Of a DNA stretch of 43,545 nucleotides, positions 1 to 43,545 are shown one piece after another; the stretch's first letter is position 1, and the number at the start of each line of letters is the position of its first letter. A program made the translations under genes and the position numbers. Source of the DNA: an uncultured Collinsella sp. (GTDB taxonomy: Bacteria; Actinomycetota; Coriobacteriia; Coriobacteriales; Coriobacteriaceae); contig CAUBGU010000004.1 of the NCBI GenBank assembly GCA_958435545.1, positions 1 to 43,545 of the forward strand, read 5' to 3'. Below the pieces are notes generated by a model. It was not told the DNA's origin and did no database searches. It was given only the letters and a program-made list of their open reading frames with translations.

Positions 1-1287
1 ATTACCATCGAGAATGCATATAGCCAGTTACTTGCCGAGGGCTATATTTGCTCAATGCCGCGTCGTGGCTACTACGCTTGCGAGCTTCCGGATGCACCGG
101 TTTTGGCTTCGGCTGCGGAGGGCATCGACCGAGATGCCGCCTCTGCGGGTCCCAGCGCGCATGATGTCAACGGACAGGTTGAGCTATTCGATGCACTTTC
201 TCCTTCCGCTTTGGAGGCGGCGCGGCTTTGGCAAAGCGCACTACGGGCGACGCTGGCATCCGAAGATGAGCGCGAAATCTTTTCGCCCGCACCGGCGCAG
301 GGCACCGCTCGGCTGCGACGCGCAATTGCTCACCACCTGCGTGGGACAAGGGGCATGAATGTCGATCCCAACAACATTGTTATCGGCGCGGGCGCCCAGC
401 TGCTCGATACCATGTTGGTTCAGTTGCTTGGCGCTGACAAGGTGTATGCCGTTGAGGACCCGGGCTATTTACGTCTGACGCGCATCTATCAGGCTATGGG
501 CTGCAAAGTTCGACATATCCCGTTGGATGATGAGGGCGTGGACTTGAGCGCTCTGCAGAAAACCGGGACCGATGTACTTCATCTGATGCCGTCCCATCAG
601 TATCCGACCGGCCTTGTGACGAGCATTGCGCGGCGCTATGCGCTTCTGAGCTGGGCCGCCGAGCGACCAGGTCGGTATCTCATCGAAGATGACTTTGATT
701 GTGAGTTTCGCCTTGCCGGGAAGCCGATTCCCGCGCTCGCGTCGATCGATGCCGCCCAGTCGGTTATCTACACCAACACGTTTTCGAAGAGCCTTTCATC
801 GGCGTTGCGTTTGGCGTACATGGTGTTGCCCGATGAGTTAATGGAGCGGTTTAGGCGCAACCTTGGTTTCTACGCCTCGTCGGTGAGCTCTGTTGATCAG
901 GTCGCTTTGGCGCGTTTGCTGGAATCGGGTGATTACGAGCGACATGTGAACCGCGTGCGCGTTCGTGCTCGCGAGGCGCGTGATGGCCTGATGGCGCTTG
1001 TGCGGAAGGTATTTCCGGCAGGAGAGGTCTCGATCGAGCATGCAGACGCGGGCCTTTACTGTATCGTGGTTGCGGAGCGTGGAGCGGGCGGAAGCTCTTT
1101 TGTGCGGGCCCTCACGCGCTCGAGTATCCCTTTTGTCGATATCAGTGACTGTTATTGGTGTGCCGATGGCGCATCTGTCCCTGAAAACTCAAGTCAAATT
1201 CTTGTTCAGTATGACGATTTGAGTCCAAAAGCGCTAAATACCTTGGAATCGCAGCTAATGGGAGCACTCTGCAACCTAAGTGAGTAG
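1..1287 (+). CDS. MocR/PdxR-type transcriptional regulator with aminotransferase domain, 5' end outside window
   Basis: The reading frame is open from base 1, so the gene begins upstream; about 428 residues are visible and roughly the first 50 (most of the GntR winged helix) are missing. The first visible residues, up to GYICSMPRRGYYACEL, look like the end of a GntR DNA-binding domain. The rest is a fold-type I PLP aminotransferase: an EDPGY segment, the DDFDCEF aspartate region and TFSKSL, whose lysine should carry PLP. MocR/PdxR proteins use an aminotransferase-like domain as an effector sensor, often for PLP or amino-acid metabolism. The target gene is probably upstream or divergent and cannot be seen. 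The last residues, NLSE followed by TAG, are encoded by a repeat that starts at 1276. Family assignment is firm; the effector is unknown. Confidence 0.93.
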   Translation: MTIENAYSQLLAEGYICSMPRRGYYACELPDAPVLASAAEGIDRDAASAGPSAHDVNGQVELFDALSPSALEAARLWQSALRATLASEDEREIFSPAPAQGTARLRRAIAHHLRGTRGMNVDPNNIVIGAGAQLLDTMLVQLLGADKVYAVEDPGYLRLTRIYQAMGCKVRHIPLDDEGVDLSALQKTGTDVLHLMPSHQYPTGLVTSIARRYALLSWAAERPGRYLIEDDFDCEFRLAGKPIPALASIDAAQSVIYTNTFSKSLSSALRLAYMVLPDELMERFRRNLGFYASSVSSVDQVALARLLESGDYERHVNRVRVRAREARDGLMALVRKVFPAGEVSIEHADAGLYCIVVAERGAGGSSFVRALTRSSIPFVDISDCYWCADGASVPENSSQILVQYDDLSPKALNTLESQLMGALCNLSE

Positions 1288-1396
1288 GCTTTTGGAACTT
1301 TGGCGACCAGGCAGTTTTGTAACAAGCTATCTACCTGCGGTTTTGAAAAGCAGGATGACCGGGCTGCTCGGGATGTTCAAAAAAGTCTACTCACTT
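1276..1396 (+). repeat. 121-bp interspersed repeat with inverted ends, copy A
   Basis: This copy aligns without gaps to 2696-2816 at about 80% identity (24 differences counted by eye). Its left end reads CTAAGTGAGTAGGCTTTT and its right end AAAAGTCTACTCACTT, so the ends are near-perfect inverted repeats of each other. The left end encodes the last residues and TAG stop of the upstream regulator gene. No target-site duplication is evident. It could be a MITE- or REP-like mobile repeat, or a long hairpin acting as a transcription terminator. Confidence 0.85.
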
Positions 1397-1430
1397 GTCG
1401 CGCAAAGCTTCTGCATGAGAAAAAAATGGG

Positions 1431-1496
1431 GTTTTCAACAGAACTTCGTCCAGCTCTCGGCAAGCTTTTGGCCAGTTGGGGAGGGCTGTTGAAAAC
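1431..1496. repeat. Inverted repeat in leader of the 1580 gene
   Basis: GTTTTCAACAG (1431-1441) is exactly complementary to CTGTTGAAAAC (1486-1496), giving an 11-bp stem with a 44-nt loop. It lies between repeat copy A and the nuclease-like gene. It may be a leader structure, a regulator site, or the end of another small repeat. Confidence 0.5.
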
Positions 1497-1520
1497 TTGG
1501 CAGTCCGTTCGGCACCATTT

Positions 1521-1538
1521 TTGGCGCGTTCGCGCCAA
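1521..1538. promoter_or_regulatory. Palindrome upstream of the nuclease-like gene
   Basis: TTGGCGCG and CGCGCCAA, separated by TT, form a perfect 8+2+8 palindrome 41 bp before the ATG at 1580. The tight spacing fits an operator better than a terminator. No regulator can be named. Confidence 0.4.
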
Positions 1539-1579
1539 TGCGTGACTGACTGGGTTGAAATTCGTGTTTTCCTGTGCCT

Positions 1580-2707
1580 ATGAAGGATTTACTTTGTGAC
1601 ATATCGGCTTTTAGGTACTGGCGTTTGCCTCCTCAAGTCCGCGCTTTGTGTCCGCCGCTTCCACGACCGGAAGAAGACCGGCAGCGATATGATCTCGCCC
1701 GCAACCCGACGGCTGCGGTCGCGCTCGGTTTTCCGTTGTATACATTGGTTCGGACGAGAAACAAACGGACTTGTCCAGCCAGCATTAGGCAGCGGCTGTT
1801 TCTTGGTGAGCTTCCCAGGGAATCCGTGCTGGAAACGGAGCATGGGTTTTTGATTACGTCTCCTCTACTGACGGCATTCATCATGTCGCGGCACCTGACG
1901 GATCTCCAGCTTCTTTTGGTATTGGCGGAGATGTATGGCTTGTTTGCGGTGTGCGCTCTGCCGGCGGCACTTGAGGCGGAGCTTTCGCGTGCAATTGATT
2001 CGGGCGCGATTTCGACAACGTTCGGTTGGGTGCGCTGCCCGTCCGAGGACGGCACCGCCTCAAATTTATGGCGTCGAGACGCTTTGGTTTTGGGCGGAGA
2101 CCTTGACCGTTTTTGTTCAGATGTTTGCGGGGTGCGTTACGGCAATAGATTTATGGCGGTATCGCAACTCGTTCCATTGGGTGCCGCGTCGCCTTTTGAG
2201 GTCGAGGCGTATTTGTTGCTTGGACTGCCGCGAGCCCTGGGGGGCGAAGGGTTTTGCGGCATAGAGCTCAATGTCGAAGTGACGCTAAGCACAAGTGCTC
2301 GAGCGATTGTGGGAAAGTCCCGTGTATATATCGACCTACTTCTTTCTTCACCGGACGGTAGGCGACAGGTGGCCATTGAATGTCAGGGAAAGGCCTCGCA
2401 CGGACGCGCAGGGGATGGCTTGCGTGACGCTGACCGCATGACGGCCCTTCAGGCCATGGGCTACGATGTGCTTCTCCTGACACACAGACAGATATCGGAT
2501 GAGGATAGATTCCGCGCGATCGTTAAGGCCATATGCAGGATGCTCGATGCTGAATATCGTGATAAAAGCTCGGATGAGCAAAGGGCTGAGATATTACTCC
2601 GGTCTGAACTATTCATTGACTGGACAAAATTGGGAGTAATCGACGGAAAGATGCCCGTTAGACACAAAATGGCTCGATCGTGGACGGCTGCGAATCTAAG
2701 TGAGTAG
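1580..2707 (+). CDS. Uncharacterised protein with DUF559/Vsr-like nuclease signature
   Basis: I do not recognise a characterised homologue; I recall many similar proteins in Coriobacteriia, some compared with AbiEi-like proteins. The protein has 375 residues from the ATG at 1580; an in-frame GTG at 1574 would add two. Neither start has a convincing ribosome site. Numbered from the GTG, the C-terminal third holds YIDLLL with Asp254, then AIECQGK with Glu269, His276, a D-x-D-R segment near 285-288, and a hydrophobic GYDVLLLTH strand. This order resembles the E-x-D/Q-G-x-x-x-H core of DUF559 and Vsr-type PD-(D/E)XK enzymes. The N-terminal two-thirds is unassigned. The gene lies between repeat copies A and B, and copy B encodes its last residues (NLSE, TAG). 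A nuclease or DNA-binding role is inferred; an antitoxin-like regulator is the alternative. Confidence 0.7.
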   Translation: MKDLLCDISAFRYWRLPPQVRALCPPLPRPEEDRQRYDLARNPTAAVALGFPLYTLVRTRNKRTCPASIRQRLFLGELPRESVLETEHGFLITSPLLTAFIMSRHLTDLQLLLVLAEMYGLFAVCALPAALEAELSRAIDSGAISTTFGWVRCPSEDGTASNLWRRDALVLGGDLDRFCSDVCGVRYGNRFMAVSQLVPLGAASPFEVEAYLLLGLPRALGGEGFCGIELNVEVTLSTSARAIVGKSRVYIDLLLSSPDGRRQVAIECQGKASHGRAGDGLRDADRMTALQAMGYDVLLLTHRQISDEDRFRAIVKAICRMLDAEYRDKSSDEQRAEILLRSELFIDWTKLGVIDGKMPVRHKMARSWTAANLSE

Positions 2708-2818
2708 ACTTTTGTCACTTTGGCGACTAGGTCGTTTTGCAACAAGGCATTTACCTGCGGCTTTATAAAGTGATATGGATGGTCTGCTCGGCAAGTTCCA
2801 AAAAGTCTACTCACTTAG
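2696..2818 (+). repeat. 121-bp interspersed repeat with 18-bp perfect inverted ends, copy B
   Basis: CTAAGTGAGTAGACTTTT at the left end is exactly complementary to AAAAGTCTACTCACTTAG at the right. The copy is in the same orientation as copy A, 1,420 bp downstream. It starts inside the coding frame of the preceding gene and supplies its TAG stop, as copy A does for the regulator gene. It may double as a terminator for that gene. Confidence 0.87.
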
Positions 2819-2883
2819 TTTTTGACGAGAAGCCGATGCCGAAGACGGTCCTATTTCAGGGCGTTAACAAGTTCGTGAGGCAC

Positions 2884-2914
2884 GAAAAAGGCCCGGACCA
2901 ATACGGTCCGGGCC
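2884..2914 (-). terminator. Rho-independent terminator of the rubrerythrin gene
   Basis: GGCCCGGACC (2890-2899) pairs with GGTCCGGGCC (2905-2914) around a 5-nt loop. On the minus strand the stem is followed by a T5 run (A-run at 2885-2889 on plus). It lies 36 bp past the stop codon of the gene ending at 2950. Confidence 0.88.
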
Positions 2915-2949
2915 TCATCGAGCTAGAGGTTATGTCTCAAGCGGTTGGC

Positions 2950-3510
2950 TTAGCCAAAGTAGCGCTTGAGCAGGCCGGCGAAAGCCTTGCCGTGGCGGGC
3001 CTCGTCGCGAGCCATCTCGTGCACGGTGTCGTGGATGGCATCGAGGCCAGCGGCCTTGGCGCGCTTAGCAAGATCGGTCTTGCCGGCGGTGGCGCCGTTC
3101 TCGGCCTCAACGCGCATCTCGAGGTTCTTCTTGGTAGAGTCGGTCACGACCTCGCCCAGGAGCTCAGCGAACTTGGCGGCGTGCTCGGCCTCCTCGTGGG
3201 CAGCCTTCTCCCAGTACAGGCCGATCTCGGGATAGCCCTCGCGATGAGCGACGCGAGCCATGGCCAGGTACATACCGACCTCGGAGCACTCGCCCTCAAA
3301 GTTGGCGCGCAGGTCGGCAACGATGTCCTCAGAGACGCCCTCCATCTTGGCGACGCCCACGACGTGCTCGGCAGCCCACTCGAGCTGGCCCTCCTCCTGC
3401 TTCAGGAAACGAGAACCGGGAACGCCGCACTGGGGGCACTTGAAGTCCTCGGGCAGCTGATCGCCGTCGAACTCTTCCACATAACCGCAAACGGGGCAAA
3501 CAAACTTCAT
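2950..3510 (-). CDS. Rubrerythrin, rubredoxin-first (reverse) type
   Basis: The 186-residue protein starts at the ATG at 3510, which has an AAAGGA ribosome site 7 nt upstream; a longer open frame to 3615 lacks one. A rubredoxin-like iron site lies at the N-terminus (CPVC at residues 5-8, CPQC at 25-28). A ferritin-like four-helix domain follows, with di-iron ligand motifs such as EEAEH (about 106-110) and DEARH (about 169-173). This is the domain order of reverse rubrerythrins, which reduce hydrogen peroxide and oxygen in anaerobes using NAD(P)H through partner reductases. It is cytoplasmic and monocistronic, with its own terminator, and diverges from the alcohol dehydrogenase operon. An oxidative-stress role is expected from the family; the electron donor is not encoded nearby. 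Confidence 0.93.
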
Positions 3511-3545
3511 GATTCGATCCTTTCGATCGATGGCGATTGTGCGCT

Positions 3546-3576
3546 CGTCCGGTCCCGTAAGGGCCCTCTCCGGACG
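3546..3576 (-). promoter_or_regulatory. Hairpin in rubrerythrin 5' leader
   Basis: CGTCCGG (3546-3552) pairs with CCGGACG (3570-3576), with an inner CCC-GTAA-GGG stem. It lies within the predicted leader, 35-65 nt before the start codon. It could tune mRNA stability or bind a regulator; nothing known is recognised. Confidence 0.4.
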
Positions 3577-3594
3577 TGCGTCTTGACGAGTTCT

Positions 3595-3622
3595 ATTATC
3601 CATAAATGCAACCAAATGTGAA
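3595..3622 (-). promoter_or_regulatory. Probable promoter of the rubrerythrin gene
   Basis: On the minus strand TTCACA (3622-3617) and GATAAT (3600-3595) are separated by 16 bp. This would give a leader of about 80 nt carrying the hairpin at 3546-3576. The -10 matches well and the -35 moderately. Confidence 0.45.
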
Positions 3623-3667
3623 GCCTATTAGGAATGATTTTTAATAAAACAATTTTGAGATATGAAG

Positions 3668-3685
3668 ATGTTGATTGATTAACGG
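3668..3685. promoter_or_regulatory. Rex-like operator, imperfect distal copy
   Basis: The 18-mer reads ATGTTGA-N4-TTAACGG. It matches 10 of 14 fixed positions of the Rex consensus TTGTTAA-N4-TTAACAA recalled from clostridia. It lies 64 bp upstream of the better copy, so both could bind dimers that bridge the alcohol dehydrogenase promoter. Confidence 0.45.
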
Positions 3686-3731
3686 TTTGCAAGTCATATA
3701 CGGACGCCGCTGAGTACAATCGGTCGAGCAA

Positions 3732-3749
3732 ATGTTGATCTATCAACAA
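3732..3749. promoter_or_regulatory. Rex-like operator overlapping the adh start region
   Basis: TGTTGAT-CT-ATCAACA (3733-3748) is a perfect inverted repeat just upstream of the AAGGAG ribosome site. As an 18-mer it matches 11 of 14 fixed positions of the remembered Rex consensus. A TACAAT candidate -10 at 3715-3720 would place transcription start near the left half-site, a repressor position. Rex senses the NADH/NAD+ ratio and commonly controls fermentative alcohol dehydrogenases. The palindrome is directly seen; Rex is an inference. Confidence 0.55.
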
Positions 3750-3766
3750 ATGAAGGAGTTTCCTTT

Positions 3767-4987
3767 ATGCATCTAGCCCGTCGTGCCTGGTGCCGAACAT
3801 ATCAGACGGTTTTTCGCATTGCATTGCCGATCCTGCCCTATACCGAGCCGCGCATTTTAGAGCATGCCGAGGATGTGCCCGCGGTGCTTCAAAAGCGCTC
3901 GATCCAGAAGGTCCTTATCGTGACGGATCCCGGCATTGCCCGTCTGGGGCTCACGGCACCGCTTGAGACGGCGCTCGCATCCAGGGGGATTGGCGTTACG
4001 GTCTATGCCGAAACGCGTGCAAACCCCACGGTTTCAAACGTGGAAGAAGCGGCGTCCCTGTATCGAGAGAGCGCCTGCCAGGCCATTATCGGCTTTGGCG
4101 GTGGCTCGGCCATGGACTGTGCCAAGGGTGTGGGCGCACGCATTGCGCAGCCAAACAAGCCCATCAACAAGATGCGCGGCCTGCTGCGGATTCATCGTCG
4201 CCTGCCGCTGCTCATCGCCGTTCCCACTACCGCCGGTACGGGAAGCGAAGTCACGCTTGCGGCGGTAATTACCGATGACGAGACGCACTACAAATACCCC
4301 ATTAACGACTTTGTGCTCATCCCGCGTTTTGCAGTCCACGACCCCGAGTTTACGTGCGGCTTGCCCGCTTCCATTACGGGGCAGACGGGCATGGACGCCC
4401 TGACGCATGCCGTTGAGGCCTTTATCGGGCGAAGCACCACGCCCTATACGCGTAAGATGGCGCGACAGGCGGTGCAGCTTATCCACGACAATTTGCTCGA
4501 GGCCTATGAGCATGGTGACGACATGCGCGCTCGTCGCAATATGCTTTCGGCGGCGTATAAGGCGGGCGTTGCGTTTACCCGCTCCTATGTCGGATATGTG
4601 CATGCCATCGCGCACAGTCTGGGCGGGCGTTACGGGATTCCGCACGGCTTGGCCAACGCCATCATCCTGCCGCACATGCTTCGCGCCTATGGCGAAGCTG
4701 CTGCTCCTAAGCTCGCTGATCTCGCCCGCATGGCCGGCATCGTGCCGGTTAACGCGCAGGACAGCCTGGCGGCCGAGGCCTTTATCGATTGGATCGATTG
4801 CATGAACGAGATCCTGGGAATCCCCAAATATGTCTCGGGCATTCGCCGCTCCGACATTCCCGAGATGGCGGCGCATGCCGATGCCGAGGCCAATCCGCTG
4901 TACCCCGTTCCGCTTTTGATGGACCGCTTGGAGCTCGAGCGTATGTACGAGGTCGTCGCGGGTGGTATGTTTGAGGACGAGAACTAG
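3767..4987 (+). CDS. Iron-containing (group III) alcohol dehydrogenase
   Basis: The 406-residue cytoplasmic enzyme has an N-terminal nucleotide-binding domain with the family GGGSAMD motif at 111-117 and PTTAGTGSE at 153-161. The expected iron ligands are present by analogy with FucO: Asp210 and His214 (GMDALTHAVEA), His279 and His293 (GIPHGLANA). It should interconvert alcohols and aldehydes with NAD(H). The next gene is an aldehyde dehydrogenase 9 bp downstream, so the pair probably handles the same aldehyde. AAGGAG lies 8 nt before the ATG. An extra ~20-residue N-terminus precedes the family core. The substrate cannot be told from sequence; ethanol, propanediol/lactaldehyde and longer alcohols are all possible. 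Confidence 0.93.
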   Translation: MHLARRAWCRTYQTVFRIALPILPYTEPRILEHAEDVPAVLQKRSIQKVLIVTDPGIARLGLTAPLETALASRGIGVTVYAETRANPTVSNVEEAASLYRESACQAIIGFGGGSAMDCAKGVGARIAQPNKPINKMRGLLRIHRRLPLLIAVPTTAGTGSEVTLAAVITDDETHYKYPINDFVLIPRFAVHDPEFTCGLPASITGQTGMDALTHAVEAFIGRSTTPYTRKMARQAVQLIHDNLLEAYEHGDDMRARRNMLSAAYKAGVAFTRSYVGYVHAIAHSLGGRYGIPHGLANAIILPHMLRAYGEAAAPKLADLARMAGIVPVNAQDSLAAEAFIDWIDCMNEILGIPKYVSGIRRSDIPEMAAHADAEANPLYPVPLLMDRLELERMYEVVAGGMFEDEN

Positions 4988-4996
4988 GGGGGTGCC

Positions 4997-6376
4997 ATGA
5001 ACACCGAGGAAATTGCGCGCATCGTCGGCGATCAGCGCACTTACTTTAAAACGCACGCTACGTTTGATGTCGATGCCCGACGTCGCGCGCTCGTGAGTTT
5101 ACGCGATGCGGTACGGGCGCACGAGGCCGATATTGCCCATGCACTCAAGACCGATTTGGGAAAGTCGCATGACGAGGCATATATGTGCGAGATCGGTACG
5201 TCGCTTTCCGAGATTCGTCATCAGATCGCTCACGTGGCTCGATGGAGTCGTCCGCGCCTGCGTCCGTGTGACCTTGCCAACGCCGTGAGTGTGTGTAAAA
5301 CGCAAGCCGTGCCCTATGGCGTCACGCTCATCATGGCCCCGTGGAACTACCCATTTTTGCTAACACTCGAGCCGCTCGCCGGCGCCCTTGCCGCGGGCAA
5401 TACTGTGGCCATCAAGCCGAGCGCCTATGCTCCGGCATCGAGTGCGGTGCTCAAGCAAATCTGTGAAGAGGCATTTGATCCGCGCCTGGTGACGGTTGTC
5501 GAGGGCGGGCGCGCCGAGAACGAAGCGCTGCTCGATGAGTGCTGGGACAAGATCTTCTTTACCGGTAGCGTTCCGGTCGGCAAACTCGTCATGGAGCGCG
5601 CAAGTAAAAACCTTACGCCCGTGACGCTTGAGCTGGGCGGAAAGAGCCCCTGTATCGTGGATGCGACGGCAAACTTGAAGGTTGCGGCGCGGCGTATCGC
5701 CTTTGGTAAATGGCTCAACGTGGGGCAGACCTGCGTGGCGCCCGACTACCTGCTGGTCGATGCGCGCGTGCATGACGAGCTGCTGGACCTCATCAGGGAA
5801 GAGGCCCGCCGTATGTTTGGCGAGCATCCGCTCGATAACGAGGATTACGGGCATATCGTCAACGCCAAGCATTTTGCGCGCGTGCGTGGGCTGATCGATC
5901 CCGATAAGGTTGTGCTTGGAGGCACGGCGCGCGAGTCATCGCTCAAGATTGAGCCGACGATCCTAGACGGCGTGACCCCCGATGACGCCGTGATGCAGGA
6001 GGAGATTTTCGGCCCCATCTTGCCGGTGCTGACGTTTGAGAGCCTAGACGAGGCCGAGACGTTTATTACGGATCGTCCGACGCCGCTGGCTCTGTATATC
6101 TTTAGCCAGGATCGCGCAGTTCAGCAGCGCTTTGTGCGTTACGTGCCCTTTGGCGGCGGCTGCGTCAACGACACGATTATGCACTTGGCTACGAGCCATA
6201 TGGGCTTTGGTGGCATGGGTGCGAGCGGTATGGGGCAGTACCATGGACGCGAGAGCTTCGATACGTTTAGCCACAAGAAGAGCATCGTGAACAAGGCAAC
6301 GTGGCTGGACGTGCCATTCCGCTATGCTCCTTACGCAAGCTGGAAGCACAAGTTCGTGCGCATGTTTATGCATTAG
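4997..6376 (+). CDS. NAD(P)-dependent aldehyde dehydrogenase, class 3-like
   Basis: The 459-residue length and motifs fit short ALDHs of the class 3/YwdH type. PWNYP is at 115-119, the general-base glutamate at 212 (LELGGKSP), the catalytic cysteine at 246 (GQTCVAPD) and an EEIFGP motif near 335. It oxidises an aldehyde to an acid, or in reverse supplies one, in the cytoplasm. It is co-transcribed with the iron alcohol dehydrogenase and ends at a strong terminator. There is no acyl-CoA-type ALDH signature, so it is not an AdhE-like acetaldehyde dehydrogenase. A G-rich ribosome site overlaps the end of the upstream gene. Confidence 0.93.
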   Translation: MNTEEIARIVGDQRTYFKTHATFDVDARRRALVSLRDAVRAHEADIAHALKTDLGKSHDEAYMCEIGTSLSEIRHQIAHVARWSRPRLRPCDLANAVSVCKTQAVPYGVTLIMAPWNYPFLLTLEPLAGALAAGNTVAIKPSAYAPASSAVLKQICEEAFDPRLVTVVEGGRAENEALLDECWDKIFFTGSVPVGKLVMERASKNLTPVTLELGGKSPCIVDATANLKVAARRIAFGKWLNVGQTCVAPDYLLVDARVHDELLDLIREEARRMFGEHPLDNEDYGHIVNAKHFARVRGLIDPDKVVLGGTARESSLKIEPTILDGVTPDDAVMQEEIFGPILPVLTFESLDEAETFITDRPTPLALYIFSQDRAVQQRFVRYVPFGGGCVNDTIMHLATSHMGFGGMGASGMGQYHGRESFDTFSHKKSIVNKATWLDVPFRYAPYASWKHKFVRMFMH

Positions 6377-6383
6377 AAAAGGG

Positions 6384-6423
6384 TGCAGGTAATACGAACA
6401 AGTGTTCCTATTACCTGCATTTT
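6384..6423 (+). terminator. Rho-independent terminator of the adh-ALDH operon
   Basis: TGCAGGTAATA (6384-6394) pairs perfectly with TATTACCTGCA (6409-6419), followed by TTTT. A GAAC/GTTC pair extends the stem inside the loop. Confidence 0.92.
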
Positions 6424-6460
6424 GCGTTAGACTACTGTTATGGAGCACGGATGGGCCAAC

Positions 6461-6475
6461 TCCCTTTAGAAGGGA
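6461..6475 (+). promoter_or_regulatory. Hairpin sequestering the ribosome site of the small peptide gene
   Basis: TCCCTT (6461-6466) and AAGGGA (6470-6475) form a perfect 6-bp stem with a 3-nt loop. The right arm is the Shine-Dalgarno sequence of the ATG at 6482. Occluded ribosome sites are a usual feature of type I toxin mRNAs. A TGT-TATGGA extended -10 at 6436-6444 is a possible promoter. Confidence 0.6.
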
Positions 6476-6481
6476 TTTGGT

Positions 6482-6565
6482 ATGAACGTAAGCGATGTTA
6501 TTTCGTTATTGGCGTTGTTGATTGCGGCTATCGAACTCGGTCTGTTTATCGGCCGAATGAAATAG
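6482..6565 (+). CDS. 27-residue membrane peptide, candidate type I (holin-like) toxin
   Basis: This short frame encodes MNVSDVISLLALLIAAIELG followed by LFIGRMK, ending in TAG. Residues 5-24 form one hydrophobic segment and the tail is basic, the shape of the holin-like/TxpA-type toxins of Gram-positive bacteria, which damage the membrane when overproduced. AAGGGA lies 6 nt upstream but inside a perfect hairpin. Directly after the stop is a GNRA-capped hairpin, and a minus-strand promoter candidate at 6660-6688 points at the gene's 3' end, so an antisense antitoxin RNA is plausible. Toxicity is inferred. It could instead be a small membrane protein of another role. Confidence 0.6.
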   Translation: MNVSDVISLLALLIAAIELGLFIGRMK

Positions 6566-6590
6566 CCGCCCCCGCGTAAGCGAAGACGGC
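6565..6590. terminator. Hairpin at toxin 3' end, possibly a shared terminator
   Basis: GCCG (6565-6568) pairs with CGGC (6587-6590) and CGC (6573-6575) with GCG (6580-6582) around a GTAA tetraloop, with an internal loop between. On the minus strand it is followed by TATTTCATT. It could end both the toxin mRNA and a convergent antisense RNA; T-runs are weak on both sides. Confidence 0.35.
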
Positions 6591-6653
6591 CACTTCTCAC
6601 GATGAAAACGTGTATCGGAGTTGGCAAGACCCGCGGCAACGGGTGCCATCCGT
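6566..6653 (-). ncRNA. Candidate antisense antitoxin RNA (ends approximate)
   Basis: A minus-strand promoter candidate, TTGCGC (6688-6683), 17 bp, TAAGAT (6665-6660), would start an RNA near 6653 running toward the 3' end of the small peptide gene. Its first part contains a strong hairpin (6622-6648, TGGCA/TGCCA and CCCG/CGGG with a 3-nt bulge). The arrangement resembles txpA/ratA-type loci. Only the promoter-like boxes and hairpins are seen; expression is inferred, and the RNA may extend into the toxin frame. Confidence 0.3.
6622..6648. promoter_or_regulatory. GC-rich hairpin downstream of toxin
   Basis: TGGCA (6622-6626) and CCCG (6630-6633) pair with CGGG (6640-6643) and TGCCA (6644-6648) around the loop CGGCAA, with AGA bulged out. 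It would sit at the 5' end of the proposed antisense RNA or in the 3' part of the toxin transcript. No poly-T follows, so it is not a simple terminator. Confidence 0.5.
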
Positions 6654-6801
6654 GTTCCTATCTTATCTGCAAGCGTTCTGTCGCGCAAGCGTTGAGGCAA
6701 ACGATTGAAGGACGCAGACAGGATGTATTTGTGTCCGCACGGGACCGTAGACTTCTCAATAAGGTTACACACCGGTTTATCCGGCCGTTAGAGGAGCTGC
6801 T

Positions 6802-7128
6802 ATGTACGAGCCTTCGCGTGTTCTTCTGTCATTTCACATTGCAGGATTTCAGTATGCCGATGGCGCCTTGGTCTTGGGCGATCTTAAAGTGGGCGATAAG
6901 CTGACGCTGTGTGCCGAGCGCGATAATCCCCATGACCCTGAGGCGGTTGAGATTTATTACGGCAACACCAAGCTTGGCTATGTTCCGGGAAACGAGGTCG
7001 GCCCACTGTCCTTGATGATGTATTACGGCCACGAGGACGTATTTGAGGCTCGCGTGCAACAGGTTGCTCCCGAGCGCAGCCCGTGGCACCAGGTGCGCGT
7101 TGGCCTCTATGTGGTGGATGCTCGCTAG
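6802..7128 (+). CDS. HIRAN-domain protein
   Basis: The 108-residue protein is a stand-alone HIRAN domain: an IAGFQY entry strand near 13-18, the family LxxERDNPHDPEAV segment around 37-50, and LGYVPGNE near 58-65. HIRAN domains bind DNA ends or stalled-fork structures in Rad5/HLTF-type proteins; small bacterial versions are uncharacterised and often sit near nucleases or helicases. GAGGAG lies about 5 nt before the ATG. The next small gene begins 18 bp after the stop with its own ribosome site, so the two are probably co-transcribed. Confidence 0.87.
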   Translation: MYEPSRVLLSFHIAGFQYADGALVLGDLKVGDKLTLCAERDNPHDPEAVEIYYGNTKLGYVPGNEVGPLSLMMYYGHEDVFEARVQQVAPERSPWHQVRVGLYVVDAR

Positions 7129-7146
7129 TCGGCAAGGGAGGCGGCC

Positions 7147-7284
7147 ATGTTTGATGACGACGACCTATTCAATCTGACAGACGATTCGTTTGAGTGGGAT
7201 CTGCTACTCGATGACGATGAGTTGGAGCAGGATCGTAGGAAACGGCAGGGCAAGAAAACTCAGGGTGACGCTTCGAAAAAGTAA
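7147..7284 (+). CDS. Small acidic protein, probably truncated by a premature stop
   Basis: A 45-residue protein with an Asp/Glu-rich first half (MFDDDDLFNL at the start) and a basic tail (RRKRQGKK) follows an AAGGGAGG ribosome site. It is not a family I recognise. After the TAA at 7282-7284 the same frame stays open for 13 more codons, ending GLFGGLFG and TAA at 7324-7326. That Gly/Phe-rich tail looks like a natural C-terminus, so the TAA probably arose by one substitution. It forms a unit with the HIRAN gene. Function unknown. Confidence 0.6.
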   Translation: MFDDDDLFNLTDDSFEWDLLLDDDELEQDRRKRQGKKTQGDASKK

Positions 7285-7326
7285 GACAAACGCCGCCGCG
7301 GCCTGTTCGGCGGGCTCTTTGGCTAA
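7285..7326 (+). pseudogene. In-frame tail cut off from the small acidic protein
   Basis: These 13 codons (DKRRRGLFGGLFG) plus a stop continue the frame of the preceding gene beyond its TAA. They would be untranslated unless the stop is read through. The same bases also contain a CCGCCG/CGGCGG inverted repeat (7293-7298, 7308-7313), so a weak terminator is an alternative reading. Confidence 0.4.
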
Positions 7327-7392
7327 CCGCCGTATCGCTGTGTCTGTATACTTAGCACGAGTTTGACGCGTTGCGAAATGAGGGCATAGACG

Positions 7393-7938
7393 ATGATGTG
7401 GTTTACCGCCGACCTGCACCTGGGCGATACGAATATCTTGCACGACATGGATCGGCCGTTTGATTCGGTCGAGGAGATGAACCGCAAGGTCATCGATGCC
7501 ATCAATGAGTGCGTGGCTGCGGACGACCGCCTCTATATCTTGGGAGACTTTACGTATCGCTTGCCCATGGCGGAGGCGGTGCGCCTGCGCGAGCGTATCG
7601 AATGCAAGAATGTGACGCTCATCTGCGGTAACCATGACGGCGACTGGGAAGATCCCGACGCCCCGCAAATTTGGGAAGACGTGCGCGATTACCTGGAGGT
7701 TGCTCCCGGCTATGCCAAGGGCCATCGTCTGGTGATGAGCCATTACCCCATGCTCAGCTGGAATGGTAAGGCGCGTGGCGCCATCATGCTACACGGGCAT
7801 ATCCACAGCAGAGGAGACCGCACCAACGCACGCAACCGCGATCGCGAGCGCCCCATTTACCGCTACGATGTGGGCCTCGACGCCAACGAGTACAAGCCCG
7901 TAAGCCGCGACCAGATTCTTAGCTTCTTTGGGCTATAG
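7393..7938 (+). CDS. Calcineurin-like metallophosphoesterase
   Basis: The 181-residue protein carries the full metal-site pattern: D7-x-H9 (TADLHLGD), GD at 51-52, GNHDG at 79-83, SHYPM with His117 and LHGHIHS around 133-139. Short single-domain enzymes of this kind hydrolyse phosphodiesters or phosphomonoesters; the substrate is unknown. Two ATGs occur in tandem, and GAGGG lies 8 nt before the first. TATACT at 7347-7352 may be its -10. The gene ends directly at the base of a long hairpin. Confidence 0.9.
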   Translation: MMWFTADLHLGDTNILHDMDRPFDSVEEMNRKVIDAINECVAADDRLYILGDFTYRLPMAEAVRLRERIECKNVTLICGNHDGDWEDPDAPQIWEDVRDYLEVAPGYAKGHRLVMSHYPMLSWNGKARGAIMLHGHIHSRGDRTNARNRDRERPIYRYDVGLDANEYKPVSRDQILSFFGL

Positions 7939-7991
7939 GGCGCCAGAACCACCACAAAGGGGACAGGCACCTTTGTGGTGGCTCTGGCGCC
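7939..7991. repeat. Long hairpin of an apparently dispersed repeat type
   Basis: Two 22-nt arms (7939-7960 and 7970-7991) pair at 21 of 22 positions around the 9-nt loop GGACAGGCA. The arms start GGCGCCAGA and end CACAAAGG. The stem begins at the base after the phosphoesterase stop codon. I recall similar sequences being common between Collinsella genes, but only one copy is seen here. Confidence 0.8.
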
Positions 7992-8020
7992 GTTGACATT
8001 ATGGCGGCGGCGCCTTTTTT
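7986..8020 (+). terminator. Terminator overlapping the long hairpin
   Basis: GGCGCCG (7986-7992) pairs with CGGCGCC (8008-8014), followed by T6. Its left arm is the last six bases of the long hairpin plus one, so the two structures exclude each other. Confidence 0.65.
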
Positions 8021-8078
8021 GTCCGTGCGGCGCGGTAGAGTGTAGGCGGTTGAAATTTGCGTCCATCGAGGAGCTGCT

Positions 8079-9836
8079 ATGAATGAGATCAAGTGCCCGC
8101 ATTGTGGCGAAGTCTTTAAGGTCGATGCATCCGGCTATGCGGATATCGTCAAGCAGGTGCGCGATGCCGAGTTTTCGCGCGACTTGGATGAGCGTGTGAA
8201 GGCAGTCCAGCGCGAGGGCGAGCAGGCGCTGGAGCTTGAGCGCTCGCGTTCGACGGCTGCTTTGCAGGAGGCAGAGTCTCAGCGCAACGCTCAGCTCGTT
8301 GAGCAGAAGAACGCTGCGGCTCAGCAACTGGCACAAGAGGTTGCCAAGCGCGATGCTGAGCTTGCCGAGCTGCGCGCTAAGCTCGAGGGCGCTGCCGCAG
8401 AGCGCGAGAGTGCAAGCCAGCGCGCGGCGGTAGAGGCACGAGCCAATGCTCAAAAGGAAAATGCCGAACTCCAGCGTGAGATTGATAGCCTGCGTGCGCA
8501 GCTTGGGCGCAAAGATGACGAAGCAAAGCTTGCCGAGTCGGCGGCGCGCAACGCTGCTCAAAACGATTTAGCTGCGCGCGACGCTCAGATTGCTGAGCTG
8601 CAGGCCAGGCTCGCCGCGGCGGACAAAGCCCAGGAGATGGCGCTTGCCGCTGCCGCGGCAGAGTCGCAGCGTGAGCTCGATGCCGCTCGCAGCGAGGCCG
8701 AGCGCGCGCTTACTGACTATCGCGCGAAGGCGCAGGAGAAGTTTTCCGCCGCAAAGGCTCAGTCCGAGCAAGAGGCCGAGGGCCTGCGTGCCCAGCTGCG
8801 CGAGCAGGAACTGATGGCAAAAATGAACCTGTCAGAGGCGGTCGCCGCGGCGGAGCGAGAGCGCGATGAGGCACGTGCCAAACTGACGAGCGAGCTGGCT
8901 GTGCGCGATTCTCGCGAGGAACAGGCCAAGGCGGCACACGAGCTCGAGCTTGCGCAGGCCAAGCGTGCGAGCGATGACCTGATTCGCTACAAGGATGAAG
9001 AGATCGAGCGCCTTAAGGACATGAAGGTCCGCCTGTCCACCAAGATGGTGGGCGAGTCGCTCGAGCAGCACTGCGAGACCGAGTTTAACCGTCTGCGCAT
9101 GACGGCGTTTCCTAACGCGTACTTCGAGAAGGATAACGATGCGTCCGAGGGCACCAAGGGCGACTTTATCTTCCGCGAGTGCGACGCAAGCGGTAACGAG
9201 GTCATTTCGATTATGTTCGAGATGAAAAACGAGAACGACGAGACCGCGACCAAACATAAAAACGAGGACTTCTTTAAGAAACTCGATCACGATCGTCGCC
9301 AGAAAGGCTGTGAGTACGCGGTGCTCTGCACGTTGCTCGAACCCGAGAGCGAGCTTTACAACGCCGGCATCGTGGACGTGAGCTATCGCTACGAGAAGAT
9401 GTACGTGATTCGCCCACAGTTCTTTATTCCCATGATCACGCTTCTTCGCAACGCCGCCATGGGTTCGCTGCGCTATAAGCAGGAGCTGGCGGAGTACAAA
9501 CAGCAGAATATCGACGTCACGAACTTCGAAGCCAAGATGGAAAAGTTCAAGAATGATTTCGGTCGCAACTACGAGATCGCGAGCCGAAAGTTCCAAACGG
9601 CGATTGATGAGATCGACAAGACGATTAGCCATCTGCAGAAAACCAAGGAGGCGTTGCTGTCCTCCGAGAACAATCTGCGCCTAGCCAACAAGAAGGCCGA
9701 CGATCTTACCATTCGCAAGCTCACGTGGGGCAACAAGACCATGAAAGCAGCGTTTGACGAGGCACGCGGGGCTGCGACAGAGACAAACGATGAGCCAGCC
9801 GAGGCGGATTCGTATGAGGTCGAGGATGCCGAGTAA
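8079..9836 (+). CDS. DUF2130 coiled-coil protein with nuclease-like C-terminal domain
   Basis: The 585-residue protein starts with a short zinc-ribbon-like CPHC (residues 6-9), followed by an Ala/Glu/Arg-rich coiled coil to about 315. The conserved DUF2130 domain begins near [11 protein letters not shown]. In it GDFIF (Asp362) and FEMK (Glu381, Lys383), with Glu326/328 before them, have the order of a PD-(D/E)XK nuclease core as in RmuC. GAGGAG lies about 5 nt before the ATG. It is monocistronic between strong hairpins. DUF2130 proteins have no established function; a DNA-end or recombination role parallel to RmuC is inferred from architecture. Confidence 0.88.
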
Positions 9837-9859
9837 GGCATAGCGTATAGTGCAAAAGT

Positions 9860-9889
9860 GGGGCCGCTGGCGATATTGCCAGCGGCCCC
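9860..9889. terminator. Bidirectional terminator between convergent genes
   Basis: GGGGCCGCTGGC (9860-9871) and GCCAGCGGCCCC (9878-9889) form a perfect 12-bp stem with a 6-nt loop. GTTTCG follows on plus and ACTTTTGC on minus. It serves the DUF2130 gene and the helicase gene converging on it. Confidence 0.87.
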
Positions 9890-9910
9890 GTTTCGTTCCG
9901 GTAAGTTCGG

Positions 9911-12592
9911 CTAGTCTTCGAGCAGGTCCTCGATAAAGCCGACACGGTAGTTTTTGAAGATGACCTCGCCGCCGTCTTGCGTGGCGTCCAGGTCGACATC
10001 GCCCATGATGCCAAAGTCGTGGTCGCCATCCTCGTCGGCAAAGATCTGGTGCACGTGCCATACGTGCGCGGTCTTCTCGTCGGACTCGTCAATGGAAAAC
10101 ATCGCGGCGCTGCGGGCATCTCCGTCGGTGAGGATCTCCTCGTGCTGCTCATGGTAGGCATCGAGCGCCTTTTGCCAGCGGATTTCGCTCATGCCCCAGT
10201 CGTCGTCGAGCTCGCCCAGGTCGCGAACGTGCTCGCGAGCGGCAAGGGTCACGCGGCGGAAGAGCGCGTTGCGCACCAACAGCGTGCAGCCGCGGCGGTC
10301 CGCCACGACCTCGTCGATGCCCTGCGGCGGCGCGGCGTCGAGGGCTGCCGGGTTGCCGGCGTTCTCCCACTCGTCCACCAGGCTCGAGTCCACCGAGCGC
10401 ACCACAAAGCCCAGCCACGAGATAATGTCGCGCAGGCGCCCGTCGCGTTTCTCGATGGGTACGGTGCGGTCGAGCGAACGGTAGGCCTCTGCCAGGTAGC
10501 GCAGCAAAATGCCCTCGGAGCGGGCGATGCCGAGCTTTTGAATGTAACCCTTAAAATCGCTCGCGCTTTCCAGCATATCGCGCAGGACGCTCTTGGGAGA
10601 GAGCTGGTAGTCGTTTGCCCAGGGCACTTCCTGGCAGTACTTGTCAAAGGCAGCGTCGAGCAAATCCTCGAGCGGCTTTTCGTACGTGACGTCTTGAATG
10701 CGCTCCAGACGTTCCTCATATTCGACGCCGTCAGCCTTCATTTCGGCCATCGCGCGGTCGCGCGCGGCGCGCTCCTGTGCGCGCAGCACCTGCTTGGGGT
10801 CCTCGAGCGTTGCCTCGACCATCGAGATTAGATCCATGGTATAGGTCTCGCTCTCGGGATCGAGCAGCTCCAACGCGGCAAGCAAGAACGGCGAGAGTGG
10901 CTGATCGAGCGCGAAGTCCTCGGGCAGATCGACCGTCAGCGCATAGTCGATGTCCGGTGCGGCGTCAGCCGGGGCGTCGGGTGCGGGCGGCACCTCGGTG
11001 CGAACGACGACGCCGGAATCGATGAGCGTGGCGAAGATTTCGTCGGCGCGAACCTCGAGCTTGGCCTTTTCTTCGGGGGTCTGCAGGCTCGTCTCGATGA
11101 GGTCGTGTACGCGGGCTCGGGCATCGCCGCCCTGCTCGACCACGCTAATCACCATGGAGTGTGTGATGCGCAGGCGCGGCTTGAGCGTCTCGGGCTGCGT
11201 CTCGATCAGGCGCTCAAAGGTCTGCTTGTTCCAGGTGACAAAGCCCTCGGGGGCCTTCTTCTTTTTAATCTTGCGGAGCTTCTTGGGGTCGTCGCCCGCC
11301 TTGGCCATGAGCTTGGCGTTCTCGATCTCGTGCTCCGGTGCCTCGGCGATGACCATGCCCTCGGTATCGAAGCCCGAACGGCCGGCGCGACCGGCAATCT
11401 GATGGAACTCGCGGGCGCGCAGACGACGCATCTTGTAGCCATCGAACTTGGTGAGCGCGGTGAGCACCACGGTGTGGATGGGTACGTTGATGCCGACGCC
11501 GAGCGTATCGGTGCCGCAGATGACGGGCAACAGGCCCTGCTGTGCCAAGCGCTCGACCAGCAGACGATAGCGCGGCAACATGCCGGCATGGTGCACGCCG
11601 ACGCCGCATCCAAGCAGACGTTTGAGAATCTTGCCAAAGGCCGTCGAGAAGCTCGTCCCCTTTGCCGCGTCTTTGATGGCTTCGCGCTGCTCCTTGCTGG
11701 CGATGCCAAAATTGGCGAGCGATTGTGCCGTCGCAAGTGCGGCATCCTGGCTAAAGTGCACGATATAGAGCGGGGCCTCGCCGCGACGCATCGCGAGCTC
11801 GACGGTGCCCTCGAGCGAGGTCGTCACGTAGTCGTAGCTCAACGGCACGGGGCGTGGGGCATCGACGACCAAGTCACAGGTAGCGCCGGTGTGCTCCTCG
11901 AGTGAGGCGGCGATGGCGGTGACATCGCCGAGCGTGGCGCTCATGAGCATAAACTGCGTGTGAGGCAGGGTGAGCAGCGGCACCTGCCAGGCCCAGCCGC
12001 GGTCGGGGTCGGCAAAGTAGTGGAACTCGTCCATGGCGACGCAGCCAACATCGGCATCTTCGCCCTCGCGCAGCGCGTCATTGGCAAGGATTTCGGCCGT
12101 GCAGCAGATGACGGGTGCCTTGGTGTTGATATGCGTATCGCCGGTGATCATGCCGACGTTATCGCGGCCGAGCACCTGCACAAGGTCGAAAAACTTCTCG
12201 CTGACCAGAGCCTTGATAGGGGCCGTGTAGTAGCAGCGCTTGCCCTGCGCCATGCCCATAAAGAGCATGCCCAGCGCGACAAGCGACTTGCCCGATCCGG
12301 TCGGTGTTCCCAAAATGACATGGTCACCGGCGGCTAGATCCATGAGGGCCTCTTCTTGGTGATCCCACAGTTCAATGCCGCGGTCGCTCGTCCATTCAAA
12401 GAAGCGTTCGAAGGCCTGATCGGGCGTGAGCCATGGTTCGGGCTCACTACCATCCTCGGGCTCCCACCAGGTGGGGGAGAGCGCGCCGAGCGAGCCGAAC
12501 TCGGCTTCGGTTCCCGTGCCGCCCGAGAATGAGCTGGCAGCCCCGGCGCCGGAGACGGTGCTGGCGGTGGTATCTGTCGTGGTCTGTGCCAT
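9911..12592 (-). CDS. DEAD/DEAH (Ski2-like) helicase with DUF3516 C-terminus
   Basis: The 893-residue protein has all core superfamily 2 motifs: GTPTGSGKS at 95-103, DEFH at 188-191, SAT at 218-220 and QIAGRAGRSG at 397-406. The C-terminal ~400 residues match the actinobacterial DUF3516 arrangement. The first ~40 residues are Thr/Ser/Gly-rich and probably disordered. Such proteins resemble Mtr4/Ski2 RNA helicases and are widespread in Actinobacteria, with likely RNA unwinding or decay roles; the substrate is not proven. trmB lies 98 bp upstream in the same direction. The start is the ATG at 12592; the preceding bases lack a strong ribosome site. Confidence 0.92.
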   Translation of the reverse strand: MAQTTTDTTASTVSGAGAASSFSGGTGTEAEFGSLGALSPTWWEPEDGSEPEPWLTPDQAFERFFEWTSDRGIELWDHQEEALMDLAAGDHVILGTPTGSGKSLVALGMLFMGMAQGKRCYYTAPIKALVSEKFFDLVQVLGRDNVGMITGDTHINTKAPVICCTAEILANDALREGEDADVGCVAMDEFHYFADPDRGWAWQVPLLTLPHTQFMLMSATLGDVTAIAASLEEHTGATCDLVVDAPRPVPLSYDYVTTSLEGTVELAMRRGEAPLYIVHFSQDAALATAQSLANFGIASKEQREAIKDAAKGTSFSTAFGKILKRLLGCGVGVHHAGMLPRYRLLVERLAQQGLLPVICGTDTLGVGINVPIHTVVLTALTKFDGYKMRRLRAREFHQIAGRAGRSGFDTEGMVIAEAPEHEIENAKLMAKAGDDPKKLRKIKKKKAPEGFVTWNKQTFERLIETQPETLKPRLRITHSMVISVVEQGGDARARVHDLIETSLQTPEEKAKLEVRADEIFATLIDSGVVVRTEVPPAPDAPADAAPDIDYALTVDLPEDFALDQPLSPFLLAALELLDPESETYTMDLISMVEATLEDPKQVLRAQERAARDRAMAEMKADGVEYEERLERIQDVTYEKPLEDLLDAAFDKYCQEVPWANDYQLSPKSVLRDMLESASDFKGYIQKLGIARSEGILLRYLAEAYRSLDRTVPIEKRDGRLRDIISWLGFVVRSVDSSLVDEWENAGNPAALDAAPPQGIDEVVADRRGCTLLVRNALFRRVTLAAREHVRDLGELDDDWGMSEIRWQKALDAYHEQHEEILTDGDARSAAMFSIDESDEKTAHVWHVHQIFADEDGDHDFGIMGDVDLDATQDGGEVIFKNYRVGFIEDLLED

Positions 12593-12690
12593 GTGTTTGC
12601 TTTCTCTCGCGATTGTCCGCCAACTATTATGGCGTAGCGGCGGCGCGGGGTGCCAGCGCGCGAGAAAATGCAGGAAATGGGCGCGTGAAG

Positions 12691-13530
12691 TTAGTGCTCT
12701 TGCGGCAGGCGCTTCTTGCCTTTGCGGGCGCGGTTTCTAAAGTTCTCGACGGCTTCTTCCATGCCCAGAGGTACATAGGTGAGCTCATCGAGGTTATCGG
12801 GCAGGTAGCAGGCAAGGCTTTGCTCCTGCGCGCGGCCCGCCGCGAGCTGTTCATCGCTGGGCTTCGCGCCGGGTGTGGCGCAAATGCCATAGACGACGGC
12901 ACCCATCTCGCGCGTGCGGCATTCATATTCGGTCTCGGGGTGCTTGGGATGGTCGCGGCGGACGTTGTCGCTTACCCAAAGCGTGTCGTAGCCGGCCGCG
13001 GCAAACTGCCCTAGGGCGTAGTCGCGCAATGGCTTGCTGTCGGTTCGCAGCGTGACGGTGGCACCGGTTGAAAAGAGCGGGCGGTAGAGCATCAGATGGC
13101 CGACATGGACGAGTCGTTTTTTGGCGTACTTGGCCTTGGGCTGCGGCGTGGGAAAGTTAATGGTGATGGCATCGAGCTCGCCTGCAGCAAATAGCTGCGG
13201 CAGCGATGTGGCGCCTCGGGGCAGAACGAGCGCGTTGGTCAGCTTCTGCTCGCATATCTTCTGGGCAGCATAGGCAATGCAGATGGGTTCCTGGTCCATG
13301 CCGATAAAGAGGGTGTTTGGCTCGTGGGCCGCACGCTCTACAAGGTACGTTCCCTTGCCACAACCAAGATCAAGGTGAAGGTGTCCGAAAGGCTTGCCGC
13401 CAGCCGGCGCGCAAACCTTGCGCCAATCTCCGGCATATGCCTCGGGATTCGTCTCAATCGCATTGGCGTAGCGTTCCAAGCGCTCCTCGAGCACAAAGTT
13501 CTTAGGCGTGCGAACGTGGACGGCTCCCAT
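12691..13530 (-). CDS. trmB: tRNA (guanine-N7-)-methyltransferase
   Basis: TrmB makes m7G46 in tRNA using SAM. The SAM motif LDLGCGKG lies near 53-60, and NFPTPQPKAKYAKKRL matches the family signature usually read as NFPDPWPKKRHxKRR. The protein has 279 residues, longer than the ~220 of many TrmBs, with an N-terminal extension (MGAVHVRTPKNF) and a basic Lys/Arg-rich tail. AAGGAG lies upstream of the ATG. Within the signature the usual Asp is Thr and Trp is Gln, as I recall for some actinobacterial members. It is cytoplasmic and is followed by the DUF3516 helicase. Confidence 0.9.
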   Translation of the reverse strand: MGAVHVRTPKNFVLEERLERYANAIETNPEAYAGDWRKVCAPAGGKPFGHLHLDLGCGKGTYLVERAAHEPNTLFIGMDQEPICIAYAAQKICEQKLTNALVLPRGATSLPQLFAAGELDAITINFPTPQPKAKYAKKRLVHVGHLMLYRPLFSTGATVTLRTDSKPLRDYALGQFAAAGYDTLWVSDNVRRDHPKHPETEYECRTREMGAVVYGICATPGAKPSDEQLAAGRAQEQSLACYLPDNLDELTYVPLGMEEAVENFRNRARKGKKRLPQEH

Positions 13531-13554
13531 GAGGCTCCTTGGTCAAAATTATGG

Positions 13555-13572
13555 AACGCATAGCTGTGCGTT
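13555..13572 (-). terminator. Possible weak terminator between methyltransferase and trmB
   Basis: AACGCA (13555-13560) pairs with TGCGTT (13567-13572). On the minus strand the stem is followed by CCATAATTTT, with only a late T-run. Confidence 0.3.
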
Positions 13573-13649
13573 TCGTCAATGGGTTGAAAAGGGGGTGGGC
13601 ATAGTTTGCCCGAAAGACGCGGTGCGGCTCGACGGCGAGTCGCCGGTGC

Positions 13650-14522
13650 CTACAGGCGCTTGAGAATCACATAGCGGTTGAGATCGCCGCTGCGACCGTC
13701 AGCATGGAAGCGCTCAAGCTCGCGCACGGGGACCTCGCCGCTCTTGTAGAACGTACGGACGCCGCGCACCAGGTCGGTGATCTGCTGATCGTCAAAGTGA
13801 TGACAATAGCGGTAGGCGTGGCGGTCGTTTTGCCAGCCAATGAGGTGGTCGCCGGCTTCAAACTGCGCGGAAGCGTAACCCTCAAACGGCAGGGTGAGCT
13901 CGGCGCGGGCTTCGGCTCGAACGGCCTTGCGCGCCATGCGCTCGTCGTTCATAAACTCCCAAAAGCTGATGGCGATGATGCCGCCTGGGCGCGTCTGGCG
14001 CACCAGGGCGTCGAGCACGCGCACGCGGTACTCGCACGACGGCACGTGGTGCATAAAGCCAAAGCAGACCGAGATGTCGGCGAGCGGGGCGTCGAAAAGC
14101 ACGTCGGGCGTCTCGGCGGGATTGAGTTTCATAAGGGCATCGAGCACGTCGAGTTCCTGGAAGTGCAGGTTGGGAATGCGCAGGGCGTGGCCACGTGCAT
14201 CGATGGCCAGGTCCTGGCATGAGTCGACGCCATAGAACTCAAACGGGCAGCTGGCATCTGCCGAGGGATTTGCACCGTCGACGCCCTTGGCGGCAAGTGC
14301 GCCGCCGGCGGCAAAGTTCTCGAATCGCATATTGCCGCAGGCAAGATCGAAGACACGGACGGGATGCTCGATGGTGGCGACGTCGAGCTGTTCGAGTGCG
14401 ATGTCCATGGTGCGGACCCAGCCCGGCCACGGGGCCTGGCGCGTATCGGAGAAGGAGGCGGAGTGCTCGCGATAGAACGTGTTGTTGAGCTGGATGAGCG
14501 ATGAGGCGAAATCGCGGTTCAC
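13650..14522 (-). CDS. Class I SAM-dependent methyltransferase
   Basis: I place the start at the GTG at 14522 (290 residues), because GGAGGGAG lies 9 nt upstream. An ATG at 14570 would add 16 residues but has no ribosome site, and the frame stays open much further. Motif I is FDLACGN near 52-58; downstream FYGVDSC, ADISVCFGFMHHV and RPGGIIAISFWEF follow the usual order of small-molecule methyltransferases. The substrate is unknown. trmB lies 119 bp downstream in the same direction. The XRE regulator gene diverges from it. Confidence 0.82.
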   Translation of the reverse strand: MNRDFASSLIQLNNTFYREHSASFSDTRQAPWPGWVRTMDIALEQLDVATIEHPVRVFDLACGNMRFENFAAGGALAAKGVDGANPSADASCPFEFYGVDSCQDLAIDARGHALRIPNLHFQELDVLDALMKLNPAETPDVLFDAPLADISVCFGFMHHVPSCEYRVRVLDALVRQTRPGGIIAISFWEFMNDERMARKAVRAEARAELTLPFEGYASAQFEAGDHLIGWQNDRHAYRYCHHFDDQQITDLVRGVRTFYKSGEVPVRELERFHADGRSGDLNRYVILKRL

Positions 14523-14789
14523 GGCGCGGGACTCCCTCCGTTGGCGGTGCGGAATAAACGGTACGACCATACTACCGTTATCGCCGCAACGGGGACAACC
14601 GGGCTGCGGGTCATTGCTTGGTTTGGACACATTTTCGCAGCTCATGCGCGCCCGCAACCGCCGGTTGTCAAAAATCCCACTAAAATAGGTGGCATGTTTT
14701 TGGCGGTGGCGGATAGATTTTAACTGTGCAAGGCGCCTTAAGAACAAAAGCGGTCCGGCGGCACGGCTGGCAAAAGCATAGGAGGAACC

Positions 14790-15512
14790 ATGAATGTAGA
14801 AACTGCGCAGCGGCTCGCCGACCTTCGCCGCAGCAAAGGCTTTAGCCAAGAAGGGCTGGCGCGAAAGCTGGGGCTGTCGCGCCAGGCGGTCAGCAAATGG
14901 GAGCGCGCGGAGAGCTCGCCCGATACCGAGAACCTGATCTCGCTCGCCAAGCTTTATGGCGTGAGTCTGGACGAGCTGCTCAATCCGAGCGACGAGATCG
15001 AGGACGATATCGAGTTTGAGAACGAGGACCGCGCCCGCCAGCGCGAGGCCGAGGCGGCAGAGCGCGCTCGCACCCATGAGGCGGCGGTGCGCGCCACCGA
15101 AGCGGCAACGCAGGCGAGTGATGCCGCGGCTAAGGCGGCACAGGCGGCAAGCTGGAGTGCACAGGCCGCCAACGCTGCTACGGCGCAGGCGACGAGTGGC
15201 CACGCAGTTGGCTCGACTCCGGTGAAGGGCCCCTTCCAGTCGTTCCCGTATTGGGCCGTGTGCTGGCTGCTGTTCTTTTTGCTGATGTTCCTGGTTGGTG
15301 CCAGCCCTTTTCCCGCACTGATCTTCTTTACGATTCCCATCTATCACTGGGTGGCGCGTGCGCTCGATGGCGATTGGGCGCGCGGGGATATCCAGGTTGG
15401 TCCGGCGCCGGTGGCGGTCAAGGCCCAGGGGAAGGATACTTCTGCGGAACCTGATGCTGACGTGGCTATCGCAGCCACCGCTGAGCCGTGTGCCAAAGAG
15501 GGTGACGAATGA
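14790..15512 (+). CDS. XRE-family regulator with C-terminal membrane anchor
   Basis: Residues 6-62 form a Cro/C1-type helix-turn-helix (GFSQEGLARKLGLSRQAVSK at 17-36). An acidic stretch at 67-80 leads into an Ala/Arg/Glu/Gln-rich segment (85-135) that is probably helical. Two hydrophobic segments follow (about 154-170 and 172-187), then a cytoplasmic tail. The regulator is therefore likely tethered to the membrane. AGGAGG lies 5 nt before the ATG. Its stop overlaps the start of a DUF4097 gene by 4 bp, so the two are translationally coupled. This pairing is common in Gram-positive bacteria and may sense the envelope; target genes are unknown. Confidence 0.88.
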   Translation: MNVETAQRLADLRRSKGFSQEGLARKLGLSRQAVSKWERAESSPDTENLISLAKLYGVSLDELLNPSDEIEDDIEFENEDRARQREAEAAERARTHEAAVRATEAATQASDAAAKAAQAASWSAQAANAATAQATSGHAVGSTPVKGPFQSFPYWAVCWLLFFLLMFLVGASPFPALIFFTIPIYHWVARALDGDWARGDIQVGPAPVAVKAQGKDTSAEPDADVAIAATAEPCAKEGDE

Positions 15513-16408
15513 TGAAGCTTTCGCATGAATCCAGACTGCGTCTGGGCGTTGGCATCGGAGCGTTTGTGCTCATCATCGGGCTTGTTTTTGGCATTTCACG
15601 GACTTTGATTCATTATGATGGCCCGTGGGATCTCGACGATGTCGTATCCGGCTTGTCTGGTATGGACGATGCGGTTGACGAGGACAATCTCTTGGACGAC
15701 GGCAGCTATTCCGCTCGGCCTCAGCAACTTTCGAGCGAAACGTTTGATGCCGACGCGTTCACATCGCTTGACCTGGATGTGACGTCGGGCACGGTCGAGG
15801 TCAAACACGTCTCCGGCGGGCCGGTGCGCGTAATTGAAAGCGGTCGCGTGGCAACGGGGACCGTTGCCTTCGATGCGGCAACCCAGAACCTGGCCGAAAT
15901 CAAGGGCTCTACGCTCAAGATTCGCCAGTTCGATTGCGATGACGAGCGCGCCATTGACCGCACGGTTACCGTCGAACTGCCGCGCGAAGTTGCCGATAAC
16001 CTGGTCGGCATTACGGCGAAGGTGGGATCGGGTGATCTGACGGTCGCGGGCATTGCGTGCCATGACCTCAACCTGACTTTGGACTCGGGAGATGTTGAGT
16101 TTACTGGCACCGTGACCGATACCCTGAATGCCGAGGTCGGTTCGGGCGATGTGACGTTCGAGCTCTATCAGGCCCCCGCGAAGTCGATGGACGTGAGTGT
16201 GGGCTCGGGCGACGTGGAGATAGCGGTTCCGAACTCAACGGGCTTTAAGGCGAGCCTAACTGTGGGCAGCGGTGACTTCGAGAGCGATTTCCTTCCGCTT
16301 GGCTACGACGGCGAGACCATATTGAATCATGAATTCGACAACGGTGATAAGTCTGCCACGTATCGTTTTAAGGTCGGTTCGGGCGACATGTCGTTTGATC
16401 CGGAGTGA
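15509..16408 (+). CDS. Membrane-anchored DUF4097-type beta-repeat protein
   Basis: The 299-residue protein has an N-terminal membrane segment (LGVGIGAFVLIIGLVFGI, about 12-29) and an outside region built of repeated VGSGD/LDSGD strand-turn units, typical of DUF4097/adhesin-like beta-helix domains. At least six SGD repeats are visible between residues about 170 and 297. It is coupled to the membrane-tethered XRE regulator. Proteins of this type often accompany such regulators or anti-sigma-like systems; a sensing or structural role at the envelope is inferred. Confidence 0.86.
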   Translation: MMKLSHESRLRLGVGIGAFVLIIGLVFGISRTLIHYDGPWDLDDVVSGLSGMDDAVDEDNLLDDGSYSARPQQLSSETFDADAFTSLDLDVTSGTVEVKHVSGGPVRVIESGRVATGTVAFDAATQNLAEIKGSTLKIRQFDCDDERAIDRTVTVELPREVADNLVGITAKVGSGDLTVAGIACHDLNLTLDSGDVEFTGTVTDTLNAEVGSGDVTFELYQAPAKSMDVSVGSGDVEIAVPNSTGFKASLTVGSGDFESDFLPLGYDGETILNHEFDNGDKSATYRFKVGSGDMSFDPE

Positions 16409-16499
16409 CGACGGCGGGCTAAGTCCGCAAACTTAGATGCTTAGATGCGCTGTTTGATGAAGGCGTCGGGGCCGCGGTCGGCTTCGGCGCCTTTGCCTT

Positions 16500-16505
16500 T
16501 ACAAT
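16500..16505 (+). promoter_or_regulatory. Possible -10 element giving a leaderless elp3 mRNA
   Basis: TACAAT ends 6 bp before the ATG at 16512, so initiation 7 bp downstream would fall on the A of the start codon. There is no ribosome site at normal spacing; GGGGA sits 1 nt from the ATG. The -35 region is poor. Confidence 0.35.
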
Positions 16506-16511
16506 GGGGAC

Positions 16512-18419
16512 ATGGAACAGATTATCTTGAACATACTCGACGCTCTGCGTCGCGGTGAGACCGTGGACGACAAAGCGCTCGCCAAACTGATACATGCTGA
16601 GGCGCGCCGCGAGGGCGCCGATAAGCGCGATTTGGCCAAGCGTCGCCTGCTGCCGTTTTACCAGCGGGTGAAGCGTGAGGAACCGGCGCGTTGGGCGGCA
16701 TGGAATGTCAATTCCGAGCTGGAGCGTCAGCTGCTGCAGGTGCTTCGCATGAAGCCTCGTCGCACGGCTTCGGGCGTGGCGACCATTACCGTTATCACCA
16801 AGCCGTGGCCGTGCTCGGGCGATTGCCTGTTTTGCCCCAACGATCTGCGCATGCCCAAAAGCTATCTGCACGCCGAGCCGGCGTGCGCCCGTGCGGAGCA
16901 AAACTGCTTCGACCCGTATCTGCAGGTGAGCGCTCGTCTGACCGCGCTTTCGCAGATGGGACATGCGACCGACAAGATAGAGCTCATTGTGCTCGGCGGT
17001 ACCTGGAGCGACTATCCGCAAGGGTATCAGACGTGGTTTATGTCGGAGCTTTTCCGTGCGCTCAATGACGATGCCGTCGCCGGTGTGGCGGCAAACCCCA
17101 TGTTGGCGCGTCCGGGCATCAGCCGTGCCGAGGCAGGGCGCCTGCTCGATGACGCTCCCGCCGATGCCCTGCCGCCGGTGGTAACAGAGCGCCGCGAGCG
17201 CTATCGGGCTGCCGGCATTGCGACCGACGAGGCCGAGCTTGCGAGCGGCGTTGCCGACGAGCAGGGGCGTGTGGATGCTGTCGTTGGTGGCTATAACCGC
17301 GCAGTGCGTCGTCTGTACGGCCCCGGTACGCCATGGGGCGAGTCTGCCGAGTGGCAGACGGCAACGATGGAGGAGCTTGAGCGTCAGCAGCGCATCAACG
17401 AGACGGCGAAGCATCGCGTGGTGGGGCTCGTTATCGAGACCCGCCCCGATGCCGTGACGCCACAGGCGCTCACGCTCATTCGTCGTCTGGGCTGCACCAA
17501 GATTCAGATGGGCATCCAGAGCCTCGACCAGCATTTGCTCGATATCAACGAGCGTCGCATTTCGGTGGCTCAGATCGAGCAGGCGTTTTCGCTTGCGCGC
17601 CTCTTTGGCTTTAAGATCCATGCGCATTTTATGCTCAACTTATTGGGCGCCACACCCGAGGGGGACAAGCGCGACTACGAGCGCTTTATGACCGAAGGGG
17701 CCTTTATGCCCGACGAGGTCAAGGTCTACCCGTGCGCGCTCATCGAGGGCTCGCGTCTGGTGGGCTGCTATGAGCGCGGCGAGTGGCGTCCCTATACCGA
17801 GGAAGAGCTGCTCGATGTGTTGGTCGACGACATCGTGGTGACGCCGGCGTTCTGCCGCATCAGTCGCATGATCCGCGACTTTAGCTCCGACGACATCATG
17901 GTGGGCAACAAGAAGCCCAACCTGCGTCAGCTCGTTGAGAACCGTCTGGCTGCTCGGGGTGATGGTGCGACGGTGCGCGAGATTCGCTATCGCGAGATTA
18001 GCACGGCGGGCGCCGACTTGCATGAGCTGACCCTTGACGAGGAAGTGGCGTACGAGACGCCGGTGACGCACGAGCGCTTTTTGCAGTGGGTGACGCCGCA
18101 GGGCAAGATCGCGGGCTTTTTGCGTCTGTCTCTGCCCGATCGTGCTTTTGTTGCCGCGCATGCGGATGAGTTGCCGACGACACCGGACGAGGCGATGATT
18201 CGCGAGGTGCACGTGTATGGCATGGCGGCGCGCGTGGGAGATCAAGGCCAGGCAGCCCAGCACCATGGATTGGGGCGTTTGCTCGTAGAGCGTGCGTGCG
18301 AGATTGCCCGGGATGCGGGTTATACGCGTATCAACGTGATTAGCGCAATCGGTACGCGCGAGTACTATCGCCATTTGGGTTTTTGCGACCATGGACTCTA
18401 TCTGCAAAAGGAGCTCTAG
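16512..18419 (+). CDS. elp3: Elp3-type tRNA U34 radical SAM/GNAT enzyme
   Basis: The 635-residue protein combines a radical SAM domain and a GNAT acetyltransferase domain, the Elp3 architecture. The iron-sulfur cysteines are C101, C105 and C108 (PCSGDCLFC); many archaeal and eukaryotic Elp3 proteins have C-x4-C-x2-C. The C-terminal GNAT part contains HGLGRLLVERA near 578-588 and ends GFCDHGLYLQKEL. Stand-alone Elp3 adds carboxymethyl-type groups to uridine 34 of tRNA from acetyl-CoA. A spermidine-synthase-like gene begins at the base after the stop. The extra ~60-residue segment around 190-250 between radical SAM strands looks lineage-specific. Confidence 0.9.
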   Translation: MEQIILNILDALRRGETVDDKALAKLIHAEARREGADKRDLAKRRLLPFYQRVKREEPARWAAWNVNSELERQLLQVLRMKPRRTASGVATITVITKPWPCSGDCLFCPNDLRMPKSYLHAEPACARAEQNCFDPYLQVSARLTALSQMGHATDKIELIVLGGTWSDYPQGYQTWFMSELFRALNDDAVAGVAANPMLARPGISRAEAGRLLDDAPADALPPVVTERRERYRAAGIATDEAELASGVADEQGRVDAVVGGYNRAVRRLYGPGTPWGESAEWQTATMEELERQQRINETAKHRVVGLVIETRPDAVTPQALTLIRRLGCTKIQMGIQSLDQHLLDINERRISVAQIEQAFSLARLFGFKIHAHFMLNLLGATPEGDKRDYERFMTEGAFMPDEVKVYPCALIEGSRLVGCYERGEWRPYTEEELLDVLVDDIVVTPAFCRISRMIRDFSSDDIMVGNKKPNLRQLVENRLAARGDGATVREIRYREISTAGADLHELTLDEEVAYETPVTHERFLQWVTPQGKIAGFLRLSLPDRAFVAAHADELPTTPDEAMIREVHVYGMAARVGDQGQAAQHHGLGRLLVERACEIARDAGYTRINVISAIGTREYYRHLGFCDHGLYLQKEL

Positions 18420-19307
18420 ATGAACAAGCCGAGTGTTTCTGCTGGCGTCGTTGCCGGTGTTGCTCTGGGAGCCGCGGCGCTTGGTGCGGCCGCTGTCGCT
18501 GTTCGTGCTGCCTGTCTGCAGGTTGCGCGAACCCGCAATGGGTTGGCGCGTGTGAAACGCGTGCACGATGAGGGCGGCGACGAGATTCGCGTGTTGGTGC
18601 AAGGCAGCGTCTACCAAAGCGCAAGTTACGTTGGTGAGCGTTGGGCGGAGCCCGTCTTTGCGTACTATCGTGCGTTTGACGACGTGTTTGAGTCCGAGGA
18701 TGCGATGCGTGATGCTTATGGTCACGGTATCAACCGCATGCTTATGCTGGGTGGCGGCGGGTTTGCCTATCCCAAGTTCGCGCTGATGTCGCACGAGGGC
18801 TTGCGCATGGACGTCATCGAGTATGACGGAGAGATTACGCGCCTGGCGCGCCGCTGGTTCTATCTGGACGAGCTGGAGTGCACGGCGGGCGATCGCCTGC
18901 GGGTGATAACCGCTGAGGCTCGCTCTTATCTGGGCGTGACGAGTGTTGGTCATCGTCGCTACGACGTGGTCGTGAGCGATTGCTTTGGCGGTGCCGAGCC
19001 CGTACGCGAGCTGGCGACGGTTGAGGCGTTGCGTTTGGTGCGGGGCAGCCTAAATGTCGGTGGCGTCTACGTTGCCAATATCGTAAGCACAAACGAGGGG
19101 AGCGATGTGACGTTCCTGCGCGACTGCGCTGCCACGGCACTCGAGGTATTCGCCCATGTCTGGGTGGTCCCCTGTGGCGATGCGGAGTTCGGCGGCGAGG
19201 AGAACTACCTGCTCATCGCCAGCGACGGCGACTACGCTTTTGCCGAAGCTGTGCCTTTCGATGCCGACTTTCTCGGTGCCGCCCTCCACGACCAGCATTG
19301 GGAGTAG
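18420..19307 (+). CDS. Spermidine-synthase-like (aminopropyltransferase-fold) protein with N-terminal anchor
   Basis: The 295-residue protein starts with an Ala/Val/Gly-rich hydrophobic segment (about 8-31), likely a membrane anchor. A Rossmann methyltransferase/spermidine-synthase fold follows: MLMLGGGGFAYPK near 105-117, then MDVIEYDGEI and YDVVVSDCFGG. In true spermidine synthases the aspartates bind putrescine; here the SDCFGG loop differs, so polyamine synthesis is doubtful. AAGGAG lies 7 nt before the ATG, inside the end of elp3, so the genes are co-transcribed. The family is often annotated fused-MFS/spermidine synthase; its reaction is unknown. Confidence 0.8.
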   Translation: MNKPSVSAGVVAGVALGAAALGAAAVAVRAACLQVARTRNGLARVKRVHDEGGDEIRVLVQGSVYQSASYVGERWAEPVFAYYRAFDDVFESEDAMRDAYGHGINRMLMLGGGGFAYPKFALMSHEGLRMDVIEYDGEITRLARRWFYLDELECTAGDRLRVITAEARSYLGVTSVGHRRYDVVVSDCFGGAEPVRELATVEALRLVRGSLNVGGVYVANIVSTNEGSDVTFLRDCAATALEVFAHVWVVPCGDAEFGGEENYLLIASDGDYAFAEAVPFDADFLGAALHDQHWE

Positions 19308-19452
19308 TCAATTTGTGACGGGCTCTATGGTTTTGTCAATCATACGCTTCATCTATTTTCAGCATGACGCATCTGGACGCCCGGCGCCAACGCGCCTCAT
19401 CTTCGGTTGATTCCGCCGCCCGCTAGGCCAAAATTGTCATCGGAAGTATCAA

Positions 19453-20652
19453 ATGAACAAGCAAGCCACTACGCAACTGCACGTCTATTCCGCCTTTTTC
19501 GTTCTCTCGGGATTTGTTTTAAATCGGGGAGTGTTTCTACTTTTCCTTGCGGAGAAAGGAATGTCTGTCACGGAAATCGCGCTTTATCAAGCCCTGTTTA
19601 ACATTGCAACGGTCGTCCTCGAGCTGCCAACAGGGCTGATAGGCGATTTCTTTGGAAAGAAGTTCTCGATTCAAGTGGGCGTGCTGCTGCTTTTCTTCCA
19701 TACGGCTGGCATGCTGTTGCTCTCAGGCCCCTTTCTTGTCGTGCTTTCCCTTGTTGAGGCACTCGCCTACTCCCTTCAATCGGGATCCGAACAAGCGCTT
19801 TTATATGAAATTGCCCGGAATGCCGGTCAAGGAGAGCGCTTCCTCACCATCAACGCTCGGCTGCTTGCCGCGCAATCAATCGCGACGGGAGTGGCAATCG
19901 TACTTGGATCATTCATTGCCCAAGTATCTTGGAGTGCCCTCTACGTATGCGTTTCCGTTTTCTATCTCCTGCAGCTTTTCCTTCTGTATCCCATTGAGAG
20001 GATGGAAACGACCCATTCCAAAAACTCTGGGGAGGAAAGGTTTGACGTAGCCAAGGTCTTCAGACGCGAAACCTGGTGCATTGGAGAATCCGCTTTTGCG
20101 GTGTTGCTTCTTCTAATCGGCACAAGCATGCTCGATGGATTCTATGGGAGTTATTACAACTTGAATCAGTTGGTATTCGACGCATTTGATGCTCCCGTCT
20201 CCATAATAGGAATCTTTTTCGGTGCATCCTATGCAGTAAATGCGACGGCCTACATTGCAGCAGATTTCTTCTCATCGCGTTTCGGGAAAAGAAATACCAT
20301 GCTCGGCTCGATGCTAATCGAGGCCGGTCTTTTCATGATTCTTCCGTGGTTCGCTTCAAATCCGCTGTGTTTGTTTGGCCTTAGCATGGTGCTTTGTTTT
20401 CTCCCAGAAGTGGTGTACATCACTTCGGAAAACTTAATCCAAGACGCGATAGCGGACGATCTCCGCGCGACGATCCTTTCCGTCGCGTCTCTGGTAAGGG
20501 CTCTCTTTTCTGCAATGTTTTTCTCCATATTTGGATATGTGCTGGGGTTATATCCCATTCAGATAGCGCTCGGTGTTATTGGCGCAATCGCGATAGCAAT
20601 TACCGCCGTTGTTTCTTTAAAAATTGGTGGAATACATGCCTTCAAGAATTGA
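19453..20652 (+). CDS. MFS transporter, AT-richer than surroundings
   Basis: The 399-residue protein has about 12 hydrophobic segments and the MFS loop signature GLIGDFFGKKFS near 57-68 between helices 2 and 3, so it is a major facilitator of the drug- or small-molecule-efflux kind. GGAAG lies 6 nt before the ATG. The coding sequence is visibly poorer in G+C than its neighbours and uses codons such as TTT, CTT, ATA and AAA freely, which suggests recent transfer. It sits between the Elp3 operon and the end of the defence-like operon, and a gene remnant follows its stop. Substrate unknown. Confidence 0.87.
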   Translation: MNKQATTQLHVYSAFFVLSGFVLNRGVFLLFLAEKGMSVTEIALYQALFNIATVVLELPTGLIGDFFGKKFSIQVGVLLLFFHTAGMLLLSGPFLVVLSLVEALAYSLQSGSEQALLYEIARNAGQGERFLTINARLLAAQSIATGVAIVLGSFIAQVSWSALYVCVSVFYLLQLFLLYPIERMETTHSKNSGEERFDVAKVFRRETWCIGESAFAVLLLLIGTSMLDGFYGSYYNLNQLVFDAFDAPVSIIGIFFGASYAVNATAYIAADFFSSRFGKRNTMLGSMLIEAGLFMILPWFASNPLCLFGLSMVLCFLPEVVYITSENLIQDAIADDLRATILSVASLVRALFSAMFFSIFGYVLGLYPIQIALGVIGAIAIAITAVVSLKIGGIHAFKN

Positions 20653-20813
20653 TGTATCGATTGACGAGCTGCCAGAAGTTTCGAGCCTTCTTGATGGCTA
20701 CGGGTGTACGCGTTAGCTTTGAATCGGTGGGCCTTAATGCCGAGGAATATCAGCGTTTTATCGATGCTGGCGGAATAGACTGGTTAACAAGTCCCGTGCC
20801 GAAAAGACTAGTT
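20636..20813 (+). pseudogene. Possible frameshifted remnant after the MFS gene
   Basis: An ATG at 20636, overlapping the MFS stop, opens MPSRIDVSIDELPEVSSLLD and stops at 20716 after 26 residues. Another frame then reads VRVSFESVGLNAEEYQRFID followed by AGGIDWLTSPVPK without a stop. Joined by one shift near 20705 they make a plausible protein start. The DNA shares the AT-richer look of the MFS gene. I recognise no family. It may be the broken start of a gene lost from a transferred segment, or coincidence. Confidence 0.3.
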
Positions 20814-23258
20814 TTATGCGTGGTCGCGCCAACTGAGGACGCGCTGCTTCATGCCCTCTATGTCGAGCACGCCTTCGGCAAAGCCCTTGCGCACGAGCTC
20901 CTCGGGAACGTACTCGTCGTAGCGATCAAAATAAGGCACCTCGCCGGGATAGACGAGCTCGATGGGATCGAAGTCCTTTTCGGCCTCGGCGGCGAGCACC
21001 TCAAAGAACGTCTCCTCGTCGGCCTTCATCTTAAACTGCATAAAGTACGGGCGTGATGGGTCGAGTCCGCGAAGGCCCAGCTCCGCGGCGCACTTAATCT
21101 TGAGCATGCGCTCGAGTGCCAAAAAGGCGTAGCTGCCCAGCCAGGGGAAGAGCACCCAGGTGTCGCCACCCAGGTTGATGAGTGGCTTGGTTCCCGCACC
21201 CGAAATCTCGGCCGTATGGCGAGCCTGCGCCAAGCGGGCCCGCGCGTTACCCATGAGGTACGGATATGTCGCGTGCTCGTTGAGCGTCTTGCGCATGCGC
21301 TCGAGTACGTGTGTATTGATGTCACCGGGGCAGTCGCCAAAGTAGGCCGGCACACGACCCTTGACCTGCGTGGCAAAGACGGTGTGGCGCTTCCAGTCCA
21401 CTTCCTCGACAATCCAGCAGTGTCCGGCGATGGCGATGCGCTCACCGGGCGGCGGCGGGTTGACGATCGTGCCCAATTCGGCCGACTCGCTACGAACGGT
21501 GAACTCCTCGTTTTCCTGGAATACGGCGTAGAACTTAAAGTTGTTAATGATGCGCTCGCCCGCGAGACCCACGATGAGTCCGCCGCCCTCGGTGACCTGG
21601 ATATGGTCGATCTTGATGAGGTGGCGCAGCAGTACGCGATAGTCATCGGCCGAGACGCGGTGGAAATAGCTGAGCGTGAGCACGCGCTGAGCAAGCTCGG
21701 CCGGCGTGAGCTCGCCGGTGCTGGCGAGCGTCGACATGGTCTGGTGGTAGAGCAGGCTGTAGGGGAGTCGATCGAGCTCGGGCGGCTCGACCCACTTTTC
21801 CTCGCGATAGAGTTGTACGAGTGCGATGCCCTGCAGGAGCTTCCAGGGTATCGTTTCGGGCATCATCGTGCGCGGCTCGGGTTCTTCCTCGCGCATGACA
21901 AACCACATCTCGGGCGGAAGGTCGCGACGGCCTGTGCGCCCCATGCGCTGCAAAAAGGAGCTGACGGTAAACGGCGCGTCAATCTGGAACGCGCGCTCCA
22001 GGCGACCGATATCAATGCCGAGCTCCAGCGTGGAGGTGGTGACGGTCGTCTGCGCCTGCTCTTCGTCGCGCATGAGCTCCTCGGCCGTCTCGCGCAGCGA
22101 TGCCGAAAGGTTGCCGTGATGGATTAGAAAGCGGTCTGGCTCGTGCCGGCTCTCGCAGTAGCTGCGCAACATGGAGCACGCGGCCTCTGCCTCCTCGCGC
22201 GAGTTGGCAAAGACCAGGCACTTGCGGCCGCGGGTATGCTCAAAGATGTAGCCCATGCCGGGGTCGGCGTTGTCGGGTGCGGTGTCGGTGGGGTTGAGCA
22301 GCGCCTGTTCGGTTGCCTGCGGGATGTCGACTTCGCCCTCGGGGGCTGAGGAAGTGCGACGGTCCTTGGGGGCAGCCTTGCCCCGTGCCTGCTCGCGACG
22401 TTGGCGGCGCTCCTCTTGCGTGAGTTGTCCGCTGTGACGCATGTCTTGGGCACCGGCCGGCAGCGCCGCGGATGCCGCTGCCTCGATGCGCTCGCACGCG
22501 AGCACTTCGGCCTCTTGAGGACCTGTGCCCATGAATCCCCGCTGCTGTGCCTGGGGGCCCGAGTTGTAGAAGTGCTCCATGGAGATGCGCCATACGCGGC
22601 GCGGTTCTTCAAAGCGGGGGATAACACAGTTGCGCCCCGTTCCCTGTGAGAGAAAGGCACCCGTGCGTTCCGGGTCCCCGATGGTGGCCGAAAGACCGAT
22701 GCGCCGGGGCCGTACGCCCGCCATGCGCGAAAGACGCTCGATAAGGCAGAGTGTCTGCCCGCCACGGTCGCCGCGCATGAGCGAGTGGACCTCATCGATG
22801 ACGACGTAGCGTAGGTCGCAAAACATGCGCGGGATCGCCATGTGCTTATGGATTAAGAGCGCCTCGAGTGACTCGGGCGTAATCTGCAAGATGCCGCTCG
22901 GCTTTTTGATGAGCTTAGCCTTGTGCGACTGCGAGACATCGCCGTGCCAGTGCCAGACGGGGATGTCGGCTTCTTCGCATAGGTCATTGAGACGGACGAA
23001 CTGATCATTGATGAGCGCTTTGAGGGGGCCAATGTAGAGGGCACCAACGCTTGCGGGCGGGTTCTCCCAAAACTCGGTCAGGATGGGAAAGAAGGCCGCT
23101 TCGGTTTTGCCGGAAGCCGTGGATGCCGTCAGGAGCACATTATCTTGCGTGTTAAAGATGGCATCAGCTGCTGCAACCTGGATGGAGCGCAGGCTCTCCC
23201 AGTCGTGGGAGTAAATGAAGTCTTGGATAAACGGGGCGTAGCGGTCAAAGGCGTTCAC
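20814..23258 (-). CDS. sngC: DEAD/DEAH box helicase, Lhr/BrxHI-like; Shango SngC-type
   Basis: I start at the GTG at 23258 (814 residues), because AGGGAGG lies just upstream; the longer open frame would overlap the gene before it. Motifs: TASTASGKT with Lys51, DEVH at 155-158, SATIGDP at 190-196 and QRMGRTGRR in the second RecA domain. A charged, low-complexity insert (about 245-320) separates the two RecA lobes. Lhr-like helicases of this kind pair with a BrxD-type ATPase in BREX types 2 and 6, and with a TerB protein and ATPase in the Shango anti-phage system. The three-gene set here matches Shango. It is the last gene of the operon, after an intervening hairpin. Helicase identity is firm; the system name is from memory. 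Confidence 0.85.
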   Translation of the reverse strand: MNAFDRYAPFIQDFIYSHDWESLRSIQVAAADAIFNTQDNVLLTASTASGKTEAAFFPILTEFWENPPASVGALYIGPLKALINDQFVRLNDLCEEADIPVWHWHGDVSQSHKAKLIKKPSGILQITPESLEALLIHKHMAIPRMFCDLRYVVIDEVHSLMRGDRGGQTLCLIERLSRMAGVRPRRIGLSATIGDPERTGAFLSQGTGRNCVIPRFEEPRRVWRISMEHFYNSGPQAQQRGFMGTGPQEAEVLACERIEAAASAALPAGAQDMRHSGQLTQEERRQRREQARGKAAPKDRRTSSAPEGEVDIPQATEQALLNPTDTAPDNADPGMGYIFEHTRGRKCLVFANSREEAEAACSMLRSYCESRHEPDRFLIHHGNLSASLRETAEELMRDEEQAQTTVTTSTLELGIDIGRLERAFQIDAPFTVSSFLQRMGRTGRRDLPPEMWFVMREEEPEPRTMMPETIPWKLLQGIALVQLYREEKWVEPPELDRLPYSLLYHQTMSTLASTGELTPAELAQRVLTLSYFHRVSADDYRVLLRHLIKIDHIQVTEGGGLIVGLAGERIINNFKFYAVFQENEEFTVRSESAELGTIVNPPPPGERIAIAGHCWIVEEVDWKRHTVFATQVKGRVPAYFGDCPGDINTHVLERMRKTLNEHATYPYLMGNARARLAQARHTAEISGAGTKPLINLGGDTWVLFPWLGSYAFLALERMLKIKCAAELGLRGLDPSRPYFMQFKMKADEETFFEVLAAEAEKDFDPIELVYPGEVPYFDRYDEYVPEELVRKGFAEGVLDIEGMKQRVLSWRDHA

Positions 23259-23339
23259 GGGGCCTCCCTTCAAAAGCGAATCTCTCAACGCGGTGGGCAG
23301 TGGCTTGCTGCATTGCTGCTTCAACGTTTGCTCAGATAA

Positions 23340-23375
23340 AACCTGCCAAAATAAACCTGACCTTTTTGGCAGGTT
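23340..23375 (-). terminator. Hairpin inside the operon, overlapping the ATPase stop codon
   Basis: AACCTGCCAAAA (23340-23351) pairs perfectly with TTTTGGCAGGTT (23364-23375). On the minus strand it is followed by TTATCT. The stem reaches into the TAA stop of the ATPase gene (23374-23376). With only a short T-run it may terminate part of the transcripts, lowering helicase output. Confidence 0.6.
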
Positions 23376-24678
23376 AGATGGTGAACTCGGCGAAGTTGCG
23401 GTCGTCGCCTGCGGTGCCGGTGTCGTCTGTTGCGGCTGTCGGCGCCAGCGCGTCGCCACCGACGCTTTGCAGCAACTCGGCCACGTTAGCATCGGGGTTT
23501 TGACACAGGATATCGAGCAGCTCGATAAAGTCGCGAATGACCTCGCGAGGCGTCAGGTGCGTATCGGCTCCCACGCGGCCAAACTCAATCTTGAGGAAGT
23601 CCACCAAGTCGTTCTCGGTAAGCGTGGGCGTCCAGCCAAAGTAGCCGGCGTGAATTTGCATGAGTTTTTCGATCAGCACCAGTAGCTCCTCGTAGGTGAG
23701 CGGCTGTAAGCGGATGATGGGCGCGAGCATGTCCTTAAGGTCCTCGCGTGCAAAGCGACCCTGAGCGAGCCGGCTGCGCAGAGCCTCGTAGGAGAATACG
23801 CCGCGACGGCGGTCCTCGATGGAGGTCGGCGTGCCGCCCATGATCATGCCCAAGTACTGCGCCTTGCCCTGGAGCGTGTCGTTGTACATGGTGAGGATTT
23901 TCTCGTAGTTGTACTGGCGCGTGATGGCGTTGGGAATCTTGTACAGATTTACGAGTTCGTCGATGAGCACCAGCATGCCCTTGTAGCCGCTGCAGACCAA
24001 AAAGCGTGCGATGAGTTTGACGTAGTCGTACCAGTCGTCATCGCTGATGATGGTCGAGGAGCCCAGTTCGGCGCGAGCCTCGCTCTTGGTGCGGTATTCG
24101 CCGCGGATCCATTTGGTCACGCGGCTCATGGCCTCTTCGTCGCCCTCGGATACGGCCGTGCGATAGCGGCGGAGCATGCGGGTGAAGTCAAAGCCGTGGA
24201 CCATCTCCTCGAGCGGGGCCAGTTGGGTATTGACGACTGACTCGTCGACGTCGGCACACGAGGCGACCCAGCGATCCAGAATAAGGTTGAGCGCACCGCC
24301 CTCGGGGCGCGTCTTGGTCGATATGTTGCGGATGAGCTCGCGGTAGGTGGCAAGGCCCTGCCCCTGACCGCCTTGCAGGCGGCGCTCGGGCGACAGGTCG
24401 GCATCAGCGACGACGAATCCCTCGCCCATGGCGTGCGTGCGGATGGTCTGGAGCAAAAAGCTCTTGCCGGCGCCGTAACGACCGACCAGAAAGCGGAAGC
24501 TCGCGCCACCGTCGGAGATGAGACTCAGATCGGTGAGCAGGGCGCGAATCTCGACCTCGCGTCCCACGGTGATATAGGGAAGGCCGATGCGCGGGACCAC
24601 GCCGCCCTTGAGCGAGTTGAGAATGACGGCAGCGACGCGCTTGGGCACGCGGGGTGCTGCGGGTGCGGTATCACTCAT
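23374..24678 (-). CDS. sngB: P-loop ATPase with BrxC/BrxD-like domain; Shango SngB-type
   Basis: The 434-residue protein has Walker A GRYGAGKS at 66-73 and Walker B MLVLIDE at 235-241, with a conserved GGTPTSIEDRRRGV segment near 281-294, as in the BrxD (formerly DUF2791) ATP-binding family. Its start overlaps the end of the TerB-type gene by 8 bp, so they are translationally coupled. In Shango the ATPase works with a TerB protein and a helicase to block phage; how is not settled. The C-terminal ~35 residues are Ala/Thr/Asp-rich. No BREX methylase, PglZ or BrxC is adjacent, so this is not a complete BREX locus. Confidence 0.87.
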   Translation of the reverse strand: MSDTAPAAPRVPKRVAAVILNSLKGGVVPRIGLPYITVGREVEIRALLTDLSLISDGGASFRFLVGRYGAGKSFLLQTIRTHAMGEGFVVADADLSPERRLQGGQGQGLATYRELIRNISTKTRPEGGALNLILDRWVASCADVDESVVNTQLAPLEEMVHGFDFTRMLRRYRTAVSEGDEEAMSRVTKWIRGEYRTKSEARAELGSSTIISDDDWYDYVKLIARFLVCSGYKGMLVLIDELVNLYKIPNAITRQYNYEKILTMYNDTLQGKAQYLGMIMGGTPTSIEDRRRGVFSYEALRSRLAQGRFAREDLKDMLAPIIRLQPLTYEELLVLIEKLMQIHAGYFGWTPTLTENDLVDFLKIEFGRVGADTHLTPREVIRDFIELLDILCQNPDANVAELLQSVGGDALAPTAATDDTGTAGDDRNFAEFTI

Positions 24679-26431
24679 GGTCTAGGTATCCTCTCACGTC
24701 TGCTTCGTAGTCCTGGATAATTTGCGGTCCTGCCGCGCCAAATTCAATTACGGTGTCACCTACCAGGTCAAAGAGCGCCTCGTTGATGGTATCGACGAGC
24801 ATGTCCTCGCTCTGCCCCGATTGCACTACCGCCGATTCCGCCTGTACTGCGTTGTGCTCGAGCAGTGCGCGGAGATAGGCGTTTGCGGCGGGTGCGAGTT
24901 CGTTCGTGGCGTCAGCGGGCGCAGCAGCTGCGAACGCGGGCGTTGGCGCGAGAAGCGGTGCCACGACACCAAACTGTTCGGTGGATATGGTCGGCTCGTC
25001 GGCCTCGTCCTGCCGAATGGGTGCCGCGACCGCCTCGACCGTCGCGTCGGCTACGGGCTCGGCTTCCGGTTGCCCTGAGTCCGCTGCCTCGGCTTCCACA
25101 GGTGCGCCGTCCTCGCGCTCTTCATCGATCAAAAGCGCTTCGCGCGTTTGCGCAGCGGCGCTCCGAATGTGCCCCAGCTGACTCAGATCGATATCGATCT
25201 TGACGGGCTGGTGTGCGGCGTCCCACGAAAGCCATGCCACAATCTCGTCATCGATAATCTTGGCCAGATATTTGGGGACCTTTTCTTCCTTAAGGGGATG
25301 GGCGGGGTCCAGCGCCAGGCGCAGGCGTTGGTCGCAGGCGCGCATCATTTCACCGAGCTTGCTGCTCTTTTGCCTACTACCGTGGATACGCATGCATTCC
25401 CAAAAGCCGTTTTGGCAACGGTAGATATGGATAGGATCCAGGCGATATTCGCAGTCCTCGTGGCGCTCGGGCGCAAAGAATACGGCCGAGGCAAACATGG
25501 TGTAGGGCATGGCCGTCTCCTCCCCAAATAAACTCGCCACGATGCCGGTCTTTCGGTGCGTGTCATAGTAGCGCGCCATGCGGACATACACGGCGCATGC
25601 CACGTGGCGCAGATCGCGGTGGTGGCTGCGGTCGAGCCGCGAGTTACTTAGGTTGTACGTGGAGAGGGCGTTGATGGCGGCCATGAGTCGCTCCTCGCGC
25701 ACCTCATCGGGCGGAAGGGGGAGCGTGGGCTCGGAGGTTTTGCGACGCTTAGGGGTCTGGCCGGACGGTGCCGGTGCCGGTACAAGGTCTCGTGCCGCGC
25801 GCCGCAGCTCGATAAGGGCGTTATCGAACATGACGGTTTTAGAGTCACGAAGCAACTTGGGGTCGAGCCCGTGGAACACGGCGTAATCCTGCAGCCACAC
25901 GCGCGCAAACCGGTCGATGCCGGGCTCGAAGGCGCGATAGACATCCCAAAAAGCCTTGATCTTGTTAAAACCATCGAGCGGATTATCTACGCCAATGCCG
26001 CAAATCAGCTCATAGAGATACAGAAAGGCAAAGGACGTAGACGTTTCCTCGACGGTTCCGCGGCGTACCCGTGCGCGCCAGGTAAAGTACCCGCGCAGCT
26101 GGCGATCGCTCATGGCGTTGTAGGTTGGGAAGTACGACTTGAACGTACCGTTATAGGGGCAATCGTCCTCAAAGTCAGCCATCAGCTGGCCTTGGCGGTA
26201 GAAAAGTTCGGCTTCCGAAAGCCAGCGTCCCGCACCGCCTTTGGGGTCATCCTGCCAGCGCGATATCTCGCGCATCTTGCGGTACTGGTCGGGAAGGAAG
26301 TTCTGCATCTGACGACCGGTTTTGAGAATCGGCTCGTCTGCGTAGACTTCATGTGAGAAACGGGCGGACTGATGGGTCCGGGCCTCGGCCATAATGCGCT
26401 CGATGAGCATCTTGATGTCCTGGTCGGCCAC
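24671..26431 (-). CDS. sngA: TerB_N-domain protein; Shango SngA-type
   Basis: The 586-residue protein starts at a GTG at 26431 preceded by AGGAGAGGAG. Residues about 40-250 match the TerB_N pattern: WLSEAELFYRQGQ, then a PYNGTF segment and the SDRQLRGYFTWR block at 108-119. Residues about 430-475 are Ala/Glu-rich linker, and the C-terminal part has TerB_C-like helices. TerB-family proteins are linked to tellurite resistance and phage inhibition, and SngA of Shango is of this type. It is the first gene of a three-gene operon. A Met-rich extended -10 lies 38 bp upstream. Family is well supported; biochemical role unknown. Confidence 0.82.
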   Translation of the reverse strand: MADQDIKMLIERIMAEARTHQSARFSHEVYADEPILKTGRQMQNFLPDQYRKMREISRWQDDPKGGAGRWLSEAELFYRQGQLMADFEDDCPYNGTFKSYFPTYNAMSDRQLRGYFTWRARVRRGTVEETSTSFAFLYLYELICGIGVDNPLDGFNKIKAFWDVYRAFEPGIDRFARVWLQDYAVFHGLDPKLLRDSKTVMFDNALIELRRAARDLVPAPAPSGQTPKRRKTSEPTLPLPPDEVREERLMAAINALSTYNLSNSRLDRSHHRDLRHVACAVYVRMARYYDTHRKTGIVASLFGEETAMPYTMFASAVFFAPERHEDCEYRLDPIHIYRCQNGFWECMRIHGSRQKSSKLGEMMRACDQRLRLALDPAHPLKEEKVPKYLAKIIDDEIVAWLSWDAAHQPVKIDIDLSQLGHIRSAAAQTREALLIDEEREDGAPVEAEAADSGQPEAEPVADATVEAVAAPIRQDEADEPTISTEQFGVVAPLLAPTPAFAAAAPADATNELAPAANAYLRALLEHNAVQAESAVVQSGQSEDMLVDTINEALFDLVGDTVIEFGAAGPQIIQDYEADVRGYLDHE

Positions 26432-26468
26432 CGCTTCTCCTCTCCTAACGCAGCTTCGGTGACCTCAT

Positions 26469-26477
26469 ATCATAGCA
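26469..26477 (-). promoter_or_regulatory. Extended -10 promoter candidate for the Shango-like operon
   Basis: On the minus strand TGC-TATGAT forms an extended -10 about 38 nt before the GTG start. No good -35 is present, as is usual for extended -10 promoters. Confidence 0.4.
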
Positions 26478-26519
26478 CAGCATCAAACAGGTGTTCGAGA
26501 TACCGCTATGTAGATAGAT

Positions 26520-27236
26520 TTAGAACAGGAGGGCGTAGATGACGGCTATGACAACGGAGGGGAGCATATTGGCCGTGCGGAAGGTCTGGGGACGGATGAG
26601 ATTGACGCCGACGCAGAAGATGAGCATAGAGCCCACGAGCGAAAGGCTGTTGAGGGCTGTTGTGGTCATGATGGGGGAGAGCGCGCCGGCAAACAACGTG
26701 ATCGTCCCCTGGAACACGGCGACGGGCAGGGCGGAGAAAATGCAGCCGCGTCCGAGCGACGCCGTCATGGTGCAGACGATGATGCAGTCCAGCGCTCCCT
26801 TGAGGGCGAGCGTGGACCAGTCGCCGAGCAGGCCGTCCTGGATCGATCCCACAATTGCCATGGCGCCGATACACACGGTGAGTGAAGTCGAGACAAAAGC
26901 GTTGGTGAACTCGTTATCGCCCTCACTGCCAGTCTTGCGCTTGAGCCATTCGCCAAGGTTCTCGATGGCGGCTTCCAAGTTGACGGCCTCGCCGATGAGC
27001 GAGCCGAGGGCGAACGAGACAATGAGCATGGTGGTACCAGTGGTCGCCAGCGCCTTTCCATCGATAAGGAGCATCTTTTGCATGGTGCCGCCAAGGCCGA
27101 TAAACAGGACGCACAGCCCCGATGCTTTCATGAGCGTGTCTTGGATGCGCGGTGTAATGAAGCGGCCGCCCGCTAATCCCAAAAGACCGCCCGCAACTAA
27201 AAGCACAACGTTGATGATTGTTCCCAAGCCCGGCAT
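26520..27236 (-). CDS. DUF554 (YqgA-type) membrane protein
   Basis: The start is the ATG at 27236, with GGGAGGG 3-8 nt upstream; the frame to 27305 lacks a ribosome site. The 238-residue protein has about seven hydrophobic segments. It starts GLGTIINVVLLVAGGLLGL, has GLGGTMQKML near 47-56 and a GALDCIIVCTMTASLGRG stretch near 142-159, typical of DUF554. These are putative transporters of unknown substrate in the cytoplasmic membrane. It is probably transcribed on its own from a promoter at 27306-27334. Confidence 0.88.
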   Translation of the reverse strand: MPGLGTIINVVLLVAGGLLGLAGGRFITPRIQDTLMKASGLCVLFIGLGGTMQKMLLIDGKALATTGTTMLIVSFALGSLIGEAVNLEAAIENLGEWLKRKTGSEGDNEFTNAFVSTSLTVCIGAMAIVGSIQDGLLGDWSTLALKGALDCIIVCTMTASLGRGCIFSALPVAVFQGTITLFAGALSPIMTTTALNSLSLVGSMLIFCVGVNLIRPQTFRTANMLPSVVIAVIYALLF

Positions 27237-27305
27237 GAGCCCTCCCGTATTGATGCCAACATGGCAATCGTAGCAGAGTGGAATGCGAGGTACATCGCGA
27301 CTCAT

Positions 27306-27334
27306 CTAATACGTTATATAAGTGGTATTAGCAA
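27306..27334 (-). promoter_or_regulatory. Promoter candidate for the DUF554 gene
   Basis: On the minus strand TTGCTA (27334-27329), 17 bp, TATTAG (27311-27306). A TGCCA-ACA-TGGCA palindrome (27254-27266) lies between it and the start codon and could be an operator. Confidence 0.45.
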
Positions 27335-27354
27335 CGACGCGCAGCATTTAAGCC

Positions 27355-28785
27355 TCAGGTGGTTGTCGGGACATAGGGATAGTATTCAAAGCGCAGTGTC
27401 ATAAGCCGCTGCGGGAATTCAATAGCCGCGGCGATGATATTGGCATCGCGGGCACGATCAAACCCTTCGAGTTCGATCTGATATGAGACGTCTTGCATAA
27501 TGTCCAGACGTCGCCAGGCTAGGAGTGTGTCGCCATCGAATTCCAAGGTCTTGCCTCCGTCTGGAGCAACGGCGTATAGACGCAGCTTGGCGGTGGTTGC
27601 AGGGTCGACAACCGTGACCTTTTTAATTTCGTTTCGAGTATTCTTGGCGCCCAACAAGGTGAGCAGTGTTGGGGCCACGACCTCGCCCGATGGCAAAAAG
27701 ACGACTTCGATGGATTCAGGAAATGCGATGATGGCCGACTTGCGGACGGGCTGATTGGCGGCGGCAACTTCGATGTTCGCAGCGTCGATGACCTCTGTGT
27801 GGTCGAGCGCGGCAAGCACGCAGCAGTTACCTTCATCGATCTCTTGAGGATCAGCAAGCCCCAGACTGTCCGCGAGCTCGGGATCGTTTGGATCGTTAGC
27901 GGGCTCATTCGGTGCTTCGAGAGAAGCTGGGATGCTGTTTGTCGGCGACGGCGTGTCGCCCGCACCTGCTTCTTTGTCCGCGCTCTCTTCTTGTATGGTT
28001 GCGTTGATGGGTTCGTCGTTTGAGGGGAGCGTCTTGGCGTCAAGCGCGGAGGGAAGAATTCCGATGGCTCCGGATCCGTTCCACTCCATTTCGAGAAGCG
28101 CCGGGTCGGCAAGAATGCGTTGCCTGCTTTGCGCGTGGGCATCGATTTCAATAGGGCCTGTCTCTATCCCTCGTGTAAGGCTGAGTGATCCGGCTGGCTT
28201 CTCGAAATGAGCGTCTGTGTCTTTGGCGCTGACGGCGTAGAACAGCAGGGACGCTTCTCCCGCCGCGATGGCATCGGTGCCGGCTTTGGTCAGCCGCAAC
28301 GATGCCGTGAATGAGAGGGTGGGCTGCGTTTCGTCTGCATTCGCGGCGGCGCAGCCCAGACATATACCGCCTCCTTTCTCAAAAAACGTACCGTCGAAGG
28401 CGACCTTCGCTCCGTTCGCCGAGTCATCGACCGAAGCGATGTCGATGCGCAGCTCTAAATTGCATGGATCGCCATCTGCATCGAGCATAACCGAGCGCCA
28501 CGTGCAGACGGCGCACCCCGCCTGGGAGCCGTTTGCCTTGTTCGAACGATTGATATCCACGACTATCGAGCCGTCCGTATTACGACGAAGGCATCCCGAG
28601 GTTGAGATCGCGGCCTGTGCGATCGAAAAACGCTTGCACGCAATGGCGCTCGACGGATTTGGTGCGGAACTTAGGACTGCTGGTAAGGAGTCTGCCATGA
28701 CGGGAGTCGCCCAAGCGGCGACAGGCGTTCCGGTTGCGAGCGCGCCGCAGAGTGCGACGACGGGCAAAAGGTTCTTCGATGCCAT
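27355..28785 (-). CDS. Large secreted protein of the envelope cluster
   Basis: The 476-residue protein begins with a signal peptide (hydrophobic LLPVVALCGALATG, cleavage likely after AWA near 26). The N-terminal part is cysteine-rich with CAVC and CLGC pairs, which may form disulfides. A Pro/Asp/Asn/Glu/Ser-rich linker spans about 265-310, and a beta-rich C-terminal region ends FEYYPYVPTTT without an anchor. AAGGAG lies 4 nt before the ATG. It is the last gene of a same-strand cluster with an LAQTG-anchored small protein and two other exported proteins. I recognise no named family. A cell-surface or secreted structural role is inferred from context. Confidence 0.78.
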   Translation of the reverse strand: MASKNLLPVVALCGALATGTPVAAWATPVMADSLPAVLSSAPNPSSAIACKRFSIAQAAISTSGCLRRNTDGSIVVDINRSNKANGSQAGCAVCTWRSVMLDADGDPCNLELRIDIASVDDSANGAKVAFDGTFFEKGGGICLGCAAANADETQPTLSFTASLRLTKAGTDAIAAGEASLLFYAVSAKDTDAHFEKPAGSLSLTRGIETGPIEIDAHAQSRQRILADPALLEMEWNGSGAIGILPSALDAKTLPSNDEPINATIQEESADKEAGAGDTPSPTNSIPASLEAPNEPANDPNDPELADSLGLADPQEIDEGNCCVLAALDHTEVIDAANIEVAAANQPVRKSAIIAFPESIEVVFLPSGEVVAPTLLTLLGAKNTRNEIKKVTVVDPATTAKLRLYAVAPDGGKTLEFDGDTLLAWRRLDIMQDVSYQIELEGFDRARDANIIAAAIEFPQRLMTLRFEYYPYVPTTT

Positions 28786-28803
28786 GGGGTCTCCTTAGCT
28801 AAT

Positions 28804-29085
28804 TTAGTGCGGCCTGTCCATGTTTTGTTTCTGGCTGCGTTTGATGTGCAGACCGAGGCCGGCGGTTCCTGCGCCTGCTGCTGTGGCGCCTGCTGCCAAG
28901 AGCCATCGTCTGTCGCCTGTCTGCGCCAACGGTTCCTCGCGGTCGTCGCGGTCGAGCTCCGAGAGGTCGACCGTCACTTGCGTGGCGGCCTGCGCCTGTT
29001 CTTGCTGGGCAAAGGCCATGGCTGGCCCAAACGCTAGGATGCTGACGGCGGCGGCCAGGGCGACGGCCTTATGCCGTGTGCGCAC
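28804..29085 (-). CDS. Small LAQTG-anchored surface protein
   Basis: From the GTG at 29085 (93 residues) the protein has a signal peptide (AVALAAAVSILAFGPAMAFA), a short Gln/Glu/Ala mature part, then LAQTGD, a hydrophobic segment (WLLAAGATAAGAGTAGLGL) and a basic tail. That is a sortase sorting signal with LAQTG in place of LPXTG. The start is uncertain: a TTG at 29115 would add 10 residues and neither has a strong ribosome site, so coupling to the overlapping upstream gene is likely. No sortase gene is in the window. With only about 30 residues outside, it may be a cap, anchor or small pilin-like part. Confidence 0.75.
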   Translation of the reverse strand: MRTRHKAVALAAAVSILAFGPAMAFAQQEQAQAATQVTVDLSELDRDDREEPLAQTGDRRWLLAAGATAAGAGTAGLGLHIKRSQKQNMDRPH

Positions 29086-29668
29086 CGGGCTCGACCGTCC
29101 AGGTGATCGTCGCAACCTGATCGCCTTCGCCGGTTACGCGGAAGATGTCGCGCGTGACGCGGGCAACGTTTCCGCTTGTCTTGAGCTTGATTTTGTCCGT
29201 GCCGCCGGCAATGCCCTGGTAGCCCATGTCGAAGGCTGCATTCTTGGAAAGATCGAGGCCCGTCCCCTGCATTGCGGCGCTGGCGTTCTGGAGCGCGCCG
29301 TCGGGGCCGACCTTAAAGTCGATGGAGTTCTGCGCGGTTCCGGCCTTGGCGTCGGCGGCAATGGTCCAGGTGTTCATGGCGTCGATCTTCATGTTGGTGA
29401 CATGGATGCCGTAGGCCGAATGATTGTCGATGGTGGTCGCGTCTTCTGAGGGGCCCTGAAGCGTGCCGTCGGCCTTGGCGACGAAGGGAATAACCGTCGG
29501 AACTTTGAACTCAACGTTGTCGATCTCGGTCCTGACCATTACCTTCGTGGTTCCAACGCGCCCGGCTGCCATAGCTGGCGTCGGGGCGGCGCTCATTGCG
29601 AGCGCGAGCGCGAGCCCTGTGCCCACGACGAGCGCTCTGACTCCGTTCATGTTCCTGGTGATGTCCAT
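29069..29668 (-). CDS. Secreted surface protein with ATITWTV-type C-terminus
   Basis: The 199-residue protein has a signal peptide ending near AMAAG (about 35) and a beta-rich mature region with VPTVIPFVAKADGTL near 56-70 and a C-terminal ATITWTVEPG. The pattern recalls families of secreted structural proteins in Coriobacteriia and Firmicutes that end in a conserved TWTV strand; I cannot name it. GAAAGGAA precedes the ATG. It overlaps the LAQTG gene by 17 bp. Probably polymerises or decorates the surface together with its neighbours; inference only. Confidence 0.78.
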   Translation of the reverse strand: MDITRNMNGVRALVVGTGLALALAMSAAPTPAMAAGRVGTTKVMVRTEIDNVEFKVPTVIPFVAKADGTLQGPSEDATTIDNHSAYGIHVTNMKIDAMNTWTIAADAKAGTAQNSIDFKVGPDGALQNASAAMQGTGLDLSKNAAFDMGYQGIAGGTDKIKLKTSGNVARVTRDIFRVTGEGDQVATITWTVEPGAHTA

Positions 29669-29757
29669 GGTCGTTCCTTTCTATTCGCCGCGGGCCGTCC
29701 CCGCGATGATTGGACGAATGCTGGTGAATTGCATGCGGTGCCGCGTCGGTCGGAAGG

Positions 29758-30267
29758 CTAGTTCTCGGCTTGCTCAACCCGCACCTTGACACGTGTCGGA
29801 TTGCCGTGGCTGTCGAGGGTCTTGGCATCGAGTGCCTGGATCTCGATGTACGCCTCGCCTTCTTTGATGTCGCCGGCGGGGCACGTTTCGATTGTCTTGC
29901 CGGTCTCGACCACACCGGATTCGTACATGGTCTCGTCGTTTTGGATGACGCGGAATCGCTGGGGAAATTTATTGTCTTGGACGTTTTGCACGTTGACGCG
30001 CAGCTTGCCGTCCTCCTGCAGCTGAGCGACCGGTGCGACCGAAATCGTCATCATGTTGTCGCGGACGATGGCGTCGAGCTCATCTTGGATTTCCTGACGC
30101 GTTTTGCCCTCGGCCGTCGTAACCGAAGCGCCCGCCTCGGGTACGGGCTGCGACTGCCAAGCGTATAGTCCTACGGCGACAAGGGCACAGACGATGGCCA
30201 GGCAGGCAACGATGAGCTTCCTGCGATGCCCCAGGCCTGCAAAGTGGGGTGGCTTCTTCGCGCTCAT
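29758..30267 (-). CDS. Membrane-anchored extracellular protein of the envelope cluster
   Basis: The 169-residue protein has a basic N-terminus, one membrane segment (about 18-37) and an outside domain with MTISVAP and a conserved-looking RFRVIQNDETMYESGVV block. The block resembles Ig-like accessory proteins of Gram-positive surface gene clusters. It overlaps the preceding 98-residue gene by 4 bp (ATGA), so translation is coupled. Probably an assembly or anchoring partner for the secreted proteins downstream. Confidence 0.75.
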   Translation of the reverse strand: MSAKKPPHFAGLGHRRKLIVACLAIVCALVAVGLYAWQSQPVPEAGASVTTAEGKTRQEIQDELDAIVRDNMMTISVAPVAQLQEDGKLRVNVQNVQDNKFPQRFRVIQNDETMYESGVVETGKTIETCPAGDIKEGEAYIEIQALDAKTLDSHGNPTRVKVRVEQAEN

Positions 30268-30560
30268 GCGGCATCCTTGGCGGTATAGATGCGCGCAAAG
30301 GTGGACGGGTCCGCTCCAAAGAGCATGTGAAGCATCAGACGGCGCGAGTAGACGAGCTCGTCGAAGTCGGGAGGGAGCTCGACGTCGTGGATATGCGCGA
30401 TGTGGTGGGCGAGCGCCGAGAACGACTCGGGGTCGCAGATCACATCGGTGGTAACGTGGTAGACCGTCGTATCGGGGAATGCCTCTTCGTCGAAAGGCAG
30501 GAGATGGGGATCGTCGTCGACTTCGATGGCGATGCCGTACTGGGGCCAGTAATATGCCAT
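30264..30560 (-). CDS. 98-residue cytoplasmic protein, first gene of envelope cluster
   Basis: The protein is acidic, with no signal or membrane segment, starting MAYYWPQYGIAIEVDDDPH and rich in His/Asp in the middle (AHHIAHIHD). A good GGGAGG ribosome site precedes the ATG. I recognise no family. It overlaps the next gene by 4 bp and heads the operon, which is unusual for an otherwise exported set; a regulatory or toxin-antitoxin-like role is possible but unsupported. Confidence 0.7.
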   Translation of the reverse strand: MAYYWPQYGIAIEVDDDPHLLPFDEEAFPDTTVYHVTTDVICDPESFSALAHHIAHIHDVELPPDFDELVYSRRLMLHMLFGADPSTFARIYTAKDAA

Positions 30561-30906
30561 GGGAACCTCCCTGCTTCTGGGGCCAAAACTTCTATCGGTT
30601 TTGGCTGTCGACGCCGACCGTATCAGCCGCTACTTGACCAATTTCTGACCAAATGCTTGACGGATTGGCGTCTCCGCAGGTAAAAGGCGGCAAAAAATAC
30701 TCCAACTTTTTTCGAGCGACAATCGCGCGGTCGGCAACGGCGGGGCCATATGTGTCAAAAGCATCGTCTGCCGAGGAAGCCTTGCCGTTCGCCGAATTGC
30801 ACGAACGTAAAAATCGCCAATTATGGAGACGGTCTCGAACACGTCGACGAAACGATGCGGTAACATCTCCCTGCAAACACTGTAGTTAGCTAAAGGGGGA
30901 GTTCGC
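30561..30906. other. Intergenic region between divergent clusters, with TGAC repeats
   Basis: These 346 bases hold no gene I can support. TGACCAA occurs at 30635-30641 and 30646-30652 and a related TGACGGA at 30658-30664, spaced 11 and 12 bp, about one helical turn each. This could be a tandem operator for either divergent operon. An AT-richer patch (30690-30715) follows. No terminator-type stem or clear promoter was found. Confidence 0.4.
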
Positions 30907-32508
30907 GTGTCTGCAACCATTAAACCCTTCACCGACGAGTTCGAAGAGTATGGTCGCGATGAGTCTCGCGCATCGGGCGAGGCCTCGAGCATCTCGTTTC
31001 CGACGACGGAAGACGAGGTCCGCGCCATTTTGGGAAAGCTCCATGCCGAGTGTGTCCCGGTAACGGTTCAGGGCGCCCGAACCGGCCTTGCCGCCGGTGC
31101 CGTGCCCCACGGCGGGCATATCCTCAATACTTCCCGTATGAATCGCTACTTGGGCCTTCGCCGCGATGAACAAGGTCAATTTCTGCTGCGTGTGGAGCCG
31201 GGCGTTGTGCTCTCGGAGCTGCGCAAGCAGCTGAGCAAGAAGGTGCTGCCGATCGCTGGTTGGGACCAGGCATCGCTTGAGGCCTACGAGGAGTTCCAAG
31301 AGGCCCCGGAGCAGTTTTTTCCCACCGATCCCACCGAGGCGTCTGCCTGTCTGGGCGGCATGGCGGCATGCAACGCCTCCGGCGCCCGCAGCTACGCTTA
31401 TGGCCCCATGCGTCCGCATATCACTGGACTCCACGTCGCGCTGGCTGATGGCGATTTGCTTGAGCTTCAGCGCGGCGAGGCTTTTGCCCGGGGCCGCCAC
31501 TTATCGCTCGTGACGGCAGCGGGCCGTACACTCGAGCTCGATCTTCCCGGCTATACCATGCCCAAGACAAAAAATGCCTCGGGCTATTTCGTTGCGGACG
31601 AAATGGACGCCATCGACCTCTTTATCGGCGCTTGTGGCACGCTCGGCGTTATCACCGAGCTCGAGATTGCCCTGCAGGCGGCACCTGCGGTCGTTTGGGG
31701 CGTGAGCTGTTTCTTTGACAGCGAAGACAAGGCCGTGTCCTTCACCGATTCCGTGCGCCCAGTCCTGTCCCATGCGGCTGCCATCGAGTACTTCGATGCT
31801 GGCGCCCTGGATATCCTGCGTCGTCAGCGTGAGCAGTCGACCGCGTTCGCCTCGCTGCCGGCGCTCGACAAAGAGGCCAAGGTCTGTGTCTACGTGGAGC
31901 TCGACTGCGACGACGAAGTTCAGGCGACTGAGGAGCTGTATCACTTGGGGTGGGTACTGGAGCTTGCGGGCGGCAGCGACGATGCGACATGGGTCGCGCG
32001 CACCGAGGTCGATCGCGAGTGCCAGCGGTTCTTCCGCCATGCGGTCCCCGAGAGCGTCAATATGCTTATCGACGAGCGTCGCCGCACGGATCCCACCATC
32101 ACCAAACTGGGTTCGGACATGTCGGTGCCCAATGCACGCCTTGCCGATGTCGTGGCCCTCTATCGCCGCACACTGGCCGAAAGTGGGCTTGAATCTGCTG
32201 CCTGGGGGCACATCGGTAACAACCATCTGCATGTGAACATCCTGCCGCGCGATGCGCAGGACTACCGTCGCGGTGGCGAGCTGTTTGCCCAGTGGGCTGC
32301 GGAGGTAACGGCTATGGGCGGTGCCGTTTCTGCCGAGCACGGCGTCGGCAAGATCAAGGCGGGCTTCTTAGAGACGATGTACGGTCACGAGGCCATGGTC
32401 GAGTCGGCGCGGCTCAAGCTCCAGCTCGATCCCGACGGGCAGCTGGGTCGCGGCAACCTGTTTTCGGAGAAGCTCTTGGATGAGCTCGTCCAGAAAGGGG
32501 GCGCGTGA
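30907..32508 (+). CDS. FAD-linked 2-hydroxyacid oxidase, LctD/GlcD-type
   Basis: The 533-residue flavoprotein starts at a GTG with AAAGGGGGA upstream. The FAD-binding PCMH domain shows VQGARTGLAAGAVP near 58-71, RVEPGVVLSE near 98-107 and PTDPTEASACLGGMAACNASG near 139-159. The C-terminal oxidase domain has WGHIGNNHLHVNI and SAEHGVGKIK. Two electron-transfer flavoprotein genes follow, the second with a ferredoxin domain. That set matches the electron-bifurcating lactate dehydrogenase of Acetobacterium (LctD with LctB and LctC), which oxidises lactate with NAD+ driven by reduced ferredoxin. The gene order here is D-B-C. No lactate permease is adjacent, so glycolate or another 2-hydroxyacid remains possible. 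Confidence 0.87.
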   Translation: MSATIKPFTDEFEEYGRDESRASGEASSISFPTTEDEVRAILGKLHAECVPVTVQGARTGLAAGAVPHGGHILNTSRMNRYLGLRRDEQGQFLLRVEPGVVLSELRKQLSKKVLPIAGWDQASLEAYEEFQEAPEQFFPTDPTEASACLGGMAACNASGARSYAYGPMRPHITGLHVALADGDLLELQRGEAFARGRHLSLVTAAGRTLELDLPGYTMPKTKNASGYFVADEMDAIDLFIGACGTLGVITELEIALQAAPAVVWGVSCFFDSEDKAVSFTDSVRPVLSHAAAIEYFDAGALDILRRQREQSTAFASLPALDKEAKVCVYVELDCDDEVQATEELYHLGWVLELAGGSDDATWVARTEVDRECQRFFRHAVPESVNMLIDERRRTDPTITKLGSDMSVPNARLADVVALYRRTLAESGLESAAWGHIGNNHLHVNILPRDAQDYRRGGELFAQWAAEVTAMGGAVSAEHGVGKIKAGFLETMYGHEAMVESARLKLQLDPDGQLGRGNLFSEKLLDELVQKGGA

Positions 32509-32510
32509 AG

Positions 32511-33326
32511 ATGAGCGATTTCCATATGGTGGTGTGCGTCAAGGCCGTGCCGGGCAGCACCGAGGTCAAGATGGACCCCAAGACCAATACCATCGTGCGC
32601 GATGGCAAGCAGACGGTCATTAATCCCTTTGATGCGAGCGCTTTGGAATGCGCGCTGGCGCTGAAAGACGACTTTATCGGCTTTGGCATGGACGTGCGCG
32701 TAACGGTGGTGTCGATGGGCATCCCCGCGACCGAGTTGCTGCTGCGCGACTGCATCGCTCGAGGTGCCGACGACGCGCTGCTGCTGACCGATCGCGCCTT
32801 TGCGGGTGCCGATACCCTGGCGACCACCTATGCTCTCAAATGCGGCATCGAGGCGCTCGACGAGGACTTCGACCTGCTCATCTGCGGCAAGATGGCGGTG
32901 GATGGCGATACGGCCCAGATTGGCCCCGAGCTTGCCGGTGCCTTTGAGATTCCCTGCGTGACCGACGTGAGCTGCGTGCAAAGCGCGGGCTTTACGACGT
33001 GTGGCTCGCTGGCGCTCGTTCACGGATGCGATGCCGGCGAGGAGACGGTCTATCTTGAGATGCCGTGTGCGATGACGACTGCCAAGGAGATTGGCCAGTT
33101 GCGTATGCCGAGTATTGCCGGTATTCGCGCGGCGGAGGAGGCGGACGTGTGCGTGGTCAGTGCCGCCGACGTGAACGCCGACCCCGCGCGTTGCGGTCTT
33201 GCCGGGTCGCCGACACAGGTCGTGCGCTCGTTTGTGCCCGACCGTGACCAAACGTGCGAGGACGTTGACGGAACGGCGTCCGAGCAGGCGGCAAAACTTG
33301 CCAAGATTATCGAGGGGATGGCATAG
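32511..33326 (+). CDS. Electron transfer flavoprotein beta subunit, LctB-like
   Basis: I take the ATG at 32511 (271 residues), 2 bp after the stop of the preceding gene; a GTG at 32505 overlapping that stop would add two residues. VVCVKAVPGSTEVKMDP at the N-terminus, NPFDASALECALALKD, and the TDRAFAGADTLATTYAL and GKMAVDGDTAQIGPELA blocks are EtfB signatures. In bifurcating complexes this subunit binds NADH-side nucleotide with FAD held between subunits. It is followed with no gap by the ferredoxin-EtfA gene. The strict gene adjacency supports one complex. Confidence 0.92.
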   Translation: MSDFHMVVCVKAVPGSTEVKMDPKTNTIVRDGKQTVINPFDASALECALALKDDFIGFGMDVRVTVVSMGIPATELLLRDCIARGADDALLLTDRAFAGADTLATTYALKCGIEALDEDFDLLICGKMAVDGDTAQIGPELAGAFEIPCVTDVSCVQSAGFTTCGSLALVHGCDAGEETVYLEMPCAMTTAKEIGQLRMPSIAGIRAAEEADVCVVSAADVNADPARCGLAGSPTQVVRSFVPDRDQTCEDVDGTASEQAAKLAKIIEGMA

Positions 33327-34532
33327 ATGAGCGGACTGATTATCGATAGCGAAGCCTGTATCGGCTGCGGTCGCTGCGTTCACGCCTGTGCCTCGGGCGG
33401 CATCGTAGTGGAAGGCGAGCGACCCAGCCGATGCGCCCGCGTAACCGACGGCTGCATCCTATGCGGTGGGTGCGTCGACGCCTGCCCTGTCAACGCTATC
33501 TCGATCGAGCGTGACGAGGCCGTTGGTGCGGTTGACCTCGATGCGTATCGAGACATTTGGGTATTCGTGCAGACCGACGAGCGCGATACGGTGACTCCCG
33601 TTGCCTATGAGCTTATGGGCAAGGGCCGCGAGCTTGCCGATGCTCGCGGCTGCCGTCTGGTGGCACTGGCCGGCATGGGCCCCGAGGGTTCTCTCGGCGA
33701 CCTGGAGCATCTGGTTTGCGCGGGCGCCGACGAAGTCCTGGCCTGTCGCGACGAGCGCCTGCGCCAAAACGATGCGGAGGTCTACGCCCGCTTGATCTGC
33801 GATTTGGTAGCCGAACGCAAACCCGAGGCCATCTTATACGGCGCGACCGCTTTTGGCCGCGAACTGGCACCCGGAGTTGCCGTACGCTTGCAGACGGGCC
33901 TTACGGCTGACTGCACCGTACTTTCGATGGATACGGAGACGGGACTGCTGCAACAGACGCGTCCGGCGTTTGGCGGCAACCTGATGGCCACCATCGTCTG
34001 CCCCAATCATCGTCCCCAGATGGCAACGGTTCGTCCCGGCATCTTTAAGGCGCCCGACTTTGACTACGACCGCTCCGGCACGATCACCCAGATATCGCTT
34101 GCGGATGATGCTAAGGCCCGTGTCGAGATCTCGATTCCCGCCGAGGAGTGGGGGCAGCAGGCCTCGATCGCCGATGCCGAGCGCCTGGTCGTGGTGGGTC
34201 GCGGCATTGGCTCCAAGAAGAATCTGCCCCTGATGCGAAGGCTCGCCGAGGCTCTGGGAGCCGAGCTTGGTTGCACGCGACCTGTCGTGGAGGCCGGCTG
34301 GTTGGAGTATCGCCATCAGATTGGCCAGACCGGCGTATCGGTTTCGCCCAAGCTTCTCGTGAGTATCGGTGTTTCGGGCGCCATCCAGCATCTTGCCGGC
34401 ATCGGTGGGGCGGAGTGCATTATCGCCATCAACGAGGACCCGGATGCCCCCATTTTTGGTGCTGCCCAGTACAAGGTTGTTGGGGACGCCGTCGAGGTCG
34501 TCGAGGAGCTACTGGCCCAGCTTGAGCGCTAA
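33327..34532 (+). CDS. Ferredoxin-fused electron transfer flavoprotein alpha subunit, LctC-like
   Basis: The 401-residue protein starts with a two-cluster ferredoxin domain: C11, C14, C17, C21 and C43, C46, C49, C53 (ending CPVNAI). The rest is EtfA, with PAFGGNLMAT near 211-220 and the C-terminal FAD block VSIGVSGAIQHLAGI. A ferredoxin-EtfA fusion beside an FAD-linked oxidase is characteristic of LctC of the bifurcating lactate dehydrogenase, where the clusters pass electrons between ferredoxin and the flavins. The ATG follows the EtfB stop directly. Its stop codon overlaps that of the convergent HD gene by 4 bp. Confidence 0.92.
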   Translation: MSGLIIDSEACIGCGRCVHACASGGIVVEGERPSRCARVTDGCILCGGCVDACPVNAISIERDEAVGAVDLDAYRDIWVFVQTDERDTVTPVAYELMGKGRELADARGCRLVALAGMGPEGSLGDLEHLVCAGADEVLACRDERLRQNDAEVYARLICDLVAERKPEAILYGATAFGRELAPGVAVRLQTGLTADCTVLSMDTETGLLQQTRPAFGGNLMATIVCPNHRPQMATVRPGIFKAPDFDYDRSGTITQISLADDAKARVEISIPAEEWGQQASIADAERLVVVGRGIGSKKNLPLMRRLAEALGAELGCTRPVVEAGWLEYRHQIGQTGVSVSPKLLVSIGVSGAIQHLAGIGGAECIIAINEDPDAPIFGAAQYKVVGDAVEVVEELLAQLER

Positions 34533-35341
34533 GCGCGCGCCAGCCAGTCGCGCATCTCGTCCTTTAGGCGGCTCCAGGTTGCCTGCGTGGCGGGGTCGGT
34601 AAAGGGCCGCGTAATGCCAAAGGGCGCGTCGAGCAGGCGGTGGATATCGCCCTGTTCGCGCGCCAGCGCGCGGCTTGCTGGATAGACGAGCTCAAACATA
34701 AAGCAGATAAGCCCCACCAGGTAGTCTGCGGGCTCGTTGCGTTCATCGCGTGCGACGCAGCGGTGCTCGTCAAAGGCGGCAAGTGTCGGCGACGAGAAAC
34801 GGCTGCCGAGAAACGTCTTCTCGTCCACCTTGAGGATGGTGTCGACGGTGCTGTCGGCGATGGTGCGCATAATGTCGATCTTGTCACCATCGCGCACGAT
34901 ATCGCAGAAGCACCGTGTACGCTCGTCGAGCTGCGCGGGTAGACGGAAATCGCTGTGATAGGCAATGCTCGCTCGGATGAGCTCATCTTCTGCCGGGTCA
35001 TCGATAAAGTCGCGGATGCTCGTTACGGCGGGTGCATCGGCGGGATTCTCGCCAAAGAGGACCTCGATCCCCAGCGCCGCATGGCTCATGCTCTCGGCGT
35101 CCTTAAAGGTGTCCCAGCGTCGCAGCTGCTCAAAGCGGCCCATATCGTGTAGCAGGCCGCAAAGCCATGCCAGGTCAATATCTTCTGACGACCAGCCCTG
35201 CTCGCGCGCTACGGCATCGCATGCCTCGGCCACGTGGTACGTATGCTCGATTTTGAGCGCGATGCGTGGGTTGGTGGCGTCGTAGGCATCGGTGTAGCTT
35301 TTGAAGGCCGCGCGCGCCCGGTCTCGATCGATAGCTGTCAT
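34529..35341 (-). CDS. HD-domain phosphohydrolase-like protein
   Basis: The 270-residue protein has an HD domain with HTYHVAE near 28-34, LLHDMGRFEQ near 67-76 carrying the His-Asp pair, and later AYHSDF and DIVRDGDKIDIM. These are the usual metal positions. Such proteins hydrolyse nucleotides or cyclic nucleotides; no specific substrate is evident and there is no HD-GYP motif. AGGAAG precedes the ATG. The gene converges on, and overlaps by 4 bp, the ferredoxin-EtfA gene, so mRNA 3' ends must overlap further; no terminator stem was seen between them. Confidence 0.87.
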   Translation of the reverse strand: MTAIDRDRARAAFKSYTDAYDATNPRIALKIEHTYHVAEACDAVAREQGWSSEDIDLAWLCGLLHDMGRFEQLRRWDTFKDAESMSHAALGIEVLFGENPADAPAVTSIRDFIDDPAEDELIRASIAYHSDFRLPAQLDERTRCFCDIVRDGDKIDIMRTIADSTVDTILKVDEKTFLGSRFSSPTLAAFDEHRCVARDERNEPADYLVGLICFMFELVYPASRALAREQGDIHRLLDAPFGITRPFTDPATQATWSRLKDEMRDWLARA

Positions 35342-35467
35342 AATGACTTCCTAAAAAGTTGTGTCTTTCGATCCGGTGGCAATTGTAGGTGAACTCGGTT
35401 GCTGTCGGATGATGATTCTGCCGTGTCGCTACATGCGGTTCGGAGACCTTGTCAGGATGAGAAGCGT

Positions 35468-36160
35468 ATGGTGCTCAAAATCGTTAGAACCGTCTGGCCA
35501 GTGATGCTTACCTATGTTGCAATAGGCGCGCCGTGCGGAATGATCATGGGGCAGACGGGAATGGAGCCCTGGATGGTCTTTGCCCTGAGCAGCACGTTTG
35601 TGACGGGCAGCGGCCAGTTTATGATCTGCAATCTTTGGCTGGCGGGCGTACCGGCACCTTCGATTATCGCGAGCGTCGCCGCCATCTCCTCGCGTTTTGC
35701 ACTATATTCGGCATCGCTTGCCTCGCATCTGAAGAGTGCCTCGAAGTGTCAGACGCTGGCGGTCACCGCGACGCTTACCGAAGAAGCGTACGGCATCTCG
35801 CTAGCCAATTTGGTCGAGAAGGACGACTGGGGCCCGCGTGAGTCCTTCGTGCTCAACGTGATCCTTATCGCAACATGGGGCGTTTCGTGTACGACGGGCG
35901 GCATCGTCGGCACCGTTGTCGATGTTCCCACCGCCATTGCAACCTTTGTCTGCACCTCGCTCTTTATCTGCCTGCTCTTTTCGCAGCGGCTGTCGCGCGG
36001 CAACGTTGTCGCGGCGGTTTCGGGCGCGGTGTCCGTCGCCGTATGCAAGTTCTTGGGCCTCACGAATATTGCCGTGCCGGCAAGCGTCGTGGTCGGCATT
36101 GCCATTGCGCTGGCGTGCGATGCTGTATTTGACGGAAGAGGTGCCCGCGATGCCCGTTAA
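35468..36160 (+). CDS. azlC: AzlC-type branched-chain amino acid exporter, large subunit
   Basis: From the ATG at 35468 (230 residues) the protein begins MVLKIVRTVWPVMLTYVAIG and contains the AzlC signatures GMIMGQTGMEPWMVF, FVTGSGQFM and LTEEAYGISL. About six membrane helices. AzlC and AzlD together export branched-chain amino acids or analogues. The frame is open to 35399, but that extension is charged, precedes the first helix and lacks a ribosome site. AzlD overlaps the end of this gene by 11 bp. Confidence 0.9.
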   Translation: MVLKIVRTVWPVMLTYVAIGAPCGMIMGQTGMEPWMVFALSSTFVTGSGQFMICNLWLAGVPAPSIIASVAAISSRFALYSASLASHLKSASKCQTLAVTATLTEEAYGISLANLVEKDDWGPRESFVLNVILIATWGVSCTTGGIVGTVVDVPTAIATFVCTSLFICLLFSQRLSRGNVVAAVSGAVSVAVCKFLGLTNIAVPASVVVGIAIALACDAVFDGRGARDAR

Positions 36161-36473
36161 CGAGTTCTTGGTTCTGTGGCTGTCGTCGTGGGCTGCTATC
36201 GCGTTCTTTCGCATCGCGCCGGCGTTCGCCTTGCGCGGGCGGACCCTGTCGCCCCGCATTACCGAGGCCCTGGGCTATATCCCGCCCGCTGCCTTTGCCG
36301 CGCTGGTCGCCAACGACTTGGTGAGCCCCGGCGCGTTCGACGCGGGACCCTGGCCTGCCTTGGTTCCCTGGATTGCGGCCGCCGGCGTCGTGGTCGTGGC
36401 GGTCAAGACAAAATCGATGCTGTGGTGCTGCGTCTCGGGCATCGTACTCTATATCGTCTTGAGCCTTATATAG
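36150..36473 (+). CDS. azlD: AzlD-type branched-chain amino acid transporter small subunit
   Basis: The 107-residue membrane protein with RITEALGYIPPAAFAAL near 36-52 and about four helices is typical of AzlD. Its ATG lies inside the end of azlC, with GGAAGAGG just upstream. It functions with AzlC in the membrane. No regulator gene is adjacent. Confidence 0.9.
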   Translation: MPVNEFLVLWLSSWAAIAFFRIAPAFALRGRTLSPRITEALGYIPPAAFAALVANDLVSPGAFDAGPWPALVPWIAAAGVVVVAVKTKSMLWCCVSGIVLYIVLSLI

Positions 36474-36623
36474 GGGTGGCGTCGCGGGCGCCGAATCTCG
36501 TTCCATCCCAACTTGTCGAATTTTTCACCGAGCTGGTCTATTTCTTCTGGTACCATGGTCAAACTTTACTGTAGCAAAGCGTGACGTGGGCTTTTGTACC
36601 CCGTCAGCGGAAATGGGGGTTTC

Positions 36624-37646
36624 ATGGCACAGGAAGCAACCGCCAACGAGCAAAAGAAATTCAAGGTCCCGCGCATTCCGGGCGACATCATGATCTATCC
36701 GATGATCGTCGGTCTTTTGCTCAACACCTTCTGCCCGCAGGTTTTTGAGATCGGTGGCTTCTTTACGGCTGCCTGCCGCGGTGGCTCCAATACCATCGTC
36801 GCCGCGATCCTGCTGTTTGTGGGCGCCGGCATCAGCTTTAAGTCCACGCCGGGCGCCATCAAAACCGGCATCGTCGTGCTGATTCCCAAGCTGGTCGTCG
36901 CAGCGGCTCTCGGCTTGGGTGTGGCATATTTCTTTAACGACAACTTCCTGGGCCTGAGCTCTGTGTCTATCATCGGCGGCATCACGTTTTGCAACATGGC
37001 GCTCTATACGGGCATCATGGGCGAGTTCGGCGATGAGTCCGAGCAGGGCGCCGTCGGTATCCTGTTCTTTACGGCCGGCCCCGCCGTCACGATGATCATC
37101 CTCGGTGTCTCGGGTCTCGCCAACATCCCCGTCGGCACTATCATCGGATCCATCCTGCCGCTTGTTATCGGCATGGTCCTGGGCAACTTGTTCCCGTTTA
37201 TCAAGAACCTGCTGGTCCCCGGCGCCAATCCCGCGATCGCTGTCATCGGTTTTCAGCTCGGTGCGTCCATGAGCCTTTCGAGCTTCATCACCGGCGGCAT
37301 TTCGGGCATCCTGCTGGGCCTCATCACGCTCTTTATCGTCGGTCCCATTACCTTTGCCTTCGAGCGCCTGTGTGGCGGCAACGGCAAGGCGGCCGTTGCT
37401 TGCTCTACCATTGCCGGCACGGCCATGACCACGCCGGTCGCCCTCGCCGAGGTCGCGCCGCGCTATGCCGAGCTTGCGCCCACCGCGTATGCGCAGATCG
37501 CCACTGCCGTCATCATCACGGCAATCATGGCCCCGATTCTGACCGGCTGGGTCGATAAGAAGTTCTGCCACGGCAAAGAGGATCTGTCGGTCGAAGGCGT
37601 CGAGGCTATTGAGGAGGCCGTCGCGACCGACATCGACGGCGAGTAA
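36624..37646 (+). CDS. kdgT: KdgT-type 2-keto-3-deoxygluconate permease
   Basis: The 340-residue protein from the ATG at 36624 (GGGGGT upstream) shows KdgT features: KVPRIPGDIMIYPMIVGLLL near 13-32, GSNTIVAAILLFVGAG, GGITFCNMALYTGI near 113-126 and STIAGTAMTTPVALAEVAP near 254-272. About ten membrane helices. The family moves 2-keto-3-deoxygluconate, a pectin/glucuronide breakdown product, with protons. No KDG kinase, aldolase or KdgR-type regulator is adjacent, so the substrate is from family only. It ends at a strong terminator. Confidence 0.9.
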   Translation: MAQEATANEQKKFKVPRIPGDIMIYPMIVGLLLNTFCPQVFEIGGFFTAACRGGSNTIVAAILLFVGAGISFKSTPGAIKTGIVVLIPKLVVAAALGLGVAYFFNDNFLGLSSVSIIGGITFCNMALYTGIMGEFGDESEQGAVGILFFTAGPAVTMIILGVSGLANIPVGTIIGSILPLVIGMVLGNLFPFIKNLLVPGANPAIAVIGFQLGASMSLSSFITGGISGILLGLITLFIVGPITFAFERLCGGNGKAAVACSTIAGTAMTTPVALAEVAPRYAELAPTAYAQIATAVIITAIMAPILTGWVDKKFCHGKEDLSVEGVEAIEEAVATDIDGE

Positions 37647-37692
37647 TCGTCGACGCGAGTCAATCAAGCCGGCGTGTGCAATTCGCGCCGTC

Positions 37693-37755
37693 AGAGCGCC
37701 CGAACGAGAGCTGTCTTACAGCAACGTTCGGGCGCTCTGCTATTATTCCCTTTAC
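37693..37755 (+). terminator. Terminator of the kdgT gene
   Basis: AGAGCGCCCGAACG (37693-37706) pairs perfectly with CGTTCGGGCGCTCT (37735-37748), with GCTGT/ACAGC extending inside the loop. The tail GCTATTATT is moderately T-rich. Confidence 0.8.
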
Positions 37756-37836
37756 CCCTGCGGAGTAAGGGGCGTTTATTGCCCAGACACGAATCGGGCG
37801 ATTCTGGCCACTTGGATATAGAGGGAATGGCACCTG

Positions 37837-38979
37837 GTGATTAAGGCACTCAAGATCGAGATATTCCTGCTGTGCATGATTATTCTTATCGGGCTTGCCG
37901 TACGAAGCCGTCGCTCCCTGTTCTCGAGCACCCAGCAGCTTTTGTTTAGCATGCTGGGCTACACGTCTGCTGCCTACATTTTCTTCGATATGATCTGGAC
38001 GCTCTCGGACGGCGTGAGCACTCCTGTAGGCATCACGGCCAACTGGATTTCCAACGCGGTTTCGTTTTCGCTGTTCGCCATCGCGTGCCTCATTTGGTTT
38101 TTCTATTCCGAGACGATGCAGGGCTCACGGCTTCTGACCACGCCCTATAGGGTGATACTTTTAACGTTGCCAACCGCTTTGGTGGTCGTGTTGGCATTTA
38201 CCAGCTACTGGACGCACACTATGTTCTATATCGATACGCAGGGCGTATATCGTCGCGGAGCGCTTTATATGATTCAGCCTATCGTGAGCTACTGCTACGT
38301 CATATATACGTCCTTGCATGCCTTTATTCAGGCTCGAAAAGTCGAAAGCTTGCAAAAGAAGGCCATTTATCGCACCCTCGCCTTTTTTGCGGTTCCCGCT
38401 CTGGTGGGCGGTACCTTCCAGGTTTTGTTTTCGGTACCGGGCCTTTGCTTCGGTATAACGCTGAGCATCCTGCTGCTCTATATCGTCTATCAGGAGCAAC
38501 TAATCTCGACTGACCCGTTGACTGGACTCAACAACCGTAACCGTTTTGAGACCTATATGCTGTCGCTGTTCTCGGGTGCGGACCAGGCCGATGATGTGTA
38601 TCTGCTGATGATGGATGCTGACGGTTTTAAGCAGATTAACGATCACTATGGACATGTTGAGGGCGACCATGCTCTTCAGGTTGTTGCGACGGCGCTCAAG
38701 GACGTCTGCTCGCCGGCTGGTGGGTTTATCGCGCGCTATGGCGGCGATGAGTTCGTGGTGCTCCAAAAGGCAGCGGCGGAGCAGGACGTCATAGACCTGT
38801 GTTCGGCGATTGACGACGAGCTCGCGCATGCCGAGGTGCCGTATGCATTGCGGATGTCCATCGGTTACGCGCGGGTCGGCGATAGTGTTGATACCTGGCA
38901 AGACTTACTTCGCGCCGCCGATGCGGAGCTCTACCGCGTCAAGGCCGAGAAAAAGAAAGCCGGCATCCAGATACGCTAG
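37837..38979 (+). CDS. Membrane-bound GGDEF diguanylate cyclase
   Basis: The 380-residue protein begins at a GTG (AGAGGGA 10 nt upstream). Six to seven hydrophobic segments fill residues 1-218. A GGDEF domain follows: DPLTGLNNRNRF at 226-237 and an intact GGDEF at 302-306, so c-di-GMP synthesis is expected. No RxxD inhibitory site is seen just before the motif. The sensor part is a seven-helix-like membrane module of unknown ligand. No EAL or PilZ protein is in the window. The leader contains hairpins but nothing resembling a c-di-GMP riboswitch. Confidence 0.9.
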   Translation: MIKALKIEIFLLCMIILIGLAVRSRRSLFSSTQQLLFSMLGYTSAAYIFFDMIWTLSDGVSTPVGITANWISNAVSFSLFAIACLIWFFYSETMQGSRLLTTPYRVILLTLPTALVVVLAFTSYWTHTMFYIDTQGVYRRGALYMIQPIVSYCYVIYTSLHAFIQARKVESLQKKAIYRTLAFFAVPALVGGTFQVLFSVPGLCFGITLSILLLYIVYQEQLISTDPLTGLNNRNRFETYMLSLFSGADQADDVYLLMMDADGFKQINDHYGHVEGDHALQVVATALKDVCSPAGGFIARYGGDEFVVLQKAAAEQDVIDLCSAIDDELAHAEVPYALRMSIGYARVGDSVDTWQDLLRAADAELYRVKAEKKKAGIQIR

Positions 38980-39006
38980 AAAAAAAGGGGCGCACGCTTG
39001 CGTGCG
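38980..39006 (-). terminator. Terminator of the EamA transporter gene
   Basis: CGCACGC (38991-38997) and GCGTGCG (39000-39006) form a stem with a 2-nt core loop. On minus it is followed by CCCC and T7 (A-run 38980-38986). It abuts the stop codon of the converging GGDEF gene. Confidence 0.78.
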
Positions 39007-39082
39007 TGTCGGCCCTCAGCTCACCGATGTACTCCATTAAACTAAAGTATGTGAATCCCCTCTGCTAAATAAGGGCAGTTCA

Positions 39083-40018
39083 CTATGCTTTTTTGGGTTT
39101 GTTGACGATGATGATGCCGCCGCAGACCAACAGCAGGGCAACGATGACGGTAACGGGGCTCGTGCCAGCGCCCTCACCGAGCAGCAGCGCGCTCAGCAGC
39201 ACGCCAAAGACGGGGTTCATAAATCCAAAGACAGAGACGCGGCTGACGGGGTTGACGGCAAGCAGGCGCGACCACAGCGAATAGGCGACCGCGGAGATAA
39301 GCGCCATGTAGATGATGAGCGCGATGGCGGGGACAATCGCTGTGGGGGAGAGCGCGCCACCCATCAAAAAGCCGATGGCGGTGAGGACCAGGCCGCCGAC
39401 CAAGAACTGCCACCCGGCAAGCAAGACGCCGTCGTGCTCGCGCGAGAAGATACCGATCAGGCAGGTCGAAAGAGCACCCGCGACAGTGGAGGCTAGGATA
39501 AAGCCCTCGCCATCGAGCCTGAAGCCAAAGGTGCCATCTGCGCCCGAAAGGTTGACGAGCGCGACGCCGGCAAAGCCCAGCGCACAGCCAAGCACCTTGG
39601 CCGTATTGAGCTTCTCGGTGCGAAATGCCAGGGCGGCAAAGAGGATTGCGAGGAAGTTGGCGCTGGCCTCGATGATGGAGCTCGACATGGCGCTGGCGCG
39701 TGAGAGGCCCAGATAGAAAAAGAAGTACTGCCCGATAGTCTGGAAGAGCGACAAGACAAAGATGGGTTTGATGTCGCGCGCTTGCGGTATGAGGGGGCGG
39801 CGTTGGGCCGCGCTCATCCCAACGATGACCAGGGCGCCGGCAAGCGTAAAGCGTAAACCTGCAAAGAGCAGCTGCGAAGCGCTATCGTGCGCTGGGATAC
39901 CAAAGAGTGCGTAGCCGATCTTGATGCAGGGAAAGGCCGATCCCCAGAGTGCACAGCAGACGAGGCAGCCCAGGATGAGTCCGGGCAGGGTGGCGAGATA
40001 CGGCTTGCGGCTTTCCAT
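39083..40018 (-). CDS. EamA/DMT-family transporter
   Basis: The start is the ATG at 40018, with AGGAAGGA upstream; the longer frame to 40060 lacks a site. The 311-residue protein has about ten helices in two EamA repeats. The second repeat contains GEGFILASTVAGALSTCLIG and ends VNPVSRVSVFGFMNPVFGVLLSAL followed by LLGEG, a family signature. Drug/metabolite exporters of this kind move amino acids or other metabolites; the substrate is unknown. It lies downstream of purL but is separated by a strong terminator. Confidence 0.9.
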   Translation of the reverse strand: MESRKPYLATLPGLILGCLVCCALWGSAFPCIKIGYALFGIPAHDSASQLLFAGLRFTLAGALVIVGMSAAQRRPLIPQARDIKPIFVLSLFQTIGQYFFFYLGLSRASAMSSSIIEASANFLAILFAALAFRTEKLNTAKVLGCALGFAGVALVNLSGADGTFGFRLDGEGFILASTVAGALSTCLIGIFSREHDGVLLAGWQFLVGGLVLTAIGFLMGGALSPTAIVPAIALIIYMALISAVAYSLWSRLLAVNPVSRVSVFGFMNPVFGVLLSALLLGEGAGTSPVTVIVALLLVCGGIIIVNKPKKA

Positions 40019-40043
40019 GATGTCCTTCCTGTATGCGCGAAGC

Positions 40044-40080
40044 AAAAAAGAACCCGCCACCGGGGGTGCCGGTGGCGGGT
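40044..40080 (-). terminator. Terminator of purL
   Basis: ACCCGCCACC (40052-40061) and GGTGGCGGGT (40071-40080) form a 10-bp stem with a 9-nt loop. On minus it is followed by TC and T6 (A-run 40044-40049). Confidence 0.9.
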
Positions 40081-40117
40081 GTTGTTACCCGAGGGGATTG
40101 TACCCGATGGGAAAGCT

Positions 40118-43100
40118 TTAGGCGAAGTAGGCTACGCCGCTCTCAAAGATCGGCATGAACTTATCGCCGGGGACATGCTCGGGCACGTTGCGGTACAGGT
40201 TGTCGCCGCGACGCTCGGCATGGCCCATCTTGCCCAGGACGCGGCCGTCGGGGCTCGTGATGCCCTCGATGGCGAGTGCGGAGCCGTTGGGGTTGACGGA
40301 AAGATCCATGCTGGGCTTGCCGTCCTCGCCCACGTACTGCGTGGCGACCTGGCCGTTGGCGATCAGCTGGGCGAGCACTTCGTCATTGGCGACAAAGCGG
40401 CCCTCGCCGTGGCTGATGGCGACGGTGTAGGGGTCGTCCAGGCTGCACTGCGACAGCCACGGGGACAAGTTGGACGAGATGCGGGTGCGCACCAGACGGC
40501 TCTGGTGGCGACCGATGGTGTTGAACGTCAACGTGGGCGCATCGGGCGTGGCGTCGACGATGTCGCCGTAGGGCACCAGGCCGAGCTTGATCAGGGCCTG
40601 GAAGCCGTTGCAGATGCCCAGCATCAGGCCATCGCGGGCCTTGAGCAGGTCGCGGACTGCCTCGGTGACCTCGGGAGCGCGGAAGAACGCCGTGATGAAC
40701 TTGGCGGAGCCGTCGGGCTCGTCGCCGCCCGAGAAGCCGCCGGGGATCATGACGATCTGGCTTGCACGAATGCGGCGGGCAAGCTCGTGGGTGCTCTCGG
40801 CGACGGCCTCGGGCGTGAGGTTGTTGATCACGAAGGTGTCGGCCTCGGCACCGGCGGCACGGAAGGCGCGGGCGCTATCGTACTCGCAGTTGTTGCCGGG
40901 GAACACGGGGATGATCACGCGCGGGCGGGCGATCTTGGCGCCGCCGTACACGTGGATATTCTTGGCGCGGAAGTCGATGGTCTCGACCTCGGGGGTCTCG
41001 TCGGCGCTGCGGTAGGCGAAGACGCCCTCGATGCCGCTCTCCCAGGCCTCCTGGAGCTCGGCGAGCTCGATGACTTCGGAGCCGGTGTCGATGACATAGC
41101 CCTCGACGGTGGTGCCCAGGGGCTCGACGACAACGCCGTCGGCGACCTCGGGCAGCTCGGCATCCTCGGCGAGCTCGACGACAAAGCTGCCGTAGAGCGG
41201 GGTGAAGAGGCTCTCCACGTCTACATCCTCGGCAAGCTCGATACCGATCTGGTTACCGACGCACATCTTAAAGAGGCTCTCGGCGCCGCAGCCGTAGCCG
41301 GGCGTGGAGATGGCCAGGGCGTTGCCGGTAGCAGTGAGCGCCTCGACAGCGTCAAACGCGGCGAGCAGCTGCTGGGCGTCGGGACGGTAGTCCTCGCCAT
41401 AGGTGGCGGGGGCGATGCGGACGACGCGGTGCGTGAGGCCCTTGAACTCGGGTGAGACGGCGCGGGCGGCCTTGCCCACGGCGACGGCGAAGCTGATCAG
41501 GGTCGGCGGGACGTTGAGCTCGCCGGTCTCGTCCTCAAACGAACCGCTCATGGAGTCCTTGCCGCCGATGGCGCCGGCACCCAGGTCGACTTGGGCCATG
41601 AGGGCGCCCAGGACGGCTGCCGTGGGCTTGCCCCAGCGCTCGGCCTCGGTGCGCAGACGCTCGAAGTACTCCTGGAAGGAGAGATAGGCGCGCTTGTGCT
41701 CAAAGCCGGCGGCAACGAGCTTGGCGATGGACTCGACCACGGACAGATAGGCGCCCGCAAACTGGTCGGCTTCCATCAGGTAGGGGTTGAAGCCCCATGC
41801 CATAGCACTCGCCGTGGTGGTCTCGCCGTTCACGGGGAACTTGGCGACCATGGCCGAGCTTGGGGTGAGCTGCGTCTTGCCGCCAAAGGGCATGAGCACG
41901 GTCGCGGCGCCGATGGTGGAGTCGAAGCGCTCGGAAAGGCCCTTGTTGGAAGCGACGTTGAGGTCGGTGACGAGCGAGGTCATGCGCTCGGCGAGCGTGG
42001 TGCCGGCCCAGCTGGGCTGCCACACGCTACGGGCGCACACGTGGGCGACCTGGTGCTTGGGCGCACCGTTGGAGTTGAGGAACTCGCGGGACAGATCGAC
42101 GATGGCAACGCCGTTCCAGGCCATGCGCATGCGTGGCTCGGCGGTAACCTCGGCGATGACGGTTGCCTCCAGGTTCTCCTCGGCGGCGTAGCCCATGAAC
42201 TCCTCGACGTCACCGTCGGCGACGGCGCAAGCCATGCGCTCCTGGGACTCAGAGATAGCGAGCTCGGTGCCGTCCAGGCCGTCGTACTTCTTGGTCACGG
42301 TATCAAGGTCGACATACAGGCCGTCGGCAAGCTCGCCCACGGCGACCGAGACACCGCCGGCGCCAAAGTCGTTGCAGCGCTTGATCAGACGGCAGGCATC
42401 GCCGCGGCGGAACAGGCGCTGCAGCTTGCGCTCGACCGGGGCGTTGCCCTTCTGGACCTCGGCACCCGAGGTCTCGATGGACTCGGTGTTCTGGGTCTTG
42501 GAGGAGCCGGTGGCGCCACCGATGCCATCGCGGCCGGTGCGGCCGCCCAGCAGGATGATCTTGTCGGTGGGGGCGGGGCACTCGCGACGAACGTGGTTTG
42601 CCGGGGTAGCGCCCACGACGGCGCCAACCTCCATGCGCTTGGCCACGTAACCGGGGTGATAGAGTTCGTTGACCTGACCGGTGGCAAGGCCGATCTGGTT
42701 GCCGTAGCTGGAGTAGCCGGCGGCGGCAGTGGTCACGAGCTTGCGCTGCGGCAGCTTGCCCTCGAGCGTTTCGGACACGGGGACGGTGGGGTCGCCGGCG
42801 CCGGTGACGCGCATGGCCTGGTACACGTAGCTGCGGCCCGAGAGCGGGTCGCGGATGGCGCCGCCCACGCAGGTGGCGGCACCGCCGAAGGGCTCGATCT
42901 CGGTCGGGTGGTTGTGGGTCTCGTTCTTAAACAGGAACAGCCAGTCCTGGTCCTCGCCGTCGACATCGACCTTCACCTTGACAGTGCAGGCGTTGATCTC
43001 CTCGGACTCGTCGACATCGGTCATGACGCCGGTCTTCTTGAGGTACTTGGCGCCGATGGTGCCCATGTCCATGAGGCAGACGGGCTTGGCGTCGCGACCG

Positions 43101-43545
43101 AGTTCGTGGCGCATCTCCATGTAGCGGTCGAAGGCCTGCTGCACCACGGCGTCGTCGATCGTCACGTCGTCCAGGACGGTGCCGAAGGTGGTGTGGCGGC
43201 AGTGGTCGGACCAGTAGGTGTCGATCACACGGATCTCGGTGATGGTGGGGTCGCGGTCCTCATCGCGGAAGTACTGCTGGCAGAAGGCGATGTCCGCCTC
43301 GTCCATGGCAAGGCCGCGCTCGGAAATAAAGGCGGCAAGGCCGGCTTCGTCGAGCTCGCGGAAACCGTCGAGTACCTCGACGGGCTGGGGCTCGGGGGTC
43401 TCCATGTACAGCGTCTCGGGCAGGTCGAGCGAGGCGATGCGCGCCTCGACGGGGTTCACCACGTAGTGCTTGATGGCATCGATGGCGGCCTCGTCCAGAG
43501 CGCCCGAGATCATATAGACCTTGGCGGAGCGCACGGCGGGGCGCT
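40118..43545 (-). CDS. purL: Phosphoribosylformylglycinamidine synthase (fused PurL-PurQ), N-terminus outside window
   Basis: The frame is open to the window edge, giving about 1,142 residues; full proteins of this one-chain type have about 1,240, so roughly 100 are missing. DTYWSDHCRHTTFGTVL marks the first synthetase lobe. ETHNHPTEIEPFGGAATCVGG and GGRTGRDGIGGATGSSK are substrate and ATP loops. The C-terminal glutaminase domain has PGNNCEYD, the nucleophile in LGICNGFQALIKLG and a late HGEGRFVAND. It makes FGAM from FGAR, ATP and glutamine, step 4 of purine synthesis. It is cytoplasmic. Codon use is GC-rich and typical of highly expressed genes here. It ends at a strong terminator. Confidence 0.96.
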   Translation of the reverse strand, partial: RPAVRSAKVYMISGALDEAAIDAIKHYVVNPVEARIASLDLPETLYMETPEPQPVEVLDGFRELDEAGLAAFISERGLAMDEADIAFCQQYFRDEDRDPTITEIRVIDTYWSDHCRHTTFGTVLDDVTIDDAVVQQAFDRYMEMRHELGRDAKPVCLMDMGTIGAKYLKKTGVMTDVDESEEINACTVKVKVDVDGEDQDWLFLFKNETHNHPTEIEPFGGAATCVGGAIRDPLSGRSYVYQAMRVTGAGDPTVPVSETLEGKLPQRKLVTTAAAGYSSYGNQIGLATGQVNELYHPGYVAKRMEVGAVVGATPANHVRRECPAPTDKIILLGGRTGRDGIGGATGSSKTQNTESIETSGAEVQKGNAPVERKLQRLFRRGDACRLIKRCNDFGAGGVSVAVGELADGLYVDLDTVTKKYDGLDGTELAISESQERMACAVADGDVEEFMGYAAEENLEATVIAEVTAEPRMRMAWNGVAIVDLSREFLNSNGAPKHQVAHVCARSVWQPSWAGTTLAERMTSLVTDLNVASNKGLSERFDSTIGAATVLMPFGGKTQLTPSSAMVAKFPVNGETTTASAMAWGFNPYLMEADQFAGAYLSVVESIAKLVAAGFEHKRAYLSFQEYFERLRTEAERWGKPTAAVLGALMAQVDLGAGAIGGKDSMSGSFEDETGELNVPPTLISFAVAVGKAARAVSPEFKGLTHRVVRIAPATYGEDYRPDAQQLLAAFDAVEALTATGNALAISTPGYGCGAESLFKMCVGNQIGIELAEDVDVESLFTPLYGSFVVELAEDAELPEVADGVVVEPLGTTVEGYVIDTGSEVIELAELQEAWESGIEGVFAYRSADETPEVETIDFRAKNIHVYGGAKIARPRVIIPVFPGNNCEYDSARAFRAAGAEADTFVINNLTPEAVAESTHELARRIRASQIVMIPGGFSGGDEPDGSAKFITAFFRAPEVTEAVRDLLKARDGLMLGICNGFQALIKLGLVPYGDIVDATPDAPTLTFNTIGRHQSRLVRTRISSNLSPWLSQCSLDDPYTVAISHGEGRFVANDEVLAQLIANGQVATQYVGEDGKPSMDLSVNPNGSALAIEGITSPDGRVLGKMGHAERRGDNLYRNVPEHVPGDKFMPIFESGVAYFA

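Follow-up and report, generated by a model that had tools for sequence, protein, structure and literature searches.

To our knowledge, REP and REPIN elements have so far been tied to a single type of enzyme, the HUH transposases called RAYTs. Among other compact repeat systems, a MITE is a short element with inverted ends, and an integron cassette is a gene lying between direct repeats. REPINs are described as having conserved, inverted ends a fixed distance apart, with a spacer whose length matters and with compensatory changes, and RAYTs as cognate genes that lie beside their repeats in single copy, with several distinct ones per genome; the upkeep of this association is posed there as an open question (PMC3116915). 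The RAYT gene and its flanking repeats are reported to co-evolve (PMC2817692). Also among the closest known systems are the Vsr-like homing endonuclease I-Bth0305I and the DUF559 and REase_MTES_1575 proteins. The locus analyzed here suggests a partnership of nuclease and repeat that works like REPIN/RAYT with a different kind of enzyme. Searches of open-access papers, and of two REP papers in particular, returned no description of such a partnership.

The window, by which we mean the whole analyzed stretch of 43,545 bp of Collinsella DNA, contains two palindromic element copies of 119-123 bp that flank the gene for a 375-aa nuclease-like protein, whose neighbors are an aminotransferase and a rubrerythrin gene (Table 1). 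An earlier reading made from the sequence only had noticed two direct repeats with inverted ends around one gene, and this proved correct: the copies lie 1420 bp apart from start to start, with 80% identity across 124 nt and 97 of 123 positions identical (17/18 in the left arms and 16/18 in the right). With an inverted-repeat criterion of a 16-bp arm, at most one mismatch and a span of 75-164 bp, copies 1 and 2 were the only hits in the window. The same criterion returned 3 hits in 1.4 Mb of a first-order Markov null of other loci and 13 in 490 kb of real C. aerofaciens-complex DNA away from known elements.

Table 1. Features of the nuclease-like gene locus and its two element copies (window positions).
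Feature	Position	Strand	Remarks
MocR-type aminotransferase ORF	1..1287	+	start outside window; last residues LSE and stop in left arm of copy 1
Element copy 1 (site 1)	1278..1396	+	119 bp between outer arm ends
Copy 1 arms	1278-1293 and 1381-1396		one mismatch in 16
Copy 1 inner motif CGACCAG	1304-1310		imperfect inverse near 1364-1370
Copy 1 centre motif ACCTGCGGT	1333-1341
Nuclease-like gene	1580..2707	+	375 aa from ATG 1580; stop inside left arm of copy 2
Element copy 2 (site 2)	2696..2818	+	123 bp including outer CT/AG
Copy 2 arms	2698-2713 and 2801-2816		exact 16-bp outer pair
Copy 2 centre motif ACCTGCGG	2753-2760
Block differing from gene-less allele	~1068..2880		MocR 3' part, both elements, nuclease gene; G040, G041, G052, G054

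As the sequence-only reading had also seen, both upstream proteins end NLSE-TAG in a left arm: the aminotransferase/MocR-type ORF terminates in ...CNLSE* and the nuclease-like ORF in ...ANLSE*, each stopping at the TAG of CTAAGTGAGTAG. This arm, which reads TAA-g-TGA-g-TAG, has a stop codon in all three frames, and the shared stops are probably a by-product of it. Among the representatives of seven site clusters, the arm stop is used at sites 1 and 2 only; at the representative loci of sites 0, 4, 5 and 6 a gap of 26 to 229 bp separates the end of the upstream ORF from the element, and at that of site 3 the neighboring ORFs are directed away from it. Since only two of seven clusters use the arm stop, and since the G017/G006-type arms among the matches listed lack the TAA-TGA-TAG series, we rejected restoration of a stop codon upon insertion as a function; the appearance looks incidental.

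The window copies belong to a family of dispersed, dyad-symmetric elements of set length, with matched arms that co-vary and with variable interiors. A length of 119 bp was found for 131 of 135 raw matches, and in genomes G017 and G023 43 of 48 elements measured 125 bp; in two arm searches, exact arms had a partner at 107-110 bp in 51/53 and 41/41 cases. There were 30 arm pairs in G017 and 26 in G023, and genomes of the aerofaciens complex held 2-9 strong elements each among the matches listed. Other Collinsella species show the same layout with different arms, where the matches to the R1 model were chosen by how closely they resemble the interior of aerofaciens elements, and the arm-pattern search, its arms having been read from R1 matches, is only partly independent of that model. 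Within the interior, a symmetric inner motif is retained together with a centre motif (ACCTGCGG), the latter not universal: it occurs in 10 of 35 gene-side elements (at most one mismatch, no farther than 14 bp from the midpoint), versus 1.4% in shuffled controls and 3/70 off-centre. Crude ORF calls in G017 and G023 placed 16 elements between tandem, 12 between divergent and 10 between convergent genes, with 8 of 46 unclassified, and the preference for gene 3' ends that had been anticipated is unsupported there.

At two variable arm positions, the letters were paired within the element in 42 of 43 cases, versus about 25 expected by shuffling, and at the orthologous locus L391/L400 both arms change type jointly with the interior still alignable. 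Covariation is strong in G017 and G023 and almost nil among the invariant aerofaciens arms. A dyad in DNA and a hairpin in RNA or single-stranded DNA would both give such a signal, and an RNA function read from covariation was set aside. No Rfam match was obtained in the window at the gathering threshold.

The genes adjoining the elements belong to the DUF559/MTES_1575 family, and this link is real and wider than the earlier reading had supposed. In a hand-picked gene set, several of whose counted loci are orthologous to one another, 27 of 37 Collinsella family genes have an element at most 300 bp away, mostly with its own arms, and 10 of 19 family genes from other Coriobacteriia have an element within that distance; no such repeat lies within 300 bp of the other 10 and 9. 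Whether nuclease-family genes are flanked more often was addressed by repeat density in this set, with 31 repeats in 34.3 kb near Collinsella family genes versus 4 in 162.4 kb farther off, and 12 in 17.2 kb versus none in 53.5 kb in the other Coriobacteriia. As a control, 29 PF18741 loci from other Actinomycetota, several of them with very large ORFs overrunning the fetched stretch, which makes the control imperfect, yielded two such repeats, both within ORFs. Scattered copies with no tie to the family, together with a lack of empty sites, had been named as the outcome that would speak against the association; the tie exists, and empty alleles occur at two sites. In C. aerofaciens, G017 and G006, dispersed elements carry the same arms as those beside the gene. 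Arm likeness tracks protein identity (Mantel p 0.0025), a result that is partly trivial because orthologues share DNA by descent.

The window protein matched PF18741 REase_MTES_1575 with an E value of 3.5e-6 and 27.4 bits, under the 38.2-bit cut-off, and DUF559 weakly (E 0.12); many homologues carry a precomputed PF18741 annotation, and paralogue L251 exceeds the DUF559 cut-off. Its C-terminal PD-(D/E)XK/Vsr-like domain spans about residues 202-323, and the predicted domain plan is an AbiEi-like N-terminal part followed by a Vsr/homing-endonuclease-like domain, which agrees with the DUF559/Vsr-like signature first read from the letters. Homologues are also 375 aa long, and the catalytic-type residues D252, E267 and H274 are invariant across 40 of them. 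The fold and the conserved acidic residues agree with a PD-(D/E)XK nuclease of the Vsr/DUF559 type, with middling fold matches (best E 0.083 by Foldseek against the PDB). The protein is under purifying selection (dN/dS 0.22, n=12). It had no match in NCBIfam or in the defence library, in which one paralogue weakly matched 'homing endonuclease' (E 0.0038).

The earlier reading had proposed that the gene and one repeat (1,420 bp) move together, as an integron-like cassette would, and the bracketing of the gene by direct repeats and the gene-less allele of four genomes (G040, G041, G052 and G054) fit this picture. However, the gene is present once and at one place (92-98% identity) in 12 of the 24 genomes from the genus, and synteny with rubrerythrin places it at 16 of 21 aerofaciens-complex loci, four being without it and one lying at a contig end. 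The gene-less allele also lacks both elements and is a block difference that includes the 3' part of MocR, with no clean target duplication. No clean empty site was present among the first-fetched loci, as expected since these were chosen for carrying elements; whole-genome searches then revealed the block difference at site 1/2 and, at site 6, an empty allele with a 366-bp difference in the simplest comparison. Empty orthologous sites thus exist at two sites, but neither shows an element-sized insertion or a target duplication. Dispersed elements lack the gene: none of the 46 in G017 and G023, and none of those belonging to sites 0 and 3-6 in aerofaciens, has a family gene within 1 kb, and the same gene with its repeat was seen at no other site in a sister strain. 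We give the cassette almost no credence. With elements at the same places across many strains, there is little sign of movement. By eye, the four nuclease-less genomes hold at least 4, 3, 2 and 2 strong elements, respectively, and nuclease-bearing genomes 4 to 9 among the matches listed; as two of these travel with the gene, there is no clear decay (G019, with at least 4, was left out of this comparison, since the contig breaks off at this site).

That the repeats are merely large terminators acting in both directions, or hairpins with a structural role at the ends of genes, the other option raised at the outset, is very improbable: a scan for a G+C-rich hairpin followed by a T run detected none at either copy, terminators need neither an exact length nor class-specific arms nor adjacency to one gene family, and G017 and G023 show no gene-end preference by crude ORF calls, although the copies do fold well as single strands (+ strand z of -3.0 and -5.9) and several aerofaciens sites fall between convergent ORFs. 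The elements might instead be REPINs of ordinary Collinsella Y1/RAYT transposases, with nuclease genes nearby by chance or as a landing place, given that Y1_Tnp matches occur in 37 of 43 Collinsella genomes and that many interiors contain GAGTAG...CTACTC, GTAG tags being known from RAYT-linked REPs (PMC3733652). Yet the adjacency is to the nuclease family, G006 and G047 bear elements with no Y1_Tnp at E <= 1e-4, and, among the matches listed, 20 Y1 genes in five genomes lie at least 28 kb from the nearest element, which leaves this reading highly improbable. Finally, the protein could be an AbiEi-like DNA-binding regulator and the elements its operators, at its own gene and elsewhere, kept by selection and immobile, with the nuclease-like domain serving another purpose. 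We consider such a regulon unlikely, because arms change type in concert across loci and catalytic-type residues are conserved. Elements lie 3' of the family gene in 21 cases and 5' in 10 (37 genes) in Collinsella, and 5 and 7 times, respectively, elsewhere (19 genes); being more often 3' in Collinsella, they are not mainly promoter operators.

We conclude that the repeats are probably a dispersed REPIN-like family and the enclosed protein a cognate partner that binds or cuts its own arm class, with repair homogenizing and spreading the elements. Each element consists of two inverted arms of about 16 bp at a set distance around a variable interior, and Coriobacteriia would hold several gene/element pairs, with different arms for different paralogues, the enclosed protein being the partner of the window arm class. 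The protein, probably dimeric, would bind the arms of its own class and nick or cut there, after which repair would homogenize the elements and occasionally spread them while the gene itself remained single-copy; arm recognition and spreading are what we infer from sequence comparison. More tentatively, Coriobacteriia may hold an independently evolved counterpart of REPIN/RAYT, in which AbiEi-like/Vsr-like nucleases, several paralogues per genome, each recognize their own palindromic class, cutting and templated repair spread and homogenize the elements, and both arms are rewritten jointly across loci as specificity drifts.

The likeness to REP/RAYT that had been suspected is the closest known one: the Collinsella elements share two inverted conserved ends around a set-length spacer, many dispersed extragenic copies, and a single-copy putative cognate gene, one of several distinct ones per genome, that adjoins its own repeats and co-varies with them. 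The repeats are linked to a nuclease family, however, and the partner is not a Y1 transposase. It is a predicted Vsr/DUF559-like PD-(D/E)XK protein, whereas RAYTs are HUH (Y1) enzymes; the elements are also longer (119-170 bp) and much less numerous (some 4-30 per class in each genome counted), almost no single arms occur, and no excision was seen. On layout alone the system would be a variant of REPIN/RAYT, and the different enzyme family of the partner would set it apart. Unlike a homing endonuclease gene in an intron or intein, the Collinsella gene lies outside either and adjoins a palindromic element with dispersed copies; unlike AbiEi antitoxins, it has no toxin gene as a neighbor within the window, and a nuclease-like domain is fused. 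The elements resemble MITEs in their short length and inverted ends but show no target duplication at the empty alleles of two sites; no parent transposon sharing their ends was encountered, and their interior and spacing keep a common plan as the arms change between species. The gene lies between direct repeats like an integron cassette but at one place, with dispersed copies that lack it.

If the proposed partnership holds, gene-repeat partnerships with matched palindromic repeats would have arisen more than once, many 'hypothetical' DUF559-type proteins of gut Coriobacteriia would have a role, and the upkeep question of RAYTs would become testable in a second system. It would also offer many natural protein/site pairs in which to follow how a palindrome and the protein that cuts it change together. 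The same aerofaciens genomes hold a second class of 16 pairs at 110-111 bp, of which 6 adjoin its own paralogue, and the two classes, differing in arms and paralogues, are both dispersed through these genomes.

Two palindromic repeats in direct orientation bracket a single gene in the window, as the sequence-only reading had claimed, and the NLSE-TAG ending that it noted in two proteins was confirmed: both the MocR-type and the nuclease-like protein stop on the left-arm TAG. This arm reads TAA-g-TGA-g-TAG, and the stop-codon restoration once suggested as a function was not upheld, the stops being incidental to this arm lying at two gene ends. The two copies are identical at 97 of 123 positions and lie 1420 bp apart; scanning the whole window revealed no further inverted repeats of this type. 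In one strain (G049), copy 1 is broken by about 1.5 kb (L234:2105-3738; G049 C1:1347604-1349237) that looks like an ordinary insertion sequence: it has one 513-aa ORF, and a direct repeat of 9 bp (AGCAGGATG) marks its junctions.

Coordinates of the nuclease-like gene, its two elements and the neighbouring genes
Feature	Position	Remarks
MocR-type aminotransferase ORF	1-1287	upstream of nuclease-like gene, enters from window edge
Element copy 1	1278-1396	palindromic, direct orientation relative to copy 2
375-aa nuclease-like gene	1580-2707	between element copies 1 and 2
Element copy 2	2696-2818	palindromic, direct orientation relative to copy 1
Rubrerythrin gene	2950-3510	opposite strand, downstream of nuclease-like gene

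The window belongs to Collinsella, the nearest genome compared having 50% of its sampled words in common. The window-type element was found in 64 named stretches, all Collinsella by record title and mostly C. aerofaciens, and the exact two-arm pattern in 13 of 39 relatives, all 13 of the same genus. Among 135 raw matches the outer arm ends span 119 bp in 131, 118 bp in three and 120 bp in one. Dereplication by place left 82 distinct instances in seven flank clusters (sites 0 to 6), each a single place common to different strains, except that site 0 spans two neighbouring positions; these clusters are a subset, since a search of Collinsella genomes with a profile of the C. aerofaciens-type element (R1) shows more places outside the clustering. 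The element is dyad-symmetric: its arms measure 16 bp, the inner motif CGA.CA at 27-32 recurs in inverted form near 88-93, and ACCTGCGG occupies the centre; ten arm pairs are invariant among 41 representative elements.

With E <= 0.01 as the limit, 38 of the 43 Collinsella genomes gave R1 matches. In seven genomes, chosen because R1 matched them, the arms are quite unlike the window type and the layout is conserved: by manual count CGAGTA starts exactly 29 bp ahead of the centre motif in 15 of 29 orientable elements and is mostly off by one letter in the rest. A 17-bp arm pattern taken from the R1-matched elements of these genomes gave 30 arm pairs in G017 and 26 in G023, spaced by 108 bp in 25 pairs of each genome, 109 in four, 107 in one and 110 in one. 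Exact arms had a partner in 51 of 53 cases (G017) and 41 of 41 (G023), and one of the two unpaired arms does have a partner at two mismatches. The length of 48 elements from both genomes was 125 bp in 43, 126 in four and 124 in one, and mean pairwise identity was 0.89 in the arms against 0.50 in the interiors. At four G023 loci (L393, L395, L397, L404) pairs of elements lie 34-160 bp apart, in some cases with a different arm type in each member, and an element at L395 combines the two types, one per arm.

We examined stretches around 39 Collinsella protein matches, hand-chosen from a longer list, along with the region of the G049 orthologue and 20 loci belonging to other genera of Coriobacteriia, which contained 37 and 19 clear family matches (tblastn E < 1e-3), respectively. 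An inverted repeat (16-bp arm, at most one mismatch, span 100-170 bp) was located no more than 300 bp from the ORF in 27/37 Collinsella genes and 10/19 of the others; the window gene's orthologues, save as query, are excluded from these counts, and some loci are non-independent orthologue sets (L219/L232, L251/L252, L229/L249, L227/L247, L216/L220/L233, L222/L240). The question raised earlier, whether the nuclease family is flanked above chance, was answered positively for the hand-chosen Collinsella loci, with 31 repeats in 34.3 kb near family genes versus 4 in the 162.4 kb more than 600 bp away; other genera had 12 in 17.2 kb near versus 0 in 53.5 kb far. Among 29 control PF18741 loci from other Actinomycetota, an imperfect set in which some proteins are very long with ends outside the covered stretch, two had a repeat, each inside the traced ORF.

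Dispersed copies stand apart from the family: no family gene lay within 1 kb of the 29 elements in G017, the 17 in G023, or those of sites 0, 3, 4, 5 and 6 (12, 8, 6, 6 and 3 elements). One lay within this distance of 4/5 elements at site 1 and 5/5 at site 2, and near 18 of 35 more C. aerofaciens matches without site assignment, those inspected being the window-gene orthologue. At L217 (G017 C9:323500-330500) a distant family gene is bordered by several nested palindromic repeats, similar to one another, whose arrangement departs from the two-arm layout.

The same arm sequence is found to the left and right of the gene in the window and in L215, L226, L245, L300 and L304, and gene-side arms equal those of the same genome's dispersed family in C. 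aerofaciens, G017 (L215) and G006 (L226). A gene in G021, whose product shares 42% identity with the window protein in the aligned part, has arms common to four dispersed copies in G046, which also resemble the window arms. Beside the L251/L252 paralogue, which shares 35% identity with the protein of the window, a second arm type was found; it forms 16 pairs at 110-111 bp spacing in eight C. aerofaciens-complex genomes, six beside paralogues of this type and ten elsewhere, the paralogue not being located in G040 and G049. Likeness of arms tracks protein identity: arms were alike in 6/8 protein pairs above 60% identity, in 5/17 between 40 and 60%, and in 1-6% of the less similar pairs.

The two arms of the G017 and G023 elements vary jointly. 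Positions 9/117 and 10/116 are paired in 42 of 43 elements (about 25 by shuffling), and 6/120 in 35 of 43 (18.5 by shuffling). L391 and L400 represent one orthologous locus; their interiors can still be aligned, yet both arms have switched from TT..AA to GA..TC type; seven other compared pairs show arm switches with more diverged interiors. From this joint variation and the L391/L400 switch, we infer that copying or conversion of ends accounts for the change better than independent substitutions.

The empty sites looked for in the mobile-unit proposal exist at the window site and site 6, but none of the alleles compared there differs by an element-sized insertion. Among 21 C. aerofaciens-complex loci at the window site, the gene is present in 16, one ends with its contig (G019), and four (G040, G041, G052, G054) lack it together with both elements. 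In the gene-less allele MocR stops at a TAA ahead of a terminator; the window allele differs from it over about 1068 to 2880, in a way that suggests exchange of a block. Within the MocR-type gene, divergence from gene-less strains is far greater in the 3' part (1068-1287) than over the preceding 1067 bases, as if this end had been replaced along with the nuclease block. At site 6 the element is present in five genomes; the 16 other loci read include 14 in which a short junction, 33-64 bp long, takes its place, and L349, which is unalignable on its left side. In the simplest comparison the presence/absence unit is 366 bp, with no target duplication. In the remaining locus (L354, G012 C1) what seems to be an insertion sequence of 1.2 kb interrupts a short hairpin at the otherwise empty site.

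The elements have matched arms, fixed spacing, dispersed copies and class-specific gene adjacency. We propose that the protein would bind arms of its own class, probably as a dimer, and that its predicted nuclease activity would cause element ends to be converted or copied and the elements to spread occasionally. That the protein is instead a regulator with the elements as its operators seems less likely; we retain this reading because no element-sized insertion was seen and because two to four strong elements persist in genomes without the nuclease.

According to one study (PMC3116915), REPINs have inverted conserved ends and spacers in which both length and the ability to form a hairpin count, compensatory changes occur and the cognate RAYT is single-copy; in another (PMC2817692), RAYT genes reportedly always lie between two inverted REPs and co-evolve with them. 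The Coriobacteriia system has these features, the enzyme excepted: Y1_Tnp was not found in the element-bearing G006 and G047, and in five genomes compared all 20 listed Y1 genes lie at least 28 kb from listed elements. Since the enzyme differs, we place the system outside REPIN/RAYT, yet by analogy it would work like REPIN/RAYT. No published description of it was found in the open-access literature, including in-text searches of REP papers. A separate dispersed hairpin repeat of ~40 bp occurs at many C. aerofaciens-complex places (L068 query positions about 711-750), with a copy ~1.1-1.4 kb from a Y1_Tnp gene in G004, G019 and G054, and may be the ordinary REP of Collinsella RAYT-type genes.
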